This document shows positions 1 through 64,000 of a stretch of DNA of 64,000 nucleotides, piece after piece. The position numbers and the translations under genes were made by a program. The stretch lies in assembly GCF_000423485.1 (NCBI RefSeq), contig NZ_KE384026.1, forward strand, positions 401,111 to 465,110. The letters run 5' to 3'. The first letter of the stretch is position 1, and every line of letters starts with the position of its first letter. The stretch is from Propionimicrobium lymphophilum DSM 4903 (GTDB lineage Bacteria; Actinomycetota; Actinomycetes; Propionibacteriales; Propionibacteriaceae). The notes below the pieces were generated by a model that was given only the letters and a program-made list of their open reading frames with translations, did no database searches and was not told the DNA's origin.

Positions 1-651
1 GCTCAATAGATCTTCGAGATTATCGCCCATCAGGTCCTGAAGAATCCCTAACCTGCGCCAGGCGGAAACGGCTGTTGGGTTGGCGTATAAGACAAAACCT
101 TTGTCAGAAAGAAGCGTCATCCCGTCTCCCGCCATGGGCGGGTAATAATCCTCGTTGGAGTCGCAAACCGGGTACTCGCCCCTATAAAGCATTTCCTCAA
201 GAATTTTTGCAATTTCTAAGTATGCGTCTTCAAGGGCGCCGGGTGCGCGAACACCCATCTGGTTCGTGTTTCGCTCTACAACACCGATAACTTGCCCGTT
301 ACGAATGATAGGAATTCCGCATGTATCTACAGGTATTCCTGCATCCATCGAGTGCTCGCTGGTGCGATAAATCTCCTGGCTGAAATACGCGGTAGTGACT
401 GGAGATTCGGGATCGTAGTTGATCTCATCACCGACGACCTCCTCCTCGATCGCGGTAGGGCCGGTAGTCGGCCTGATATGAGCTACTGCCCAGAAGATGT
501 TGTCGTCTTCGGCGTCTGGCACCCACAAAACGAGGTCAGAAAAGCTGGTGTCGGCTAACAGATGCCAATGCTCTACGAGGCTGACCAGCCAATCGTGATT
601 ATCTTTAGAAAGATTCGAGTGTTTTTCCAGCAGCTGCGACATTGAAGACAT
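1..651 (-). CDS. pdtaS: Sensor histidine kinase PdtaS, N-terminal part (runs off left edge)
   Basis: The minus strand is open for 217 codons from the ATG at 651 to base 1, so the gene continues out of the window. The N-terminal sequence (LLEKHSNLSKDNHDWLVSLV, then LADTSFSDLVLWV and IRPTTGPTAIEEEVVG) matches the GAF-like sensor domain of mycobacterial PdtaS. A PAS-like segment starts near residue 180 (AGDGMTLLSDKGFVLYANP). The kinase domain would lie outside the window. In the family, PdtaS phosphorylates the antiterminator response regulator PdtaR. Its position next to the bL37/rsrA/sigR cluster is conserved in actinobacteria, which supports the call. An in-frame ATG at 642 is an alternative start. 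Plus-strand frames across this stretch are shadows. Confidence 0.85.
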   Translation of the reverse strand, partial: MSSMSQLLEKHSNLSKDNHDWLVSLVEHWHLLADTSFSDLVLWVPDAEDDNIFWAVAHIRPTTGPTAIEEEVVGDEINYDPESPVTTAYFSQEIYRTSEHSMDAGIPVDTCGIPIIRNGQVIGVVERNTNQMGVRAPGALEDAYLEIAKILEEMLYRGEYPVCDSNEDYYPPMAGDGMTLLSDKGFVLYANPTAVSAWRRLGILQDLMGDNLEDLLS

Positions 652-759
652 GGAGCCATGCTAGTTATAAATGCCTTCAAATCCCACCTGGTGAGGGATT
701 ATATGCACAATATTTGGTCGACGAGGAAACGGGTGGCAGAATCGGTTCGATGCGTCGGT

Positions 760-765
760 TATACT
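760..765 (+). promoter_or_regulatory. Possible -10 box for the bL37 gene
   Basis: TATACT lies about 45 bases upstream of the bL37 start codon, with no convincing -35 at normal spacing. It is the best -10-like hexamer between pdtaS and the small gene, but the call is weak. Confidence 0.35.
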
Positions 766-811
766 CGTGAGCCGAAGCAAAAACTTAACAACTAGCGCTT
801 TGGAGGCAACC

Positions 812-886
812 ATGAGCAAACGAGGACGCAAACGCAAGTCTCGTCGCAAGAACTCTGCTAACCACGGCAAAAGGCCTAACGGTTAA
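812..886 (+). CDS. 50S ribosomal protein bL37 (24 aa)
   Basis: A 24-residue, very basic peptide begins MSKRGRKRKSRR and ends NHGKRPNG. This is the pattern of the actinobacterial ribosomal protein bL37 (AURKAIP1/COX24-like family), seen in mycobacterial ribosome structures. A strong Shine-Dalgarno GGAGG at 802-806 sits five bases before the ATG, and a strong terminator follows directly. The gene lies between pdtaS and rsrA/sigR, as in other actinobacteria. It is easily missed by gene callers because of its length. Confidence 0.9.
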   Translation: MSKRGRKRKSRRKNSANHGKRPNG

Positions 887-893
887 CTAATAA

Positions 894-944
894 AGGGTTA
901 GGGTCCGAACATTAAGTGTTCAAGGACTCTAACCCTATTTTTTA
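894..944 (+). terminator. Rho-independent terminator after bL37
   Basis: A 13-base arm (894-906) pairs with 923-935 with one mismatch; an inner GAAC/GTTC pairing lies in the loop and an ATTTTTTATT tail follows. It ends the bL37 transcript. The rsrA gene on the other strand ends at 942, so it may act in both directions. Confidence 0.85.
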
Positions 945-1223
945 TTGTCCCGCACTCCACGTCACATGCAGCACGGATAATTTTGCGCGCAGCGTCTTAG
1001 GCGCATGGACCTCTCGGCAGCATTTCCTAAGCATGCTGGAGATCAACGCTTCAACGTCGAAGTAGTCCATACAATTCTCACAGTTCATGAGATGTTGACG
1101 GACCTGGTCTGCCGTTTCTTCGGTCAATTCACCGTGTAAAAATGCATAAACCTTGCTGAGCGCCAGTTCGCACTCTAAATCCTGGTTTGACTCGAAACGA
1201 TTCGTCTTTTGCGGCTCAGACAT
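942..1223 (-). CDS. rsrA: Mycothiol-system anti-sigma factor RsrA (zinc-binding)
   Basis: A 93-residue protein of the ZAS (zinc anti-sigma) family. The signature HLMNCENC (HxxxCxxC) is present near residues 44-51, with an upstream Cys in DLECEL and a Cys pair in RKCCREV. In the family it binds SigR/SigH and releases it when its thiols form a disulfide under oxidative stress. The start ATG is two bases past the sigR stop, and its Shine-Dalgarno GGAGGA (complement of 1232-1237) lies in the end of sigR, so the two genes are translationally coupled. This fixes the partner as the sigma factor upstream. Confidence 0.92.
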   Translation of the reverse strand: MSEPQKTNRFESNQDLECELALSKVYAFLHGELTEETADQVRQHLMNCENCMDYFDVEALISSMLRKCCREVHAPKTLRAKLSVLHVTWSAGQ

Positions 1224-1225
1224 GT

Positions 1226-2032
1226 TTATTTATCCTCCCCGCCAGATTTATCGGTATCTGTTCTACCGATTCCCATCTCTGCTGCTCTATCTGCCAAGAG
1301 GACACGTAGCTGCTTTCTAGCGCGATTCAGACGAGACATGACAGTTCCGATTGGAGTATCCATGATCTCGGCAATCTCTTTATACGCAAACCCTTCGACG
1401 TCTGCTAACAGGACGACTTCCCTGAATTCCGGAGTAAGCGTCTCTAAGGCATCTAGAATCTCCTGGTCTGGCATTCGACCAAGAGCCTCAAGCTCTGCAG
1501 AAGGAAGACCATCCGAAGTATGCGAAGCCGCCCTGGCTATCTGCCAGTCCTCGACGTTCTCTGCATCGCTTATCTGAGGACGACGTTTAGCCTTTCGGTA
1601 AGTGTTGATGTACGAGTTCTTCAGAATCCGATAGAGCCAAGCGCGTAGGTTGGTTCCAGGCTTGAACTGATGGAAGGAAGCGTACGCCTTTGCGTAAGTA
1701 TCCTGGACAACGTCTTCGGCGTCTGCAGGATTTCGGGTCATGCGCAAGGCAGCTGCATAGAGCAGATCTACGTACTCGAGGGCGTCTCTTTCGAACCGTT
1801 CGCGACGCTCTTCCTCGGTTTCGTTCTTACGTAAATCCGGTTGCGTAGTCGACTCAGCATCTGAAGTCGAATCTGTAGTAGAAGTGACCATCACATCAGA
1901 GATTAGCGGTTTAGACTCAATATCGCTCGCCGAATTAGCGTATATCTTCTTACTCTGACGCTCAGCAAGCGGTCTAACGGCATAGCCCGGCAAAGAACTT
2001 GAGCTTTGCGCGAGAACATTTGCTGACTTCAT
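1226..2032 (-). CDS. sigR: ECF sigma factor SigR/SigH (redox stress)
   Basis: A group 4 (ECF) sigma factor. Region 2 is visible around residues 84-150 ([20 protein letters not shown], then [19 protein letters not shown]) and region 4 around 195-250 ([20 protein letters not shown], then [16 protein letters not shown]). In the family it transcribes thioredoxin, mycothiol and protein quality control genes. The frame has 47 residues before an internal Met at base 1891, about the length of the N-terminal extension of the unstable SigR' isoform of Streptomyces. A SigR-type promoter lies directly upstream of the long start. Neither start has a clear Shine-Dalgarno, so the true start, or the use of both, is open. 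Confidence 0.9.
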
Positions 2033-2041
2033 ACTGTTTAC

Positions 2042-2066
2042 AACAGCGAATTATTAGATCTATTCC
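2042..2066 (-). promoter_or_regulatory. SigR-type autoregulatory promoter
   Basis: On the minus strand GGAAT (2066-2062) is followed after 17 bases by GTTG (from 2044), close to the SigR/SigH consensus GGAAT-N18-GTT. It ends about ten bases before the longest sigR start codon and implies a very short or absent leader. Autoregulation is typical for this family. Spacing is one base short of consensus. Confidence 0.6.
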
Positions 2067-2137
2067 TTGGGCTGGACTAAATCAGTTTTATTTGGCTCAA
2101 CCGAATCTCGGCTTGCCAAACCTGGTAGAAAAGACTC

Positions 2138-2674
2138 ATGGCACTGCTTCGATTCTTTGGACGCGCACTTTTCTCTTCGTACTTCGTCGCTGATGGCGTA
2201 GGAATGATAACCAGCCCCGACAAGGGCGCTGAGCGAGTAGCGACAACCACCGACCGCATAGTTCCGCTAGTTCAGCGAGTTCTTCCCGAAGGTGCTTCCG
2301 ACGCGCTCCCAGAAGACCCCAAAACCTGGTCTAGGATTTTCGGCTGCATGCAGGTAGCTGGTGGCGCTCTGTACACGCTTGGTTTAGGACGTCGCTTTGG
2401 CGCTCTCTTGCTTGCTATTTCCGCAGTACCAAAGGCACTAAACGCTAGGGACGAAGAGGGCAGTTCTCTTGTTCCGCTGTCTTTGTTGGGCGCTGCGATC
2501 GTTGCAACTCGTGACCGGAACGGAAAGCCTTCGCTCTCTTGGCGGGCAGAACAGGCTCGCAAAGAAGCAGGCAAGGCTGTAGACCGTAAGGCCGATAAGG
2601 TAAATCGTAAGGCTAAGAAGGCAGCCAAAAAGGCCGAAAAGAAGCTAAACAAGACACGCAAGTCTTTTAAATAA
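2138..2674 (+). CDS. DoxX family membrane protein with basic C-terminal tail
   Basis: 178 residues. The first part resembles the DoxX family (GRALFSSYFVADGVGMI, then a hydrophobic GALYTLGLGRRFGALLLAIS segment and a further segment near PLSLLGAAIVAT). The last 40 residues are an unusual Lys/Ala-rich tail (KKAAKKAEKKLNK) that probably lies on the cytoplasmic side and may bind nucleic acid or acidic lipid (inference). The gene diverges from sigR and runs toward aroA, 15 bases downstream. The substrate of DoxX proteins is not settled; some actinobacterial members take part in thiol-redox membrane complexes, which fits the SigR neighbourhood. Confidence 0.75.
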   Translation: MALLRFFGRALFSSYFVADGVGMITSPDKGAERVATTTDRIVPLVQRVLPEGASDALPEDPKTWSRIFGCMQVAGGALYTLGLGRRFGALLLAISAVPKALNARDEEGSSLVPLSLLGAAIVATRDRNGKPSLSWRAEQARKEAGKAVDRKADKVNRKAKKAAKKAEKKLNKTRKSFK

Positions 2675-2689
2675 TTTAAAGGTAATTTA

Positions 2690-3964
2690 GTGGTTGAAGT
2701 TTGGCCCGCGCCCACGCCCGTGGCGACGATCAATGCCGTATGCCCAGTGCCCGGCTCAAAATCAGAATCGAATCGTGCATTAGTTCTCGGTGCATTAGGC
2801 GATGGACCAAGTAGACTTTCAGGTGTTCTTGAGGCCCGCGATACAGAATTGATGATCGCTGGCCTAAGGCACCTCGGAGTTCGCATCCAGCTAGACCACG
2901 ACGAAGCGGTAGTCACTCCTCCCGAACATTTCGTTCCTGCCAAAATTGATTGTGGTTTAGCCGGAACGGTGGCTAGATTCCTGCCACCGCTTGCGGCTCT
3001 TTCTGGTGGCGAGTGCAGCTTCTTCGGAGATCCCAAGATGAGCGAGCGGCCTATCGCTCCCCTACTCGATGGGCTCAGGCAGCTAGGAGCATCCTGTTCC
3101 AGCGAACATGTCCCCTTTAGCATTTCCGCGCCCGATGGACTTACCGGCCGAGAGGTTCGCATCGACTCTTCTGGTTCGAGCCAATTCATTTCTGGGCTTT
3201 TGCTAAGCGCGGCTCGGTTCCCCAATGGGCTAGTTCTCCATCATGTTGGTGATTCTGTGCCATCGCTGCCTCATATAGAGATGAGCGTCTCAATGCTCAC
3301 CCAACGAGGCGTAAGAGTGTCAAACTCCGGCATGACTTGGACGGTTGAACCCGGCACTATTTCCAGCCTGGACCAACGCATCGAACCAGACCTATCGAAT
3401 GCTGCCGCGTTCTTGCTTGCCGGAGTGATTACCGGTGGTCGCGTCACGGTTCCCGCATGGCCGAGCAAAACTACGCAGCCCGGAGACCTGATCCGAGGCG
3501 TGCTCGATAAAGTTGGGGCTCACAGCGAACTGACAAAAGACGGGCTTAGCGCTTGGTCTTCCGAAGATTTGTCTGGCGTAGATCTAGATATGAACTCTGC
3601 TAGTGAACTGACTCCGGTTGTCGCCGCGCTGGCAGTCTTTTGTAATGGAACGACGAGGATCACTGGTGTCGGGCATATCAGAGGCCACGAAACAAACCGC
3701 ATCGAAGCGATAGTCGACGAACTCAACGCCATTGGCGTCACAGCGTCCGAACTAGCAGATGGAATTCAAATCGAGGGAATCGGATCGCATGGGTCTTTGA
3801 GCCCACGCCGCCCCTTCAAAACCTATGCCGACCATCGAATGGTTCACCTTGGCGCCCTGTTAGCCTTAAAGTGCTCAAACCTCGAGGTGGAAGATCCCAA
3901 GGCTGCCTCTAAGACAATGCCAGATTTTGTCGAGCGCTGGACAAAAATGGTGAATGCCGAATGA
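2690..3964 (+). CDS. aroA: 3-phosphoshikimate 1-carboxyvinyltransferase (EPSP synthase)
   Basis: 424 residues, normal family length. It transfers enolpyruvyl from PEP to shikimate 3-phosphate in the shikimate pathway (cytoplasm). Seen: the N-terminal PGSKSESNRALVLGAL motif with the catalytic Lys; GLAGTVARFLPPLAAL, the actinobacterial form of the GNAGT motif; PKMSERPIAPLLDGL; SSGSSQFISGLLLSA; and the C-terminal YADHRMVH. The start is GTG with an AAAGG ribosome binding site at 2678-2682. The stop overlaps the rsgA start (ATGA), so the two are translationally coupled. Confidence 0.97.
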   Translation: MVEVWPAPTPVATINAVCPVPGSKSESNRALVLGALGDGPSRLSGVLEARDTELMIAGLRHLGVRIQLDHDEAVVTPPEHFVPAKIDCGLAGTVARFLPPLAALSGGECSFFGDPKMSERPIAPLLDGLRQLGASCSSEHVPFSISAPDGLTGREVRIDSSGSSQFISGLLLSAARFPNGLVLHHVGDSVPSLPHIEMSVSMLTQRGVRVSNSGMTWTVEPGTISSLDQRIEPDLSNAAAFLLAGVITGGRVTVPAWPSKTTQPGDLIRGVLDKVGAHSELTKDGLSAWSSEDLSGVDLDMNSASELTPVVAALAVFCNGTTRITGVGHIRGHETNRIEAIVDELNAIGVTASELADGIQIEGIGSHGSLSPRRPFKTYADHRMVHLGALLALKCSNLEVEDPKAASKTMPDFVERWTKMVNAE

Positions 3965-4986
3965 GCCGGAAATATGCCGGCCGCAATATTCGCGATTTAG
4001 ACGTCGACGACTTCAACTTTGGTAGGCCAAAAAAACGTAGCAGGCCCAGGACAAAGGTCAGGCCAGATTACTCTGATGCAGAGATAGGCAGGGTCATCAC
4101 GATCGATCGCGGTCGTTACCAGTGCGTGATGGAATCCACCGGGAACCTGGTCATTGCCACTAAGGCAAGGCAGCTAGGCCGTAAGGGAGTAATCGTTGGA
4201 GACAAGGCTCGGGTTGTTGGCGATACTTCTGGGAAAGTTGGTACGCTCGCCCGAATCGTCGAGATCGTCCCAAGACAAACAGTATTACGCAGGACAGCAG
4301 ATGACGATAGCCCCCTGGAACGGCCAATCGTCGCCAACGCCGACCAGCTACTGATCGTTACCGCGCTGGCGGATCCCCCGCCACGAGAGGGAATGATTGA
4401 TCGAATTCTGGTTTCCGCTTACGACGCTGGAATGAAGCCGATACTGTGTCTGACCAAGGCGGATCTAGCCAGCCCACAGCATCTGATTGATACTTACGCT
4501 CCCCTAGACCTGACTATCTTCGTAGTTGGGCCGGATGTGGAAATCGACGAACTTCTCGAAGCGCTTGCCGGTCACGTAACTGTATTCATTGGCCATTCAG
4601 GCGTAGGAAAATCGACCCTAATAAATCGGATTGTGCCAAACGCTAATCGTCAGACTGGAAGCGTTAATGAGAACACAGGTCGTGGCAGGCACACCTCCAC
4701 TTCTGCACAAGCGCTCAGGCTTCCCGATTCGGAAGGTTGGGTAATAGACACCCCTGGGGTACGTAGTTTCGGGTTATCCCACGTTACCCCCGAATCAGTC
4801 CTGGCCGCATTCAGCGGACTAGCCGAATACTTGGATCTTTGCCCTCGTGGCTGTACACACGAAACAGGCGAAAGCGAGTGCGGACTAGACAAAGCGCTAC
4901 AGGACGAGGCCATAGACGAAAATAGGCTCGTATCATTACGCAGGATCCTCGAGGCGTTGCAGGCAAATGACGTTCCGGGCAGCTAG
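3961..4986 (+). CDS. rsgA: Ribosome small subunit-dependent GTPase A
   Basis: 341 residues. A circularly permuted GTPase: the G4 motif TKAD (about residue 161) precedes the P-loop GHSGVGKSTL (about 212-221) and the G3 motif DTPG (about 263). A C-terminal zinc knuckle carries CPRGCTHETGESECGL. An OB-fold precedes the G domain. In the family it acts in late 30S subunit maturation. The N-terminus is basic (PKKRSRPRTKVRP). It overlaps aroA by four bases, the same order as in mycobacteria. Confidence 0.95.
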   Translation: MSRKYAGRNIRDLDVDDFNFGRPKKRSRPRTKVRPDYSDAEIGRVITIDRGRYQCVMESTGNLVIATKARQLGRKGVIVGDKARVVGDTSGKVGTLARIVEIVPRQTVLRRTADDDSPLERPIVANADQLLIVTALADPPPREGMIDRILVSAYDAGMKPILCLTKADLASPQHLIDTYAPLDLTIFVVGPDVEIDELLEALAGHVTVFIGHSGVGKSTLINRIVPNANRQTGSVNENTGRGRHTSTSAQALRLPDSEGWVIDTPGVRSFGLSHVTPESVLAAFSGLAEYLDLCPRGCTHETGESECGLDKALQDEAIDENRLVSLRRILEALQANDVPGS

Positions 4987-4995
4987 CCTGGATTC

Positions 4996-5784
4996 GTGGC
5001 TGACTACACTGAAGATATTCGCCTCGCTCATCTGCTTGCAGATAGCGCTGATGCGATCACCGAAGAACGCTTCCGCGCCCAAGATCTCAAAATCGAGACG
5101 AAGCCGGATCACACAGAAGTTACCGATGCTGACCGTAGCGTCGAAAAAACAATACGTTCGATGATTTCGAGCACCCGTCCAAGAGATGCAGTGCACGGAG
5201 AAGAATTCGAAGATACCGGCTACGGGCCTCGGCGTTGGATCATAGATCCTATTGATGGAACGGCCAACTTCGTTCGAGGCGTACCCGTCTGGGCTACGCT
5301 GATTGGTCTCGAAGTCGAAGGAGAAATGAAGGTTGGTCTGGTTTCCGCACCAATGCTAGGAAAACGCTGGTGGGCCGGCGAGGGCCTAGGCGCGTGGACC
5401 GGCCGTTCGCTGATGAAGGCCGAAAGAATACACGTTTCCGGCATTTCTAGCTTGTCGGATGCGTTTGTTTCTTACTCCTCACTGCACGGGTGGATCTCAT
5501 CCGGCCGCGGCCAAGGATTTGTAGACGTGCTAAGGGACGCAGGCAGGACCCGCGCTTTCGGAGACTTCTGGAGCTACATGCTTGTCGCCGAAGGCGTCGT
5601 GGACATCGCCTGTGAGCCAGAACTTTCCCTGCACGATATGGCGGCACTAGACGTAATTGTCCGTGAGGCTGGAGGCAGGTTCACCAGCATCGACGGTGAA
5701 GATGGTCCGTTTGGCCCGGGGGCACTTGCTACGAACGGGATGCTTCACCGAGAGATGCTGGATCGTCTGCGTCCAACTAGCTAA
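4996..5784 (+). CDS. hisN: Histidinol-phosphatase, inositol monophosphatase family
   Basis: 262 residues. IMPase-fold signatures are visible: the metal-binding GEEFED, DPIDGTANFVRG and, near the C-terminus, SLHDMAALDVIVREAGG. In actinobacteria this clade downstream of aroA-rsgA is HisN, which removes phosphate from L-histidinol phosphate. Start GTG nine bases after the rsgA stop, so probably the third gene of the operon. The 3' end overlaps the convergent serA by eight bases. Substrate assignment rests on synteny and could be another sugar phosphate. Confidence 0.85.
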   Translation: MADYTEDIRLAHLLADSADAITEERFRAQDLKIETKPDHTEVTDADRSVEKTIRSMISSTRPRDAVHGEEFEDTGYGPRRWIIDPIDGTANFVRGVPVWATLIGLEVEGEMKVGLVSAPMLGKRWWAGEGLGAWTGRSLMKAERIHVSGISSLSDAFVSYSSLHGWISSGRGQGFVDVLRDAGRTRAFGDFWSYMLVAEGVVDIACEPELSLHDMAALDVIVREAGGRFTSIDGEDGPFGPGALATNGMLHREMLDRLRPTS

Positions 5785-6970
5785 CTTCCCTAACCCTGAT
5801 GGTGTGAGGAACCTGGGCTAATTCTTCGGTTAGCCCAGGAGTGCTGGCTGTAATGTCCATCACTACGAATCCGACCTCGCCGATGGTCGATAGCGCCTGG
5901 TAAGCAATGTTAGCGTTGTGGTTGCTGAGGATCGAGTTAAGATCCGCCATAACGCCCGGCACGTTGTGGTGGATGTGCAGAATCCGGTGGCCAGAAATGG
6001 GCTGAACCTGAACCTCAGGCATATTAACGCTCATGGAGGTGTTACCCGTCCTGACGTAGTCGATTAGCTTTCCGGAAACGTAGCCACCAATATCAGACTG
6101 TGCTTCGCGAGTAGATCCACCAACGTGCGGTGTCAAAATCACATTTGGAATGCCCTGAAGCGGGTTAGTGAATGGGTCTCCGCTCTTCTTGGGCTCGTTG
6201 TGGTAGACGTCGACAGCTGCGCCTGCGATATGTCCTGAGCGCAGGTTCTCGGCTAGAGCTTCCTCGTCTACGACGAATCCTCGCGAGAGGTTGAGGAATA
6301 GCGAACGCTCCGGCATTAGGGCGAATTCTTTTTCACCGAAAATGTCGTGGTTCTCGTTTCGACCATCGACGTGGATAGAGACGGTCTCGCTGATGCTGAG
6401 CAGTTCTTCTAGGCTATCGCAGCGGTGAGCGTTTCCTAGGGCGAGTTTGTCGGCTACATCGTAGAAGTTGACGTTCATACCGAAAGACTCAGCCAGGATA
6501 GATAGTTGCGAACCAATATTTCCGTAGCCGATGATGCCGAGCGTGCGGCCACGAACCTCATGGCTGCCGTCGGCGGACTTCTGCCAGACACCGTTGTGCA
6601 TCTGTTGGCTCTTGTCGAAGAGCCTGCGGGCCATAACTACGATTTCACCCATCGCGAGTTCGACGACAGAGCGAGTGTTGGAATATGGAGCGTTGAAGCA
6701 TACGATTCCACGCTTGGCGGCCGCGTCCAAAGCAATCTGGTTAGTGCCAATGCTGAAGGCTCCGATGGCCACCAGTTGCTCTGGCATCTGCTCGATGACA
6801 TCTGTCGTCAGGTTAGTCCTGGATCGAACACCGACGACATTCACATCCTGAAGAGCCTGAATTAATTCGTCACCTTCTAAGGCGCCTTTGCGGTAGTCGA
6901 CTTCAAATCCGGCGGCTTCGAAAGCGTCAACTGCGGTTTTATCGATGTTCTCTAAAAGTAAAGCCTTCAT
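5777..6970 (-). CDS. serA: D-3-phosphoglycerate dehydrogenase (ACT-domain type)
   Basis: 397 residues. It oxidises 3-phosphoglycerate with NAD in the first step of serine synthesis. Seen: the Rossmann motif GIIGYGNIGSQ (about 146-156), NLSRGFVVDEEAL with the catalytic Arg, the Glu in HNEP, TPHVGGST with the catalytic His, and a C-terminal ACT regulatory domain starting near residue 325 (ILHIHHNVPGVMADLNSIL). The length and absence of an intervening domain match the E. coli-like short form, not the long mycobacterial form. It converges on hisN with an 8-base overlap and lies downstream of the ABC importer operon on the same strand. Confidence 0.93.
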   Translation of the reverse strand: MKALLLENIDKTAVDAFEAAGFEVDYRKGALEGDELIQALQDVNVVGVRSRTNLTTDVIEQMPEQLVAIGAFSIGTNQIALDAAAKRGIVCFNAPYSNTRSVVELAMGEIVVMARRLFDKSQQMHNGVWQKSADGSHEVRGRTLGIIGYGNIGSQLSILAESFGMNVNFYDVADKLALGNAHRCDSLEELLSISETVSIHVDGRNENHDIFGEKEFALMPERSLFLNLSRGFVVDEEALAENLRSGHIAGAAVDVYHNEPKKSGDPFTNPLQGIPNVILTPHVGGSTREAQSDIGGYVSGKLIDYVRTGNTSMSVNMPEVQVQPISGHRILHIHHNVPGVMADLNSILSNHNANIAYQALSTIGEVGFVVMDITASTPGLTEELAQVPHTIRVREVS

Positions 6971-7003
6971 GACATGAGATTCTAGTAAGAAAACTCTCAG
7001 TCG

Positions 7004-7783
7004 CTAATCGACTCTCAAACGTGGGATAGCTGAGAGCAAATTCTTCGTGTATTCTGCCTCCGGCTCGTAAAGGACTTTCGAGGTATCGCCTGACTCTACG
7101 ATCTTGCCGTTTCGCATTACTATGACCCTGTCGCAAAGGTATCTGACAACCGCTAAGTCGTGGCTGACGAATAGCAGTGTAAGGTTCTCCTGGTCAGCAA
7201 TGCGGTTCAAAAGGTTAAGCACTTGAGCCCGCACGGAAACGTCCAGCGCTGAAACCGCCTCGTCAGCGATAAGGACGTCCGGATGTGATGCCAGCGCTCG
7301 TGCTATAGCTATTCGTTGGCGCTGTCCACCGCTAAATTCGTGTGGGTATTTGTCTGCATCTGCTGGATCGAGCTCTACTTGTTCTAGCACTTGTGCACAG
7401 CGCGCATCAGGATCATCGGTGATTCCCAGCCTCCCCTTAACCCACGGGGACCTAAGTGCCTCTGTGACGATTTTGCGAATTTTCATTCGCGGATCAAGCG
7501 AGCTGCGCGGATCCTGGAATACGACTTGGACTCTTGCCCGCATCGGAGCCAGCTCGCGCTCTTTTTTGCCGGTTATCCTTTCATCATCAAGAAAGATTTC
7601 GCCGGAAGTGGGTTTGCTTAGTCCCGCGAGCATTCTGATCAGTGTGGATTTGCCGGAACCTGATTCCCCTACTATTCCAAGGCGTTCGCCAGCAGCGATA
7701 TCTAAGCTAACGTCGTCGACAGCGGTAACTTCATTCTTGCCGTGCTTGTAAATTTTTCGCAGGCCACGAGCCCTATAGATCAT
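7004..7783 (-). CDS. Peptide/nickel-type ABC transporter ATPase, second subunit (DppF-like)
   Basis: 259 residues from the chosen ATG at 7783. Walker A GESGSGKST, Q-loop VVFQDPRSSLDP, signature FSGGQRQRIAIARAL, Walker B VLIADEAVSALD, switch SHDLAVV. The usual C-terminal oligopeptide-transporter extension with its Cys-rich motif is absent (it ends in SAIPRLRVD), as in the shorter NikE-like members. The open frame reaches 7801, but the ATG at 7783 has GGAGCGG at good spacing and overlaps the upstream ATPase gene by only 11 bases. It forms a heterodimer with the adjacent ATPase. Confidence 0.9.
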   Translation of the reverse strand: MIYRARGLRKIYKHGKNEVTAVDDVSLDIAAGERLGIVGESGSGKSTLIRMLAGLSKPTSGEIFLDDERITGKKERELAPMRARVQVVFQDPRSSLDPRMKIRKIVTEALRSPWVKGRLGITDDPDARCAQVLEQVELDPADADKYPHEFSGGQRQRIAIARALASHPDVLIADEAVSALDVSVRAQVLNLLNRIADQENLTLLFVSHDLAVVRYLCDRVIVMRNGKIVESGDTSKVLYEPEAEYTKNLLSAIPRLRVD

Positions 7784-8606
7784 TTCCGCTCCAAAAATCA
7801 TCCAGAACTCTTAATGGCTGTCCAGGATTGGCGCTAACAAAGTTAGCGGCGGCCAGCAGCCCCTTTGTGTAAGGGTGCTGAGGATCATTCAAGATTTTTG
7901 TCCTTCGTCCGCTTTCCACGATTTCACCCTTGTACATGACCATGAGGTATTCGCAGATCTGCGAGACTACCGCCAAATCGTGGCTGATGAACAAGCATGC
8001 GGCGTTTACCTTAGCAAGTTCTTTATCTAGCAATTTTAAGACTTTATCCTGCACGGTCACATCCAGCGCAGTGGTGGGTTCGTCACAGATAAGAAGCGAA
8101 GGAGCATTAATTAACGCCATTGCGATTAGGACTCGCTGCCGCTGCCCACCGGAAAGCTGATGCGGGTAGCTCTTAGCGATTCTCTGTGGGTCGGGAAGTC
8201 CGGCCTGCTCCAGCATCTGACAAACACGATCAGATGATTTACCTTGTCGCTCAGAGTGGAGCAAAAGAGCCTCTGCCACCTGCCGCCCAACCTGCATAGT
8301 GGGGTCTAGCGCGGTCATGGGCTCCTGGAAAATCATGCCGATTTTGCTGCCCCTGATCGAAGACATCTGCGCATCATTTCGATTCGAGAGCTCTACGTCA
8401 GCTAGTTTTATGGAGCCCTCGATTGTTGCGTTAGGAGGCAGCAGCTTCATCAAGGCAAGGGCTGTGACGGACTTTCCGGATCCTGACTCTCCAATTAGGC
8501 CGACTCGCTGACCAGGCCTAATTTCTAAATCGATACCTCGAACCGCTTCTTTGCCTTTGAAGCTAACTCGAAGATTCCTGACTTCTAATAAGTTCTTGCT
8601 TACCAT
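7773..8606 (-). CDS. Peptide/nickel-type ABC transporter ATPase, first subunit (DppD-like)
   Basis: 277 residues. Walker A GESGSGKSV, Q-loop MIFQEPMTALDP, signature LSGGQRQRVLIAMAL, Walker B LLICDEPTTALDVT, switch SHDLAVVSQI. Like its partner it lacks the Cys-containing C-terminal extension. The ATG at 8606 overlaps the stop of the permease gene (TGATG); a GTG just before is an alternative. It powers uptake through the two permeases upstream. Confidence 0.9.
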   Translation of the reverse strand: MVSKNLLEVRNLRVSFKGKEAVRGIDLEIRPGQRVGLIGESGSGKSVTALALMKLLPPNATIEGSIKLADVELSNRNDAQMSSIRGSKIGMIFQEPMTALDPTMQVGRQVAEALLLHSERQGKSSDRVCQMLEQAGLPDPQRIAKSYPHQLSGGQRQRVLIAMALINAPSLLICDEPTTALDVTVQDKVLKLLDKELAKVNAACLFISHDLAVVSQICEYLMVMYKGEIVESGRRTKILNDPQHPYTKGLLAAANFVSANPGQPLRVLDDFWSGNDL

Positions 8607-9421
8607 CACTGTCCCTGCTCCCGAAGACGAGGGTCGAGAATCTCACGCAGGCCGTCTCCAAGCAGGTTAAAGCCGAGAACTGTAATTGCGATAAATATCG
8701 CGGGCCATAGCGCAAGGTTTGGTTCAACCAGGATGGACTTCTGCGCATCAAATAGCATCAGGCCCCATGTCGGGTGGTCTGGGGACGCGCCCAAGCCCAG
8801 ATAACTCAAAGCTGCCTCAGCAAGAATCGCCAGTGCGAAGCTGACGGACCCCTGAACCATAATCGTAGGAGCAACGTTGGGCAGAACGTGTGTAAAGATC
8901 GAGACGTACCTAGGCGTTCCGCAGGCCCTAGAAGCAACCATGTAGTCCTGGTTAAGCACTTGGAGAGTCGATGCGCGAGAAACCCTAGCGAAAGCAGGAA
9001 TCGACGCTACGCCAATCGCCACCATTGCCGTCCAGGTTGAGCCAGATCCTCTCGCGGCTGCAAGCAAAATCGCCAAGAGTATCGCAGGAAAGGCGTACAT
9101 GATGTCCGCAACTCGCATGACAAATCGTTCGAATAGACCGCCTTTAACAGCAGCGATCATACCCATCGGAACTCCGATTATGGCGCCAATTCCTACAGAG
9201 ACGATTCCGACCAGCAGGCATATGCCTGCGCCAGACAAGATCCTGGAGAAGATGTCTCGACCAAAGTCGTCGGTTCCGAACAGGTGCTGAGCGCTCGGAA
9301 GCTGCAATCGGTCTGTCGAGACCTGGGTAGGATCAAACGGCATCCAGAAAAACGAGATTATGCCGAGCAAAATCACGATGCCTACCAATACAGCGCCGAT
9401 ATATAAGTTTGCCCTTTTCAC
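8606..9421 (-). CDS. Peptide/nickel-type ABC transporter permease (DppC-like)
   Basis: 271 residues with an N-terminal membrane helix and a five- to six-helix BPD_transp_1 domain. The EAA loop is visible as RACGTPRYVSIFTHVLPN. The N-terminal segment HLFGTDDFGRDIFSRI is typical of DppC/OppC. The start overlaps the upstream permease stop (ATGA), so the operon is translationally coupled. Confidence 0.92.
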   Translation of the reverse strand: MKRANLYIGAVLVGIVILLGIISFFWMPFDPTQVSTDRLQLPSAQHLFGTDDFGRDIFSRILSGAGICLLVGIVSVGIGAIIGVPMGMIAAVKGGLFERFVMRVADIMYAFPAILLAILLAAARGSGSTWTAMVAIGVASIPAFARVSRASTLQVLNQDYMVASRACGTPRYVSIFTHVLPNVAPTIMVQGSVSFALAILAEAALSYLGLGASPDHPTWGLMLFDAQKSILVEPNLALWPAIFIAITVLGFNLLGDGLREILDPRLREQGQ

Positions 9422-10413
9422 CGCTCTACCCCCTCGGCTGCTTTTAGTCGGGGATCTAGCAGGTGGTAGATGATGTCGACCACCGTGTTAATAATTAGAA
9501 CCAGCGCAACGAGGATCATCACGACAGATTGCACAACAGGCAGGTCTCTCTGCCCCACGGCAGCGATCAGATAGCTACCGAGTCCCGGAAGGCTGAAAAC
9601 TCGTTCCACAACGATCGAGCCAACAAGCAGGCTAGCTAGCTGGAGCCCTAGCACTGTGATCACCTGAAGACTGGCATTTCGGATGCCATGCCGGATGATG
9701 GCCGGGCGAAACCTCCATCCGACAGCGCGTGCCGTCCGAAAGTAGTCCTGATTGAGTACCTCAACGAATGCCGATCGAGTGTATCTAGTGAGAATTGCCC
9801 CCTGAACCATAGCCAAGGATGCGACCGGCAGAACGAGATTCCTCGCCCACATAAGCGGGTTCGTTCTGAACTCTATGTACCCGTTTGCTGGCAGCCAGCC
9901 GAGCCATACCGCAAACACGATGACGAGCAACAGACCGGCAAGGAAAGCTGGCACTGCCATTCCGAGCTGGCTGAGTATTGAAACCGCAACACCAGTGGCC
10001 TTGTTTCTTCTCGCCGCGGCATACGCCCCTAACGGCAGCGAAATGCCAACAGCAAAAAGCATTCCTAGAATGACGAGGCTGAAAGTCACGCCCAGCCTTC
10101 TGCCGAGCTGCATGGAAATAGGTTGGCTAGTGAAGATCGAAGACCCCAAATCGCCTTGGAGTAGGCCTCCTACCCATGCCAGATAACGTGCCGGCCAAGG
10201 CTGATCTAGATTCATCGTCTCACGCAAGGCTGCAACGGAAGTTGGATCAGCGTTTTGGCCGAGGATGACTCCCGCGACGTCACCCGGGAGCAGGTTGACA
10301 AGTAAAAAGACAACTAAAGATGCCGCTACCAGGCTGACGAACAAAGAAAGGATTTTTATTCCTAGCAGCCTGAGCCTAGAGCCCCAGGTGGCTTTCGCGG
10401 TTTGCGCAGACAT
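9418..10413 (-). CDS. Peptide/nickel-type ABC transporter permease (DppB-like)
   Basis: 331 residues, six predicted membrane helices. The EAA-type loop (RTARAVGWRFRPAIIRHGIRN) and the C-terminal DPRLK are hallmarks of DppB/OppB. It starts four bases after the stop of the binding-protein gene. It pairs with the DppC-like subunit to form the membrane channel. Confidence 0.92.
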   Translation of the reverse strand: MSAQTAKATWGSRLRLLGIKILSLFVSLVAASLVVFLLVNLLPGDVAGVILGQNADPTSVAALRETMNLDQPWPARYLAWVGGLLQGDLGSSIFTSQPISMQLGRRLGVTFSLVILGMLFAVGISLPLGAYAAARRNKATGVAVSILSQLGMAVPAFLAGLLLVIVFAVWLGWLPANGYIEFRTNPLMWARNLVLPVASLAMVQGAILTRYTRSAFVEVLNQDYFRTARAVGWRFRPAIIRHGIRNASLQVITVLGLQLASLLVGSIVVERVFSLPGLGSYLIAAVGQRDLPVVQSVVMILVALVLIINTVVDIIYHLLDPRLKAAEGVER

Positions 10414-10416
10414 GAG

Positions 10417-11919
10417 TTACTCGTTGATCGCCACGTTCGTCAGATCGAAGCTGAGATTAGTTGCGTTTGAGCTGATCCCAACAATTTCCGGCTTGGTGAC
10501 GACCAAGTTGGGCAGCAGCCAAAGGAAATCGGCGCCAGCTTGGTCGGAAATTATCCTTGCGGCCTTCTTCAAAAGTTCAATCTGCTCTGGCTCTGGAGAC
10601 TGATCGGCCTGTGCCATGACTTGACGTAGTTCTTCGTTATCGAAGTGCCAGTAGTAGTCGGGGGTCGCGAAACGCACGATATCTCGCGGTTCCACGTGCG
10701 AAACGATGGTCAGATCGTAGTTCGACTTGACCATAACCTCATCGATCCAGCGCGCTGGAAACTCTAGCTGTTCGATGTTCAGCGTGATACCGACCTGGGA
10801 AAGAACGCTGGAGATGTAAGCGGCAGAGTCAGTGGCATACGGCAGTGTCGGTACGCGCATGGTAAGAGTCAAGCCGTCACCGTATCCAGCTTCGGCCAGA
10901 AGTTCTTTAGCCTTTTCTGGGTTGTAAGGATAAGCATCGGAAAGATCCTCGAACCAAGGCTCGAACGGTGGAACCATGGAACCGATCAGCGTTCCTTTTC
11001 CTGCCCAAACCGCGTCCAGTAGAGCCTGCCTGTCAATGGCGTAGTTGATTGCCTGACGGACTCTAAGGTCTTTGAGCGGCTCACGCTGCTGGTTCATTCC
11101 AAGAACAACCTCGCCATTGGTGTAGCCCTCTAGCACCTTGTACTGGTCGTTGTTTTCGAACTGTCCGAGAGCCTGCGGAGCAGTTACATTGCGGATGATG
11201 TCGATGCTGCCTGATGCCATCGCATTGTTCATAGCATTCGGGTCGGCAAAATATTTGAAGTTGACGCCGGCAACACGAGCTGGGGTACCCCAATATCCAG
11301 GATCACGGATGAGCCTGATTTCTTCGCCCTGCAGCCAAGTATCAAGTTTGTAGGGCCCAGATCCGACCGGCTGTGTTGCCAAGTCGCCAGAGTCAAGCGT
11401 CGCAGGGTCATAAATCACGCCGGCGGGGCCAGCCATGCTGTATAGCCAGAAGTTGCTTGGACGCTTCAACTTGAACTCAACAGTGTCTGAGTCTTTAGCC
11501 TCGACAGAATCGACTACTGCCATCTCTTTCTTACGTGTTTTAGAAGTATTCTCGTCGTTGATTATGTAGTTGATCGACTTCACTACCGCTTCAGCGTTAA
11601 CTGGAGCGCCGCTAGAGAACTTTGCCCCGGGGCGTAGCGTGAAGGTGTAAGTCTTGCGATCGCTAGAGATCTGGTAGTCGCTTGCTAAGAGCTTCTGTAG
11701 TTGTCCCTGATCATCTGTACGTACGAGGGTTTGGTAAACGTTATATAGGAGCACCTCAGAGATAGCGGCAGCATCATTTGCCGATAAGTCCAACGTGCTT
11801 GGTGTGGTATGGGTGCCGACTATAAGAACCCTGTCTTGTGGGGCAACGTTGGAATTAGAGCCACACCCACTTAAGACTAGGAGCAATGCGACCAGGCACA
11901 CCAAAGCTTTGCGAAACAT
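10417..11919 (-). CDS. Extracellular solute-binding lipoprotein, family 5 (DppA/OppA-like)
   Basis: 500 residues from the chosen ATG at 11919. A lipoprotein signal peptide with the lipobox VLSGC near residue 19 is followed by an SBP_bac_5 domain (FTLRPGAKFSSGAPVNAEAV; QPVGSGPYKLDTW; VRQAINYAIDRQAL). It captures the substrate outside the membrane for the four transport genes downstream. The open frame begins at 11937, but the internal ATG gives a proper signal peptide and lies just behind GGAGG. The substrate cannot be read from the sequence: peptides, nickel or another small ligand are possible. Confidence 0.9.
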   Translation of the reverse strand: MFRKALVCLVALLLVLSGCGSNSNVAPQDRVLIVGTHTTPSTLDLSANDAAAISEVLLYNVYQTLVRTDDQGQLQKLLASDYQISSDRKTYTFTLRPGAKFSSGAPVNAEAVVKSINYIINDENTSKTRKKEMAVVDSVEAKDSDTVEFKLKRPSNFWLYSMAGPAGVIYDPATLDSGDLATQPVGSGPYKLDTWLQGEEIRLIRDPGYWGTPARVAGVNFKYFADPNAMNNAMASGSIDIIRNVTAPQALGQFENNDQYKVLEGYTNGEVVLGMNQQREPLKDLRVRQAINYAIDRQALLDAVWAGKGTLIGSMVPPFEPWFEDLSDAYPYNPEKAKELLAEAGYGDGLTLTMRVPTLPYATDSAAYISSVLSQVGITLNIEQLEFPARWIDEVMVKSNYDLTIVSHVEPRDIVRFATPDYYWHFDNEELRQVMAQADQSPEPEQIELLKKAARIISDQAGADFLWLLPNLVVTKPEIVGISSNATNLSFDLTNVAINE

Positions 11920-11987
11920 GATCCTCCAAACGCTCATCGCGTATTACACCGACCACCAGGTGATTGTAGTCTTGGGATAGTTTAGCG

Positions 11988-12002
11988 CCTAACAACGTTA
12001 GG
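11988..12002. promoter_or_regulatory. Palindrome over the start region of the ABC importer promoter
   Basis: CCTAAC-AAC-GTTAGG is a perfect inverted repeat lying between the -10 box and the expected start of transcription of the binding-protein gene. The position suits a repressor operator. The regulator is unknown. Confidence 0.45.
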
Positions 12003-12031
12003 TTATACAGAGAATTCTCACTGCGTCTCAA
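12002..12031 (-). promoter_or_regulatory. Predicted promoter of the ABC importer operon
   Basis: On the minus strand TTGAGA (12031-12026) and TATAAC (12007-12002) are separated by 18 bases. A ten-base perfect palindrome GAGAATTCTC (12010-12019) lies in the spacer. It drives leftward transcription about 80 bases before the binding-protein start. Confidence 0.55.
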
Positions 12032-12033
12032 TT

Positions 12034-12061
12034 TTGCATTTTATAAAACATGCCTTATAGT
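12034..12061 (+). promoter_or_regulatory. Predicted promoter of tRNA-fMet
   Basis: TTGCAT (12034-12039) and TATAGT (12056-12061) are separated by 16 bases; the mature tRNA starts 12 bases further on. Confidence 0.5.
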
Positions 12062-12072
12062 TGATCAGACGC

Positions 12073-12146
12073 CGCGGGGTGGAGCAGTTCGGTAGCTCGC
12101 CGGGCTCATAACCCGGAGGTCGCAGGTTCAAATCCTGCCCCCGCTA
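12073..12146 (+). tRNA. Initiator tRNA-fMet (CAT)
   Basis: A cloverleaf with anticodon CAT at 12107-12109. The first base C cannot pair with base 72 (T), and the anticodon stem contains the GGG/CCC pairs of initiator tRNAs. The T loop GGTTCAAATCC is normal. CCA is not encoded. A terminator follows at once. Confidence 0.95.
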
Positions 12147-12155
12147 CGAAGGGAA

Positions 12156-12185
12156 TTGGGATCTGCAAAGCAGGTCCCAATTTTT
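12156..12185 (+). terminator. Terminator after tRNA-fMet
   Basis: TTGGGA (12156-12161) pairs with TCCCAA (12175-12180), with inner TGC/GCA pairing, followed by TTTTT at 12181-12185. The 110 bases from here to the first CRISPR repeat hold no gene and would be the upstream flank of the array. Confidence 0.85.
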
Positions 12186-12296
12186 ATGCTCTTCGACAGA
12201 TTTACCTAACCACATATAAAGCGCTTCCCTGACACGGAAGAGGTAAAAATCTGAATTGCCGTACAAGCCAGAAGGCCTAACTAAGCAGACCGCAAG

Positions 12297-12588
12297 GATA
12301 ATAATCAGTTCTTAATCCCCTTGTTAGACTTGTTGAACTGTTCGGCCATCAAGTCGATATGCTGGGAATCAGTTCTTAATCCCCTTGTTAGACTTGTGCT
12401 TATTTGTATGCATGAAAGATACATGCTGGGAATCAGTTCTTAATCCCCTTGTTAGACTTGCCTGACTATAGGTGGCATACACAATCTGGCTGGAAATCAG
12501 TTCTTAATCCCCTTGTTAGACTTGCCATCCTTTTAGCCAAGTTGAATCTGAAGCTGGGAATCAGTTCTTAATCCCCTTGTTAGACTTG
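12297..12588 (+). CRISPR. Type II-C CRISPR array, 5 repeats and 4 spacers
   Basis: 36-base repeats start at 12297, 12361, 12425, 12489 and 12553 and are separated by four spacers of 28 bases each (period 64). The repeat begins GCTGGGAATCAGTTC and ends GTTAGACTTG. Repeat 1 differs at four of its first six bases (GATAAT for GCTGGG) and is then identical; repeat 4 has one change (GCTGGA). The direction is set by the tracrRNA at 17344, whose anti-repeat pairs with the first half of the repeat, so the plus strand is the crRNA strand. Each repeat carries TGTTAGACT at its 3' end, an extended -10 promoter shape. The array converges on the cas genes. No spacer was seen to match elsewhere in the window, but this was not searched exhaustively. 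Confidence 0.97.
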
Positions 12589-12627
12589 AGCAAGGGGATT
12601 AATTCCCTTGCCAGGGACAATTTTTTT
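12568..12627 (+). terminator. Hairpin and T-tract closing the CRISPR array
   Basis: TTAATCCCCTTG inside repeat 5 (12568-12579) is perfectly complementary to CAAGGGGATTAA just downstream (12591-12602), 11 bases apart. A second small hairpin (TCCC/GGGA, 12604-12617) leads into seven T at 12621-12627. Together these would stop transcripts from the array before they run into cas2 on the other strand. The first arm is itself part of a repeat. Confidence 0.65.
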
Positions 12628-12635
12628 GCTTCTTT

Positions 12636-12959
12636 TCAATTAAAAAGTAGCAACTGTTCTGGAGCTTTTTCTTGTTCCATCTCTATTGCGTTGCAAAATC
12701 TGATGGTATTTGCCCATTGGCGATCAGATATATGCATCAACCTAATCTCTCCCTCAGAAGGAACCTGATTCTTTATTTCGGCTACCTCACGGTTGGTGAG
12801 AACGCCGCTGGGAGAATACTTTGCATAGACACTCAGCTGCGTGAACACGAATCCATTGTCAAGGAGCATGTTCCTGAACTCTGAATATCGCCTGCGCTGC
12901 CTCTTCGTCTTTGTTGGTAAGTCGAACATGCATATGCACCACATAGGATCATCTGCCAT
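12636..12959 (-). CDS. cas2: CRISPR-associated endonuclease Cas2
   Basis: 107 residues from the ATG at 12959. The ferredoxin-like start WCICMFDLPT carries the conserved Asp; RRYSEFRNMLLDNGFVFTQ and SVYAKY follow as in type II Cas2. With Cas1 it forms the spacer integration complex. The open frame reaches 12986, but the ATG at 12959 lies one base after the cas1 stop, with GGGAGG in the end of cas1, which decides the start. It is last in the cas9-cas1-cas2 operon and converges on the array. Confidence 0.95.
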   Translation of the reverse strand: MADDPMWCICMFDLPTKTKRQRRRYSEFRNMLLDNGFVFTQLSVYAKYSPSGVLTNREVAEIKNQVPSEGEIRLMHISDRQWANTIRFCNAIEMEQEKAPEQLLLFN

Positions 12960-12960
12960 C

Positions 12961-13860
12961 TCAAGACCTCCCCTGCCAGGGAACAACCGTTAGTTTCGAA
13001 ATATCGCCCTCAACGTACTGGCCAAATCTTTGCGCCAGCTCGTCAAACGCTGAGCTAATAGTTCTGCCGTCTCGTAGGAACTTTCTTGAAGAGGCAGCAA
13101 CCAAACATTTTCTAACTTCTGGATCCTCAATCGGAGCATCGCAAGGGAGATCAGCTACTGCATCATCAACCGCAGGCCGGAAAGGTTCGATCAGGTCGTC
13201 GACCAAAGAAAAGTTGTTACTTCTATTTCTATGAAAAATGCCGACTGCTGCAGATAGCCCCGCACCTACCACTGCCCTAATGCCCAAGCCTCTTAGCACC
13301 GTATAGGCATAATCCAGGTGAGCATTTCTGTTAGAAATTCCTTGTCCAGGGATCCGAACAAAATCTTCACTTCCCCAAAGCGAATGCCAATATATTCTTG
13401 CAGCCCTGGCCTCCAAATTATCCGGGTCTCCAGATCGAACTTTGGGAACTAACGCTTCAAGCTGTCTATGGTCTTGCCTACCTTGGTCTTTCAACACGGC
13501 AGCTTGACCAGAAATCTTGGCTTTAATTAATCGGCCCCAGGCATTCTTCTGGCGAGGAACAGACAATTTGGCCTGAGCCCTGTGCCTTGCTGCTATACGG
13601 TTGTGAGTTCCCCATGAGTAAGCAGCGCCTTCGGGTACGCCCTTCCAATCGCAAAAGACGACAGCAATATCTTGAGAAAATAGCCTGTGCATGGCTGCCG
13701 CAGAGAATCTAACTTTTACGCCGACGAGTAATACTGAAACATCTGCCAATGGCAAGTTTGTTGGCTCTAAATTGTCTTTTTCTATAAGCAGAGCGCCGCG
13801 GGCAGAAGATATCCTTCCCTCCATGAGAGAACAATCAACTACCCGCCAGCGCAAACTCAT
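12961..13860 (-). CDS. cas1: CRISPR-associated integrase Cas1 (type II)
   Basis: 299 residues. The metal site of the family is visible: Glu150 (DNLEARAARIYW), His210 (VGIFHRNRSNN) and Glu225 (DLIEPFRP). It has the length of type II Cas1 proteins. Its start codon overlaps the cas9 stop by one base (TAATG), so it is made together with Cas9. No csn2 or cas4 follows, which together with Cas9 length gives subtype II-C. Confidence 0.96.
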   Translation of the reverse strand: MSLRWRVVDCSLMEGRISSARGALLIEKDNLEPTNLPLADVSVLLVGVKVRFSAAAMHRLFSQDIAVVFCDWKGVPEGAAYSWGTHNRIAARHRAQAKLSVPRQKNAWGRLIKAKISGQAAVLKDQGRQDHRQLEALVPKVRSGDPDNLEARAARIYWHSLWGSEDFVRIPGQGISNRNAHLDYAYTVLRGLGIRAVVGAGLSAAVGIFHRNRSNNFSLVDDLIEPFRPAVDDAVADLPCDAPIEDPEVRKCLVAASSRKFLRDGRTISSAFDELAQRFGQYVEGDISKLTVVPWQGRS

Positions 13861-16800
13861 TACGACTCCTTCAAAGTTACGCTGATCGGTAATCCTGAGT
13901 CTGATTTAGTTCTCTCACGACCTAAAGCCGGTCTGCAAATTTTTCTCAAAAAGCTAGCTTTCGAGAACAGCAAATTAACGGAAGGACGCCACCCTTTATC
14001 GCAAATAATGACTTTACTTCCATCATTAAGTGCAACTTTCTCGCTTCCTTCAGCAGCTAATAATCTTGGCCTGAGTTTAAGTTGCTTGTTCGAGTCGAAT
14101 CCCGAGACAACCCAGCGATTCGTTTCAGGAAAATCTTTTAACAACTCGCCGATTGCCTTTTGACTGAAATAGCTATCGCTCAGATCAAGTTCAAGCTCAG
14201 ACCCAGTCACTAACCAGCCTAGATATTCTGCTTCACCTTTGAGAACGGCTTTTCTTACAGAAGATTCAGCGTTTCTCATACTTACGCTAGATGGCTTCAG
14301 TTCAACGGTGAAAACGTCGTCTGATTTATTTTTCAATAAATCATGGGTAAACACTCGAATCATGCCGTATTTAGGCTTTTTAGAACCGAATTTATAAATG
14401 CGAGCGTGGTGAATAGTGTTTCCGATTTCTGCGTAACCATTTCTCACCGGGATAGCCGCTATCTGTTTTGGCAAAATCCGCAATTCATCGTTGGCTTCGT
14501 AGAAAATATTCTTGACTCTAACTTTTCGTAATTGATTTTCTGGCAGTCCTTCAACCGGATCGAAATCGGACTGCTGAGTCAGCGCACACCACATTTGTTC
14601 TGTAGCGGCCCTGTCAATTTCTTGAAGCGTCCATGAATCGCCCACTCGTTTAGCAGCTAATGGCCGAATTGTGTCATCGTGCGCTCTTCCGTTACCAACC
14701 CTTAGCCGAACATCTTGAGTCACCGGAATGGCATCTTCAGCCAACGCGATATTAAACAACACGAGCATTTGATCCATTTGGCGCGACCAACGATCGAAGA
14801 TATTTCTCGACCCCTCATCACGACCTCTGTAGTTTTTCCAATCCTCAGCCCGACGAGTAATTCTCTGGCTTTGTTTAATATTTGATCGTTCAGCCAATGT
14901 TTTAGCCACAGAAGGCCTCATAAGCGATATTACGGCTGCATCCATCGCATGGTGTCGCCTATCAAAACGAGTCTTCACGTGGCCATCAATCAGATTTACT
15001 TTGCCCTCGAATCCTGTAGCTTTCCTAGCTTCAGCTGTAATAGCACCACGGAATACGGTAACTTTTGTTTCAGCTCCAACAGATTCGAAGTGTCCCTTAA
15101 CTCTCGCATGAAGCTCGTTGGCCATCCAAGCAACAGACTCGATGGATCTATTATCGATCTCTTCGTCCGCGCTTTTCTTTTTCAATCTATTGATGACATC
15201 GTTCTGGAAATTCCGTTGTTGCTTTAGTGTAAGACCTTCGTCTTTGATCCAATAACGAACGCGAGCGATAGCTTCCTTTACGCTTACGCTGGGGATGGTA
15301 GTGCTTTCCACCCAAACAGCAAACGGGATATTCGTTTTTGCCCTATTACAACGCACACAAACAGCAACCAGATTGTCCCTCGTGTTCGTCGAACCTGGCC
15401 CCTTTCTGGGGACTATGTGGTCCATTTCGCAGGACTGATAAGTGATCGGCTCTCCGCAGTAAGCGCACTGACAATTCTGCCTACGAACAGAAACATAACG
15501 AGTTATGTCGCTTCTTCTCTCAACCATTTGAGAGCCAAGCTTTCTATTTGCTTCGGAAACGACGCGCTGATTACGTTCTCTCCTCCGCTTAAGGTCTCTT
15601 TCGTACTCTCTAACCTGAGACTCGGAAGTGAAGCCCGATCTGGCGTGTTCGATGTTCACTGACAGAGGAGCGCCCCACTCACGTTCTGCGGCTAGCAGCC
15701 ATCGGTTGACAGCCTTAAGAACGCGGTCGACAGCAGGATTTCCGACAGGCTCTCCAATCGGATCACTCGGCGGCCTCCAGTCGTCAGGCACACCGAATTC
15801 AGCTTTCCTAGCCTTGTGAAGTTCTAGAGAATCTGAAATCATTTTTTCTGTCAACCGATCAAGACTATCGATGGAATATGCTGCCCTGCCGGCCGGAAGT
15901 TTTATTTTGTCTAAATTTTCGAGCTGTTTGTCGCTCAGACTTTCCATTAATTTATTTGCACTATCCGCTCCGGGAACATCAGGATCTAGTTCGTCGGCAT
16001 TAGACAAAAGTGTTATCAGAGCGTTCTTCTCTTCAAAGTTTGCTTCTTCCCACCATTCGACTATTGGTTTAACCCCGCACTTCGTAACCCTCGAGTGCGT
16101 TACATTAACCGGCGGAAAGGACGAAGCGCGCTCACCTTCGGGCGCGAGTTTGGAGGTGCCTTGGAGACATTCTCGAGGGACATCGAGAATCTCGGCAACA
16201 TCTCCCCAGGTGATGCCATCAGAATCATCTGGGAGCATTAGAAAATCTATTAACTTAGATTTCTCAGCAGCGTTTAGCTTGCGTAGCTCTCCATTCTCAG
16301 GATCTATCAAACGCATATTTGCAATGACAGAAACAATCCGGAACCTCTGAAAAGACAGATGCGCCTTCTCTGCTCGAGGTTTATTGTTCTGGCCAGGCAA
16401 AGAATCCTTCTTGACTCGTTTACTAGCTGAGCCTTTAGGACTTTCAGCTTTAAATACAAGATCGATCAAGGTTTTTACGATTTCGTCAGGAATCTCCTGA
16501 ACCTGCGCAATTTTATGTATCTCGTTCGCGTTATCAGACTGCATCAGTTTCCCGCCGATGATGCCGTCCTTAGTCTCGCCTTCTACGTTTTCTCCGTCGA
16601 TGAGTGAGCGCTGACCGTACTTGACGGATGGGGCGCTCCTAAGCCTTTCAGAGGCATTGAAACCAACGTGCGAAAGCACCTCCGGCAACGTCTCGCCGCC
16701 AACGAAAACAGCGCCGGTCTTCTCGCTAACTCTCTTTTTCAGATCCTCGAAAAGATCACTGTCTTCTTGCACATGGTAGAGGGATTCGATGCGCTCATAA

Positions 16801-17222
16801 GGATTCTTCCAGCCTCTATGCCTAGCGATATGCCTTAGCGCAATGGATAATTCGCGCTTTTGTTCAGAGGCTTCAAGCTTCTCCTGTACCAGGAGAAGCC
16901 TCGCCTTCCATGGCGCATACGGGTCGGGTAGACTCTCTAGATCGATTATTGGCATGCCTAGCTCGACAAGCTTTCGATCGAGCTCAGCCAAACGCTTCTT
17001 ACGACGTCGATAGAGCCTTCTAGTACGACGAGCAAACCCTGCGGAAGCGAGCCTCGTAACTGCGCTTTTAACTTTTTCAGGGTCTACTCCAGAATCATGG
17101 ATCTTAACCATGCTGCTTAGCAGCTTGACTGGCATACCGTTAGCATCAACCTGTAGGGCGCAGAACCCCACAGAATTTGTTCCTACGTCAATACCAACTT
17201 TGTAATCGATCTCATGACTCAT
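13860..17222 (-). CDS. cas9: CRISPR-associated endonuclease Cas9 (type II-C, 1120 aa)
   Basis: RNA-guided DNA nuclease. Seen in order: RuvC-I with Asp12 (GIDVGTNSVG); the Arg-rich bridge helix at about 63-85 (ARRTRRLYRRRKKR); an alpha-helical recognition lobe; RuvC-II with Glu525 (VNIEHARSG); the HNH domain with His602 (MDHIVP) and a zinc site C586/C589/C622/C625; RuvC-III with His757-His758 and Asp761 (RRHHAMDAAV); then the C-terminal PAM-interacting region. All catalytic residues are present, so the enzyme should be active. Its size is close to the compact Cas9 of Actinomyces naeslundii. The upstream minus strand has a TATATA (17262-17257) that could be a -10 box; no clear Shine-Dalgarno precedes the ATG. 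This stretch looks more AT-rich than its neighbours. Confidence 0.98.
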   Translation of the reverse strand: MSHEIDYKVGIDVGTNSVGFCALQVDANGMPVKLLSSMVKIHDSGVDPEKVKSAVTRLASAGFARRTRRLYRRRKKRLAELDRKLVELGMPIIDLESLPDPYAPWKARLLLVQEKLEASEQKRELSIALRHIARHRGWKNPYERIESLYHVQEDSDLFEDLKKRVSEKTGAVFVGGETLPEVLSHVGFNASERLRSAPSVKYGQRSLIDGENVEGETKDGIIGGKLMQSDNANEIHKIAQVQEIPDEIVKTLIDLVFKAESPKGSASKRVKKDSLPGQNNKPRAEKAHLSFQRFRIVSVIANMRLIDPENGELRKLNAAEKSKLIDFLMLPDDSDGITWGDVAEILDVPRECLQGTSKLAPEGERASSFPPVNVTHSRVTKCGVKPIVEWWEEANFEEKNALITLLSNADELDPDVPGADSANKLMESLSDKQLENLDKIKLPAGRAAYSIDSLDRLTEKMISDSLELHKARKAEFGVPDDWRPPSDPIGEPVGNPAVDRVLKAVNRWLLAAEREWGAPLSVNIEHARSGFTSESQVREYERDLKRRRERNQRVVSEANRKLGSQMVERRSDITRYVSVRRQNCQCAYCGEPITYQSCEMDHIVPRKGPGSTNTRDNLVAVCVRCNRAKTNIPFAVWVESTTIPSVSVKEAIARVRYWIKDEGLTLKQQRNFQNDVINRLKKKSADEEIDNRSIESVAWMANELHARVKGHFESVGAETKVTVFRGAITAEARKATGFEGKVNLIDGHVKTRFDRRHHAMDAAVISLMRPSVAKTLAERSNIKQSQRITRRAEDWKNYRGRDEGSRNIFDRWSRQMDQMLVLFNIALAEDAIPVTQDVRLRVGNGRAHDDTIRPLAAKRVGDSWTLQEIDRAATEQMWCALTQQSDFDPVEGLPENQLRKVRVKNIFYEANDELRILPKQIAAIPVRNGYAEIGNTIHHARIYKFGSKKPKYGMIRVFTHDLLKNKSDDVFTVELKPSSVSMRNAESSVRKAVLKGEAEYLGWLVTGSELELDLSDSYFSQKAIGELLKDFPETNRWVVSGFDSNKQLKLRPRLLAAEGSEKVALNDGSKVIICDKGWRPSVNLLFSKASFLRKICRPALGRERTKSDSGLPISVTLKES

Positions 17223-17280
17223 ATTCAGATGATAAGAGACGCAACCGATGATTTTTTATATAACTGCCACAAACCAGAAA

Positions 17281-17311
17281 AAGGTAAACCCCTGATTCAG
17301 GGTTTTACCTT
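17281..17311. repeat. 15-bp inverted repeat between cas9 and the tracrRNA
   Basis: The left arm (AAGGTAAACCCCTGA, 17281-17295) and right arm (17297-17311) match at 14 of 15 positions with a one-base loop. On the minus strand the stem is followed by TTTTTC, so it could stop leftward read-through from ykvI before cas9. It could also be a protein-binding site. It lies just upstream of the tracrRNA promoter. Confidence 0.7.
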
Positions 17312-17337
17312 CAAAGAAATTAATGTGATGTTAAACT
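17310..17337 (+). promoter_or_regulatory. Predicted tracrRNA promoter
   Basis: TTCAAA (17310-17315) and TAAACT (17332-17337) are 16 bases apart, and TGT directly before TAAACT makes an extended -10 (TGTTAAACT). This ends six bases before the start of the anti-repeat. The motif is nearly identical to TGTTAGACT at the end of each CRISPR repeat. Confidence 0.6.
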
Positions 17338-17343
17338 CAATTC

Positions 17344-17418
17344 AGAACTGATTCTCAGTAAGAACCTCCACGTTTGAGGTTCCGAATGCTCCATAGGGCC
17401 CCTCGGGGCCCTATTTTT
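17344..17418 (+). ncRNA. tracrRNA
   Basis: The anti-repeat AGAACTGATTCTCAG (17344-17358) pairs with the first 15-16 bases of the repeat with one G-U pair. It is followed by GTAAG, a stem GAACCTC/GAGGTTC (17362-17368 with 17376-17382), and a GC-rich terminator stem AGGGCCCC/GGGGCCCT (17395-17412) with TTTTT at 17414-17418. The order anti-repeat, GTAAG, stem, terminator resembles the tracrRNA of the Corynebacterium diphtheriae II-C system (established knowledge). It is read away from cas9 from the shared intergenic region. The 3' half of the repeat finds no long complement upstream, so the duplex is short. Confidence 0.9.
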
Positions 17419-17443
17419 ATGCTTGCACTTCTAATAAGCCTGG

Positions 17444-18742
17444 TTAGATTTCTTTGAATCCTGCTTCTTTACCTTCTACGTTTGCCGAGTAGTCGATCTC
17501 GTCATCTCCATCCAAATCCGCTACGACCTCTCGGGTAACGGTCTGTTCAAGCTCAGAATTTTCGATCACCGATGCGTCCATCAGCCTGTTTAACTCTTTA
17601 CGCTCTTTGCGACTCAAATCGTCAGTATCGGGGTTCTCATGCTTGTAGAACAACGACCTGATGCGGACACGACGCTCGCTCTCCTTGGAGATCTTCGGAC
17701 GCTCACGCAAATAAGCGACCACGAGGATGGTGATCAAAACCATCCCTAGGTAGCCGAGAGCGGGATAGATGACTCCCATTAGGTCTTGGAACCCGATGAA
17801 GCTGACCGCCCAACCAGCAATCGCGGAGATGGTAAAGAAAATCTTGAACTTAACCTGATTTCCAGCGGCCAGGCGACGGCCCAAGGCGTAAAACATGCCG
17901 ATACAGGTGTTGTAGATCATGGCGTAGACGATAAACACCACCACATAGCCCATCCAAGGCCTGATGTTCTGAAACAGAGCCAGCATTGGAACGTCAGTGC
18001 CAACCACCTCGTCGACGTTCAAGAAAATAGCCACGGCAACCATCGCTAACAGGCACATGTAAATGATCCCGCCGAGCATTCCGCCCTTGCCCGTCTCACG
18101 AGGATCGAGGTAGTTACCGCCGATAACCAAAACCATCGACACACCTAGGATCAGGGAAAGACCCGCATAGTTGATGGCAGAAAGCCACCAAGGTGAAACC
18201 GGCGCGCTCGCGCTGAATGCGGCTTGATTCAAAACATTGAAATCGAGAGGGAGCTTGGTCATCGAGTAGACGAATGCACCGATAACAATCACGAACACTA
18301 GTGGAGTTAACGTACCGATGACGTTAGTGATCTTTTCGACATCTAGGAAACCGGAGATCAGCACTAACCCGAGCATCACGGTAGAGCCGATCCAAACTGG
18401 CCAATCGAATGCCTGAGCCAGCGTAGATCCTGCTCCGGCAAGCATTACAAATCCAAACGCGAACAAAGTGACGATTACTGCCACATCTAGACACTTAGCC
18501 ACAGTCTTGTGTGCGATAGATGTGAATACCTCGTTATGTTCATCGGCTAGATAGTACGAGCCCAATTGCAAAATAACGACGCCCGCAACCGCAATCACCG
18601 AACCCGCGATTACCGCACCGATGATGCCAATGGATCCTGCAGATATGAAGTACTGAATGGTTTCCTGACCAGTTGCGAAACCAGCCCCGACCATCAATCC
18701 AATAAATGCGAAAGCTATCGATACCGTTCTTTTAACAGACAA
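17444..18742 (-). CDS. YkvI-family membrane protein (APC-superfamily transporter)
   Basis: 432 residues. The first helix carries IGLMVGAGFATGQETIQYF, the typical start of the YkvI family, followed by about ten membrane helices to residue 345 (ILVVAYLRE). The last 85 residues are a hydrophilic, acidic cytoplasmic tail (DLDGDDEIDYSANVEGKEAG), longer than in typical members. The family is related to branched-chain amino acid and other APC carriers; the substrate is unknown. It stands alone on the minus strand between the CRISPR locus and tRNA-Asn. Confidence 0.85.
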   Translation of the reverse strand: MSVKRTVSIAFAFIGLMVGAGFATGQETIQYFISAGSIGIIGAVIAGSVIAVAGVVILQLGSYYLADEHNEVFTSIAHKTVAKCLDVAVIVTLFAFGFVMLAGAGSTLAQAFDWPVWIGSTVMLGLVLISGFLDVEKITNVIGTLTPLVFVIVIGAFVYSMTKLPLDFNVLNQAAFSASAPVSPWWLSAINYAGLSLILGVSMVLVIGGNYLDPRETGKGGMLGGIIYMCLLAMVAVAIFLNVDEVVGTDVPMLALFQNIRPWMGYVVVFIVYAMIYNTCIGMFYALGRRLAAGNQVKFKIFFTISAIAGWAVSFIGFQDLMGVIYPALGYLGMVLITILVVAYLRERPKISKESERRVRIRSLFYKHENPDTDDLSRKERKELNRLMDASVIENSELEQTVTREVVADLDGDDEIDYSANVEGKEAGFKEI

Positions 18743-18830
18743 TATGTGACTCCTATACGGATATCTTCAAAGTATTCACCCCGAAAGCCGTCATCACACA
18801 TTACTAACGATAATTAAACGGTTTTCGAGC

Positions 18831-18860
18831 AAAAAAATTGCTCACCTAAAAGGTGAGCAA
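18831..18860 (-). terminator. Terminator after tRNA-Asn
   Basis: Ten-base arms TTGCTCACCT (18838-18847) and AGGTGAGCAA (18851-18860) with a three-base loop, followed on the minus strand by seven T (18837-18831). It lies 50 bases past the 3' end of the tRNA. Confidence 0.88.
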
Positions 18861-18912
18861 AATATTGGCCAAACAGAACTGAAATTATTCAGATCACTAA
18901 GCCTGAGCCTTG

Positions 18913-18987
18913 TGGCTCCCCCGCCTGGATTCGAACCAGGAACCCTCTGATTAACAGTCAGATGCTCTGCCGTTGAGCTACAGGGGA
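18913..18987 (-). tRNA. tRNA-Asn (GTT)
   Basis: On the minus strand the acceptor TCCCCTG pairs with CGGGGGA, the anticodon loop is CTGTTAA (anticodon GTT), the T loop is normal, the discriminator is G and the CCA end is encoded. A tRNA-Asn near dnaG is also found in mycobacteria. Confidence 0.96.
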
Positions 18988-19062
18988 TCGCTCGGTGCAG
19001 AAAGAAACACTAGCAACATGTTGGCGAAGATTCAAAATCGACCGTTCCGGAGCTTGAACTGC

Positions 19063-19545
19063 CTAGTTGCCGTACTCCTTCTGAATGAGTTTCGTCTTCT
19101 CGATTACACGCTTTTTGACCGCTTCATCTGCAAGATCAGTGGCACCAAGCGCGTAGACCGTCCAAGTTATCTTGCCGCCGCCGGGCGCGCGACGGCCGGC
19201 AATCGTTATTTTTCCGAGACCGTCACCCAGATCGACGTTAGTTTCGGTGATTATCGATGCCCTTATTTTTTCGGCGAATACGAGGGGAAGATCTCCGGGA
19301 TCATCTAGCTTTATTCCACCACGAGCGCCGTCAAGCAGTTCCCAAGCTAGAACACCGTTTTTTGCGTCCCAAGATCCTGACTGGATCTCTTGCCAAGCGA
19401 TGATGTCCCAACCAACTGAGCCAAGTAACGCAAAGTGATCTTCGAGAATGGCCGCTGTCCCCTTGAGGCCTTTAGCGGAAACAATGATTCTCGCTTTAGG
19501 CAATTTCTCGCGAAGGGCTTGCAGGTCGTCTCGTGATACTTTCAT
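19063..19545 (-). CDS. Conserved hypothetical protein (160 aa)
   Basis: Not recognised. No signal peptide or membrane helix is seen. The sequence mixes beta-strand-like stretches (ARIIVSAKGLKG, GKITWTVYALG) with a helical, Lys-rich C-terminus. A good Shine-Dalgarno GGAAGG precedes the ATG at 19545. It follows the sigma-factor gene by 24 bases on the same strand, so the two are probably co-transcribed with dnaG upstream. Function unknown. Confidence 0.75.
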   Translation of the reverse strand: MKVSRDDLQALREKLPKARIIVSAKGLKGTAAILEDHFALLGSVGWDIIAWQEIQSGSWDAKNGVLAWELLDGARGGIKLDDPGDLPLVFAEKIRASIITETNVDLGDGLGKITIAGRRAPGGGKITWTVYALGATDLADEAVKKRVIEKTKLIQKEYGN

Positions 19546-19569
19546 TTGCCTTCCAGTGTCTACCGTTGG

Positions 19570-20367
19570 TTACGCGGCTTGTTGAATGTAGCCGCGAAGC
19601 TTTCTTAACGCTTTAAGTTCAATTCTACGTACGCTGCTGACGCTCAGTTGCATTTGCTCTGCGATGTAGTTCCTTGTCCTGCGTTTGCAGCCCAAACCGT
19701 AATGCATTCGGACTATCTGATTTTCTTTTTGGGTCAGCACGCTCGACCACCCAGGTGGCAGATCGGGTTTTTCAATTTTCAGCTCGACAATGTTTTCTGC
19801 CATCTCCGGGACAAGCTCAAGGTGCCGTCCTGCGCTCATCACCAAGTGCGCGTAAGCGCCTAGCTTTGCTTCTCTGGCGAACCTGCCATCTGAGATTGTT
19901 TCGTCAGCTTCGGCTTGCCGTCTATTCCATGCTTTTCTTGCCTGCCATATTTTTCGTGCCGCATTAATAGAAGTATCTAGCTCTCCACAACGTAGCGCAG
20001 CAGCTTGTGCCAGAGTCCCATTTATGGTGTTCCAAGCGAAGGTGGTGAATCTATGCCCTTTTGCCCAGTCCCAGCGTTTGATCGCCTCCCCTAGCCCGAT
20101 GCACGCCTCTTGCAGCAGCTCGTTGTTCGGCAGTCCTGCTTTTCGAGACCAGTCGTTGGCGAGTTTTGAAGCCAAAAGCAGGTTGGCTCGGTATAGCGTG
20201 GATCTGGCGTCTTCGCCCAGAGCTATGACTGCTTCCAGCAATCCAGTGGGAACCGCACTGCCCGAGTTAAGCAGGTGTTTTGCATATACGCCTGATTCGA
20301 GAGTTTTGGCCAGTTCTATCTCTTCAGGGTGGGTCAGTGGATCTATAGCTAGTTTGCAAATACTCAT
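19570..20367 (-). CDS. Sigma-70 family RNA polymerase sigma factor
   Basis: 265 residues. A region 1.2-like start (DPLTHPEEIELAKTLESGVY) is followed by region 2 (ANLLLASKLANDWSRKAG, LLQEACIGLGEAIKRWDW, GHRFTTFAWNTINGTL) and region 4 (LTQKENQIVRMHYGLG, IAEQMQLSVSSVRRIELKAL). Region 3 is much shortened. It is thus not an ECF factor but a small group 2/3-like sigma factor. It lies directly downstream of dnaG on the same strand, recalling the dnaG-rpoD neighbourhood of other phyla. No anti-sigma factor is evident next to it. Its regulon is unknown. Confidence 0.82.
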   Translation of the reverse strand: MSICKLAIDPLTHPEEIELAKTLESGVYAKHLLNSGSAVPTGLLEAVIALGEDARSTLYRANLLLASKLANDWSRKAGLPNNELLQEACIGLGEAIKRWDWAKGHRFTTFAWNTINGTLAQAAALRCGELDTSINAARKIWQARKAWNRRQAEADETISDGRFAREAKLGAYAHLVMSAGRHLELVPEMAENIVELKIEKPDLPPGWSSVLTQKENQIVRMHYGLGCKRRTRNYIAEQMQLSVSSVRRIELKALRKLRGYIQQAA

Positions 20368-20416
20368 GCCCTAAATTTTGGGCCGCGTGTTGAGCCAAAA
20401 ACTTAGTTATCCACAG

Positions 20417-22279
20417 CTATTCTTCAACTCCGAGAGACTCAGCCTGGTATCTACGTCTATCGGTTTCGAGAGTTAGGAGTTGAGCAAAAAGATCTTTGTG
20501 CTCTTGAGGGTTTTGTACCGGGTTCAGGCGCTGCAGTTTTGAACGCAGATTGGCGAGTTTTCGGTTGGTGGTAATCAGCTTCAGCCTTGCCACGTATGCA
20601 GTTGCGTAATCCTCGCTGGGCTGAGCTAAGACTTCCTCAACGATCAACGAAAGCTGTAGCTTTCTGAGAGATTCGTCCTCGAGCGAATCGTTGACGGCTT
20701 GTGGCCAGTTACTTGCCTGGAAGCCAACGTTCAAGATGTTTTCAGCCAGCGCCCGGTAAGCGGGGTGCGTGAAATCTTCCGGGGTAAGACTATTCCAGGA
20801 AGTGTCGAAAGTGGTGGGAGCCTGCAGCATCAGTTTCAGTGTGCCTCTTTCGACGCCGATTCTACGATCGTTCCTGTCGGGCATCGGCATCAGCGTCGCT
20901 GCGTTCTGTGCTGCGCTGATTTGAGCTGACCTTCTGCGCCGCTGGTTTTCGGGCGGAATGTTGACTCGGTTGGTTCTGTTGACTATCTGCCTAACGTCAT
21001 TTGGATCCATGCCCACCATTTGGGCTAACTCACGCAAATATCCGGGAATTAGTGATTGGTCTCTGACGGATTTGATCAAACCGGATGCTTCGCGGACCGC
21101 GTCGAGCCTGCCGTCTGCGCGATCAAGATCGTATTTGCTGACGATATTATCCATGACGAATCTATAGAGCGGAACCCGCCTACCGATTAGCTCTCGCACC
21201 GCGGCCTCACCGTGTTGAAGACGTAGATCACACGGGTCTAAACCGCTTGGTTCCACGGCGACGTAGGTCTGAGAAGTGAATTCCTGATCTAGATCGAAAA
21301 CCTTTAGCGCCGCCTTCTGGCCGGCCGCATCGCCATCAAATGTGAAGATTACTTCTCCGTGGAAGGCGTCGCTGGCACCCATCAGCCTTCTAATGAGACG
21401 AGCGTGACCTTCACCAAACGCAGTGCCGCAAGAAGCAACAGCGGTCTCTACGCCCGAAAGGTGAGCCGCCATGACGTCCGTGTACCCCTCGACGATGACC
21501 GCTTGGGCTTGTTTGCCAATCTGTCGACGCGCTAGGTCGAGACCGTAGAGAACATTAGATTTTTTGTAGACCGGCGTTTCTGGGGTGTTTAAGTATTTTG
21601 CAGGCATGCGATCGTCGTCGAATACCCTTCTTGCGCCGAAGCCGAGCACGGAGTTAGCGGAGTCGCGGATTGGCCAAACGACCCTGCCCTGAAAATAGTC
21701 CCAACCGTTTTGGCGGATCAGGCCGGCTTGCACGAGGGTCTTGTCGTCGAAACCTGCATGGTTGAGGGCATTGTGCAACGCCCTACCGCCTTTAGGCGCG
21801 TACCCCATGCCAAAGTGTCGGCAGGCTTGTTTGTTGAATCCCCTGCCCATCGCGAATTCACGGAATACATCGTTATCGGATTTTTCGATCTGGGAAGCAT
21901 AAAAATCTGCTGCGGCGCCATTAGCGGCAAGAATCCTCGCCCTGGCCCCAACGTTGACGCGCGGCCCAGAGTCTTCAGTCTGTCTTAATTCGACCCCGAC
22001 TTTGTCGGCGAGCAGCTGAACCGCCTCGACGAAATCCAGATTGTTAATTTTGCGCAAGAACGTGATCACGTCCCCGCCTTCGCCGCAGCCAAAACAGTAG
22101 AAAAGCCCGCGAGAAGGGGTCACCTGGAAACTGGGCGTTTTTTCGTCGTGAAACGGGCAAAGGCCCTTCATGGAGTCGGAACCGGCAGGACGGAGCGTCA
22201 CGTAGTCACTGACCACGCTAACGATATTTGCTCGCTCGCGAACAAGCGCTATGTCGTCGTTGCTGATAAGGCCTGCCAT
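20417..22279 (-). CDS. dnaG: DNA primase
   Basis: 620 residues. An N-terminal CHC2 zinc finger (CPFHDEKTPSF, then YCFGCGEGGD, about 41-69), the DNA-binding core (GFNKQACRHFGMGYAP), and the TOPRIM domain with VIVEGYTDV (about 264-272) and FDGDAAGQ. The C-terminal part (about 470-620) is the helicase-interacting region. It makes RNA primers at the replication fork. The gene order dgt-dnaG-tRNA-Asn matches mycobacteria. Confidence 0.96.
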   Translation of the reverse strand: MAGLISNDDIALVRERANIVSVVSDYVTLRPAGSDSMKGLCPFHDEKTPSFQVTPSRGLFYCFGCGEGGDVITFLRKINNLDFVEAVQLLADKVGVELRQTEDSGPRVNVGARARILAANGAAADFYASQIEKSDNDVFREFAMGRGFNKQACRHFGMGYAPKGGRALHNALNHAGFDDKTLVQAGLIRQNGWDYFQGRVVWPIRDSANSVLGFGARRVFDDDRMPAKYLNTPETPVYKKSNVLYGLDLARRQIGKQAQAVIVEGYTDVMAAHLSGVETAVASCGTAFGEGHARLIRRLMGASDAFHGEVIFTFDGDAAGQKAALKVFDLDQEFTSQTYVAVEPSGLDPCDLRLQHGEAAVRELIGRRVPLYRFVMDNIVSKYDLDRADGRLDAVREASGLIKSVRDQSLIPGYLRELAQMVGMDPNDVRQIVNRTNRVNIPPENQRRRRSAQISAAQNAATLMPMPDRNDRRIGVERGTLKLMLQAPTTFDTSWNSLTPEDFTHPAYRALAENILNVGFQASNWPQAVNDSLEDESLRKLQLSLIVEEVLAQPSEDYATAYVARLKLITTNRKLANLRSKLQRLNPVQNPQEHKDLFAQLLTLETDRRRYQAESLGVEE

Positions 22280-22360
22280 GGATTGAAGTCTAGCTAGCGA
22301 GAGAAACTATGGTTAGCCCAATCTGAATGAAAGACGAAACAGCCCGGCTAAAACGGCATA

Positions 22361-23128
22361 ATGACAATCATGCAGATAGATCCGACCTGGCAGCTAGCAA
22401 TTGCTCTGATTGCACTGTGCGCATTGGCAGCGACAGTTGCCAGGTTCGCGAAGCTAACTCTCAGCAAACAAATCATTATTGCCGCGATCCGCTCCATCTT
22501 GCAGCTGGCGGCCGTTTCATTCATAGTTGTGCTTGCGGTTCAGCGCTGGTGGAGTGGGCTGCTTTTTATCATCGCAATGTTCTTGTATGCGGTCTGGACA
22601 ACGACTGGCACAGTAAAAAACAGGAACTCTTTCCTATGGGTTTGTGTGGCAATGGGCTCAGGTGTGCTGCCGGTTTTGGCGGTAATTTTCCTGTCTGGAA
22701 CTGCCCCTTTCAATGGCTTTTCTTTGGTGCCGATCGGCTCAATCATCATCGGTAACGTGATGAAGGCTCAAACCCTCACCGGACGACGAATTTTCGGCAC
22801 GTTGAGAGAAAATATCGGCATTTACGAGGCAGCCTTAGCTCTGGGTTTCAAACGCCCCCAAGCAGTCTGGATCGTCATAAAACCAGAACGAAAAGAAGCA
22901 CTCATCCCTAACATCGACTCGACCAAAACCGCAGGCCTGGTGACGCTTCCAGGTGCTTTCATCGGAGTCCTGCTTGGCGGAGGAACAGCCCTGCAAGCAG
23001 GCGCATCACAAGTATTGGTACTGCTTGGCATCATGGCCGGCCAGGTCTGCTGTGTGGCAGTTTCCCATGAGCTAATTAAGAGGACAAAGCTGCTTCCTCC
23101 CTACCTCAAGGCAGCCCTTCACCCCTAA
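22361..23128 (+). CDS. fetB: UPF0014/FetB-family ABC transporter permease
   Basis: 255 residues with about seven membrane helices. The family motifs are clear: ALGFKRPQAVWIVIKPERKEALIP, STKTAGLVTLPGAFIGVLLGG and GIMAGQV. In E. coli FetA-FetB was described as an iron exporter. No ATPase gene is next to it here, so the partner must be encoded elsewhere. The start ATG at 22361 or an in-frame ATG at 22370 are both possible. The 3' end overlaps the convergent dgt by four bases. Confidence 0.82.
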   Translation: MTIMQIDPTWQLAIALIALCALAATVARFAKLTLSKQIIIAAIRSILQLAAVSFIVVLAVQRWWSGLLFIIAMFLYAVWTTTGTVKNRNSFLWVCVAMGSGVLPVLAVIFLSGTAPFNGFSLVPIGSIIIGNVMKAQTLTGRRIFGTLRENIGIYEAALALGFKRPQAVWIVIKPERKEALIPNIDSTKTAGLVTLPGAFIGVLLGGGTALQAGASQVLVLLGIMAGQVCCVAVSHELIKRTKLLPPYLKAALHP

Positions 23129-24195
23129 GCTCCTCTTCCGATCCCCTTAGGCAGCTTCGCAGGATCCCAGCCTAGGAGCTTCTCGGCTTGATCGAACGCA
23201 AACCGGTCCGTCATGCCCGACGTATAGATAACCGCGGCCTTAACCGGATCTTTTGGGTCTCTGTATGAATCTGGCAGGTAGGCAGGGTTATCGATGTAGT
23301 AACTTACGAGCGACTGCAGAACTTTTATCACTGTCAACGACTGATCAAGAGACTCTTGCCTGGTGTAGATCTGGTCGTAGTTGAACCTACGCAAGGCGGC
23401 CATTGCCTCAAATATCTCCGCCGACATCGCCACTACGCCGTGCTCGTTAGTGGTGTCGATCACGGAGCGAATCAGCACAGACAACTGTTCACGACGGGAT
23501 ATACCCAGCACACCAGAGATATCTGACGGCAGATCCGATTCTGAGACGACGCCGGCATGAATCGCGTCCTCTAGATCGTGGCAGCAATAAGCAATCCTGT
23601 CGGCCCAGCTGCAAATCTCACCCTCGACAGTGAAAGGAGCCGGCCTCGACCAAGAGTGATTACGGATTCCATCCAACGTCTCTTCACACAAATTCAGATG
23701 CGCTAAAGAAACATCCGCACCCCAAGGCCCGTGATCGAATCCTTCTGGAATAAACATATCGAAGGCCTCCTCGGAGGCATGACCTCCTGGACCATGACCG
23801 CAATCATGGCCAAGAGCCATGGCATCTGCCAGCGCAACGTTTACGCCTATCCCCCTGGCAATTGACGTAGCCACTTGAGCGACTTCGAGTGCGTGTGTAA
23901 GTCGAGTGCGCTGATGGTCAGTGGGGAAAACGACTGCCTGCGTTTTACCCGCTAGGCGTCGAAAAGGGGTCGAGTGGACGATTCTGTCCCTGTCTCGCTC
24001 GAAACACGTTCGCTCCGGATCTGGTTCTTCCGGGCGCGCCCGATTACCCGCACCTTTGGAAAGCGTCGCACCGGGTCGCAAAGTGGCGGCCTCTAACTCT
24101 TCCCTTGCTACGCGTCCTACCGTCTTTCCAGGTTCGAGTTCGGCATGCGTATCATTATGCGCGGTGATGAATTCTCCACCACCATGGCCACTCAT
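23125..24195 (-). CDS. dgt: Deoxyguanosinetriphosphate triphosphohydrolase
   Basis: HD-domain dNTPase: CFERDRDRIVHSTPFRRLAG, then the HD residues in RLTHALEVAQVA and LGHDCGHGPGGHASEE, and a C-terminal SADRIAY-type motif (SWADRIAYCCHDLEDAI). It hydrolyses dGTP (and in many bacteria other dNTPs) to the nucleoside and triphosphate. The open frame runs to a GTG at 24318, overlapping dusB by 29 bases without a ribosome binding site; the ATG at 24195 was chosen because conserved sequence starts after it, but it too lacks a good Shine-Dalgarno. It lies between dusB and fetB. Confidence 0.9.
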   Translation of the reverse strand: MSGHGGGEFITAHNDTHAELEPGKTVGRVAREELEAATLRPGATLSKGAGNRARPEEPDPERTCFERDRDRIVHSTPFRRLAGKTQAVVFPTDHQRTRLTHALEVAQVATSIARGIGVNVALADAMALGHDCGHGPGGHASEEAFDMFIPEGFDHGPWGADVSLAHLNLCEETLDGIRNHSWSRPAPFTVEGEICSWADRIAYCCHDLEDAIHAGVVSESDLPSDISGVLGISRREQLSVLIRSVIDTTNEHGVVAMSAEIFEAMAALRRFNYDQIYTRQESLDQSLTVIKVLQSLVSYYIDNPAYLPDSYRDPKDPVKAAVIYTSGMTDRFAFDQAEKLLGWDPAKLPKGIGRGA

Positions 24196-24289
24196 CGTTT
24201 TTGCCCATGCTTTCGTGCGGGAATTAGGTTCTAGCTTTGCCACACATCCAGCTTGCCACCTGAAGAAAGAAAATTCCTGCCTGCAGGAA

Positions 24290-25441
24290 CTACCCGCCGT
24301 CGACGTGTTCTTCGGCACCGCTCATATCGAATCCTTCGACGCTGCGAGTCTCTAGCCAGCCGTCTGGAAGCGCGACTCGTTTTGCTCGCCCTGTTCTTCC
24401 CCTGGCTTTCCCTAACAGCTTCTCTGGGAACTCCATTTGCGGATCAAGCTGACTAACGAGATCGTCGTATTCGTCTAGAGTACTGACCATTCCGAAAGCG
24501 TGTCGCATTTCGCCGCCGATTGGGAATCCCTTGAAATACCAGGCAGTGTGCTTTCGGAAATCCGGCATACCGTGTCGCTCTCCCCTATATTTGATCAGCA
24601 GCTGGGCGTGTCTTCTGGCCAATGCAGCAATCTGCCCCAGGTTTGGCAGTGTAAGCGTCTGCTTGCCTGCCATTGCATCGGCGAGATCCCTGAATATCCA
24701 AGGCCTTCCTAAACAGCCCCTGCCCACTTCAACGCCAGCACAGTTGGTTTGCTTAACCATCTCAACTGCATCGGAAGCTTCCCAAATGTCTCCGTTGCCG
24801 ATGACTGGAATATCAAGAAGCTCCACCAGATCTGCGATGGGCTCCCAGTTGGCGTGCCCGCCGTAATATTCGGATACTGTTCGCCCGTGCAGGCAAACCG
24901 CGGCGATGCCGACGTCCTGAGCGATCTGCCCGAAATCGCGATATGTGATGTGATTCTGGTCGATTCCGATTCTAGTCTTGGCGGTTACCGGAACCCCATA
25001 TCGGTCTGCAGAATTTACAGCGGCCTTCAGCACAGCTCGCATCAAGTCGAGCTTCCATGGCAAGGCGCCACCCCCGCCTTTTCTAGTTACTTTAGGCACC
25101 GGGCAGCCAAAGTTGAGATCAATATGGCTGACGTTGAACGACTCGCACAATATGCCGACTGCGACATAGATGGACTCGGGGTCTGCGCCATAAGTTTGAA
25201 CGCTCCTGAAGACCTCATTATCGGCGAACGTGAGCATGTCCGCGGTTTTCCAGTCACCCATCACTAGGCCTCGAGCCGTGATCATTTCGCACACGTACAG
25301 GCCCGCGCCCTGCTCTGCGCAAAGCTGACGGAAAGCGGCATTGGTTACCCCCGCCATAGGCGCGAGGATAACAGGAGTGTTTACGACTAGCGCGTCTGGG
25401 TTAGAAGGTGCGCTGAGTTTTAGCGGAGGTAGAAGATTCAC
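24290..25441 (-). CDS. dusB: tRNA-dihydrouridine synthase DusB
   Basis: 383 residues. A TIM-barrel flavoenzyme: APMAGVTNAAFRQLC with the FMN site, LNFGCPVPKVTRKGGGGALP with the active-site Cys, KTRIGID, LHGRT, IGNGDI and VEVGRGCLGRPW. It reduces uridine to dihydrouridine in tRNA D loops. Downstream of glyS on the same strand, with a terminator between. Confidence 0.95.
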   Translation of the reverse strand: MNLLPPLKLSAPSNPDALVVNTPVILAPMAGVTNAAFRQLCAEQGAGLYVCEMITARGLVMGDWKTADMLTFADNEVFRSVQTYGADPESIYVAVGILCESFNVSHIDLNFGCPVPKVTRKGGGGALPWKLDLMRAVLKAAVNSADRYGVPVTAKTRIGIDQNHITYRDFGQIAQDVGIAAVCLHGRTVSEYYGGHANWEPIADLVELLDIPVIGNGDIWEASDAVEMVKQTNCAGVEVGRGCLGRPWIFRDLADAMAGKQTLTLPNLGQIAALARRHAQLLIKYRGERHGMPDFRKHTAWYFKGFPIGGEMRHAFGMVSTLDEYDDLVSQLDPQMEFPEKLLGKARGRTGRAKRVALPDGWLETRSVEGFDMSGAEEHVDGG

Positions 25442-25445
25442 TAGG

Positions 25446-25487
25446 CAAAAAGAAAAATAATGGGGTGCGTTCCAAGGAACGCACCCC
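25446..25487 (-). terminator. Terminator after glyS
   Basis: Twelve-base perfect arms (GGGGTGCGTTCC at 25462-25473 with 25476-25487) and, on the minus strand, the T-rich tail ATTATTTTTCTTTTT. It lies nine bases past the glyS stop. Confidence 0.92.
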
Positions 25488-25496
25488 GGTTGATTA

Positions 25497-26882
25497 TTAG
25501 CAGTCGACCAACTTGCCGGCCAGGAATTCCTTGACCTTGTCGATTCCGATGCGTTCCTGACGCATGGTGTCGCGCTCGCGGATCGTCACGGCATCGTCGT
25601 CAAGAGTGTCGAAGTCCACCGTGATGCAGTAGGGAGTGCCGATCTCGTCTTGACGACGATAGCGCTTACCAATTGCCTGTGCGTCGTCGAAGTCGACGTT
25701 CCAGTACTTACGCAACTCAGCTGCTAGATCACGCGCCTTCGGAGAAAGCTTCTCATTGCGCGAGAGTGGTAGAACAGCGGCCTTAACGGGCGACAGGCGC
25801 GGGTCTAGCTTGAGAACAACGCGCTTATCTACGCCGCCCTTAGTGTTGGGAGCTTCGTCTTCGGTGTAAGCCTCGACCATGAATGCCATCAAGGAACGGG
25901 TCAAACCAGCGGAAGGCTCGATCACGTACGGAATGTAGTGCTTGTTCTGAGCCTGATCGTAGTACTCGAGGTTAGTGCCGGAGTGCTCGGAGTGGGTCTT
26001 CAGGTCAAAGTCTGTGCGGTTCGCGATACCCTCGAGCTCACCGAAATCGCTGTTCTGGAATCCGAAGCGGTATTCGATGTCCACCGTGCGCTTCGAGTAG
26101 TGCGACAGCTTCTCCTGCGGGTGCTCGTAGAAACGCAAGTTTTCTTCGCTGATGCCCAGGTCCATATACCAGGCCTTACGGTTATCGATCCAGTACTGGT
26201 GCCATTCCTCATCGGTTCCCGGCTCTACGAAGAACTCGAGCTCCATCTGTTCAAACTCACGGGTTCGGAAGATGAAGTTGCCTGGGGTGATCTCGTTGCG
26301 GAAACTTTTACCGATCTGGGCAATGCCAAACGGAGGCTTTATGCGCGAAGAATTGAGCACATTCTTGAAGTTCACGAAGATGCCTTGAGCTGTCTCGGGA
26401 CGCAGGTAGTGCAGACCCGACTCATCCTCGACCGGACCGAGGGTGGTCTTGAGCATCATATTGAAGTCGCGAGGCTCGGTGTATTCGCCGCGGTTGCCGC
26501 AGCTTGGGCAAGGCACGTCGGTCAACGCAACGTCGTCCTCGGATATGTTCTTGCGAGCCGCAAATTCTTCCATCAACTGGTCTGCGCGCCAACGCTTGTG
26601 GCAGCTCAGGCACTCAATCAGCGGGTCGGTGAATACTCCTACGTGACCGGAAGCAACCCAGACCTCTCGAGGCAAAATTACCGACGAATCCAAACCTACG
26701 ACGTCACTACGAGAGGTGACCATGTGCTGCCACCACTGACGCCTAATGTTGGTCTTCAGCTCTACACCAAGCGGGCCGTAGTCCCAGGCGGCACGAGTTC
26801 CGCCGTAAATCTCACCACAGGGGAAAACAAAACCGCGACGCTTACAAAGGTTGATTACCTTATCCAGCTTGCTTTCAGCCAT
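25497..26882 (-). CDS. glyS: Glycyl-tRNA synthetase (homodimer type)
   Basis: 461 residues from the ATG at 26882, which has GAGGA at good spacing; the frame is open further to 26966. A class II synthetase: [25 protein letters not shown], the zinc Cys pairs CLSCHKRW and CPSCGNRG, motif 2 ([20 protein letters not shown]), and motif 3 ([14 protein letters not shown]), with the anticodon-binding domain from about residue 365. It charges tRNA-Gly. Its neighbour across a divergent intergenic region is the zinc uptake operon, as glyS lies near the zinc regulator in mycobacteria. Confidence 0.96.
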
Positions 26883-27043
26883 TAAATCCTCATCTACGCA
26901 GGCCCCATTAGGGCTATTTCTCGATACCTGGCTGGCACCGAGCCTGGTCGGTGAAAGAACCGACACAACATATATAGGTTATCTGTTCGACAATGTTGTC
27001 TCGAATCGAGTTTTTATGAATTTGAAAACTAACCAAAATAATA

Positions 27044-27058
27044 TGAGAATGATTATCG
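27044..27058. promoter_or_regulatory. Zur-like operator at the start of the zinc operon
   Basis: TGAGAATGATTATCG matches the actinobacterial Zur box TGANAATNATTNTCA at all fixed positions but the last. It overlaps the candidate start codons of znuA, so bound Zur would block transcription at or just after its start. The operon ends with a zur gene, giving a closed feedback loop. Confidence 0.7.
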
Positions 27059-28098
27059 TGTTTAACAAGTTTTTTAAGACTACCTTCCTACTTTTCGCTG
27101 CCGGCTCGCTCGCACTAGCAACTGGCTGCTCCGCTGAATCAAACGAGACTTCTGCGCAGAAGCCAAAAATTATCGTCGGAGCATACCCATTCCAGTACGC
27201 AGCAGAGGCAATCGCTGGCGATAACGCGCAGGTGACGAACCTGCTCAACCCCGGAACTGATGCCCATGACCTCGAGCTAACAGCCAAGCAAGTATCTGCA
27301 GTTAAAGACGCAGACCTGGTGGTATACCAGTCCAAGTTGCAAAGCGCTCTCGATGACGCTGTAGCCCAGCAGTCCCCCAAGCACGTGCTGGACACCGCTG
27401 TTTTTCTGAAGCTTAGGCTGGCTAACAACGCCGACCACGAGCACGAAGAAGAACATTCCGAAGACCACGATCATGCCGAACACGACCACGCAGATCACAA
27501 GGACTCTGCTGAGCACACAGATCACGATCACAGCGAGCATGAAGAATCGGACGAGCACGGCGAACACGACCACGGAAAATACGATCCGCACGTTTGGCTC
27601 AACCCAATGAACGTTTCTGAGATTGGTCAACACATAGCTGAAGAGCTATCGAAGATTGATCCCGAGCACTCCGAGAGCTACAAGAACAATGCATCAGCCT
27701 TGAGCGAGTCGATGAGCGAACTGGACAGCGAATTCTCCGCAGGCCTGCAGAGCTGCAAGATCGACACCTTCGTTACCAACCACGCAGCATTCGGATACCT
27801 CGCAGACAAATACAACCTGAAGCAGGTCGGGATCTCCGGGCTATCCACGGAAGAAGAACCCAGCCCCGCACGCATCGAAGAGGTCCACGAGATCGCCAAA
27901 GCCAGCAAAGTGACCACGATCTTCTACGAGCAGACGGTTTCCCCGAAGGTTGCCGAAACAATCGCTAGCGACCTCAAACTCAAAACCGACGTACTGGATC
28001 CTCTGGAAACACTAAGTGACGAGTCAAGGGGCAGTGACTACGTTGAAGTTATGAAATCGAATCTTGAATCGCTCAGGAAAGCAAACAGCTGCAAGTGA
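27049..28098 (+). CDS. znuA: Zinc ABC transporter substrate-binding lipoprotein ZnuA
   Basis: About 349 residues. A lipoprotein signal (FFKTTFLLFAAGSLALATGC) is followed by a cluster A-I metal-binding domain: the His in GTDAHDLELT, a long His/Asp/Glu-rich loop (about 27434-27580), DPHVWLNP, the His in TNHAAFGYLA and the C-terminal EQTVSPKVAETIA. The His-rich loop is characteristic of zinc, not manganese, binders. The frame is open from 26851, but the signal peptide places the start at 27043, 27049 or GTG 27058; none has a strong ribosome binding site and the message may be leaderless. The stop overlaps znuC by four bases. Confidence 0.9.
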   Translation: MIIVFNKFFKTTFLLFAAGSLALATGCSAESNETSAQKPKIIVGAYPFQYAAEAIAGDNAQVTNLLNPGTDAHDLELTAKQVSAVKDADLVVYQSKLQSALDDAVAQQSPKHVLDTAVFLKLRLANNADHEHEEEHSEDHDHAEHDHADHKDSAEHTDHDHSEHEESDEHGEHDHGKYDPHVWLNPMNVSEIGQHIAEELSKIDPEHSESYKNNASALSESMSELDSEFSAGLQSCKIDTFVTNHAAFGYLADKYNLKQVGISGLSTEEEPSPARIEEVHEIAKASKVTTIFYEQTVSPKVAETIASDLKLKTDVLDPLETLSDESRGSDYVEVMKSNLESLRKANSCK

Positions 28099-28841
28099 GC
28101 GAAAAAGTAATTCACGCCGCCGGCGTTGACGTTTTCCTTGGTGATCACCAGATCATCCATGGTGTGGACTTGGACGTCAACGCCGGCGAAGTCGTTGCGC
28201 TCTTAGGAGGTAACGGCTCCGGCAAAACGACCCTGATCCGAACCTTGCTCGGGTTAATTCCGTATTCGTCGGGAAGCATCGAATTGTTCGGAAAAGATTT
28301 GGGCCACTTCCACGACTGGGCGAAAATCGGCTACGTTCCTCAACGCGGATCGTTACAAGTCCCGTCGGCAACAGTCAGCGAAGTGGTGATGCTCGGCAGA
28401 CTCTCCAGGCACCCCTGGTTTGGCATCCCGAACAAGAAAGACCGGCTCGCCGTCTCCGACGCTCTCGAACGAGTCGGGCTGGGTGGCTACGAAAATCGCG
28501 CAATAGCGCGGCTCTCGGGTGGTCAACAACAGCGTGCGCTTATAGCGCGAGCACTTGCCGGGCACAGCAAATTATTGGTTCTAGACGAGCCGCTGGCAGC
28601 TCTTGATGTGCGCACCCAAACCGAGCTTGCTCACTTGCTGGCATCGCTCAACGAGCAGGGACTGTCCATTCTCACTGTTCTTCATGAGCTGGGGGCGATG
28701 GAGCCGCTTCTGCAGCGTTCCGTTGTTTTACAACTGGGCAGGGTCATCTATGACGGCAACCTGGTCTCCGGACCCGGCTCGGAGCACTGCCCCGAAGACG
28801 TCAGGATGCAAAAGCATCTGAGAATTTTTGATCAGGATTAA
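28095..28841 (+). CDS. znuC: Zinc ABC transporter ATPase ZnuC
   Basis: 248 residues. Walker A GGNGSGKTT, Q-loop YVPQRG, signature LSGGQQQRALIARAL, Walker B LLVLDEPLAALD, switch VLHELG. The Q-loop and the short size match metal-type ABC ATPases. GTG start overlapping the znuA stop; two bases separate it from znuB. Confidence 0.94.
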   Translation: MSEKVIHAAGVDVFLGDHQIIHGVDLDVNAGEVVALLGGNGSGKTTLIRTLLGLIPYSSGSIELFGKDLGHFHDWAKIGYVPQRGSLQVPSATVSEVVMLGRLSRHPWFGIPNKKDRLAVSDALERVGLGGYENRAIARLSGGQQQRALIARALAGHSKLLVLDEPLAALDVRTQTELAHLLASLNEQGLSILTVLHELGAMEPLLQRSVVLQLGRVIYDGNLVSGPGSEHCPEDVRMQKHLRIFDQD

Positions 28842-28843
28842 CC

Positions 28844-29818
28844 TTGAGCATCTTCACTTTAGATTTCATGATCAGGGCGCTGCTCGCAGCGATCCTCACC
28901 GGGCTAATGGCACCTGCGGTCGGCACATACATCGTGCAGCGCAGGCTTAGTCTTCTTGGTGACGGCTTGGGACACGTCGCAATCGCGGGTGTTGGCCTAG
29001 CCTTGATGACTGGTCATGCCCCCGTTCCTGTCGCAGTTGCCATCTGCGTCGTTGGGGCTATCGCTATCGAGTTGCTCCGCCAAAGCGGAAAAGCAACCGG
29101 TGATGTTGGCCTAGCTATTCTCTTCTATGGGGGTCTGGCTGCGGGAGTGTTGATGGCTGGTATCGCAGGAAAAGGGGCTGGGACTCTATCGCAATACCTG
29201 TTTGGCTCGCTAACCTCTGTTGACTCGACCGATCTGAAAGTCGTCGCGATAATGGCCGCGATAGTTCTTGCCTGCTCGTTGGGAATGGCACCGCAGCTAT
29301 TCGCAGTATGCGCGGACGAGGATTTCGGGCGCAGCCAGGGCGTTCCGACCAGAATATTCAACATTCTGATCGTCGTTTTAGCCGCCATAACTGTGGCCGT
29401 ATCAATGCGAACGGTTGGGCTCCTGTTAGTTAGCGCGATGATGGTCGTTCCCGTCGCAACTAGTTCAAACATCGTTTTAGGATTTAAAAAGTCCTTGGTT
29501 TTTTCGATGCTGATCGGCCTGTTCACGTCCGTCGGTGGAGTGACATGCTCCTACTATCTAGACACTGCTTCGGGCGCTACTATTGTGGTGTTGGCTATCC
29601 TTGTCTACATGGCTAGCCTGCCAATCAGCAGCTTCATCCAGCGCCGTCACCGGAAAGCTCCGCAAGAACATCCTGCGGAAGTCTTCCCGAGGGCAGAGGA
29701 ACACGAGTCGCTAGAGCAGGCGAAGAACTACCCAGCCATGCTGCACGGCGACCACGTCGATTATCTTCACAATGGTCACCGGCATGCACCGCACGGAGAC
29801 CACTTTGATGAACACTGA
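28844..29818 (+). CDS. znuB: Zinc ABC transporter permease ZnuB
   Basis: 324 residues. An ABC-3 family permease with about eight membrane helices; typical GTYIVQRRLSLLGDGLGHVA and RTVGLLLVSAMMVVPVA segments. The last 60 residues are a hydrophilic tail rich in His (MLHGDHVDYLHNGH, HGDHFDEH), an unusual extension that may buffer or sense zinc on the cytoplasmic side (inference). Start TTG. The 3' end overlaps zur by 11 bases. Confidence 0.92.
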   Translation: MSIFTLDFMIRALLAAILTGLMAPAVGTYIVQRRLSLLGDGLGHVAIAGVGLALMTGHAPVPVAVAICVVGAIAIELLRQSGKATGDVGLAILFYGGLAAGVLMAGIAGKGAGTLSQYLFGSLTSVDSTDLKVVAIMAAIVLACSLGMAPQLFAVCADEDFGRSQGVPTRIFNILIVVLAAITVAVSMRTVGLLLVSAMMVVPVATSSNIVLGFKKSLVFSMLIGLFTSVGGVTCSYYLDTASGATIVVLAILVYMASLPISSFIQRRHRKAPQEHPAEVFPRAEEHESLEQAKNYPAMLHGDHVDYLHNGHRHAPHGDHFDEH

Positions 29819-30218
29819 CAGAAGAAATTCACCCAGCCAAGCACCTCGCCAGACCAAACGCCGCAAGCTAATCGCCGCGACCATTGACGAAAGTAAAGAG
29901 TTTTTAACCGCTCAGCAGGTTCACGCCCAGCTTCGTGACGCGGGCGAATCCGTTGGCCTGGCTACTGTCTACCGGGCATTGCAGTCCATGGCCGAAAACA
30001 ACGAGGTCGACTGGATCCGCAACGAGGAAGGCGAAGTCGCCTACCGTTCTTGCTCAGACGGGCACCATCACCACTTAATCTGCCGGGGATGCGGGAAAAC
30101 CATCGAGGTGTTCCCCGACTGGCTAGAGAATTGGACATCAGAAGTAGCTGCCAAGCACGGTTATACACAGCCCGAACACCTACTAGAGATCTGGGGTCTT
30201 TGCCCTGACTGTAGCTAG
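29808..30218 (+). CDS. zur: Zinc uptake regulator (Fur family)
   Basis: 136 residues from the ATG at 29808, which overlaps the znuB end; the frame is open from 29772. A winged-helix domain (AQQVHAQL, then GLATVYRALQSM) precedes the metal-binding dimerisation domain with SDGHHHHLICRGCGK and the C-terminal CPDC structural zinc site. Fourth gene of the znuACB operon. It presumably represses the operon through the box at 27044. Convergent recO overlaps its 3' end by four bases. Confidence 0.93.
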   Translation: MNTDRRNSPSQAPRQTKRRKLIAATIDESKEFLTAQQVHAQLRDAGESVGLATVYRALQSMAENNEVDWIRNEEGEVAYRSCSDGHHHHLICRGCGKTIEVFPDWLENWTSEVAAKHGYTQPEHLLEIWGLCPDCS

Positions 30219-30958
30219 CGGCGATCCACCATCGGAAGCGCCCGAAGCCCACGCTCCAGGTGCCAGTTAACGAAGGCCGACACCAAACCGCTGACTTCCG
30301 CTTGCGTATGAGGGCTTACCGACCTGGTTGTAGGCCAATCGCCGGTGAGCAATGAAATCATCAGCCCCCAAGCCGCCCCGCTCGGTTTCGCTGCCCCCGG
30401 CGGCTTGCAGGAGACACAGACCGCTCCTCCACTTTCTGGGGAGAACCATTCCAGCGGTCCAGCCGACCCGCAATGGGCGCAATCAGACAAGGAAGGCGCA
30501 TAGCCTGCAAGCGATAGTGAGCGCAGCAGGAAAGAATCAAGGATCATTGCCGGAGGCCTGGGACCATCCGAAGTGCGCCAGCCCAGTGCCCACAAAGCAC
30601 CAACCAATAATCGGTACTGACCGATAGCAGGTTCCCCCTCCACTGTCACTAGCCGATCGGCGGTTTCGAGCATCACCTGGCCCGCAGTGTAGGCAGGATA
30701 GTTGGTTGCCAATGGACGTCCGAATGCATGAAGGGTCTCACATTGCGCCACCACATCAAGGTTTCTACCAACGGCGAATTGCACATCAATATGGCTGAAA
30801 GGTTCGAGCCGTGCCCCAAATTTGGAGGAGGTCCTTCTGACTCCCCTGGCGACCGCCCTAATTTTGCCGCGCGAACGAGAAAGCAGCGTGATGATGCGAT
30901 CCGACTCACCAAGTTTGTGGGTGCGCAGGACGACTGCTCGATCTCGATACGTAGGCAT
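30215..30958 (-). CDS. recO: DNA repair protein RecO
   Basis: 247 residues. An N-terminal OB-fold (YRDRAVVLRTHKLGESDRIITL) and a C-terminal domain with the zinc Cys set CAHCGSAG and CVSC. It loads RecA with RecR in recombinational repair. It diverges from uppS, as recO and uppS are neighbours in mycobacteria. Confidence 0.94.
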   Translation of the reverse strand: MPTYRDRAVVLRTHKLGESDRIITLLSRSRGKIRAVARGVRRTSSKFGARLEPFSHIDVQFAVGRNLDVVAQCETLHAFGRPLATNYPAYTAGQVMLETADRLVTVEGEPAIGQYRLLVGALWALGWRTSDGPRPPAMILDSFLLRSLSLAGYAPSLSDCAHCGSAGPLEWFSPESGGAVCVSCKPPGAAKPSGAAWGLMISLLTGDWPTTRSVSPHTQAEVSGLVSAFVNWHLERGLRALPMVDRR

Positions 30959-31021
30959 TTACTCCATTGTGCCCACCAACGACAAACTAATTCCACTCTT
31001 TGATGCGCTAAATTTGAGGCT

Positions 31022-31801
31022 ATGAGTATCCAGCGTCCCGAGAAGCGTAAACCCACCCCGCATCCGAGTGGAGTAACGCCCCCAAACGTCCCTGCCGAGG
31101 CGCTACCAAGACACGTGGCGATCGTAATGGACGGGAACGGGCGCTGGGCAAAGGCTCAAGGCTTGCCTAGGACTAAGGGTCATGAGGCTGGCGAAAGCGT
31201 ACTTTTCGACGTCATCGAAGGTGCGATCGAGATGGGGATCAAGTATCTCTCGGTATACGCCTTCAGCACCGAAAACTGGAAACGCGACCCTCGCGAGGTC
31301 AGCTTTCTGATGGGTTTTAGCAGGGACGTCATCCACAATCGCCGTGATGATTTGGATGCTCTAGGAGTAAAAGTTCGGTGGGCTGGCCGCAGGCCTAAAT
31401 TGTGGGACTCCGTAATCAAAGAGCTAGAAGAGGCTGAAATCCAGACGGCGGATAACCACGTCATGACCATGCAATTTTGCGTTAACTACGGTGGCCGAGC
31501 CGAGATCGTGGATGCAGTCAAAGCTATCGCCCAAGATGCCAAGGATGGAAAGATAAACCCTGCGAAGATTTCGGAGAAATCCTTCAGGCAATACCTTGAC
31601 GAACCCGAGATCCCAGACGTGGACCTGTTCATCCGAAGCTCAGGCGAACAGCGCACCTCGAACTTCCTAATCTGGCAGTCCGCATACGCCGAATATGTCT
31701 TCGTTGACAAGCTTTGGCCAGATTGGGACAGGCGAGACCTTTGGGATGCGGTAGAGAAATTTGTGAACCGCGATAGGCGATTTGGCGGAGCTAAGGCATA
31801 A
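31022..31801 (+). CDS. uppS: Isoprenyl (undecaprenyl) diphosphate synthase
   Basis: 259 residues. cis-prenyltransferase motifs: [15 protein letters not shown] with the catalytic Asp, [16 protein letters not shown], and [20 protein letters not shown]. It makes the lipid carrier for cell-wall synthesis. Divergent from recO across 63 bases. Actinobacteria can carry two such enzymes of different product length; which one this is cannot be told. Confidence 0.93.
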
Positions 31802-31989
31802 CGCTTAATAGATAGGTCAGCTTACAAATGGAAAATTTTTTCAATAGCGAAACCGTGAAATAACCACTTACCTTGACGCCAGGTAATTATTTTCCTTCGA
31901 GACAGATTTCTTAAGCCGACAGATCCTCTGAAGGTCGCAAGGGCGACTAAAAAATAATTTTTCGAGCTTAAACCGGCTGATAAAGCAGA

Positions 31990-32028
31990 TTCCCGGCGAC
32001 CCAGAAGGGGTAAATAAGTCGCCGGGAA
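31990..32028. repeat. 11-bp inverted repeat downstream of leuA
   Basis: TTCCCGGCGAC (31990-32000) pairs perfectly with 32018-32028 across a 17-base loop. No T-tract follows on either strand, so it is not a classical terminator; it may protect message ends or be a protein site. Confidence 0.7.
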
Positions 32029-32033
32029 CTATG

Positions 32034-32060
32034 TTCCATAGTGCACCATGCACTATGGAA
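32034..32060. repeat. 12-bp perfect palindrome downstream of leuA
   Basis: TTCCATAGTGCA (32034-32045) and its complement (32049-32060) with a three-base loop, only five bases from the preceding inverted repeat. No T-tract follows. It may end leuA transcription with its neighbour. Confidence 0.7.
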
Positions 32061-32096
32061 TTTGCAAATCCTTTTCACCGATATGGTCAAGCAGTT

Positions 32097-33836
32097 TTAT
32101 GCCCTGTTACATGCACTGATTAAGGCATGCAATGAAGCGGTCGTGATGTCGGGGTGGATACCGACACCCCACAGAGTCTTTGTGTCCTCGCCCTCCCCGA
32201 TTTCGCACTCGATGTAAGCGGCCGCCTTGGCGTCTCCGCCAGAAGTCATCGCATGCTCAGCGTAGTCGAGAACGTGAACGTTGAACCCAACCGCCTTCAG
32301 AACATCGACGAACGCCGAAACCGGGCCATTGCCCCGACCTGTGACCTTCTTGCGTTCACCATGAAAGTTCAGCTCGCAAGTAATGTTGTACACGCCATGC
32401 TCGTTTCTGAAGTTGAAGTCCAAACCGCTCAGCGGCTCGTCCATCTTCAGATATTCGCCTTCGAAGAATTCCCACAGCTGCTCACTGGTGATTTCGTGGC
32501 TAGCTTCGTCCGCATACTTTTGAACGACTCTGCTGAACTCCATTTGCAGACGGCGAGGCATATCGAGCCTGTGGTCCGTCCTCATCAGGTAGCTGACGCC
32601 ACCCTTGCCGGACTGCGAATTGACTCGGATGACGGCCTCGTAGTTTCGCCCGACGTCATGCGGGTCCAAAGGCAGATAAGGAGCAATCCATTCAATCTCG
32701 TGAATGGTCTTACCCTGCTCATCTGCCTTGTTCTGAAGGTCGTCCAAGCCCTTCTTGATGGCGTCCTGGTGCGAACCGGAGAACGCCGTGTAGACCAGAT
32801 CTCCAGAGTACGGCTGCCGATCGTGGACCGGCATTCCTGTGCAGAACTCAACCGTGTGCCGGATTTCATCGAGGTTAGAGAAATCAATCTTCGGGTCAAT
32901 CCCCTGCGTGTAAAGGTTGAGCCCCAAAGTGACCAGGTCGACGTTACCTGTGCGCTCGCCATGACCGAACAGGCAGCCCTCAACACGGTCAGCTCCTGCC
33001 ATCTGCGCAAATTCGGCAGCAGCGACTGCAGTGCCACGGTCGTTGTGAGGGTGCAATGATACGCAGACGTTTTCGCGGTTGGGGATGTTGCGGCAGAAAT
33101 ACTCAACCTGATCGGCATAAGTATTCGGGGTGCTCATCTCAACGGTAGCAGGCAGGTTGAGGATAATCTCGCGATCAGCGTCAGGCTGCCAAACCTCCAT
33201 GACCCCCTCGCATACTTCCAAAGCGAAATCGGTGTTCGCCTGGCTGAAGATTTCTGGGCTGTATTCGTAGCCCATCTCGGTGTCGCCAAGGTGACGTTCC
33301 ATGGCGCTTACAACCCATTGAGTGCCCTGTTTCGCCAGCTCCTTGGTCTGGTCTGGGGTGTTCTGGAAGACGACGCGTTGGAACAAATCGGCCACCGCGT
33401 TGTACATGTGGATGGTCGCACGCTTGGCGCCAACTAGGGACTGCGCCGTGCGATCGATCAGGTCTTCCCTAGCCTGCGTAAGCACTGAGATGACTACATC
33501 ATCGGGAATTGCGTCTTCGTCCTCGATTAACGACCGAACGAAGTCGTACTCTGTTTGCGATGCAGCGGGGAAACCGATTTCGATTTCCTTGTATCCCATT
33601 CGGACTAGCAAATCGAACAACTCGCGTTTACGGCCAGGAGTCATGGGGTCAATCAAAGCCTGGTTGCCATCCCTGAGATCCGTCGACAACCAACGTGGAG
33701 CCTTCGTCAGCTCCTTGTCGGGCCAAGTGCGATCGGGCAGCTTCAAAGGTTGAAACGAACGATACCGCTCGAAAGGCATAGGTGAAGGCTGCTGCAAAGG
33801 GCAACCGTGAGGCTTAATCGCAGAGATTTTAGACAT
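32097..33836 (-). CDS. leuA: 2-isopropylmalate synthase
   Basis: 579 residues, the long actinobacterial class. It joins acetyl-CoA and 2-oxoisovalerate in the first step of leucine synthesis. Seen: STDLRDGNQALIDPM with metal-binding Asp, the HxH metal site in SLHPHNDRGTAVAA, GHGERTGNVDLVTL, and a C-terminal LeuA dimer/regulatory domain (about 440-575) that binds leucine in the family. It is preceded by a leader peptide with four Leu codons and a strong hairpin, so it is probably controlled by attenuation as well as by feedback. Confidence 0.96.
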   Translation of the reverse strand: MSKISAIKPHGCPLQQPSPMPFERYRSFQPLKLPDRTWPDKELTKAPRWLSTDLRDGNQALIDPMTPGRKRELFDLLVRMGYKEIEIGFPAASQTEYDFVRSLIEDEDAIPDDVVISVLTQAREDLIDRTAQSLVGAKRATIHMYNAVADLFQRVVFQNTPDQTKELAKQGTQWVVSAMERHLGDTEMGYEYSPEIFSQANTDFALEVCEGVMEVWQPDADREIILNLPATVEMSTPNTYADQVEYFCRNIPNRENVCVSLHPHNDRGTAVAAAEFAQMAGADRVEGCLFGHGERTGNVDLVTLGLNLYTQGIDPKIDFSNLDEIRHTVEFCTGMPVHDRQPYSGDLVYTAFSGSHQDAIKKGLDDLQNKADEQGKTIHEIEWIAPYLPLDPHDVGRNYEAVIRVNSQSGKGGVSYLMRTDHRLDMPRRLQMEFSRVVQKYADEASHEITSEQLWEFFEGEYLKMDEPLSGLDFNFRNEHGVYNITCELNFHGERKKVTGRGNGPVSAFVDVLKAVGFNVHVLDYAEHAMTSGGDAKAAAYIECEIGEGEDTKTLWGVGIHPDITTASLHALISACNRA

Positions 33837-33885
33837 ATTTCGCTCCAGAAAAGTATTAGATATGGAAGCCAGGCACGCGAAAACT

Positions 33886-33939
33886 CCGCAGCGAGGAGGC
33901 TTGGCTCCAGCCCTTAACGGCTAGCTAGCCTCGCTGCGG
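33886..33939 (-). terminator. Attenuator-like hairpin in the leuA leader
   Basis: CCGCAGCGAGG (33939-33929) pairs perfectly over 11 bases with 33896-33886, and AGTTTT follows. The 5' arm starts five bases after the last Leu codon of the leader peptide, so a ribosome stalled on the Leu codons would cover it and prevent folding. An alternative pairing CTTGGC (33947-33942) with GCCAAG (33905-33900) overlaps the Leu codons. The T-run is short, so termination strength is uncertain. Confidence 0.65.
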
Positions 33940-33989
33940 CGGCCAAGGAGCAGCAAATATGCACTGTTAGGCGTAACCACGTTTTCCAT
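33921..33989 (-). CDS. Leucine-rich leader peptide of leuA (22 aa)
   Basis: An ATG at 33989 opens a frame of 22 codons ending TAG at 33921: MENVVTPNSAYLLLLGRRSE, then two residues. The four adjacent Leu codons are all different (TTG CTG CTC CTT) at 33956-33945. It lies in the 210-base gap between era and leuA on the same strand, and its end overlaps the 5' arm of the attenuator-like hairpin. This is the classic arrangement of amino-acid leader peptides. No strong Shine-Dalgarno is visible before the ATG. Confidence 0.75.
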   Translation of the reverse strand: MENVVTPNSAYLLLLGRRSEAS

Positions 33990-34045
33990 TTTAACTGCTG
34001 ATTTGCCTAGCCAGCCAAATCACCACAGTTTGGACATTGCAGATT

Positions 34046-34966
34046 TCAGAAGCCCAAACGGTTGAGTTGTTTAGCGTCCTTCTGCCAGTCTTTAAGCACC
34101 TTTACCTTGAGATCTAGATATATCGGAACACCAAAAATAGCCTTGAGCTGCCTGCGCGCTTCGGTACCGACCTGCTTGATTCTGGAACCACCTTTACCGA
34201 TCATGATGCCCTTTTGAGATTCGCGTTCAACAATCATCGAAGCATAGATCTGCAGCAGTGGTTTGTCTTTTGGTCGATCCGGCTTGAGACTCATCTCATC
34301 GATCTCGACGGCTATCGAGTGCGGCAACTCATCCCTGACATCTTCCAATGCCGCCTCGCGGATGATCTCGGCGGCCAAGGTCTCGTCAGGTTGGTCGGTT
34401 AGATCATCATCAGGGTAAAACTTTGGCCCCGGCTCGAGCAGGCTGGTCAGCACTTCGGCGACGTCATCGGTCTGCTCGCCGGAAACCGCAGAACAAGGCA
34501 CGATGTGTTCGAACTCGACCTCAGTTCGTTTAGCCAGCTCATCGACCTCGGTCAATTGCTTTGCAAGACGTTCTTTGCTCACCAAGTCGGTCTTGGTGAC
34601 GATAGCCAACATCTTCGGCCGCTTCGAAAGCTTCGCGAGCTCAGAAACTAAATATTCATCGCCAGGACCGACATGTTGGTTCGCAGGCAGCACAACTGCT
34701 ACGACATCAACCTCCGACCAAGTCTCGTAAACAAGATCGTTTAGCCTTGTTTGCAGCAAAGAACGCGGCTTAGAGACACCTGGCGTATCGATGATGATCA
34801 GCTGGGCGTTAGGGGTAGTCACGATACCCCGCACAACTCGCCTGGTCGTTTGAGGCTTGCTAGAGGTAATAGCTACCTTCTGCCCTACGAGCGCATTAAT
34901 TAGCGTGGATTTACCTGCGTTCGGACGGCCGACAAAGCAGGCGAAACCCGATACGAATTCTGACAT
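34046..34966 (-). CDS. era: GTPase Era
   Basis: 306 residues. G1 GRPNAGKSTLINAL, G2 region QTTRRVVRGIV, G3 DTPGV, G4 TKTDLV, then a C-terminal KH domain (GIMIGKGGSRIKQVGTEARR, DLKVKVLKDWQ) that binds the 3' end of 16S rRNA. It acts in 30S assembly. Its start is one base from the corC stop, last in the phoH-ybeY-corC-era operon. Confidence 0.96.
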   Translation of the reverse strand: MSEFVSGFACFVGRPNAGKSTLINALVGQKVAITSSKPQTTRRVVRGIVTTPNAQLIIIDTPGVSKPRSLLQTRLNDLVYETWSEVDVVAVVLPANQHVGPGDEYLVSELAKLSKRPKMLAIVTKTDLVSKERLAKQLTEVDELAKRTEVEFEHIVPCSAVSGEQTDDVAEVLTSLLEPGPKFYPDDDLTDQPDETLAAEIIREAALEDVRDELPHSIAVEIDEMSLKPDRPKDKPLLQIYASMIVERESQKGIMIGKGGSRIKQVGTEARRQLKAIFGVPIYLDLKVKVLKDWQKDAKQLNRLGF

Positions 34967-36229
34967 TTATTTCTCCTCGGTTTCTTCCTGCGGCTCCAAC
35001 TTGCGGACGAGAATGGTATCGATCTGGTGTCGTCTGGCTGTCGCTCTTTCTGCGGTCAGTTCCAACCCGTTCCAGGTGATGCTGGAGCCCGGAATCGGCA
35101 CCATGTTCAGTTCTTTAGCTAATAGCCCGCCTATGGTCTCTACATCCTCGTCATCGACCTCCAGATCGAACAAAGCACCTGTGTCATCGATCGGCATCCT
35201 GGCTGAAACACGCCACAGCCCCGGTTCGACTTCCTGTGCAAGATCTGGTTCAGAGTCGTATTCGTCAGTGATCTCGCCGACGATCTCTTCGATTAGATCT
35301 TCGATAGTGGCCAGGCCAGAGGTGCCACCGAATTCGTCGACCACCACGACCATGTGATTCCTGGTCAGCTGCATCTCGCGAAGCAATTCATCGATCGGCT
35401 TTGAATCTGGCACGTACTTGGGTTCGCGCATGACCTCGCCAACAGTCTGGGTGCGCTGCTTTTCAGGCTCACAATAAACCCTGCTCATGGCGTCTTTCAC
35501 GTAGAGAACACCGACAATGTCATCTAGGTCGTTAACCACAACCGGGATCCTGCTGAACCCAGAACGCAAAGCTAGGGATAGCCCCTGACCAATCGATTTT
35601 TCCTGCTCGATGAACACGACGTCAGTGCGGGGAACCATGACCTCGCGGACCAACGTGTCGCCAAGCTCGAATACCGAACGGATCATTTCTCGCTCACCGT
35701 CTGAAGCGACCTCGATCTTCTCCGCCTCCGGGCTTGCGGGCCCATCGGTCCAGCCCGGGCCCGGTGTCAGCGCGTTGGTGATCCAGATCAGCAACTGCCC
35801 GATCGGCCAGACCAAAGAAGAAACAAACCCGATAAGTTTGACGCAGCCAAGCGCCAGTTTCTCATCGTGCAGTTTTCCTAGGGTCCTAGGCGCCGTCCAC
35901 CACATGGTAAAAGATACAATGCTCAAAACTGCGATCGTGATCAGCATGCGCAGTAAAAGTTCATCGGCGAGGCTGAAGACCAGCATGGCAAACAGGACAC
36001 AAGTTACTATCTCGAAGACGACCCTAAGCAAGGTAACTGCGGTTAGCGTCGGTGCCGGATCCTCCAGAATCTCTTTAAGCTTGGGGGCATTCTTCCTGCC
36101 TTCCTCAACGAAGACATCGACGCGAGCTTTCGTCATAGATGAAAGTGCGGTGTCTACCGTCATCACCAGAAAGGCTAGAAAGGAAAAAACTACCGCTAGC
36201 CCCAGCCAAATCCACTGATTAAGACTCAT
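34967..36229 (-). CDS. CNNM/CorC-type membrane protein with CBS domains (hemolysin family)
   Basis: 420 residues. An N-terminal DUF21 domain with three to four membrane helices (1-150), two CBS domains (about 190-310; VMVPRTDVVFIEQ, DDIVGVLYVKDAM, VVVVDEFGGTSGLATIED) and a C-terminal CorC/HlyC domain. Family members are linked to magnesium or cobalt transport. Between ybeY and era, overlapping ybeY by 11 bases, as in mycobacteria. Confidence 0.92.
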   Translation of the reverse strand: MSLNQWIWLGLAVVFSFLAFLVMTVDTALSSMTKARVDVFVEEGRKNAPKLKEILEDPAPTLTAVTLLRVVFEIVTCVLFAMLVFSLADELLLRMLITIAVLSIVSFTMWWTAPRTLGKLHDEKLALGCVKLIGFVSSLVWPIGQLLIWITNALTPGPGWTDGPASPEAEKIEVASDGEREMIRSVFELGDTLVREVMVPRTDVVFIEQEKSIGQGLSLALRSGFSRIPVVVNDLDDIVGVLYVKDAMSRVYCEPEKQRTQTVGEVMREPKYVPDSKPIDELLREMQLTRNHMVVVVDEFGGTSGLATIEDLIEEIVGEITDEYDSEPDLAQEVEPGLWRVSARMPIDDTGALFDLEVDDEDVETIGGLLAKELNMVPIPGSSITWNGLELTAERATARRHQIDTILVRKLEPQEETEEK

Positions 36230-36680
36230 TTAACGGGCCGGCCTTCCAATCAGCAATTATCCGGTCGTTTAGACCAAACATTTCGGCCTTTTCATCGGGT
36301 TCTGCGTGATCGTAGCCGAGCAGATGCAGCAGGCCATGAATCAGAAGATAATCAATCTCTTCCTCAGGCTCGCGTCCGTTTTCGGGCGCTTGAGCGCTAG
36401 TGAATTGAGGGCATATGACGATATCACCGAGCAAGCCATTCGGCGGTTCTTCGCCGTCTTTCGGCACCCTGAGCTCGTCCATCGGGAAGCTCATTACATC
36501 CGTAGGCCCCGGAAGGTCCATAAACCGTTCGTGGTATCCGGCCATGGTTTCCTCGTCGACCAAAACCAGCGACAAATCAGCCTGCGGATGAATGCGCAAT
36601 TTGTCGAGAGCGAAAGCGGCGAGCCTGACTAGGCGCTGCTCGTCTGCTTGAGTGCCTGATTCGTTGTTGATATCAATCAT
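36219..36680 (-). CDS. ybeY: Endoribonuclease YbeY
   Basis: 153 residues from the ATG at 36680, which overlaps the phoH stop (ATGA); the frame is open to 36794 inside phoH. The zinc site HGLLHLLGYDH (HxxxHxxxxxH) is intact. It processes rRNA and takes part in ribosome quality control. The start is set by the coupling with phoH. Confidence 0.95.
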   Translation of the reverse strand: MIDINNESGTQADEQRLVRLAAFALDKLRIHPQADLSLVLVDEETMAGYHERFMDLPGPTDVMSFPMDELRVPKDGEEPPNGLLGDIVICPQFTSAQAPENGREPEEEIDYLLIHGLLHLLGYDHAEPDEKAEMFGLNDRIIADWKAGPLNES

Positions 36681-37720
36681 TTTCTGCCTCGGTTCGTGAG
36701 TGCCTGTTCGAGCGTCACATCGTATTTGTCGTATGCCGCAACGATCTTGCCGACCAGCCTGTGGCGAACGACGTCTTTCGAAGTCAGCTGGCAAAAGGCG
36801 ATGTCGTCTATACCTGAAAGAATTTTCTGCACGATTTTAAGGCCGCTGGAGGTCCCGCCTGGCAGATCTACCTGGGTGATATCGCCCGTCACTACAACTT
36901 TTGAATTAAAGCCCATGCGAGTTAAGAACATCTTCATTTGCTCGGCAGTGGTGTTTTGAGCCTCGTCAAGAACGATAAAAGCATCGTTAAGAGTGCGTCC
37001 GCGCATGTAGGCGAGAGGAGCTACTTCGATCACGCCCGAAGTAAATAATTTGGGAACCTGATCGCGGTCTAACATGTCGTGCAAAGCGTCGTATAGCGGA
37101 CGCAAGTAAGGATCCACCTTATCGGTCAGGCTACCCGGCAAAAATCCGAGCCTCTCCCCCGCTTCGATGGCCGGACGCGAGAGAATAATCCGATTAACCT
37201 GCTTTTCCTGTAACGCCTGCACTGCTTTGGCCATGGCCAGATATGTTTTTCCTGTTCCTGCCGGGCCGATACCAAAAGTGAGCGTGTGGGCATCGATCGC
37301 ATCAACATATCGCTTCTGATTTATCGTCTTGGGCCTGATGGTTTTGCCGCGAGTAGACAGGATGTTGGCGGTAAGCACCTCGGAAGCGTGCACATCTCCG
37401 CCTGTATCGGTAGCGATCGATATGATTCGTTCTACCTTTTCCGAGCTTAGAGGCTGCCCCATTCTGACGATCGTAACCATCTCGGTGAGAATATCCACGG
37501 CATTCTGGACGCTAGCCGGGTCTCCGGTGACCGTAATGTCGTTTCCACGGACGTGCAGATCAGCTGCGACCGCACCCTCCAACAACCGCAGAAATTCGTC
37601 GCGAGGCCCAAGCACATTGATCATGTCAACGTTCGCTGGCACGGATAAAACACGCAGACTGTCATCAGGATTCGGCTGGCTGGACAGGATTCCTCCAAAA
37701 ATTGCTAAACCCACCGGCAA
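36677..37720 (-). CDS. phoH: PhoH-like ATPase
   Basis: About 347 residues. A KH-like N-terminal part (about 30-100) and a PhoH ATPase domain with Walker A FGIGPAGTGKTYLAMA and Walker B AFIVLDEAQNTT. It is an RNA-linked ATPase that is co-transcribed with ybeY in most bacteria. The exact start is unclear: the first codons are non-ATG, and a GGAGGA is seen near 37685-37690, so the protein may begin a few residues later. Confidence 0.93.
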   Translation of the reverse strand: MPVGLAIFGGILSSQPNPDDSLRVLSVPANVDMINVLGPRDEFLRLLEGAVAADLHVRGNDITVTGDPASVQNAVDILTEMVTIVRMGQPLSSEKVERIISIATDTGGDVHASEVLTANILSTRGKTIRPKTINQKRYVDAIDAHTLTFGIGPAGTGKTYLAMAKAVQALQEKQVNRIILSRPAIEAGERLGFLPGSLTDKVDPYLRPLYDALHDMLDRDQVPKLFTSGVIEVAPLAYMRGRTLNDAFIVLDEAQNTTAEQMKMFLTRMGFNSKVVVTGDITQVDLPGGTSSGLKIVQKILSGIDDIAFCQLTSKDVVRHRLVGKIVAAYDKYDVTLEQALTNRGRK

Positions 37721-37772
37721 CTTGGCGGTGGTGACACAATAACTCTAGCTCAACCGCCTTAGTCTCCTAAGA

Positions 37773-38231
37773 CTATTCTTCTTCGCCCTTATTCTGCCGA
37801 TCAATTTCGTCTTCGTCGATGATGTGCATCGCGGCTTCCTCTGCGCTGGCTGCACCACCAGAAATACCGACGTCCTTAGCCACTGCCTCGCCCTCTTTAT
37901 CGTTGGTGATCTTTCCGTCTGCTGTTGCCACCAATCGACCGGCGCGCTCCTGGCCAACCTGTCGAGGTTCCTGATGCGGGTTCCAAGGACCCTTATCTTC
38001 GTCGGTTGTTTCGGGCTCTTCTTGCTTGATTCGCTGTTCGACGCTTTCGCCGCGACGCGCCTCTTCCGCGGTATTGCCATACCCTTGGGCGACGGACCAA
38101 TTGTCTGGGGCTACGTAACCTTCGTCTAGAGGATCCGCCACTCCTCGATCAATCAACGTGTCTGAGGCTGAAAGCTGACCTTCGTCATATTCCGGCAGTC
38201 CAGCGTCATTGCTAACCGTTTGCTCACTCAT
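37773..38231 (-). CDS. DUF5709 domain-containing protein
   Basis: 152 residues from the ATG at 38231. Acidic, hydrophilic, with the family pattern DPLDEGYVAPDNWSVAQGYG and GNTAEEARRGESVEQRIKQE and a C-terminal SAEEAAMHIID. Found only in actinobacteria; function unknown. No membrane segment or signal peptide. It lies between the band-7 gene terminator and phoH. Confidence 0.82.
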   Translation of the reverse strand: MSEQTVSNDAGLPEYDEGQLSASDTLIDRGVADPLDEGYVAPDNWSVAQGYGNTAEEARRGESVEQRIKQEEPETTDEDKGPWNPHQEPRQVGQERAGRLVATADGKITNDKEGEAVAKDVGISGGAASAEEAAMHIIDEDEIDRQNKGEEE

Positions 38232-38259
38232 ATATAGATTCTGCCACCCCAAAAGAAGA

Positions 38260-38295
38260 TTCGGGCTCCAACACGGCTAACTATTGGAGCCCGAA
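38260..38295 (-). terminator. Terminator after the band-7 protein gene
   Basis: Twelve-base arms TTCGGGCTCCAA (38260-38271) and 38284-38295 pair perfectly; the minus strand continues TCTTCTTTT. It separates the band-7 gene from DUF5709. Confidence 0.8.
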
Positions 38296-38304
38296 CCAAG
38301 CAAT

Positions 38305-39234
38305 TTAGCTTTTACGGGAGACTTTTGGATAACCAAACCCGCCATTCGGATCTTGATTGGCAGATCGAACCGACGCGAAAAGAGAACTCCGCATCTCGTT
38401 CATGACTGCCTCCAGACCACCAGGGTTAGAGGGCAGCATCAGAGTTTGAGTGTTGGAAGACTTAGCCACTTCTTGAAGAGTGTCGAAGTACTGCGTGAGC
38501 AGAAGCATCTCTTGTGCTTCTTGTCCTATACCCGCTTTCCTGAGCAGCTCATACTGCTCGGCCAGGCCGTCGACTATCGCTTTGCGCTGGGCCGCAACGC
38601 CCTCACCTTGTAGCCGTTTGTACTCGGCATCGGCTTCAGCCTGTTTGACTATCTTGATCTTTTCGGCTTCTGCAAGCGAGATAGCTGCTTCACGCTCACG
38701 CTGGGCAGCGTTGATAGCGTTCATCGATGCCCGAACATTCGGGTCTGGGTTGATGTCAGTCACCAAAGTGTTAACAATCGTGAAACCATAGGCCGCCATT
38801 GACTCGGACAAGGTGGCCTCCACGTCCGAGGCAATTTGATCCTTAGAGGAGAAGGCATCATCAAGGTTAAGCTTCGCCAAAGAAGTTCGTACACGGTCAT
38901 AGACGTAGGATTGAATCTGGCGTTCCGGATCAGCGAGTCGGTAATAAGAATCAACGACGTTCGCGACCATGTATTGGACCGAAACCGGTATCGTCACAAA
39001 CACGTTGTCCTGGGTTTTCGTCTCGACGATGGAATCGAGTTGCATTATACGAAGCGGAACCTTTTTTGCGATCTTGTCGACGAATGGAACCTTGAAGTTA
39101 AGCCCCGGATTCGCCACCTTGTGGAACTTTCCGAACCGCTCGATGATGTAGCTCATCTGCTGCTTAACGACAAACAGCGAGGAGAAAAGAATTATCAACC
39201 CGACAGTTAAAAAGAAAACGAAAACAGAAAACAC
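38305..39234 (-). CDS. SPFH/band 7 (stomatin-like) membrane protein
   Basis: 309 residues. One N-terminal membrane helix (FSVFVFFLTVGLIILFSSLF), then the band-7 domain (ERFGKFHKVANPGLNFKVPF, VETKTQDNVFVTIPVSVQYM) and a coiled, Ala/Glu-rich segment (about 175-230; ISLAEAEKIKIVKQAEADAE). It resembles QmcA/stomatin-type scaffold proteins that assemble in membranes and often work with NfeD proteins or FtsH. No NfeD gene is adjacent. Confidence 0.9.
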   Translation of the reverse strand: MFSVFVFFLTVGLIILFSSLFVVKQQMSYIIERFGKFHKVANPGLNFKVPFVDKIAKKVPLRIMQLDSIVETKTQDNVFVTIPVSVQYMVANVVDSYYRLADPERQIQSYVYDRVRTSLAKLNLDDAFSSKDQIASDVEATLSESMAAYGFTIVNTLVTDINPDPNVRASMNAINAAQREREAAISLAEAEKIKIVKQAEADAEYKRLQGEGVAAQRKAIVDGLAEQYELLRKAGIGQEAQEMLLLTQYFDTLQEVAKSSNTQTLMLPSNPGGLEAVMNEMRSSLFASVRSANQDPNGGFGYPKVSRKS

Positions 39235-39348
39235 GGTCAGCCCTTTCGGATCTGCGGCCCAACCAACGAGCCAATAAACACTTGAGTTAGAGACTAAAGA
39301 ATCACTATCAACAGAAAATGAATTCTTTAAGAATTACCCGTTAACCGC

Positions 39349-40629
<1,281 letters not shown>

Positions 40630-40652
40630 CTAAAAAAGATACGGTTGAATCC

Positions 40653-42047
40653 GTGAGTGATCCGAACAAATGGACTAGACAAAAAAATCATCGCATAGCG
40701 ACATCTATTGCTACAGAGATGCCGCCTATACCCGACTTCCAGACGGATCTAAACAAAGAATTTATCGCCACCGACCTCGAGGTGAGCACGGTAACGCCAA
40801 CGAGCGTAGTGATCACTTGGATCACTCGCAGGCGCTCTAAGCTTTGGCAGCTTGTGCCTGCTCGGGTAGGCACTAACACGCGCCTCTTCCTGGGTACTAA
40901 CAACCGCGATCTGAAACTGGTCCACGAAGACTCAACCCCGCGAGCCTTCCACAGAGTGCATATCAGAGGTTTGGAACCTGGCAGAAGATATTTCTTCTCT
41001 TGCGAGAGTTCGGGGATTACTCCCCTGCCAGCACTTCACGTCACCAAGAAACCGGGCAGCTTCGAGCGAACCTATTCCTTCACCACGCTTCTTCCCCCAC
41101 CGGGAAAATATTTGACCTCGATCGCATTGGCTAATGACATTCACATCGGCGAGGTCCGCCAAGGGATAAACCTTGGCCCGCTCTTTCCGACATCGGTTTC
41201 GGCGAGCCATGACAAAAAGTATCCGGAGACCATGTTCACCAGCATGCTCGAAGAACTAGGTAAACGTGGCAGCCCCTACCTGTGCCTGGCCGGCGACATA
41301 ACTAATTCTGGTAAGCAAGCTGAGGCCGTCCGATTCCGTGATCTTGTTGACGGGTATGGAACGCAAAACGACGATTGGATGGCGGTACGGGGCAACCACG
41401 ATTTCCCCAAACATGACGACCCATTTGGCAGCCGAATCGCCGTATTTCAAAAAATGCAGCTTGCAGACCACCCTAGCGGGCTTCGAATCATAGGCATAGA
41501 CACGACCTACAAGTCTGGTGGCGGAAGAATATGCGCTGACCAATTCGCTCAAATCAGCGATGTGCTACGAAACGACCCAGACCGACCGACGCTGTCCATG
41601 AGTCACCACCCAGTGACGAAAGATTCGGTTAATTCATGGCCCGCAGGCCAGACGTTCATGCTTCGCAAACGCGACAGGTTGGAACTGCAAAAGCTGCATG
41701 TGAAGGCACCGGGTGTGTTCTTGCACTTCTCTGGGCACACACACAGGATGCGCAGGAACAAGCCTGATTTGTTTGGTGCTCACACCGAATACCTAGAAAA
41801 TGCTGCAGTAGCCGCATACCCAGGTGGCTATTCGCTCCTCCACCTTTACGAGGGTGGATACATATTGAACTTCTGGCGTACTTCCACACCCCGCGCTCTT
41901 GACTGGACGTACAGGAGCCGCTGGCAGATGATGGGCATCGGCCCTCACCTGACCGTCGGCACGGTAGACGACCGTAATCACGTAGTATTTGCCGATCTTT
42001 CTGGCCTAGAACCGTACGGCGAAATACCGGAGGAGCTGAGAGTCTAA
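40653..42047 (+). CDS. Metallophosphoesterase with N-terminal fibronectin-III-like domain
   Basis: 464 residues. The N-terminal part (about 35-155; DLEVSTVTPTSVVITWITRR, then HIRGLEPGRRYFFSCES) looks like the FN3-type domain of purple acid phosphatases. The catalytic part has ANDIHIGE, the GDITNSG motif (normally GD), RGNHDFPKHD, SHHPV and FSGHTHRMRR, the full calcineurin-like metal set. No signal peptide is seen, so it may be cytoplasmic. GTG start; convergent rsmE overlaps its 3' end by four bases. Substrate unknown. Confidence 0.85.
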   Translation: MSDPNKWTRQKNHRIATSIATEMPPIPDFQTDLNKEFIATDLEVSTVTPTSVVITWITRRRSKLWQLVPARVGTNTRLFLGTNNRDLKLVHEDSTPRAFHRVHIRGLEPGRRYFFSCESSGITPLPALHVTKKPGSFERTYSFTTLLPPPGKYLTSIALANDIHIGEVRQGINLGPLFPTSVSASHDKKYPETMFTSMLEELGKRGSPYLCLAGDITNSGKQAEAVRFRDLVDGYGTQNDDWMAVRGNHDFPKHDDPFGSRIAVFQKMQLADHPSGLRIIGIDTTYKSGGGRICADQFAQISDVLRNDPDRPTLSMSHHPVTKDSVNSWPAGQTFMLRKRDRLELQKLHVKAPGVFLHFSGHTHRMRRNKPDLFGAHTEYLENAAVAAYPGGYSLLHLYEGGYILNFWRTSTPRALDWTYRSRWQMMGIGPHLTVGTVDDRNHVVFADLSGLEPYGEIPEELRV

Positions 42048-42778
42048 GCCGCGCCGAGTTGGCTGAGTATTTGTAGCTGGCTTAGCGCGACAAGGCCTGC
42101 AGTCGAGGTACGCAGAACCTGTTCTCCAAGACCGACCAGCTTCCCGCCTGCGCTCTCAAATTGCTCGACCTCTTCGGGGCTGATGCCGCCTTCGGGGCCT
42201 ATAACAAAAAGAATCTCACCAGATTTTGGCAGTTCGATTTCCGACAAGCCAGTTTTTGAGTCTTCGTGCAGAATTAATGCGCAGTCGGCCTCAGAAATCC
42301 TTTTTGCGATCTGCGCAGCATCCGCGTAGCTGATTTCAGGAATCGCTAGCCGCCTGGACTGTTTGCTGGCCTCGCGAACCGTAGACTGCCACTTCGCAAT
42401 GCCCTTGTCGGCTTTCTTCTCCCACCTGACAACCGATCTAAAGGCCTGCCAGGCAATGATCTCATCGACTCCAAGCTCAGTTAGAGCCTCGATGGCGATA
42501 TCTGAGCGCGGGCCCTTCGCCAGCCCCTGAACCGCGGTCCAGCGAATTGGCCGCTGCGGGGCTTGGAGAACGTTTCCGACACGAACGGAAAAAACATTTT
42601 TACCGGTCTCGATTACCTCGCCCCGGATCCCGTGCCCCAGACCGTCCGCGAGTAACACGCTCTCGCCTACACGCAGCCTCTTTACTGAAACTGCATGCCT
42701 GCCTTCTGAGCCAGCAACGTTAACCACGTCGCCGACGCATTTGTCGGCGACTTCGGCGATGAATAGTGGTTCAGTCAC
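42044..42778 (-). CDS. rsmE: 16S rRNA m3U1498 methyltransferase
   Basis: 244 residues. An N-terminal PUA-like domain ([20 protein letters not shown]) and a SPOUT methyltransferase domain with the knot motif [17 protein letters not shown] and [19 protein letters not shown] start overlapping the dnaJ end by eight bases. The order hrcA-dnaJ2-rsmE is conserved in actinobacteria. Confidence 0.95.
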
Positions 42779-43952
42779 GGAAAGCGTCTTTTAGTCGTTC
42801 GAAAAAGCCTTTATCATGGCTAATTTCGGCTTTTAGCTCCGTTTCGTTTCGCTCTTCCGCCAGCTCAGCAAGCAATTCCCGCTGCCTGTCAGTGAGCTTA
42901 GTAGGCGTGACGACGTTGAAGATAACGATCAGATCGCCTCGCTGTCCACCACGACGACCGTCGTTCAAGCTAGGAACTCCTTTTCCGCGCACAGTGACGC
43001 GGGTTCCGGTTTGGGTTCCTTCCGGAACGTCTATCCGAACAGTCGAATCGTTCGGATCGCAGTCGTCGCGCTCGGACTCCAACGTGCCCAAATCGATCTT
43101 TGCCCCCAGCGCTGCAGCAGTCATCGGAAGGTTCATGTACGTTTCGAGGTCTTGGCCCACTCTGCGGAAACGTTCGTGGGGCCTAACTCTGATTTCTACG
43201 AAAAGATCGCCTGCAGGGCCGGCACCCTCTCCAATCTCTCCTTGCCCCTGGAGCCTTATCCTGTTGCCGGTGTCGACGCCAGCAGGAACCTTGACGTTCA
43301 GCGTGCGGCGTTCATTTGCCCTGCCGTGGCCGGCGCAATCTGGGCATGGGTTTTTAATGACCGTCCCGTACCCCTGACAAGCTGGGCAAGCCTGAGTGGT
43401 TCTGATCTCGCCCAACAAAGAACGCTGGCTTACGGTTACGTCGCCGCGGCCGTTGCATTGGGTACACGTCACTGGATCGCTGCCGTCAGCGGAGCCTGCA
43501 CCATGACAGTTCTGGCATGCGACAAAAGTGTTGATCGTCAGCTCCGAAGTGACGCCGAAGACTGCCTCGGAAAGCTCCAGCTCAAGTCTAGCGAGAAGAT
43601 CCTTGCCACGCTGAACGCGAGACCGCGGCCCTCTCGAACCGCCGAAGTCCCCACCGAACATGGCGCCGAACAAGTCGCCAATGTCGAACCCTTGCGAGCT
43701 GAATCCGCCAAAACCGCCCATGCCGCCGTCAAATCCGCCGCTCATCGGATCGCCACCACGGTCGTAGATAGCGCGCTTATTTTCGTCGCTTAATACGGCA
43801 TAAGCCTCGTTTACAGCCTTGAATTTATCCTCGGCATCAGGTGAATCATTGACGTCGGGGTGGTACTGACGTGCCTTGCGGCGAAAAGCCTTTTTGATTT
43901 GTTCCGCGCTGGCGTCTCGAGGCACGCCAAGCGTCTCGTAGTAATCACTCAT
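42771..43952 (-). CDS. dnaJ: Chaperone DnaJ (DnaJ2 type)
   Basis: 393 residues. J domain with HPD (QYHPDVNDS, about residue 31), a Gly/Phe-rich linker ([18 protein letters not shown]), four zinc repeats [32 protein letters not shown], and the C-terminal substrate domains. It stimulates DnaK. It lies 11 bases downstream of hrcA, so it is under CIRCE/HrcA control. Confidence 0.96.
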
Positions 43953-43963
43953 TACTTTTGAAA

Positions 43964-44977
43964 TTAACCTTCAGATAGAAAACGACCGACGTAATTGGCG
44001 ACGGCTCGAACGGCCGCCATTGCTGATGGATAATCCATCCGAGTTGGCCCAACAACTCCCAACCTCGCATATGCATCGGCTGGACTGCCATAAGAACTCG
44101 CAACTAAGGATGTGGCCTGTAGCGGCTCGTAGCTGTTCTCCTGGCCTATTCGAACAGCAACCTGGCCCGGTTCGGTAGCCGTCTCTGAGAGCAGCTTCAA
44201 CAAAACCACCTGCTCTTCAAGCGCCTCGATGACCTTCACCATCATCGGCATGTAATCCGCTCCATACCTAGTCAAGTTGGGGAAGCCTGCAACCACTACC
44301 TCGCTATTCGGATTAGACTGCGCGATGTCCACTACAGCATCCGTGAGGGCAGCAAACACCTCGTCCTTTTCATATAGTTCGTGTTCGGAGAGCGTGGCTG
44401 CGGCCTGATCCAAAGATTGATCAGCAGACAGCTTGTTGAAGACTTTCCTTAGCTCTTCGAGATCTTCTGGAGCAGTGCTGGCCTGGACCATTCGTTGTTC
44501 CACGATCCCAACAGAGTCGATGAGGATGACCATCACCTTGGATGTGCTCAACTGAACGAATTCAATATGCCTGACCGTTGCCTGATCGCTGATCGGGTAC
44601 TGGACTATTGCAACTTGTCTGGTGAACTGAGCCAAAAGCCTCACAGTTCTATGCACAATATCGTCGATGTCGGCCGAGCCGGCCATGAAGGTTTCGATGG
44701 CTTTTCGCTCGGCTGGCGATAGCGGTTTGATATCGGCTAGTTTATCGACAAACAACCGGTAGCCTTTATCGGTTGGAATACGGCCCGCGCTGGTGTGCGG
44801 TTGGGCCAGATATCCCTCTTCCTCAAGGGCTGCCATATCGTTGCGGACCGTTGCCGGGGAGACATCTAAGCTGTGTCTTTCCACCAAAGCCTTAGACCCC
44901 ACCGGCTCGTGCATAGAGACATAGTCGGTGACGATCGCTCGCAGCACCTTTAGTCTACGGTCGTTAAGCATCGTCAC
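43964..44977 (-). CDS. hrcA: Heat-inducible transcription repressor HrcA
   Basis: 337 residues. A winged-helix N-terminus ([40 protein letters not shown]) and a GAF-like C-terminal part. It binds CIRCE elements; one lies 30-55 bases upstream of its start, so it controls its own operon with dnaJ and rsmE. Confidence 0.96.
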
Positions 44978-45005
44978 CCTCTCTCATCGAAGCATAACTA
45001 ATTTT

Positions 45006-45032
45006 CTAGCACTCGAATGCTCAGAGTGCTAG
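45006..45032. promoter_or_regulatory. CIRCE element (HrcA operator)
   Basis: CTAGCACTC, nine bases, GAGTGCTAG: a perfect inverted repeat that matches the CIRCE consensus at eight of nine positions in each arm. It precedes hrcA on the minus strand. No second copy was noticed in the window. Confidence 0.95.
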
Positions 45033-45081
45033 TTTAGCTCAGTTTTTCGGTATTTCTAGCGAGCTCTTTTCGAGATCGTTT

Positions 45082-45867
45082 TTATTTGTCGAGATTGGGC
45101 TTCCATGCATCAATAATCTGCTGCAAACGCTCCACGTTCGAACCAGAGAAAATGATAGAAGCATCACCGCTAGCATCGTACGGGGCTCCGTCCATCTTCA
45201 GGATCTCGCCGCCAATCTCTTGGAGCATCAGCTGGCCCGGCAGGTGGTCCCAAGGCTTCGGTGACGTGTACAGGAAGTAGTCAATCGATCCCTCTAGCAA
45301 ATCTGCGTAGTCGACTCCTGCGCAATTATTTGTCGTGGTAGTGGGTTCAAGTTTGCCCTCAGCGTCGTAGCCCTGAAGATTCTTCCTGGAGGTTCCCCCA
45401 AGGGCAACACCAGTACGCTCAATTGGGCTCAATCTCTGCCCATTAAGAAATACCCCGTTGCCGCGCTCTGCGACGTATGCCTTCCGGAACATCGGCAACC
45501 AAATCCACGACCTCGAAAGCTGGCCATTCTTAAGTTCGGCCAGCATCACCGCGTGTTTATCGCTACCCCGAACATAGTTTCCGGTGCCGTCGATGGGATC
45601 GATGGTGAATGCATGATCTGCCTCTAGCAGCCCATCCGGAAGAGAAGGGTCCTTGAAGGTTGCCTCTTCGCCAACGATCAGGGCATCCGGGTAAGCCTCG
45701 CGGAGCGCCTTAGTGATCTCCACCTCCGACTCCCTGTCGGCGACAGTGACATAATCGCCCGGCTTCTTTTCGAATATTTGGTCGTCACTAAGGTTGCGAA
45801 ACCTCGGCGTGATCACTTCTGCCGCTACCGACCTCAGCATCTGAAGTATCTGCTCGGTCTGCATCAT
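45082..45867 (-). CDS. Inositol monophosphatase family protein
   Basis: 261 residues. IMPase signatures: VGEEATF, DPIDGTGNYVRG and, near the C-terminus, KPWDHLPGQLMLQEIGGEI. The substrate may be inositol phosphate, PAP or a sugar phosphate. The first 27 codons lie inside the end of glgX in another frame, an 80-base overlap; an in-frame ATG at 45840 would shorten the overlap but not remove it. Distinct from the hisN copy at 5 kb. Confidence 0.9.
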   Translation of the reverse strand: MMQTEQILQMLRSVAAEVITPRFRNLSDDQIFEKKPGDYVTVADRESEVEITKALREAYPDALIVGEEATFKDPSLPDGLLEADHAFTIDPIDGTGNYVRGSDKHAVMLAELKNGQLSRSWIWLPMFRKAYVAERGNGVFLNGQRLSPIERTGVALGGTSRKNLQGYDAEGKLEPTTTTNNCAGVDYADLLEGSIDYFLYTSPKPWDHLPGQLMLQEIGGEILKMDGAPYDASGDASIIFSGSNVERLQQIIDAWKPNLDK

Positions 45868-48364
45868 TCACGTCCTTATCTGAAAATTGTTCTTTTTTGG
45901 TCTGCGGAATGCTTCTGTCTTTTTTGAAAATTTTGTCGGGTTTCGGAAGCTTGATCTTGTCGAAGTCTGGGTTATGGAAGAGCGGAGACTCCTGGTCTGC
46001 AGCAACCAATACCGCGATAGACCATGGCTCTACCGTGTAGTTACCCTCGATGGGCTTTGCCATGCTAGGTACCCAGAAGTTACTCACTTCTTCGGCCCAA
46101 TCTCCAGTGTCAATGATGTTAAACCACTTCAGCTGAGGACGGTTTGGATCGGGTTCTTCCGGTACATCGAAATCGACGTTCGAGTCGCTCATGTTGAGCA
46201 TAAATAGGTATTCGCTGCCGCCAATGCCATTGCCATCGATAAGAACGCAAACCGCCCTGTCGCCCTCTTCTGGAGCACCGCTCAGATCCGGCTTGAAGAA
46301 TAAATATGTAACGTCGTCATCGTGAAGCTCTCCGTTGCCCCATGTGGGCTGACGAAGTGTCGGATCCAAAGATCGCAATCTCGCCACGTACCGGGTAAAG
46401 CGGAACAGCGGGTTGATTTTTTCTGGTGCCGCGGTTTGACCGATGACATCGTAGTATCCGTTAATTGTCTCGTCTCTGGGGTCCACTGGCACCTGAGTCG
46501 GCGCGTTTGATGCTGCCTGGGCCCAGTTGTTCCAGACCCCGACCGTGTTCAAGTTCCACGGGTTGTTGTTTCCGTTTTGGGTGCGGCCAAATTCATCCCC
46601 GCCGACGATCATCGGAACACCACGCGAGAAGAAAAGCGTGACGATGAAGTTACGCCAACGCGTTCTACGCAGAGACAAATCACCGCCGGAATCCCAAGAA
46701 TTGTTGTTATCTGAACCACCGTCGGAGGGCCCGAAAGGATATTCCTGGTTATTATCTTTCGCGTTAAAACTAACCAGGTCCATCATGGTGAAACCGTCGT
46801 GCGCGGTGACGAAGTTAATGGACTTATTGGGACCTTCCTTGTGCCCGAATCCCGCCCAGTCACCGTTAAAGACGTTGATGAATTCAGAGGTGTTACCGTC
46901 CCCCTTTAGGAAACAACGAATTGCATCTCGATAGCGACCGTTCCACTCGCCCCATTCCGCAGGGAAGTTTCCAACCTCGTACCCCCATAGGTCCCAGGCC
47001 TCCGCAACGACACGGAAATTATTTTCTTTCGCTTTCCTACCGATCCTGGTCAGCAGAGGATGGCCACGGAAGAACCTCTTCCGGCCCGCCCAATCGCTCT
47101 CGTCAAATAACTCCGGCATTCTGCCGAGGACTGGGGCCAGATCGAAGCGGAAACCATCCACTCCCATTGCCTCATGCCAATACTTGAGCGAATCTGCAGT
47201 CAAGCTGCACATACCGGGCGAGGAAAAATTTGTTTGGTTTCCCGACCCCGTTGCAGCATCGTGTATCGCGCCACCTTCGGCTAGGTCGTAATATTCCGCC
47301 GTGCCAAAACCACCAAAGGTGGTGAAGCCCGCATTGTTGGGGTCTGCGTCCCAATTTCCACCTTCTGCCGTGTGGTTAAATACGACATCGATGAATACAC
47401 CGATCCCATGTTCATGGAATGTGCGCACCATTTCTTTGAACTCACGAGTCGGACCGCCAGGAGACTTATCGGAGGAGTAGTCCCTGTTCGGAGAGAAGAA
47501 ATTGAGCGTCTGATATCCCCAGTTATTCGTAGACCCATTGTTGTCCCCGACCTGATCGGAGTCGGTTTCGTGCACAGGAAGGAACTCAATTGTGTTTATG
47601 TTTAGCGCCTTCAGATAAGGAGCCATATATGCCGCACCCGCATAAGTGCCGCGAAGTTCCTCCGGAACGTTTTTTACCTCATCGAACCCCAACTCGTCGC
47701 TGAAAATTTCTTCGAGCTTGGAAGCAGAAGGATGCATCGTCAGCTGCTTGACATGGACTTCGTAGAGGCAGATGTCCTGCCCCTCTCGGTTGATCCCCTG
47801 GCCAGTGTCCGTCCGGTCGGACACAACGATGCCTTTTGGTGCCCACTTTGCAGAGTCGAGCTCCCTGACCTGCTTGCCTTCCCACACGGTGCTACCGGTG
47901 CCAAAAATGTTTTTATTGAACCCCATTTCTTCGAGCTTGGGATTCATTGGCGTGTGCGACACCTCTAACGCGTAGGGGTCGAGAAGAACCTTATTCGGAT
48001 TGAAGTGGTTACCATATTCGTCCCTATCAGCCTGGAAACCCTCCAGAGTTCCTGGACGCCAACTTTCAAGATACGGCCAATTTTTTCCCCAACAGCGGTA
48101 GCCGTAGTATGTGCCGTGCCCCGCTCCTAACAGGCTGGCCCGCCAAACTCCCTCATAGCTCTTGGCCATGTCGACCCGCAAAATGGCTTCGGCCCCGATG
48201 GGATCTAAAAAGATCTCTAGAGTTACGTGCTCGGCCATAGGTGCGTAAACGCCAAAAGTTGTTACGCCGCTTTCCTCATCAAAGTTAGCGCCTAAGCGCC
48301 AAGATGCGCTCTCCCAATCTTGGAGGTTATGCAAACGGGGTGTCTGGTCTTCGTTCACACTCAT
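45788..48364 (-). CDS. glgX: Glycogen debranching enzyme / isoamylase-type glycoside hydrolase 13
   Basis: 858 residues, longer than the usual 660-720. An N-terminal CBM48 domain (FGVYAPMAEHVTLEIFLD) and a GH13 barrel with DVVFNHTAEGG, the nucleophile Asp in VDGFRFDLAPVLG, the acid Glu in RVVAEAWDLWGYE and FVTAHDGFTMMDL. It cleaves alpha-1,6 branches of glycogen or maltodextrin. The last 60 residues are charged and low in complexity (KKEQFSDKDVNDADRADTSD) and coincide in part with the start of the next gene. Seven-base-scale gap features to the upstream gene are absent; DUF3097 ends 76 bases upstream. Confidence 0.92.
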   Translation of the reverse strand: MSVNEDQTPRLHNLQDWESASWRLGANFDEESGVTTFGVYAPMAEHVTLEIFLDPIGAEAILRVDMAKSYEGVWRASLLGAGHGTYYGYRCWGKNWPYLESWRPGTLEGFQADRDEYGNHFNPNKVLLDPYALEVSHTPMNPKLEEMGFNKNIFGTGSTVWEGKQVRELDSAKWAPKGIVVSDRTDTGQGINREGQDICLYEVHVKQLTMHPSASKLEEIFSDELGFDEVKNVPEELRGTYAGAAYMAPYLKALNINTIEFLPVHETDSDQVGDNNGSTNNWGYQTLNFFSPNRDYSSDKSPGGPTREFKEMVRTFHEHGIGVFIDVVFNHTAEGGNWDADPNNAGFTTFGGFGTAEYYDLAEGGAIHDAATGSGNQTNFSSPGMCSLTADSLKYWHEAMGVDGFRFDLAPVLGRMPELFDESDWAGRKRFFRGHPLLTRIGRKAKENNFRVVAEAWDLWGYEVGNFPAEWGEWNGRYRDAIRCFLKGDGNTSEFINVFNGDWAGFGHKEGPNKSINFVTAHDGFTMMDLVSFNAKDNNQEYPFGPSDGGSDNNNSWDSGGDLSLRRTRWRNFIVTLFFSRGVPMIVGGDEFGRTQNGNNNPWNLNTVGVWNNWAQAASNAPTQVPVDPRDETINGYYDVIGQTAAPEKINPLFRFTRYVARLRSLDPTLRQPTWGNGELHDDDVTYLFFKPDLSGAPEEGDRAVCVLIDGNGIGGSEYLFMLNMSDSNVDFDVPEEPDPNRPQLKWFNIIDTGDWAEEVSNFWVPSMAKPIEGNYTVEPWSIAVLVAADQESPLFHNPDFDKIKLPKPDKIFKKDRSIPQTKKEQFSDKDVNDADRADTSDAEVGSGRSDHAEVSQP

Positions 48365-48440
48365 AGCAATCAGCCTACTTTTAAAGTCTCGCCCAACATA
48401 CTTGAAAGCGAAAACCTAGTGAGCACAACATTGGTTTTAG

Positions 48441-49304
48441 CTATTCACCGATATCTTCAAGGTGATCTTGAGTGACGAAATCGATCAGAATCTCGACATT
48501 TCGCACTAGCTCCATGTCTAAATCTTTGATTGTTTTCACCCTGCTCAGCATTTTTCTCCAGGCTTCGGCGATGTCCGCCTGATTGTCATGTGGAAGGCCC
48601 AGTGCGGCCAAAGTTCCTTTTTTAAAATCGACGTCCCTGGGGATACTCGGCCAGCTCTTGAAGCCAAGAGTTGAGGGTTTAATAGCTTGCCAGATATCTA
48701 TGAACCGGTGCCCTTTTATGAGAACGAAATCGCCGTAGCCACCGCGGATGACGTCATCGGCGATACCTCGCTCTTTAGTCCCCGAAACCAGGTGATCGAC
48801 TAAGACACCGAGCCTTCTACCCTTCTGTGGCTTGAACTGAGCGACGATATTGACCAGATCGTCGATACCACCTAGGTACTCAACCGCAACCCCGACGTGA
48901 CGCAGATCGTCTCCCCAAATCTTCTCTACTAGCTGAGCGTCGTGGCGCCCCTCGACGTAAATTCTGCTCGGCAAGGCGACTTTGGCGGCTTCCTTTTCTC
49001 CGATCCGAGAGCCCGACGCAGTGTGCGTAACGCGAGCCCTGCCAGTACGTGGCGGAATGCACAGCGATACCGGTTGCCCGTCCAGCCAGAATCCGGGCCC
49101 AACTGGAAAAGTCCGACGCTTAAGGTGCCTGTCTTCGAGAATCACCAGACCGTTTTCCCAACCCATGATCTCCCCGACAAATCCGCTTGTGGGATCCTCG
49201 ACGACCATCCCGAGTTCCATGGTTACGTTGCGGGTTTTCTTCAAGTGGGCCTTCTGCCAACCGGGAGCCAAAACGTCCTTGGAGTATCTAGATTCTGCTG
49301 CCAC
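48441..49304 (-). CDS. DUF3097 family protein
   Basis: 287 residues. An N-terminal beta-rich part (MVVEDPTSGFVGEIMGWENG, VILEDRHLKRRTFPVG) and a C-terminal part with IYVEGRHDAQLVEKIWGDDL and RLGVLVDHLVSGTKE. The VEG-HDA and LVDH segments recall the Glu and Asp motifs of TOPRIM domains (inference). The family is found in actinobacteria close to hemW. Function unknown. Same strand as hemW, 57 bases downstream. Confidence 0.88.
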   Translation of the reverse strand: MAAESRYSKDVLAPGWQKAHLKKTRNVTMELGMVVEDPTSGFVGEIMGWENGLVILEDRHLKRRTFPVGPGFWLDGQPVSLCIPPRTGRARVTHTASGSRIGEKEAAKVALPSRIYVEGRHDAQLVEKIWGDDLRHVGVAVEYLGGIDDLVNIVAQFKPQKGRRLGVLVDHLVSGTKERGIADDVIRGGYGDFVLIKGHRFIDIWQAIKPSTLGFKSWPSIPRDVDFKKGTLAALGLPHDNQADIAEAWRKMLSRVKTIKDLDMELVRNVEILIDFVTQDHLEDIGE

Positions 49305-49361
49305 GAAACGAAACCATAGCCTGACTTATTGCCGCCATCGAGCCCACATACCCGAACAGGT

Positions 49362-50501
49362 CTAATCCAATATTTCTACAACTATTCCATCGATGAGCAG
49401 CCTGCCGTCTTGGCTCGCCCTAATCATTTGACCTTCTTCGGAAATAAATTTTTCGAGTAGCCCTTGGTCGATGAAACGTTGCACCCTGGACGCCTCAGAA
49501 GCGCTAAGTTTTCGAAGCTCAAGCCCGCGTTTAAGGCGCATGCGGAGCAAGACTTCTTCCTCGTGCTTAGCGATCTCGTCTAGGGTTTCGGAGCCCTCGA
49601 TGGCGGACCCGTTTTGATGAAGCTGCTCGGCGTAGCGAAGCGGACGCTTCACATTCCACCAGCGCTTATCTGCCAGGTGAGAATGCGCCCCTGGACCGAT
49701 ACCCCACCAGTCCCCGCCTAGCCAATAGGCAATGTTGTGACGGGATTCAAACCCATCCTTAGCCCAGTTGCTGGTCTCGTAATTTTCCAGTCCAGCCTCG
49801 GACAAAAGCTCGTCTGCAAGTAAATATTTGTCCGCGAGATCATCCTCGTCCACCTTGGCGACTCTCCCCTTTTTAATCCGCCTGGCGAGTGGAGTCCCGT
49901 CCTCAACTATCAGGGAATAGGCGCTAATGTGATCCGGGCCTGCGGATAGGGCATCGAGCAGACTAGACCGCCAAGACTCAAGGCTCTCCCCCGGTGTGCC
50001 ATAGATCAAGTCCAGGCTGATGTTTGAGAACCCGATCTGTCGGGCGCGCTTGGCCGCCTGCACTGCTCGTCCAGGCTGATGAACTCTATCCAGTACGCCC
50101 AAGACGGTCTCGTCGCTAGATTGCATGCCGATAGATAGCCGGTTAAACCCTGCGCTAAGAAGATGTTCCAGCACGTCGTCATCGAGGGTTTCCGGGTTGG
50201 CCTCTGTCGTGATCTCTACACTGCCGGAGAACCCGAAACATTCTTTTGCATGCGCCAATAGCCCCCCGAGGGCTTCGGTATCTAGCAACGTGGGGGTGCC
50301 ACCACCGAAGAAAACTGTGTCTAGTTTTCTTCCATCACCGATAGTCTCCCGAGCGATATCAATTTCCTTGTGGGCCGCGTCAAGGTAGGCCTGCACAGCC
50401 CCCAGGCCGGCCTGTGCTGGCGTGTAGGTATTGAAATCGCAATAGCCGCATCGCTTTGAGCAAAACGGCACATGAACGTAGAGGCTTAGCGTGCGCTGCA
50501 T
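49362..50501 (-). CDS. hemW: Radical SAM protein HemW (heme chaperone, HemN-like)
   Basis: 379 residues. The iron-sulfur motif CSKRCGYCDF (CxxxCxxC, about 15-22), VFFGGGTPTLL, TTEANPETL, and the C-terminal HemN_C domain (RRMRLKRGLEL-like segment). The residue set CxxxCxxC without the extra Cys of true HemN suggests HemW, a heme-binding chaperone, and not coproporphyrinogen oxidase. It follows lepA by three bases, the same order as in many bacteria. Confidence 0.92.
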   Translation of the reverse strand: MQRTLSLYVHVPFCSKRCGYCDFNTYTPAQAGLGAVQAYLDAAHKEIDIARETIGDGRKLDTVFFGGGTPTLLDTEALGGLLAHAKECFGFSGSVEITTEANPETLDDDVLEHLLSAGFNRLSIGMQSSDETVLGVLDRVHQPGRAVQAAKRARQIGFSNISLDLIYGTPGESLESWRSSLLDALSAGPDHISAYSLIVEDGTPLARRIKKGRVAKVDEDDLADKYLLADELLSEAGLENYETSNWAKDGFESRHNIAYWLGGDWWGIGPGAHSHLADKRWWNVKRPLRYAEQLHQNGSAIEGSETLDEIAKHEEEVLLRMRLKRGLELRKLSASEASRVQRFIDQGLLEKFISEEGQMIRASQDGRLLIDGIVVEILD

Positions 50502-50504
50502 TGA

Positions 50505-52355
50505 TTAGCCACGTTCTTTGCCCTTGATGTCCTTGCTCGATTCGTTGGTCGAAAGCGCGGCTACGAAGGCCTCCTGTGGCACCTCTACTCTGCCCACCAT
50601 CTTCATGCGCTTCTTGCCTTCCTTCTGCTTCTCGAGGAGCTTGCGCTTACGAGTGATGTCGCCGCCGTAGCACTTAGAAAGAACATCCTTGCGCATGGCT
50701 CGGATGGTTTCACGAGCAATCACACGGCTACCGATTGCCGCCTGCACTGGAACCTCGAACTGCTGACGAGGGATAAGCTCGCGCAGCTTCTTGGTCATCT
50801 CGAGGCCGTAAGCGTATGCCTTCTCACGATGCACAATTGCGCTGAACGCATCAACCTGCTCGCCATTCAACAGAATGTCCACCTTGACTAGGTCAGCTTC
50901 CTGGACGCCGGCCTCGTGGTAATCCAAGGAGGCGTAACCCTTGGTCTTGGATTTCAGCACATCAAAGAAATCGAACACGATTTCGCCTAGTGGCAGCATG
51001 TAGCGAAGCTCAACACGGTCTGTGGACAGGTAGTCAAGGCCCTTCTGCTCGCCACGACGCTGCTGACACATTTCCATTACCGGTCCGATGAATTCGGATG
51101 GAGTCAAGATCGTTGCGTTGACGATTGGCTCACGCACAGCGGCGATCTTTCCTTCTGGGAAATCCGAAGGGTTATCCACCAGCTTCTTCGTACCGTCTTC
51201 CATCTCGACTTCGTAATGCACGTTAGGCGCAGTTGAGATGAGGTCGAGATCGAACTCTCGCTCGAGTCGTTCCCTAACAATCTCCATGTGCAGCAAGCCA
51301 AGGAAGCCCACCCGGAAACCGAATCCTAGCGCTGCAGACGTCTCGGGTTCGTAGGTCAATGCGGCGTCGTTTAATTGAAGCTTCTCAAGCGCCTCACGCA
51401 GATCAGGGAAGTAGGAACTGTCGATGGGATATATGCCCGAGAAAACCATTGGGATGGGGTCTCGGTATCCGCTTAATGGCTGTTCGGCTGGCTTGATCGC
51501 GCTGGTGATGGTGTCACCGACTCGGGACTGCCTGACGTCTTTGACGCCAGTGATCAAATAACCGACCTCGCCGACGCCTAAACCATCTGCTGCTGTCGGT
51601 TCAGGAGAGATGACTCCGAGTTCAAGAGCTTCGTGAGTGGCTCCCGTTGCCATCATTTTCAGCTTGTCACGCTGTTTGAACGAGCCGTCCATCACCCTCA
51701 CGTAAGTCACGACTCCCCTGTAGGAGTCGTATACGGAGTCGAAGATCATCGCCCGTAGGGCCTCATTTTCGTCGCCCACAGGGGCAGGAATCTTGTTGAC
51801 GATCGTGTCCAGCAGCTCCGGAACGCCCTCACCGGTTTTTGCGCTGACCTTGAGCACTTCTGACTCGTCACAACCGATGATGGAAGCGATCTCCGCTCCG
51901 AACTTTTCGGGATTCGCGTTGGGCAAATCAATCTTGTTCAAAACTGGAATGATGGCGAGATCGGCTTCGATAGCCAAATAAAGATTAGATAGCGTCTGAG
52001 CCTCGATGCCCTGAGCTGAATCCACGACCAGGAGAGCTCCCTCACAGGCAGCCAACGAACGGCTCACCTCATAAGTGAAGTCGACGTGACCTGGCGTGTC
52101 AATCATATTCAACACGTAAGGCTGATCGTCGGACGTCCAATTCATTCGGACCGCCTGAGACTTAATGGTGATTCCGCGTTCGCGTTCGATATCCATTCGG
52201 TCTAGATATTGGGCACGCATAGTGCGATCGTCAACAAGACCAGTCAACTGCAGCATACGGTCTGCAAGCGTCGACTTTCCGTGGTCGATGTGCGCGATGA
52301 TGCTGAAGTTGCGGATGAGTTGCGGATCAGTCTGCCCAGCAATGTGTTTAGCCAT
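50505..52355 (-). CDS. lepA: Elongation factor 4 (LepA)
   Basis: 616 residues from the ATG at 52355 (a TTG at 52376 opens the frame). G1 [16 protein letters not shown]3 DTPGHVD, G4 NKIDLP, EF-G-like domains and the LepA-specific C-terminal domain ([20 protein letters not shown]). A ribosome-associated GTPase thought to back-translocate or aid initiation. First gene of lepA-hemW. Confidence 0.96.
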
Positions 52356-52556
52356 GGATTTCGAATTAAACCTCAAGACTCGTTAGCACCGGTTCGCGAT
52401 GCTGGCGATTGGACGCGGACGCGCCAAGTGTTATTGTTTCATGCCAACTAATGCTCTGCCATTATTTGGACTGAAGCATTCAAACTGATAGATTATCTCG
52501 TCGCGCCGTAAAAAGCGCGAACCCAGAAAACGACTTTTAGAAGAGGCATAACCCAA

Positions 52557-52817
52557 GTGGCAAACATCAAGTCCCAGAAGAAGCGCATCCTCACCAACGA
52601 GAAGGCTAGGCTGCGCAACAAGGCCGTTAAGAACGAGCTGCGCTCTAGCGTTCGCAAGTTCCGCGAAGCTGCCGATGCCGGCAATAAGGAAGACGCTGTT
52701 AAGCTCGCCGCGAGCGCTAACCGTCTCCTAGACAAGGCTGCCAGCAAGGGTGTAATCCACAAGAACCAGGCTGCTAACCGCAAGTCGGCTATCTCGTCTC
52801 GCGCGGCTTCTCTGTAA
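52557..52817 (+). CDS. rpsT: 30S ribosomal protein S20
   Basis: 86 residues, typical length. [20 protein letters not shown] at the start, a helical Lys/Ala-rich body, and [14 protein letters not shown] at the end. GTG start with AGAGG at 52541-52545. A terminator follows. Divergent from lepA, convergent with holA, as in mycobacteria. Confidence 0.97.
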
Positions 52818-52859
52818 ATTAACTTTCGCCTAAATTTAAGGGCTAAAAGATTTTTGTCT

Positions 52860-52894
52860 AACGCCTCAACTCCCTCTGGGTGGGTTGAGGCGTT
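52860..52894. terminator. Terminator between rpsT and holA
   Basis: AACGCCTCAAC (52860-52870) pairs perfectly with 52884-52894. It lies between the convergent ends of rpsT and holA and can serve both; a GCGTTTTT follows shortly on the plus strand. Confidence 0.8.
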
Positions 52895-52907
52895 TGACGT
52901 GCGTTTT

Positions 52908-53873
52908 TCACTTACGCCTGGCAGAGTTCACTTCTAGGATCATCTTTTCCAACGCGTAATCGGGATCGGCAGAAGCGCCCTTAACTTGTGCATCCGCTTT
53001 GGCTACGGCCTGTATCGCGGCGCTCACGCCTTGAGGTGTCCAAGTCCTACTTAGCCTGGCTAGATCCTTGAGTTTCCACGGGGCAACTCCGACCTTTCTT
53101 GCAAGCTCGTTACCTCTTGTGCCACGAGCACCGAAGTATTTACCTAGCCCTCTCAACTCGCTTGCGAAAGCTGAGGTTATCAGAACTGCGGCAACACCGT
53201 TTTGCAGCGCCCAACGAAGTTTTTCTAGCGCAGACCCGGTTCTGCCGTTAAGCACGTCGTAACAAATAGCGAAGCCACTGATCTCGACGTGGCCGCTAAA
53301 GTAGCGCTGAACTATTTCTTTATCGATTCTGCCATCCTGCCAGTCGGCTGACAGTTGCGCTACTGCACCGGCAAGAGCAGACATGTTAGTCCCCAACGCA
53401 TCAATAATTGCTTTAGCCGCTGCCTCATCGATCCGCACTCCGTTGGCTCTGCCTTCCGCAATCACGAAATCGGGCATTTTCCACGGCTTGGGAGCTTCGA
53501 CAGATTGGGTTTGCACTTTGGCTTTTTTGAGTTTGTTTAGCAGTCCGCTACCTTTCTGCCCACCCTCGTGAACGAGAGTCAAGCTGAGGTCGTCATGCGT
53601 GCTTTTCGCGATTGCCAGCACTTGATCGTGCAGTTCGGCGGGCAATTCTCCTAGTTGACGAATTACCACAATTGTTTGGAGCGAAAAAAGAGAACCTCCA
53701 GTGATGGATGAGAGGTGACTACCGTCCAGATCCCCCGCGGAAAGATCGTTGTATTCGGCCTCGGGACACTCTTGCTTAGCGGCCCTGACTCTTGCTTCCA
53801 CTGCGCGGTCAAGCAGAAGTTGCTCTTTTCCTGTGATTAGCAAAGTTGTGCCGAATGCATTCATCTTTTCCAT
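52908..53873 (-). CDS. holA: DNA polymerase III subunit delta
   Basis: 321 residues. An N-terminal domain with LLITGKEQLLLDRAVEARVR, GGSLFSLQTIVVIRQL, and a C-terminal collar domain (YDVLNGRTGSALEKLRWALQ, GVAAVLITSAFASELR). Clamp loader subunit that opens the beta clamp. It follows comEC by 35 bases on the same strand, the usual order comEA-comEC-holA. Confidence 0.93.
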   Translation of the reverse strand: MEKMNAFGTTLLITGKEQLLLDRAVEARVRAAKQECPEAEYNDLSAGDLDGSHLSSITGGSLFSLQTIVVIRQLGELPAELHDQVLAIAKSTHDDLSLTLVHEGGQKGSGLLNKLKKAKVQTQSVEAPKPWKMPDFVIAEGRANGVRIDEAAAKAIIDALGTNMSALAGAVAQLSADWQDGRIDKEIVQRYFSGHVEISGFAICYDVLNGRTGSALEKLRWALQNGVAAVLITSAFASELRGLGKYFGARGTRGNELARKVGVAPWKLKDLARLSRTWTPQGVSAAIQAVAKADAQVKGASADPDYALEKMILEVNSARRK

Positions 53874-53908
53874 TTAACCGTTCTCGTTAGAACCACATCT
53901 TGCTTGTC

Positions 53909-56155
53909 TCAGCGCTGGGTAGCAGCGACCAGTTTACCGTCACTCCTAGCGACAGCTACACTCCCGTTCTCATCCGTACGATAAACCAAAGCGCCGCTCT
54001 GATTAGCCAGCTTCAATGATTTAGCAGAAGGGTGGCCGTAATCGTTGTTTTTGCCCGCCGAGGCGACAGCTAGCTTAGGTGAAACTGCTTTGAAAAATTC
54101 TGGAACTTGATGTGCCGATCCATGGTGCGGGATGGCTAAGACGTCTCCACTGAGATCTCGACCTTGCATCAGTAGCTTAGTTTGGCCGTCGATCTCTATG
54201 TCACCAGGAAAAATAGCTTTGGTTCCAAAGAGTTCGACTTTGCTCGTGATACCGGCATCGTTTTCCATCTGACCAGTCAATTTAGAGACGTCGCTAGTCA
54301 ATTTTTTACCACCCAAAATACTTATCCGGGCATTCCCCACTGATAAGACTGCACCGTCTTCCAGTAACTGTGTTTGGATACCCCTAATGTTTGAAGAGCT
54401 GTAGATGTTCTCGGTTGGAAATTTCGCCAAAATCCTGTTCAAGCCCCCGACATGGTCGGCATGGCGGTGGGTCAAAATAATGGCGTCCAATCTACGTAGC
54501 CCCGATCCTTCTACGCACCTCAAAGGCTTTTCGTCGTCTAGACCCGCGTCTATCAGAACTCCCGAATCGCTGCCGCTTCTGACTAGATTTGCCGATCCCT
54601 GCCCAACGTCACAAAAAATGTACAGCCAATCCTTCGGGAGCCAACCAATTGTTTGTAGAGGAAATAGCGAACAGACAACAAGAATGAATGCAAGCAGAAT
54701 AGTTAGCCAAGGAGTGTTCAGCACCTTACCGATGACGAGGATCAACATACCGCAGAAAATGCTGAGCACCGTGATCGAGGGAATCGTCGCTGACCACTGA
54801 AACGTGGCTCCAGGCAGGACAGAGAATGTGTGCGCAATGACGATTATCGGGTTAACACACCACCCCGCCAGCCACCCCAAGCATCCAGACAAGAAACTTG
54901 AAAAAAAGGAAAAACCACCTGCAACAAGCCCGAGCACGGTCACCATACCGACGAACGGTCCACTTAAAGCATTGGCAAAAAGACCGACGAAACTGATTTC
55001 ACCGCTAATACAAGTAACAAGCGGTTGAGTGCCGAGTTGAGCAGCTAAAGGGATAGCAATAGCTTCAGCAAGAGGCCCCGGCAGCCACTTGCGAAGTTTA
55101 ATCTGCCACCCGCTCGCCAACACGAGGATCGACGCCGAAGCGGAGACGGAAAGCGCGAACCCCCAGGACAATGAAAGCCAAGGATCGATTAGACAAAGCG
55201 CCATAACAGCACCACCTAGTGCGCGTAGGCCTCGATTCTTGTCCGTAGCCACGCCTGTGGCAGCAAGGCCAATCAGTCCCATGACCGATGCCCTAAGCAC
55301 GCTTGGCTCAGCCCTACAGACGATGACGAACAGCGCCACCGAGCCCGACGCAACAAGCCAGATCCACCTACCCCTGACGCCGATGAATCTCGCTAAAGGC
55401 AGAGCAAAAGCAAGTAGCAAAGTTAAGTTGGTGCCACTAACCGCAGTCAAATGGGTTAGCCCGGTGGCTTTGAAATCAGATGAAATTGTTTCGTCAAGTT
55501 TAGATGTGTCTCCTACCACTAGCGACGGAACAAGACCGCCTTGTTTCGGTTCCGACCATCTCATCGACTCGCGAAGCCCATCTCGCATGCGGTTTGTTAT
55601 CGCCGACAACCAGCCAGGATTTTTGACTGGTGTCACCTTCAGGACAGATAGAAAAGCGCTTTGCCGTTGAGTTCTCTGCGCTGGGCGCGCTTTAGCAGTC
55701 ACCTTGATTATCGAACCGACCGTTTGTGAGCATAAGCTTGTCTGCTGTTCACCAGAGGCGATCAAGAAAACCCGAGAACCCGCGGCGGGGTTTCCTTTTT
55801 CTAATATTCTTTCCACCGTTCCTAGTGAACGGCACGATTCAGAGTTACGTTTAGCAGTCGCAATTTCTGGATCTGTGCTTATTTTGACGATCGCATGTAT
55901 AACGGAACCATTTCTTGCAGCTTCCGCAAGCGGGTCTTCTTCTTTCGCGTTAGTCCTTACCCCGCTGAGGACGAAACTGGTTAAGAGAATCAGAGCGAAA
56001 GCTATGAAAATATTTTTCCTGCATTTGAGGAATAGGGCCCCACTGACAGCGCTAATAACGAGCACTACTGATAGGTGCAAACCGAGTATTCCAGCGGCTG
56101 CTCCTGCCCATGCCGCAGCTCCGATGGGCACCATCCTTAGGTCTGTTTTCTTCAC
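53909..56155 (-). CDS. comEC: ComEC/Rec2 family DNA uptake channel
   Basis: 748 residues. Several N-terminal membrane helices, the Competence domain (SDFKATGLTHLTAVSGTNLT, then GVRGRWIWLVASG and a CRAEPSVLRASVMG motif) and a C-terminal metallo-beta-lactamase domain (ILTHRHADHVGGLNRI; IPHHGSAHQVPEFF). In competent bacteria it carries single-stranded DNA across the membrane. It overlaps comEA by four bases. No pilus or other competence genes are in the window, so a role in uptake is not proven. Confidence 0.93.
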   Translation of the reverse strand: MKKTDLRMVPIGAAAWAGAAAGILGLHLSVVLVISAVSGALFLKCRKNIFIAFALILLTSFVLSGVRTNAKEEDPLAEAARNGSVIHAIVKISTDPEIATAKRNSESCRSLGTVERILEKGNPAAGSRVFLIASGEQQTSLCSQTVGSIIKVTAKARPAQRTQRQSAFLSVLKVTPVKNPGWLSAITNRMRDGLRESMRWSEPKQGGLVPSLVVGDTSKLDETISSDFKATGLTHLTAVSGTNLTLLLAFALPLARFIGVRGRWIWLVASGSVALFVIVCRAEPSVLRASVMGLIGLAATGVATDKNRGLRALGGAVMALCLIDPWLSLSWGFALSVSASASILVLASGWQIKLRKWLPGPLAEAIAIPLAAQLGTQPLVTCISGEISFVGLFANALSGPFVGMVTVLGLVAGGFSFFSSFLSGCLGWLAGWCVNPIIVIAHTFSVLPGATFQWSATIPSITVLSIFCGMLILVIGKVLNTPWLTILLAFILVVCSLFPLQTIGWLPKDWLYIFCDVGQGSANLVRSGSDSGVLIDAGLDDEKPLRCVEGSGLRRLDAIILTHRHADHVGGLNRILAKFPTENIYSSSNIRGIQTQLLEDGAVLSVGNARISILGGKKLTSDVSKLTGQMENDAGITSKVELFGTKAIFPGDIEIDGQTKLLMQGRDLSGDVLAIPHHGSAHQVPEFFKAVSPKLAVASAGKNNDYGHPSAKSLKLANQSGALVYRTDENGSVAVARSDGKLVAATQR

Positions 56156-56973
56156 ACGCAGACCTTCTCGGAGAGTTTCGCAAAGGATTTCGGCCCTATC
56201 CCATCTATTTCTTGGAGCTGTTCGGGTGAAGAAAATTTTCCATTCTTGGTGCGCCAGTCGACTATTGCCGACGCAGTTACTGGGCCAACTCCTGGTAGCT
56301 GTTCTAGCTCACTTTGGCTTGCTGTGTTCAGGTTTATCTTTCCTGCTGAGCCTTCCGCTTGTGTTCCTCCTTCCGCAGCTTTACCTGTTCTCACCTCACT
56401 AGAATCGCTTCCTGAGCTGACGAATATCTGCACGCCGTCCGAAATCGGCATAGCCAGATTCAGTTCGCCCAAGTTTGCGTCGTCAGTGACTCCCCCGGCT
56501 GCCTCAATTGCTGTTACGACTCTAGATCCTTCTGGTACTTCGACTACTCCCGGGTTATTTACCGCGCCTATGACGTGCACCACTAATGGTTGCCGGCTTG
56601 GTGTGGGCTCCGGTGTTTCAACAATTACTGGGGTCGGCCTATCCTCGGTTTCGGGAAGCTGAGCTGCGGAGGATCTACCTAGCTGGGCTACAACGAAGAG
56701 CACCGCAATTGCACCAGCAGCTATGAGCGCAAGCAGGTTTTTTCTGCTTACTTCAACGATTTTGTCTTTTATCGAAGCCGGTTTGGGCGGCTCTACGTAT
56801 TTCTCATTCAGTTTTTCTTCGTAGCGGAGGTCGGCATCGACTTTGTAGTCCTGTTCCGATTGCGTGTATTCATTCACGTTGGCAAACATCGCTCTGCGAG
56901 CACTCCCGGGAGGTCTTTCTCCCGAGACCAACTCGCTTAGCCTGCGATCTAAGTCATCGGAGTTCTCTAGCAC
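56152..56973 (-). CDS. comEA: ComEA-like helix-hairpin-helix DNA-binding protein
   Basis: 273 residues. A cytoplasmic N-terminal part, one membrane helix (LLALIAAGAIAVLFVVAQLG, about 94-113), an SLBB domain (PLVVHVIGAVNNPGVVEV) and two C-terminal HhH motifs (INLNTASQSELEQLPGVGPV and EIDGIGPKSFAKL). It binds incoming DNA for ComEC. Unusually long N-terminal extension (about 90 residues) before the membrane helix, as in other actinobacterial members. Confidence 0.92.
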   Translation of the reverse strand: MLENSDDLDRRLSELVSGERPPGSARRAMFANVNEYTQSEQDYKVDADLRYEEKLNEKYVEPPKPASIKDKIVEVSRKNLLALIAAGAIAVLFVVAQLGRSSAAQLPETEDRPTPVIVETPEPTPSRQPLVVHVIGAVNNPGVVEVPEGSRVVTAIEAAGGVTDDANLGELNLAMPISDGVQIFVSSGSDSSEVRTGKAAEGGTQAEGSAGKINLNTASQSELEQLPGVGPVTASAIVDWRTKNGKFSSPEQLQEIDGIGPKSFAKLSEKVCV

Positions 56974-57018
56974 GAAAACACTATTGACTAACCCTCATGA
57001 CTTGTTCACAAAGACAAC

Positions 57019-57059
57019 AAAACGGCAGAGCCTGACAACATCAGACTCTGCCGTTTTTT
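57019..57059. terminator. Terminator after leuS
   Basis: AAAACGGCAGAG (57019-57030) pairs perfectly over 12 bases with 57046-57057, with further CTGA/TCAG pairing in the loop. It is nine bases past the leuS stop. T-tracts flank both sides, so it can work in both directions. Confidence 0.9.
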
Positions 57060-57068
57060 ACGGTCTAT

Positions 57069-59552
57069 TTACTTTTTGGGAACGATGCTGACCATCTTCG
57101 GAAGCTTGACGATGGTCTTAAGAATCTCACGACCATCTAGGGCCCGCTGAACGTTATCTTCGGCGAGTGCGGCTTCGATAGCCTGCTCCTCAGTGATATC
57201 GGGGCTTACGGTTATCTTTGCCCTGACTTTGCCCTGTACTTGGACTACTAGTACTACCGATTCGGCTACCAGGAGCTTCTCGTCGGCAGTTGGCCAGGCG
57301 CTGTTAGCAACCGAGGGCTCCTTGCCCAGAAGTTCCCACATCTCTTCGGCGACGTAAGGAGCAAATAGGCTCAATGCCTGAGCGGTGAACTCGGCTGCTT
57401 CACGGACTGCGGGATCCGCTGCACCAGTCTCGCCGTTAATTTCTTTCCTGGCTGCGTTTACCAGCTCCATTACACGAGCTACAGCGACGTTGAAGCGTCC
57501 CATCTCGACGAGCTCTGTGACGTCGTGGATTGTTTTGTGTGTTACTCGACGCAGACCCTCGTAGCCAGATTCAACAGGACAACCCGGATCGCTGGTCACA
57601 TCGGCGGCAATACGGTAAGCACGCTGCAAGAACTTAAGAGAACTGGATGGCGAGACCTCTGCCCAGTCGATGTCGTCCTCGGGCGGACCGGCGAAGATCA
57701 TCGTCAGACGAACAGCGTCCACACCGAACTCGTCTATCTGTTTTCCAAGATCTACGCCGTTGCCTAGCGACTTGCTCATAGCTTTGCCCTGGTTGATGAC
57801 CTGGCCCTGGTTCAGCAGCTTCTTCATCGGCTCATCGAAGTCGATCTCGCCAAGATCGTTAAGAACCTTCGCAAAGAAACGCATGTAAAGCAGGTGCAAG
57901 ATGGCGTGCTCAACGCCACCTACATACTGTTCCACCGGCATCCAACGATTAACGTCCTCCGGATTGAAGGGGCCGTCCTCAAAGTGCGGCGAGCAGTAGC
58001 GATAGAAGTACCAAGAGGAATCGACGAACGTGTCCATCGTGTCCGTATCTCGCTGTGCATCAGCACCACAATTCGGGCAGGAAACACTGCGCCATTCTGC
58101 AGCCGCGTCGCTTGCCAGCGGACTCATCCCCTTAGGAGCCAGGTCTGCGCCTCGAAGGTCTGGCAGCTCTACCGGTAGCTGATCGTCGGGGACGGGAACC
58201 AAACCGCACTTCGGGCAGTGGATAATTGGGATGGGGCAGCCCCAGAAACGCTGACGACTCAACAGCCAGTCGCGCAACCTGTAGGTAACTGCCGCCTCAC
58301 CCGAGCCACGCTTGTTCAAAACCTCTACAGTCTTCTTAATGCCTTCTTTGACGCTCGTTAAGCCATCGAGCGGGCCGGAGCTCACGTAGACACCATCACC
58401 GGTGGTGGCAACCCCGCTTGTCGCGGGATTCTCTTCGCCAGTGTCGATGACAGGACGAACCTCGAGGCCGTACTTCAACGCGAAGTCCAAGTCACGCTGA
58501 TCGTGAGCAGGCACTGCCATAATCGCGCCAGTGCCGTAATCGCTTAGGACGTAGTCGGCAGCCCACATCGGGATTTTCTCGCCGGTTACCGGGTTCTCAG
58601 CGTAGACGCCGAGGAAAACACCAGTCTTCTCGTGCTGGGTGGACTGTCGCTCAATCTCGGTGTTCTTTTTGACCTCTTCCAGATACTTCTCGAAGTCTGC
58701 CTTCTGCTCGGCGGAGACGATTTCGCTGGCCAGATCGCTATCAGGCGCGACGACCATGAATGTTGCGCCATACAAGGTGTCGGGGCGAGTGGTGAAAACC
58801 GTTACCGGCTCCTCGCGGCTTTCGATTTTGAAGTCCACGTAGGCACCCTCAGAGCGACCGATCCAGTTGCGCTGCATCGCAAGCACACGCTCGGGCCAGC
58901 CATCCCTTAGCTGATCCATGTCGTCGAGAAGACGCTGGGCATATTCAGTGATCTTGAAGTACCACTGGTTGAGCTTCCTCTTAGTGACAGGGGTTTTGCA
59001 TCTCTCGCAAGCGCCCTCGATTACCTGTTCATTAGCTAGAACGGTCATGTCCTTCGGGCACCAGTTGACGTAAGAATCCTTCCGGTAGGCAAGCCCACGC
59101 TCAAAGAATTTGTTGAACAGCCACTGGGTCCAGCGGTAGTACTCGGTGTCGGAAGTGTGTAGCTCACGGCTCCAGTCGAGGCTCAAGCCGTAACGCTTGA
59201 ACGAAGTTTTCTGAGTCTCGATATTGCCGTAAGTCCACTTTGCCGGGTGTTCGTTGTTCTTAATCGCAGCGTTTTCAGCCGGAAGGCCGAATGAGTCCCA
59301 CCCAATGGGGTGCATGACATCGTAGCCCTGCATGCGATAAAGCCTGGCGGGGACATCACCCATTGCATATGCCTCCGCGTGACCCATGTGTAGGTCTCCG
59401 GATGGGTAAGGAAACATGTCTAGGACATAACGACGCGGCTTGGAATCGTCATCAAGAGTTTTGAACGTGTGATCTTCATCCCAAAACTTTTGCCACTTTT
59501 CCTGAGCGGCCACTACGTCGTAGCGACCCTCTGCTTCGTCATGTACGCTCAC
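57069..59552 (-). CDS. leuS: Leucyl-tRNA synthetase
   Basis: 827 residues, full length. Class I synthetase: the HIGH motif as HMGH ([20 protein letters not shown]), an inserted editing domain (about 220-420; [20 protein letters not shown]), a zinc ribbon (CPKCGLVP), the KMSKS motif as AMSKS ([13 protein letters not shown]) and the C-terminal anticodon domain. It charges tRNA-Leu. No attenuator or T-box-like structure was seen in its 119-base upstream gap. Confidence 0.97.
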
Positions 59553-59671
59553 AGCATTCTCCTATTAGCTAACCAATTCGCGAGCCGAATCAATGCATAA
59601 GTCCATCATCGGATGAACGTCGAGGCACGATTCTACCCGACTATTGGCTTCAGGTTAACTTTCCATCACCC

Positions 59672-60670
59672 CTACACCTCTGCCTTCTCGAATGTGTCTT
59701 GCCAATTAAGAAATTCGCTAAGAAATATTTGCCGCATCGGCTCCCATTCGGTGGGCGGTTGCAACATTTGATTTGCCGTGATCGGTATTTGCAGCAAGAC
59801 GCTATTTGGATCTATCTGCGAACCGATGTCTAAACAAATTGACTGTAGGGCGCCATTTCCTCCAGCCCAAGCCGAGATGGCCGTCAAGGCGATCGCAGTC
59901 AGCGCGTATTGCTTTGGCATTTGGCGACACACCTTCTGCCATAGTTCACATTCGCGTATCGCACGGCGGTTCGAAATCCTCGACAACGCGCAGATTAAGG
60001 TCCAATATCGCGAAGTGAGCATGCCGATTTCCAACAATTGCCGCTTCGAGAGAACTTCTTGATTCGCCATCAAAAACTTGAATCTCTCAACTGCGTCTTT
60101 TTCTTTCATCGTGGTGATTTCTTCGACTAACTCGGCCATCAAGACCATGTTCTCGTTAGCAAGCTCACCTTCAGCGGGTTGCACGAGGGCAACTAGATCG
60201 CTGCGATCCTCAAACATTCTCATCCCTGCACCCGCGAATTCAGCTCGTGCTGTCAAACTAATTTCTGGCACTGGTCGACGACGCGGTTCCGCTTCCCCCC
60301 TGATCCAGAAACTTCGCCCATTGGACACCACGCTCATCATCAAGGCATCACCCACGAGCCGCTCGATACGCTCAGCACAACTCGAGGCAAGCCCGAGATC
60401 GACGGAATATGCCGCCACGAAGAACAAGGCGCCCGGGTATTTTTCTCGCAGATCAATAAACCGTTCCAGGTCGAATTCCAACTGACATATATCCATGCGA
60501 ATCGTCACCTCGACGCAATTGTTTTCGATGACCATGATCACAACTGATTCTTTCGGTTTGAATCCGAGCATTGCTGGGATCACCGATAAAAGTTCGGCTG
60601 GCTCGTTTAGCTTTACGCGAGGAGGGGCAAGGAAAGTTTCTTCTACTGATGCATTGCCTGTTTGCTTCAT
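59672..60670 (-). CDS. DUF4192 family protein
   Basis: 332 residues from the ATG at 60670 (the frame is open to a TTG at 60700). The family start is clear: LNEPAELLSVIPAMLGFKPK followed by ESVVIMVI. C-terminal helical part with AISAWAGGNGALQSICLDI. Found widely in actinobacteria, function unknown; no membrane segment. Alone on the minus strand. Confidence 0.87.
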   Translation of the reverse strand: MKQTGNASVEETFLAPPRVKLNEPAELLSVIPAMLGFKPKESVVIMVIENNCVEVTIRMDICQLEFDLERFIDLREKYPGALFFVAAYSVDLGLASSCAERIERLVGDALMMSVVSNGRSFWIRGEAEPRRRPVPEISLTARAEFAGAGMRMFEDRSDLVALVQPAEGELANENMVLMAELVEEITTMKEKDAVERFKFLMANQEVLSKRQLLEIGMLTSRYWTLICALSRISNRRAIRECELWQKVCRQMPKQYALTAIALTAISAWAGGNGALQSICLDIGSQIDPNSVLLQIPITANQMLQPPTEWEPMRQIFLSEFLNWQDTFEKAEV

Positions 60671-60787
60671 GCATTGTTTATTGCAGTAAGCAGAGCCCAA
60701 AAATCACCGGTACAACACCTTTGCTAAAGAAGAAAACACCGTCTGGGTTCCAGACAACATTTGTCGAAGACTTTAGGCTTATCGAGT

Positions 60788-61474
60788 ATGGAGCTAAACA
60801 GGCCCGAGCAAAGCCTCAACGATGATCCGCAACAGGCACCAGCTGACGGAGACTTGGTCCAGAGGCCATATGCCGACCTTGAACCTGTCAACGTTGAAGT
60901 TCAAGAGCAACGCCATGAGATCCCCACTGCCCCAGCACCAGTCACATCACACAAACCTAAGACACGAATTAGGGCCTATCGCCGTCCTTTACTGGCTAGG
61001 CTGGCACTGCCGCTAATCTCTGCGGCAATAATTTTTGGTTTGATCTGGTTCGCAGGTCGAACCCAGGAAAAGCCTGAAGAGACCCCGCCGAACGTTTCAC
61101 CCACCGCTCCTGCAACTCCGCGTGTGCCTTCATTGCCGGCAGAAAGACCTTTCGATGACGGCCACGTTAGCGGTACTTTCATCGTTGAATCTGCGCAGTG
61201 GGACGCCTATACGCTGAGCGTAAACGTACGCGTAAAGCTAGATTCCGGCTCGATGAACTACACGTTCATGGCTCTTGATTCGCAGGCGGGATCCGGAAAT
61301 ATCGTTTACCCAAACCGGGCGGCTTCCCCCAACCAGTTGGACAGAGGCAGGATAGACGAGGGTCAAGAAATTTCGGGAACTGTGATCTTTCCTCGCCCGA
61401 CACAATCTGCTCAAGTCGCCCTAACTAATTTATCGACTGGCAACAACATCGCGATGGTCAAGATACCAATTTAA
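60788..61474 (+). CDS. Membrane-anchored hypothetical protein with extracellular domain
   Basis: 228 residues from the ATG at 60788 (open from a TTG at 60761). A hydrophilic cytoplasmic N-terminus of about 75 residues, one membrane helix (LALPLISAAIIFGLIWFAG), a Pro/Thr-rich linker (PEETPPNVSPTAPATPRVP) and an outer domain of about 110 residues (VESAQWDAYTLSVNVRVKLD; GTVIFPRPTQSAQVAL) that looks beta-sandwich-like, resembling DUF4352-type domains (weak). Function unknown. It diverges from DUF4192. Confidence 0.72.
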   Translation: MELNRPEQSLNDDPQQAPADGDLVQRPYADLEPVNVEVQEQRHEIPTAPAPVTSHKPKTRIRAYRRPLLARLALPLISAAIIFGLIWFAGRTQEKPEETPPNVSPTAPATPRVPSLPAERPFDDGHVSGTFIVESAQWDAYTLSVNVRVKLDSGSMNYTFMALDSQAGSGNIVYPNRAASPNQLDRGRIDEGQEISGTVIFPRPTQSAQVALTNLSTGNNIAMVKIPI

Positions 61475-61524
61475 GCCCGATCCAGGACCCTGAACTGTTG
61501 ACGGTGCGGCATTAGAATGTGACT

Positions 61525-62772
61525 ATGACTAGTCGCATTGCTGATCTGAGTATCGAAGACCATTTCATTACGGTTCCCCTAGTTTGGGATGACGATTCCG
61601 ACGAACGCACGATCGACGTATACGCGGCCGTAGTGAGCCGACCGGGCGGAGAAAATCTTCCATACCTTGTTTTCCTTCAGGGTGGCCCTGGCAATGAAGC
61701 GCCTCGCCCTTACCGCTGCCCTACCCAACCGACTTGGCTCGACGTTGCGCTAGAGAATTATCGAGTCGTCATGCTCGATCAGCGCGGAACCGGAAAGTCG
61801 ACTCCCATAGGTGACAACGAACTCTCCAACGGAACCGACTGGGTCGTCGATCGTCTTCGCTACATGCGGGCTGATTCCATTGTCGAAGACGCCGAAGCCA
61901 TGCGTGAGCATCTCGGCGTGAAGAAGTGGACGACGCTTGGGCAATCTTTCGGAGGTTTCACGACACTCGCTTACCTGACTAAGCACCCCGAAAGCCTCAC
62001 TCAGTGCTTCTTCACCGGTGGCCTCAGCGCGGTTGGTCACCACCCCGATGACGTTTATTCGCTCTGCTATCAAAAGATGAAGGCAAATTCCCTTGCCTAT
62101 TACCGTCGTTTCCCGGAGCATAGGGAAAAAATGCGCGAGCTAGCTGATCTGGCAGCGGAAGGCAAAATTGTTCTTCCCACCAGTGAGGTGCTCTCGGTAT
62201 CTAGGCTGCGTTCTCTCGGCCACTTACTTGGCAGCACGGACGGTTGGCAAGATCTTTATAACATCCTCGAGAGAGATCCAAAAACTAACGCCTTCAAATA
62301 CGCGCTAAGCGATGCCATGCCTTTTGGCGGATCGAATCCGCTGTACTACGTAATACACGAGTCGAGTTACTCCGACGGTTTCGTCACAGACTGGTCAGCG
62401 GAAAGGACCTTTCCGGAGGAATTCCGCGAGGACGTGACACTCCTAACAGGCGAGCACGTCTGGCGAGAGTGGACTCAAACGGTTCCAGCTCTTCAGCCCT
62501 GGGCAGAGGTCGTCGACAAGGTCGCGCAGATCGAATGGCCCAGCATCTACGACGCTAAGATGATTTCCGAATCGGGTGTTTCTGGTGCAGCAGCCGTCTA
62601 CTTCAACGACGTATACGTGCCTCTGGAGTTCTCTGTTGAGACTGGGGCGCTACTGCCAGGCATCAAAAAGTGGGTAACTAGCGAGTACGAACACAACGGT
62701 TTGCGTTGCAGCAATGGTTTGGTGCTTCAGCATCTGTTCGACTTGGCTAGCGGAAAACGTGTGGCCAGCTAA
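61525..62772 (+). CDS. Alpha/beta hydrolase, proline iminopeptidase-like
   Basis: 415 residues from ATG 61525 (GTG 61519 is also possible). LQGGPGNEAPRP is the HGGPG-type oxyanion motif, VVMLDQRGTGKSTP follows, the nucleophile Ser is in GQSFGGFTTL, and a cap domain and a late TGEHVWREW segment supply the rest. Peptidase S33 members of this length remove N-terminal proline or other residues from peptides. A role in peptide use is possible; cytoplasmic, no signal peptide. Confidence 0.88.
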   Translation: MTSRIADLSIEDHFITVPLVWDDDSDERTIDVYAAVVSRPGGENLPYLVFLQGGPGNEAPRPYRCPTQPTWLDVALENYRVVMLDQRGTGKSTPIGDNELSNGTDWVVDRLRYMRADSIVEDAEAMREHLGVKKWTTLGQSFGGFTTLAYLTKHPESLTQCFFTGGLSAVGHHPDDVYSLCYQKMKANSLAYYRRFPEHREKMRELADLAAEGKIVLPTSEVLSVSRLRSLGHLLGSTDGWQDLYNILERDPKTNAFKYALSDAMPFGGSNPLYYVIHESSYSDGFVTDWSAERTFPEEFREDVTLLTGEHVWREWTQTVPALQPWAEVVDKVAQIEWPSIYDAKMISESGVSGAAAVYFNDVYVPLEFSVETGALLPGIKKWVTSEYEHNGLRCSNGLVLQHLFDLASGKRVAS

Positions 62773-62815
62773 GCCCAGCTCAAACAAATTAAAGGTTCAG
62801 ACAACTAGGAGAATC

Positions 62816-63889
62816 GTGAGCAAACTTTTTACACCGATAACCCTTAAAAAAGTCGAGTTCCGTAATCGCCTTTGGGTGCCTCCTATGTGTACGTATGCCG
62901 TTGAGAACCAGGACGGCATAGCTTGCGAATGGCATCTGGTGCATTATGGGGGTCTCGCTAGCGGTGGCGCAGGAGGGATAATCGTCGAGGCTACGGGAGT
63001 GGTTCCCGAAGGTCGGATCAGTCCAAGAGACTTGGGAATCTGGAACGATGAGCAGCTTGAGGCTTTCAAGCCAATCGTTAAGTTTGCACATTCCCAGGGC
63101 GCCAAGATAGGCGTTCAGCTTGCTCACGCAGGTCGCAAAGCATCCACCTACGCGCCTTGGGGCATGAAAGAAACCGCAGGTAGCATCCCTGAGGATCGTG
63201 GTGGCTGGCAAACCTTCGCACCCTCCCCGATCGCAAATGGCCGGTATGCAGAGCCGAAGGGCCTCGACAAAGAAGGCATCGAGAAACTAATCGACGCGTT
63301 CTCTGCGGCAGCAAAACGTGCGATAGAAGCGGGATTTGATTTCGTTGAGGTGCACGCGGCTCACGGTTACCTGCTTCACGAATTCTTGTCTCCGCTAAGC
63401 AACCAACGCAAAGACGAATACGGCGGACGCCTAGAGAATAGAGCTCGCTTGCTTCTCCAGATTGTTGATGCGGTTCGTGACCAGATTGATGAAGTGCCCC
63501 TGCTAGTCCGGCTTTCTGCAACGGAATGGGTAGAAGGCGGATTCAGCCTCGAAGAAACCATTGAGGTCTGCCGCGAGCTTGAAAAGCACGGAGTCAGCCT
63601 GTTCGATATTTCCTCTGGCGGAAACATTCCCATGGCCCCAATTCCAGTCGGTCCGGGTTACCAGACTCCCCTCGCCAAGGCAGTGAAAGATTCGGTGTCT
63701 GCACCAATAGCCGCAGTCGGAATGATTACTGACGCTGTTCAAGCCGAGCAGATCGTCGCTACTGGCCAGGCGGACGTCGTCCTAGTCGGGCGTAAGTCGT
63801 TGAATGACCCCGCCTTCGCGCTTCATTCGGCCAGCGAGCTAGGAGTCCAGGTCAGCTACGTGCCCGGTCCCTACGAACGGGGATTCTAA
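62816..63889 (+). CDS. NADH:flavin oxidoreductase, old yellow enzyme family (YqjM-like)
   Basis: 357 residues from GTG 62816, which has AGGAG at 62807-62811; the longer frame from 62714 lies inside the preceding gene. FMN-dependent ene-reductase: WVPPMCTYAVENQDG, EWHLVHYGGLASGGAGGIIV, GVQLAHAGRKAS, FDFVEVHAAHGYLLHEFLSP and GMITDAVQAEQIVATGQADV. The Cys in PPMCTY and the His pair are those of YqjM-type enzymes. It reduces activated C=C bonds; the physiological substrate is unknown. Confidence 0.9.
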   Translation: MSKLFTPITLKKVEFRNRLWVPPMCTYAVENQDGIACEWHLVHYGGLASGGAGGIIVEATGVVPEGRISPRDLGIWNDEQLEAFKPIVKFAHSQGAKIGVQLAHAGRKASTYAPWGMKETAGSIPEDRGGWQTFAPSPIANGRYAEPKGLDKEGIEKLIDAFSAAAKRAIEAGFDFVEVHAAHGYLLHEFLSPLSNQRKDEYGGRLENRARLLLQIVDAVRDQIDEVPLLVRLSATEWVEGGFSLEETIEVCRELEKHGVSLFDISSGGNIPMAPIPVGPGYQTPLAKAVKDSVSAPIAAVGMITDAVQAEQIVATGQADVVLVGRKSLNDPAFALHSASELGVQVSYVPGPYERGF

Positions 63890-63890
63890 A

Positions 63891-63938
63891 ATGACGGGGC
63901 TGGAGATTGAAGTGCTCCCCGAAAGTTGGACTGGTTAA
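63891..63938 (+). pseudogene. Start of a gene truncated by the insertion sequence (possible)
   Basis: An ATG one base after the flavin oxidoreductase stop opens a frame of 15 codons (MTGLEIEV, then residues inside the IS end, then TAA). The close spacing to the upstream stop suggests a coupled gene whose start is left of the IS. With the rest outside the window this cannot be proven. Confidence 0.3.
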
Positions 63939-64000
63939 TTTGGTTCCTTCTTTCGGGGAGTATCTTTATGCGCAAGAATGCTGCTTTGTCTTATAGTCAG
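63913..64000 (+). mobile_element. Left end of an IS3-like insertion sequence (runs off right edge)
   Basis: TGCTCCCCGAAAGTTGGACT (63913-63932) looks like the terminal inverted repeat of IS3-family elements, many of which carry AAAGTTGGAC near the tip. A small basic-start ORF follows: ATG at 63968, MRKNAALSYSQ to the edge, with GGGGAG seven bases before it, as expected for orfA. An 11-base inverted repeat (63915-63925 with 63950-63960) covers that ribosome binding site. The right end, the target duplication and the transposase are outside the window, so the family is inferred. Confidence 0.55.

Follow-up and report, generated by a model that had tools for sequence, protein, structure and literature searches.

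In the type II-C CRISPR systems of Neisseria and Campylobacter each repeat has been shown to carry a promoter for its own crRNA, and the spacers of both genera are 30 nt long. Zhang 2013 and Dugar 2013 are reportedly works on such II-C systems. For 58 type II-C species, Pearson et al. 2015 (PMC4607530) predicted that the repeats contain a -10 box. The box is shifted in five of these species, including the actinobacterium Acidothermus, where it is displaced inward as in the branch considered here, and the repeat of Sphaerochaeta is printed there with TGTTAAGAT five bases inside its end. Repeat-embedded promoters have been described as a II-C trait in several other papers (PMC7038990, PMC10309648, PMC8092290, PMC13187072) and are treated as general for II-C by Feussner et al. 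2025 (PMC12080349). The type II-C system of Clostridium cellulolyticum is similar to ours: the nine bases at the end of its repeat look like an extended -10 element, and its crRNAs contain 23-26 nt of spacer; that system lies outside the actinobacterial branch and its RNA was sequenced, whereas the present one is known from DNA (PMC7038990).

The window, by which we mean the whole 64-kb stretch of the Propionimicrobium lymphophilum genome that was analysed, contains a complete type II-C locus with cas9, cas1 and cas2 on the minus strand and a five-repeat array on the plus strand. The reading frames of cas9 (13860..17222, 1120 aa), the type II form of cas1 (12961..13860) and cas2 (12636..12986) are uninterrupted, and their products score above the NCBIfam cut-offs of TIGR01865, TIGR03639 and TIGR01573, respectively, that of cas9 additionally matching Cas9_a, Cas9_Topo and other Cas9 domains. 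The gene set of type II-C, namely cas9, cas1 and cas2, is thereby present; no csn2 or cas4 was found in the operon, where the three cas genes abut with the array next to them and no further minus-strand ORF of at least 80 aa is listed between 12636 and 16000, the scan having been confined to the operon as opposed to its flanking genes. The nearest named relatives of the Cas9 protein, at 53-58% identity, come from Trueperella, Arcanobacterium and Actinotignum. Judging from the anti-repeat and the motif described below, the array appears to be read convergently with the cas genes. The locus resembles those of Neisseria meningitidis and Campylobacter jejuni in the gene order cas9-cas1-cas2, in a predicted array sense opposite to that of the cas genes and in the presence of TGNTANNNT at the repeat 3' end.

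The array (12297-12588) consists of five direct 36-nt repeats, GCTGGGAATCAGTTCTTAATCCCCTTGTTAGACTTG, separated by 28-nt spacers with a period of 64 nt. All five bear TGTTAGACT, a -10 box at the repeat 3' end, at positions 26-34, as the first-pass annotation of this DNA had stated with correct coordinates and spacing. Repeat 1 (12297..12332; motif 12322..12330), the first and probably the oldest, has four mismatches to the consensus among its first six bases, with its motif half intact; it is followed on the plus strand by repeats 2 (12361..12396; motif 12386-12394), 3 (12425..12460; motif 12450-12458), 4 (12489..12524; motif 12514-12522; one mismatch) and 5 (12553..12588; motif 12578-12586), the last being probably on the leader side, and the inner repeats are near-identical. 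Spacers 1 to 4 occupy 12333..12360, 12397..12424, 12461..12488 and 12525..12552. The form TGTTARACT occurs six times in the window, in the five repeats and at 17329-17337, against 0.48 expected from shuffles, a count in which the repeats, as copies of one sequence, do not represent five independent events; TGNTANNNT alone has 27 occurrences on the two strands (2.1e-4 per position). The decayed 5' end of repeat 1 (12297-12302) reads GATAAT and so resembles a -10 consensus, probably by chance.

The sixth copy lies upstream of cas9, where a tracrRNA is predicted on the plus strand (17344..17420) from an anti-repeat and a fold z of -4.0, and where a terminator stem is predicted at 17393..17414, followed by TTTTTA if the last stem base is counted. 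The anti-repeat (17344..17359) forms 16 contiguous pairs, two of them G-U, with repeat positions 1-16 only, and the 3' half of the repeat finds no anti-repeat partner; the C. jejuni anti-repeat has 24 nt, corresponding to repeat nt 2-25 (PMC4607530). The earlier observation that the predicted tracrRNA promoter carries a like motif at a matching distance holds exactly: TGTTAAACT stands at 17329..17337, and the +1 predicted from it, 17344, is the first anti-repeat base. A terminator-like hairpin, present on both strands, lies at 17286-17305 between cas9 and this promoter. At the Rfam gathering threshold the window yielded tRNAs only.

The motif with its conservation, the short anti-repeat, the decay of first repeats by halves and a hairpin upstream of the array are features of the DNA itself, and they lead us to the following reading, to which we assign a probability of roughly 0.86: repeat positions 26-34 would function as an extended -10 element, with a separate crRNA starting about five bases into the next spacer, and the tracrRNA would start likewise at its anti-repeat. 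The repeat would then be a two-part unit. Positions 1-16 would serve as the handle of the preceding guide, pairing with the tracrRNA, and the 3' half, without a partner in the tracrRNA, would be the promoter of the next guide, which would have 24 nt. Guide 5' ends would arise without RNase III, a like -10 element would place the tracrRNA start exactly at the anti-repeat, and the last repeat together with the leader may form a terminator at the array end.

For comparison we used 80 named actinobacterial cas9 loci and 100 further regions around cas9 matches, from which arrays were extracted by script. Thirteen of the 80 loci were dropped (12 in which no array was found, and L055, whose consensus was truncated), and no array was obtained from the short fragments L003-L008 either. 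Removal of spacer-sharing arrays (35 of 165) left 130, of which 97 belong to the actinobacterial Cas9 branch of the window (95 loci, the window included), 9 to other type II-C lineages and 24 to type II-A (19 loci, with 18 distinct repeats); all arrays of the latter two groups come from the class to which locus L085 belongs. The 5' sequence, and not the motif, served to orient the repeats; the consensus ends are uncertain for L009, L051, L053, L071, L212 and one array of L265. Loss of the motif in related repeats, named beforehand in the first-pass annotation as refuting, was looked for, and TGNTANNNT was found no more than three bases from the repeat 3' end in 93 of the 97 branch arrays, in 9/9 other II-C arrays and in 0/24 of type II-A. 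The four branch repeats that lack the TG (L038, L071, L081 and L085) read CGATAGACT (two), AGCTAGAAT and CGTTATACT, and TANNNT stands at the 3' end in 97/97, 9/9 and 0/24 arrays of the three groups, while none of the 130 has it at an earlier repeat position. A chance origin of the motif is rejected by the type II-A controls. The proposal in that annotation that the per-spacer design extends to this actinobacterial branch gains support from the 93 arrays; it proves less new than supposed, the box of Acidothermus having been predicted by Pearson et al. 2015 (PMC4607530).

The constraint within the motif was traced on a Cas9 tree of 64 leaves, four of 68 arrays (L038, L058, L073 and L087) being omitted for want of a full Cas9 frame. 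The motif G and the first T, the A and the final T of the hexamer show zero changes each, counts that are partly built in, since the anchor pattern demands T, A and T and admits only G or C where the G stands; the real result of the analysis is that every one of the 68 repeats fitted the anchor. Three changes fell on the T ahead of this G, 20, 6 and 3 on the three N positions inside TANNNT, and between 7 and 20 on each of the seven upstream bases. This pattern, with TG, TA and the final T fixed and the middle three free, is at the level of sequence that of a -10 box. Three further observations concern the sampled loci. L265 has three arrays with diverged repeats at one locus, all with TGATATACT near the end; L250 and L251, of a different II-C lineage, have 37-nt repeats with TGCTAAGAT one base inside the end and an anti-repeat that also looks short; and the genomes of L080 and L088 (G249 and G250) encode, in addition to the small branch Cas9, a large one (a frame above 1400 aa, type II-A-like by size and score).

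An anti-repeat was accepted by ungapped search in 62 of 68 branch loci, six having none, with a filter based on the hallmark AAN no more than 6 nt past the anti-repeat; gapped duplex searches gave false sites and spurious pairing, and the ungapped set was used for the branch. In the 62 loci pairing is near complete at repeat positions 1-13, partly by selection, falls over positions 14-16 and beyond these is at about the level obtained with swapped tracrRNAs. With register shifts allowed, tracrRNA pairing with repeat positions 20-34 rose above the 95th percentile of shuffles in 0/62 branch loci, against 15/15 type II-A and 5/5 other II-C controls, which were picked by an alignment score of at least 41 (15 of 19 type II-A and 5 of 9 other II-C loci, those left out including L250 and L251). 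Three of the type II-A controls (L226, L238 and L241) are stray repeats, 34-35/36 identical to the antisense repeat, and the remaining 12/12 lie above shuffles. By the same test, tracrRNA pairing is ruled out as the cause of the motif's conservation. In 53 of the 62 loci TANNNT precedes the anti-repeat by 3-8 nt, whereas five comparison windows of the same width contain it in 3-4 of 62; nine tracrRNA candidates lack it at that distance. The tracrRNA is accordingly predicted to start at the anti-repeat, and the promoter half of the repeat is without a partner. With a duplex of about 16 bp, classical RNase III processing looks unlikely, even though the genome encodes the enzyme.

These data bear directly on the possibility that one long pre-crRNA starts at a promoter upstream of repeat 1 and is cut by RNase III and the tracrRNA as in type II-A, the motif being incidental. 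While the RNase III gene is there for such a process, the branch tracrRNAs, unlike those of the controls, show no pairing above shuffles in the very part of the repeat concerned. A promoter would have room in the approximately 100 nt between repeat 1 and a hairpin at 12147..12195 (plus strand; -25.6 kcal/mol, z -6.1), yet a scan that depends on a -35, and is blind to extended -10 promoters, detected no plus-strand -35/-10 promoter-like site in 12050-12700. The hairpin itself, situated between a tRNA gene (12073-12146) and the array, is predicted to be an intrinsic terminator, with a long stem and a U-run on its 3' side; it is absent from a consensus terminator scan, perhaps because the stem takes part of the U-run. 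Upstream terminators occur in some II-C loci, no more commonly than expected (PMC12080349). Published RNA evidence exists for Bifidobacterium bombi (locus L073), which was found by the same Cas9 alignment and is alike in having TGATATACT at the repeat 3' end and a tracrRNA upstream of cas9 (PMC4521832). The crRNA boundaries in its small-RNA profile were interpreted by Briner et al. 2015 as RNase III sites, in keeping with a long precursor, but the legend of their figure gives spacer ten as the most transcribed, which a single end promoter does not predict (PMC4521832). That published profile may already suffice to decide the promoter question. As matters stand, we regard transcription of the array as a single precursor as very unlikely.

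If each repeat is instead a promoter, the spacing of its elements predicts the guides. If the +1 is set 7 nt beyond the final motif T, the array transcripts in the window are predicted to start at spacer base 5 (for spacer 1 at 12337) and would yield 24-nt guides (12337-12360 in the same spacer), just as the predicted tracrRNA start falls on 17344. A start inside the spacer, here predicted, is a likeness to N. meningitidis and C. jejuni, as is the decayed first repeat; the 28-nt spacers are a difference from Neisseria and Campylobacter, and so is the box, which ends 2 nt inside the repeat here, while their repeats, as printed by Pearson et al., end with it (PMC4607530). About 97% of the sigma-A starts of C. 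glutamicum have TAnnnT; the -35 is weak there, and extended -10 elements are numerous (PMC3890552). The distance from the end of the -10 box to the next repeat is 30 nt in the window, in 1744 of 1901 branch spacers and in 184 of 249 other II-C spacers (31 nt in 63). The branch mostly reaches it with a box ending two bases inside the repeat and 28-nt spacers, and 7 of the 9 other II-C arrays with a box at the last base and 30-nt spacers; in L250 and L251 the box ends one base inside (sum 31). A sum of 30 with a start at the seventh base after the box gives 24-nt guides, this 30-nt ruler resting on only about three independent states. Among 1900 spacers, the predicted +1 showed no preference for purines (frequency 0.478).

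No spacer precedes the first repeat in the order of transcription, so that its 5' half enters no useful crRNA and the 3' half alone could matter, as a promoter. With a flank of 150 nt required, 9/97 first and 1/97 last repeats of the branch were left out. Among the 88 first repeats, 48 have at least one mismatch, and the decay is worse in the 5' half in 39, in the 3' half in 6 and tied in 3 (sign test p 5e-7, in a set that replaces a smaller one of 59 arrays with p 0.057), some arrays being related, such as L025 and L026, which share their decay. For those with at least three mismatches, the window among them, the figures are 22, 3 and 2 (n=27, p 1.6e-4), and 23 of the 27 retain the motif. Wherever the consensus has the motif, the first repeat keeps it in 82/87 arrays and loses it in 5/87; the clear exception is L042, whose outermost repeat lacks the motif and has kept its 5' half. 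In the nine other II-C arrays four first repeats are changed, all four more so in the 5' half. Type II-A presents the reverse: 0/24 first repeats and 12/22 last repeats are changed, the latter worse in the 3' half in 10 and in the 5' half in 2 (7/7 in the 3' half for at least three mismatches). Decay falls on the outer half in both types, so that, judged by symmetry alone, erosion from outside may be the cause. Feussner et al. 2025 reported that most first-repeat mutations in II-C fall in the first 15 nt and suggested that the repeat must stay a promoter (PMC12080349); our comparison by halves repeats their result for a single branch and adds type II-A arrays as a control.

The retention of the motif half in first repeats is at odds with two alternatives. 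A long pre-crRNA has no need of the 3' half at that place. On the other alternative the 3' half owes its conservation to spacer acquisition, by Cas1-Cas2 or by leader pairing at the leader-side repeat, and not to a promoter role; acquisition in II-C, however, uses the last repeat (PMC12080349). The same view has to contend with a constraint pattern that is that of a -10 box, and with the presence of the same element ahead of the tracrRNA, which is not a repeat. The last repeats of the branch differ from the consensus in 10/96 arrays, with at least three mismatches in L080, L086 and L245 (worse in the 3' half in two, one tie). In these three arrays the last repeat decays with the direction of the -10 box unchanged, and the polarity of acquisition looks reversed relative to the promoters.

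What favours acquisition is found beyond the last repeat. In the window the 3' half of repeat 5 has its complement in the segment 12589..12602 (plus strand), which folds with repeat positions 16-29 into a 14-pair helix and is followed at 12604..12627 (plus strand) by a small stem-loop with a run of seven T, which the terminator scan predicts to be a terminator at the array end. This inverted leader segment after the last repeat is a difference from N. meningitidis and C. jejuni. In the branch, a helix of at least 10 pairs between the last repeat and the next 60 nt exists in 61 of 93 arrays (4/97 were omitted for N or a short flank), against 14% of the pairs obtained by swapping leaders between unlike repeats, 5/84 upstream of first repeats and 26/545 for interior repeats with their spacer. 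The helices lie within repeat positions 14-36 in 59/61 cases, L078 and L192 extending further in, and a T-run (at least 4 T within 12 nt) follows in 27/61, against 10.6% of other windows of these leaders. Other II-C lineages have a helix of at least 9 pairs in 0/8 arrays and type II-A downstream in 6/22 (1/22 at p 0.05), and five branch arrays on the cas9 strand in Coriobacteriia have none on either side tested.

Type II-A offers a mirror image, upstream of the first repeat, in 12/24 arrays, which serves as a positive control. According to Liao 2022, as cited in PMC12080349, its leader reportedly pairs with the leader-adjacent repeat in a hairpin upstream of the first repeat. The branch element is alike in pairing leader with leader-adjacent repeat; it is unlike in lying downstream of the last repeat, in involving the promoter half and in having a T-run after it in part of the arrays. 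Searches of an open-access library yielded no earlier report of such an inverted repeat copy, and the element is, as far as found there, new. The last repeat and the leader segment would make up a predicted terminator that is rebuilt at each spacer acquisition. A role of the segment in acquisition at the DNA level is possible, as no clear strand bias of G-U over A-C pairs was detected (37 vs 29), and this, together with the inverted copy of part of the repeat 3' half in so many leaders, is the argument for the acquisition alternative; the helix peaks, however, at repeat positions 19-28, off the -10 box, and conservation of the 3' half for acquisition in place of transcription seems to us very unlikely. 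Within 110 nt of the last repeat an A-rich motif, approximately (T/C)ARAAAA, occurs in 81/97 branch arrays, a count made with no background comparison, and is possibly an acquisition signal.

It is conceivable that the branch repeat is altogether a self-contained unit, whose 5' half is the handle of a guide and whose promoter half also supplies, at the leader, one arm of a terminator that is rebuilt at each acquisition, with both RNAs starting at a -10 box and fixed 24-nt guides made without RNase III. We advance this wider scheme tentatively, at somewhat less than even odds. A separate question is whether the locus is alive in this particular genome. The array could be a silent relic, with ancestral promoters and no expression, a state compatible with the promoter reading for the branch; it has only four spacers, and four tested spacer stretches of 19-20 nt gave no exact match in viral contigs. 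With cas9, cas1 and cas2 frames intact, a tracrRNA gene that retains its predicted terminator and inner repeats that are near-identical, this appears unlikely.

The per-spacer promoters are a known design, here well supported by sequence comparison, and the short anti-repeat and the leader element make the branch a variant of it. If the proposal is true, one repeat unit explains where the guide starts, how long it is and where the array ends, and a new spacer works once inserted, whatever its distance from a leader promoter. It would also explain why the repeats of the branch vary freely in the middle and not in the -10 box, and would predict which Cas9 branches need RNase III. The leader segment raises the question of whether it is a terminator, an acquisition signal or both. 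For the small actinobacterial Cas9 proteins, the native guide length would be 24 nt.
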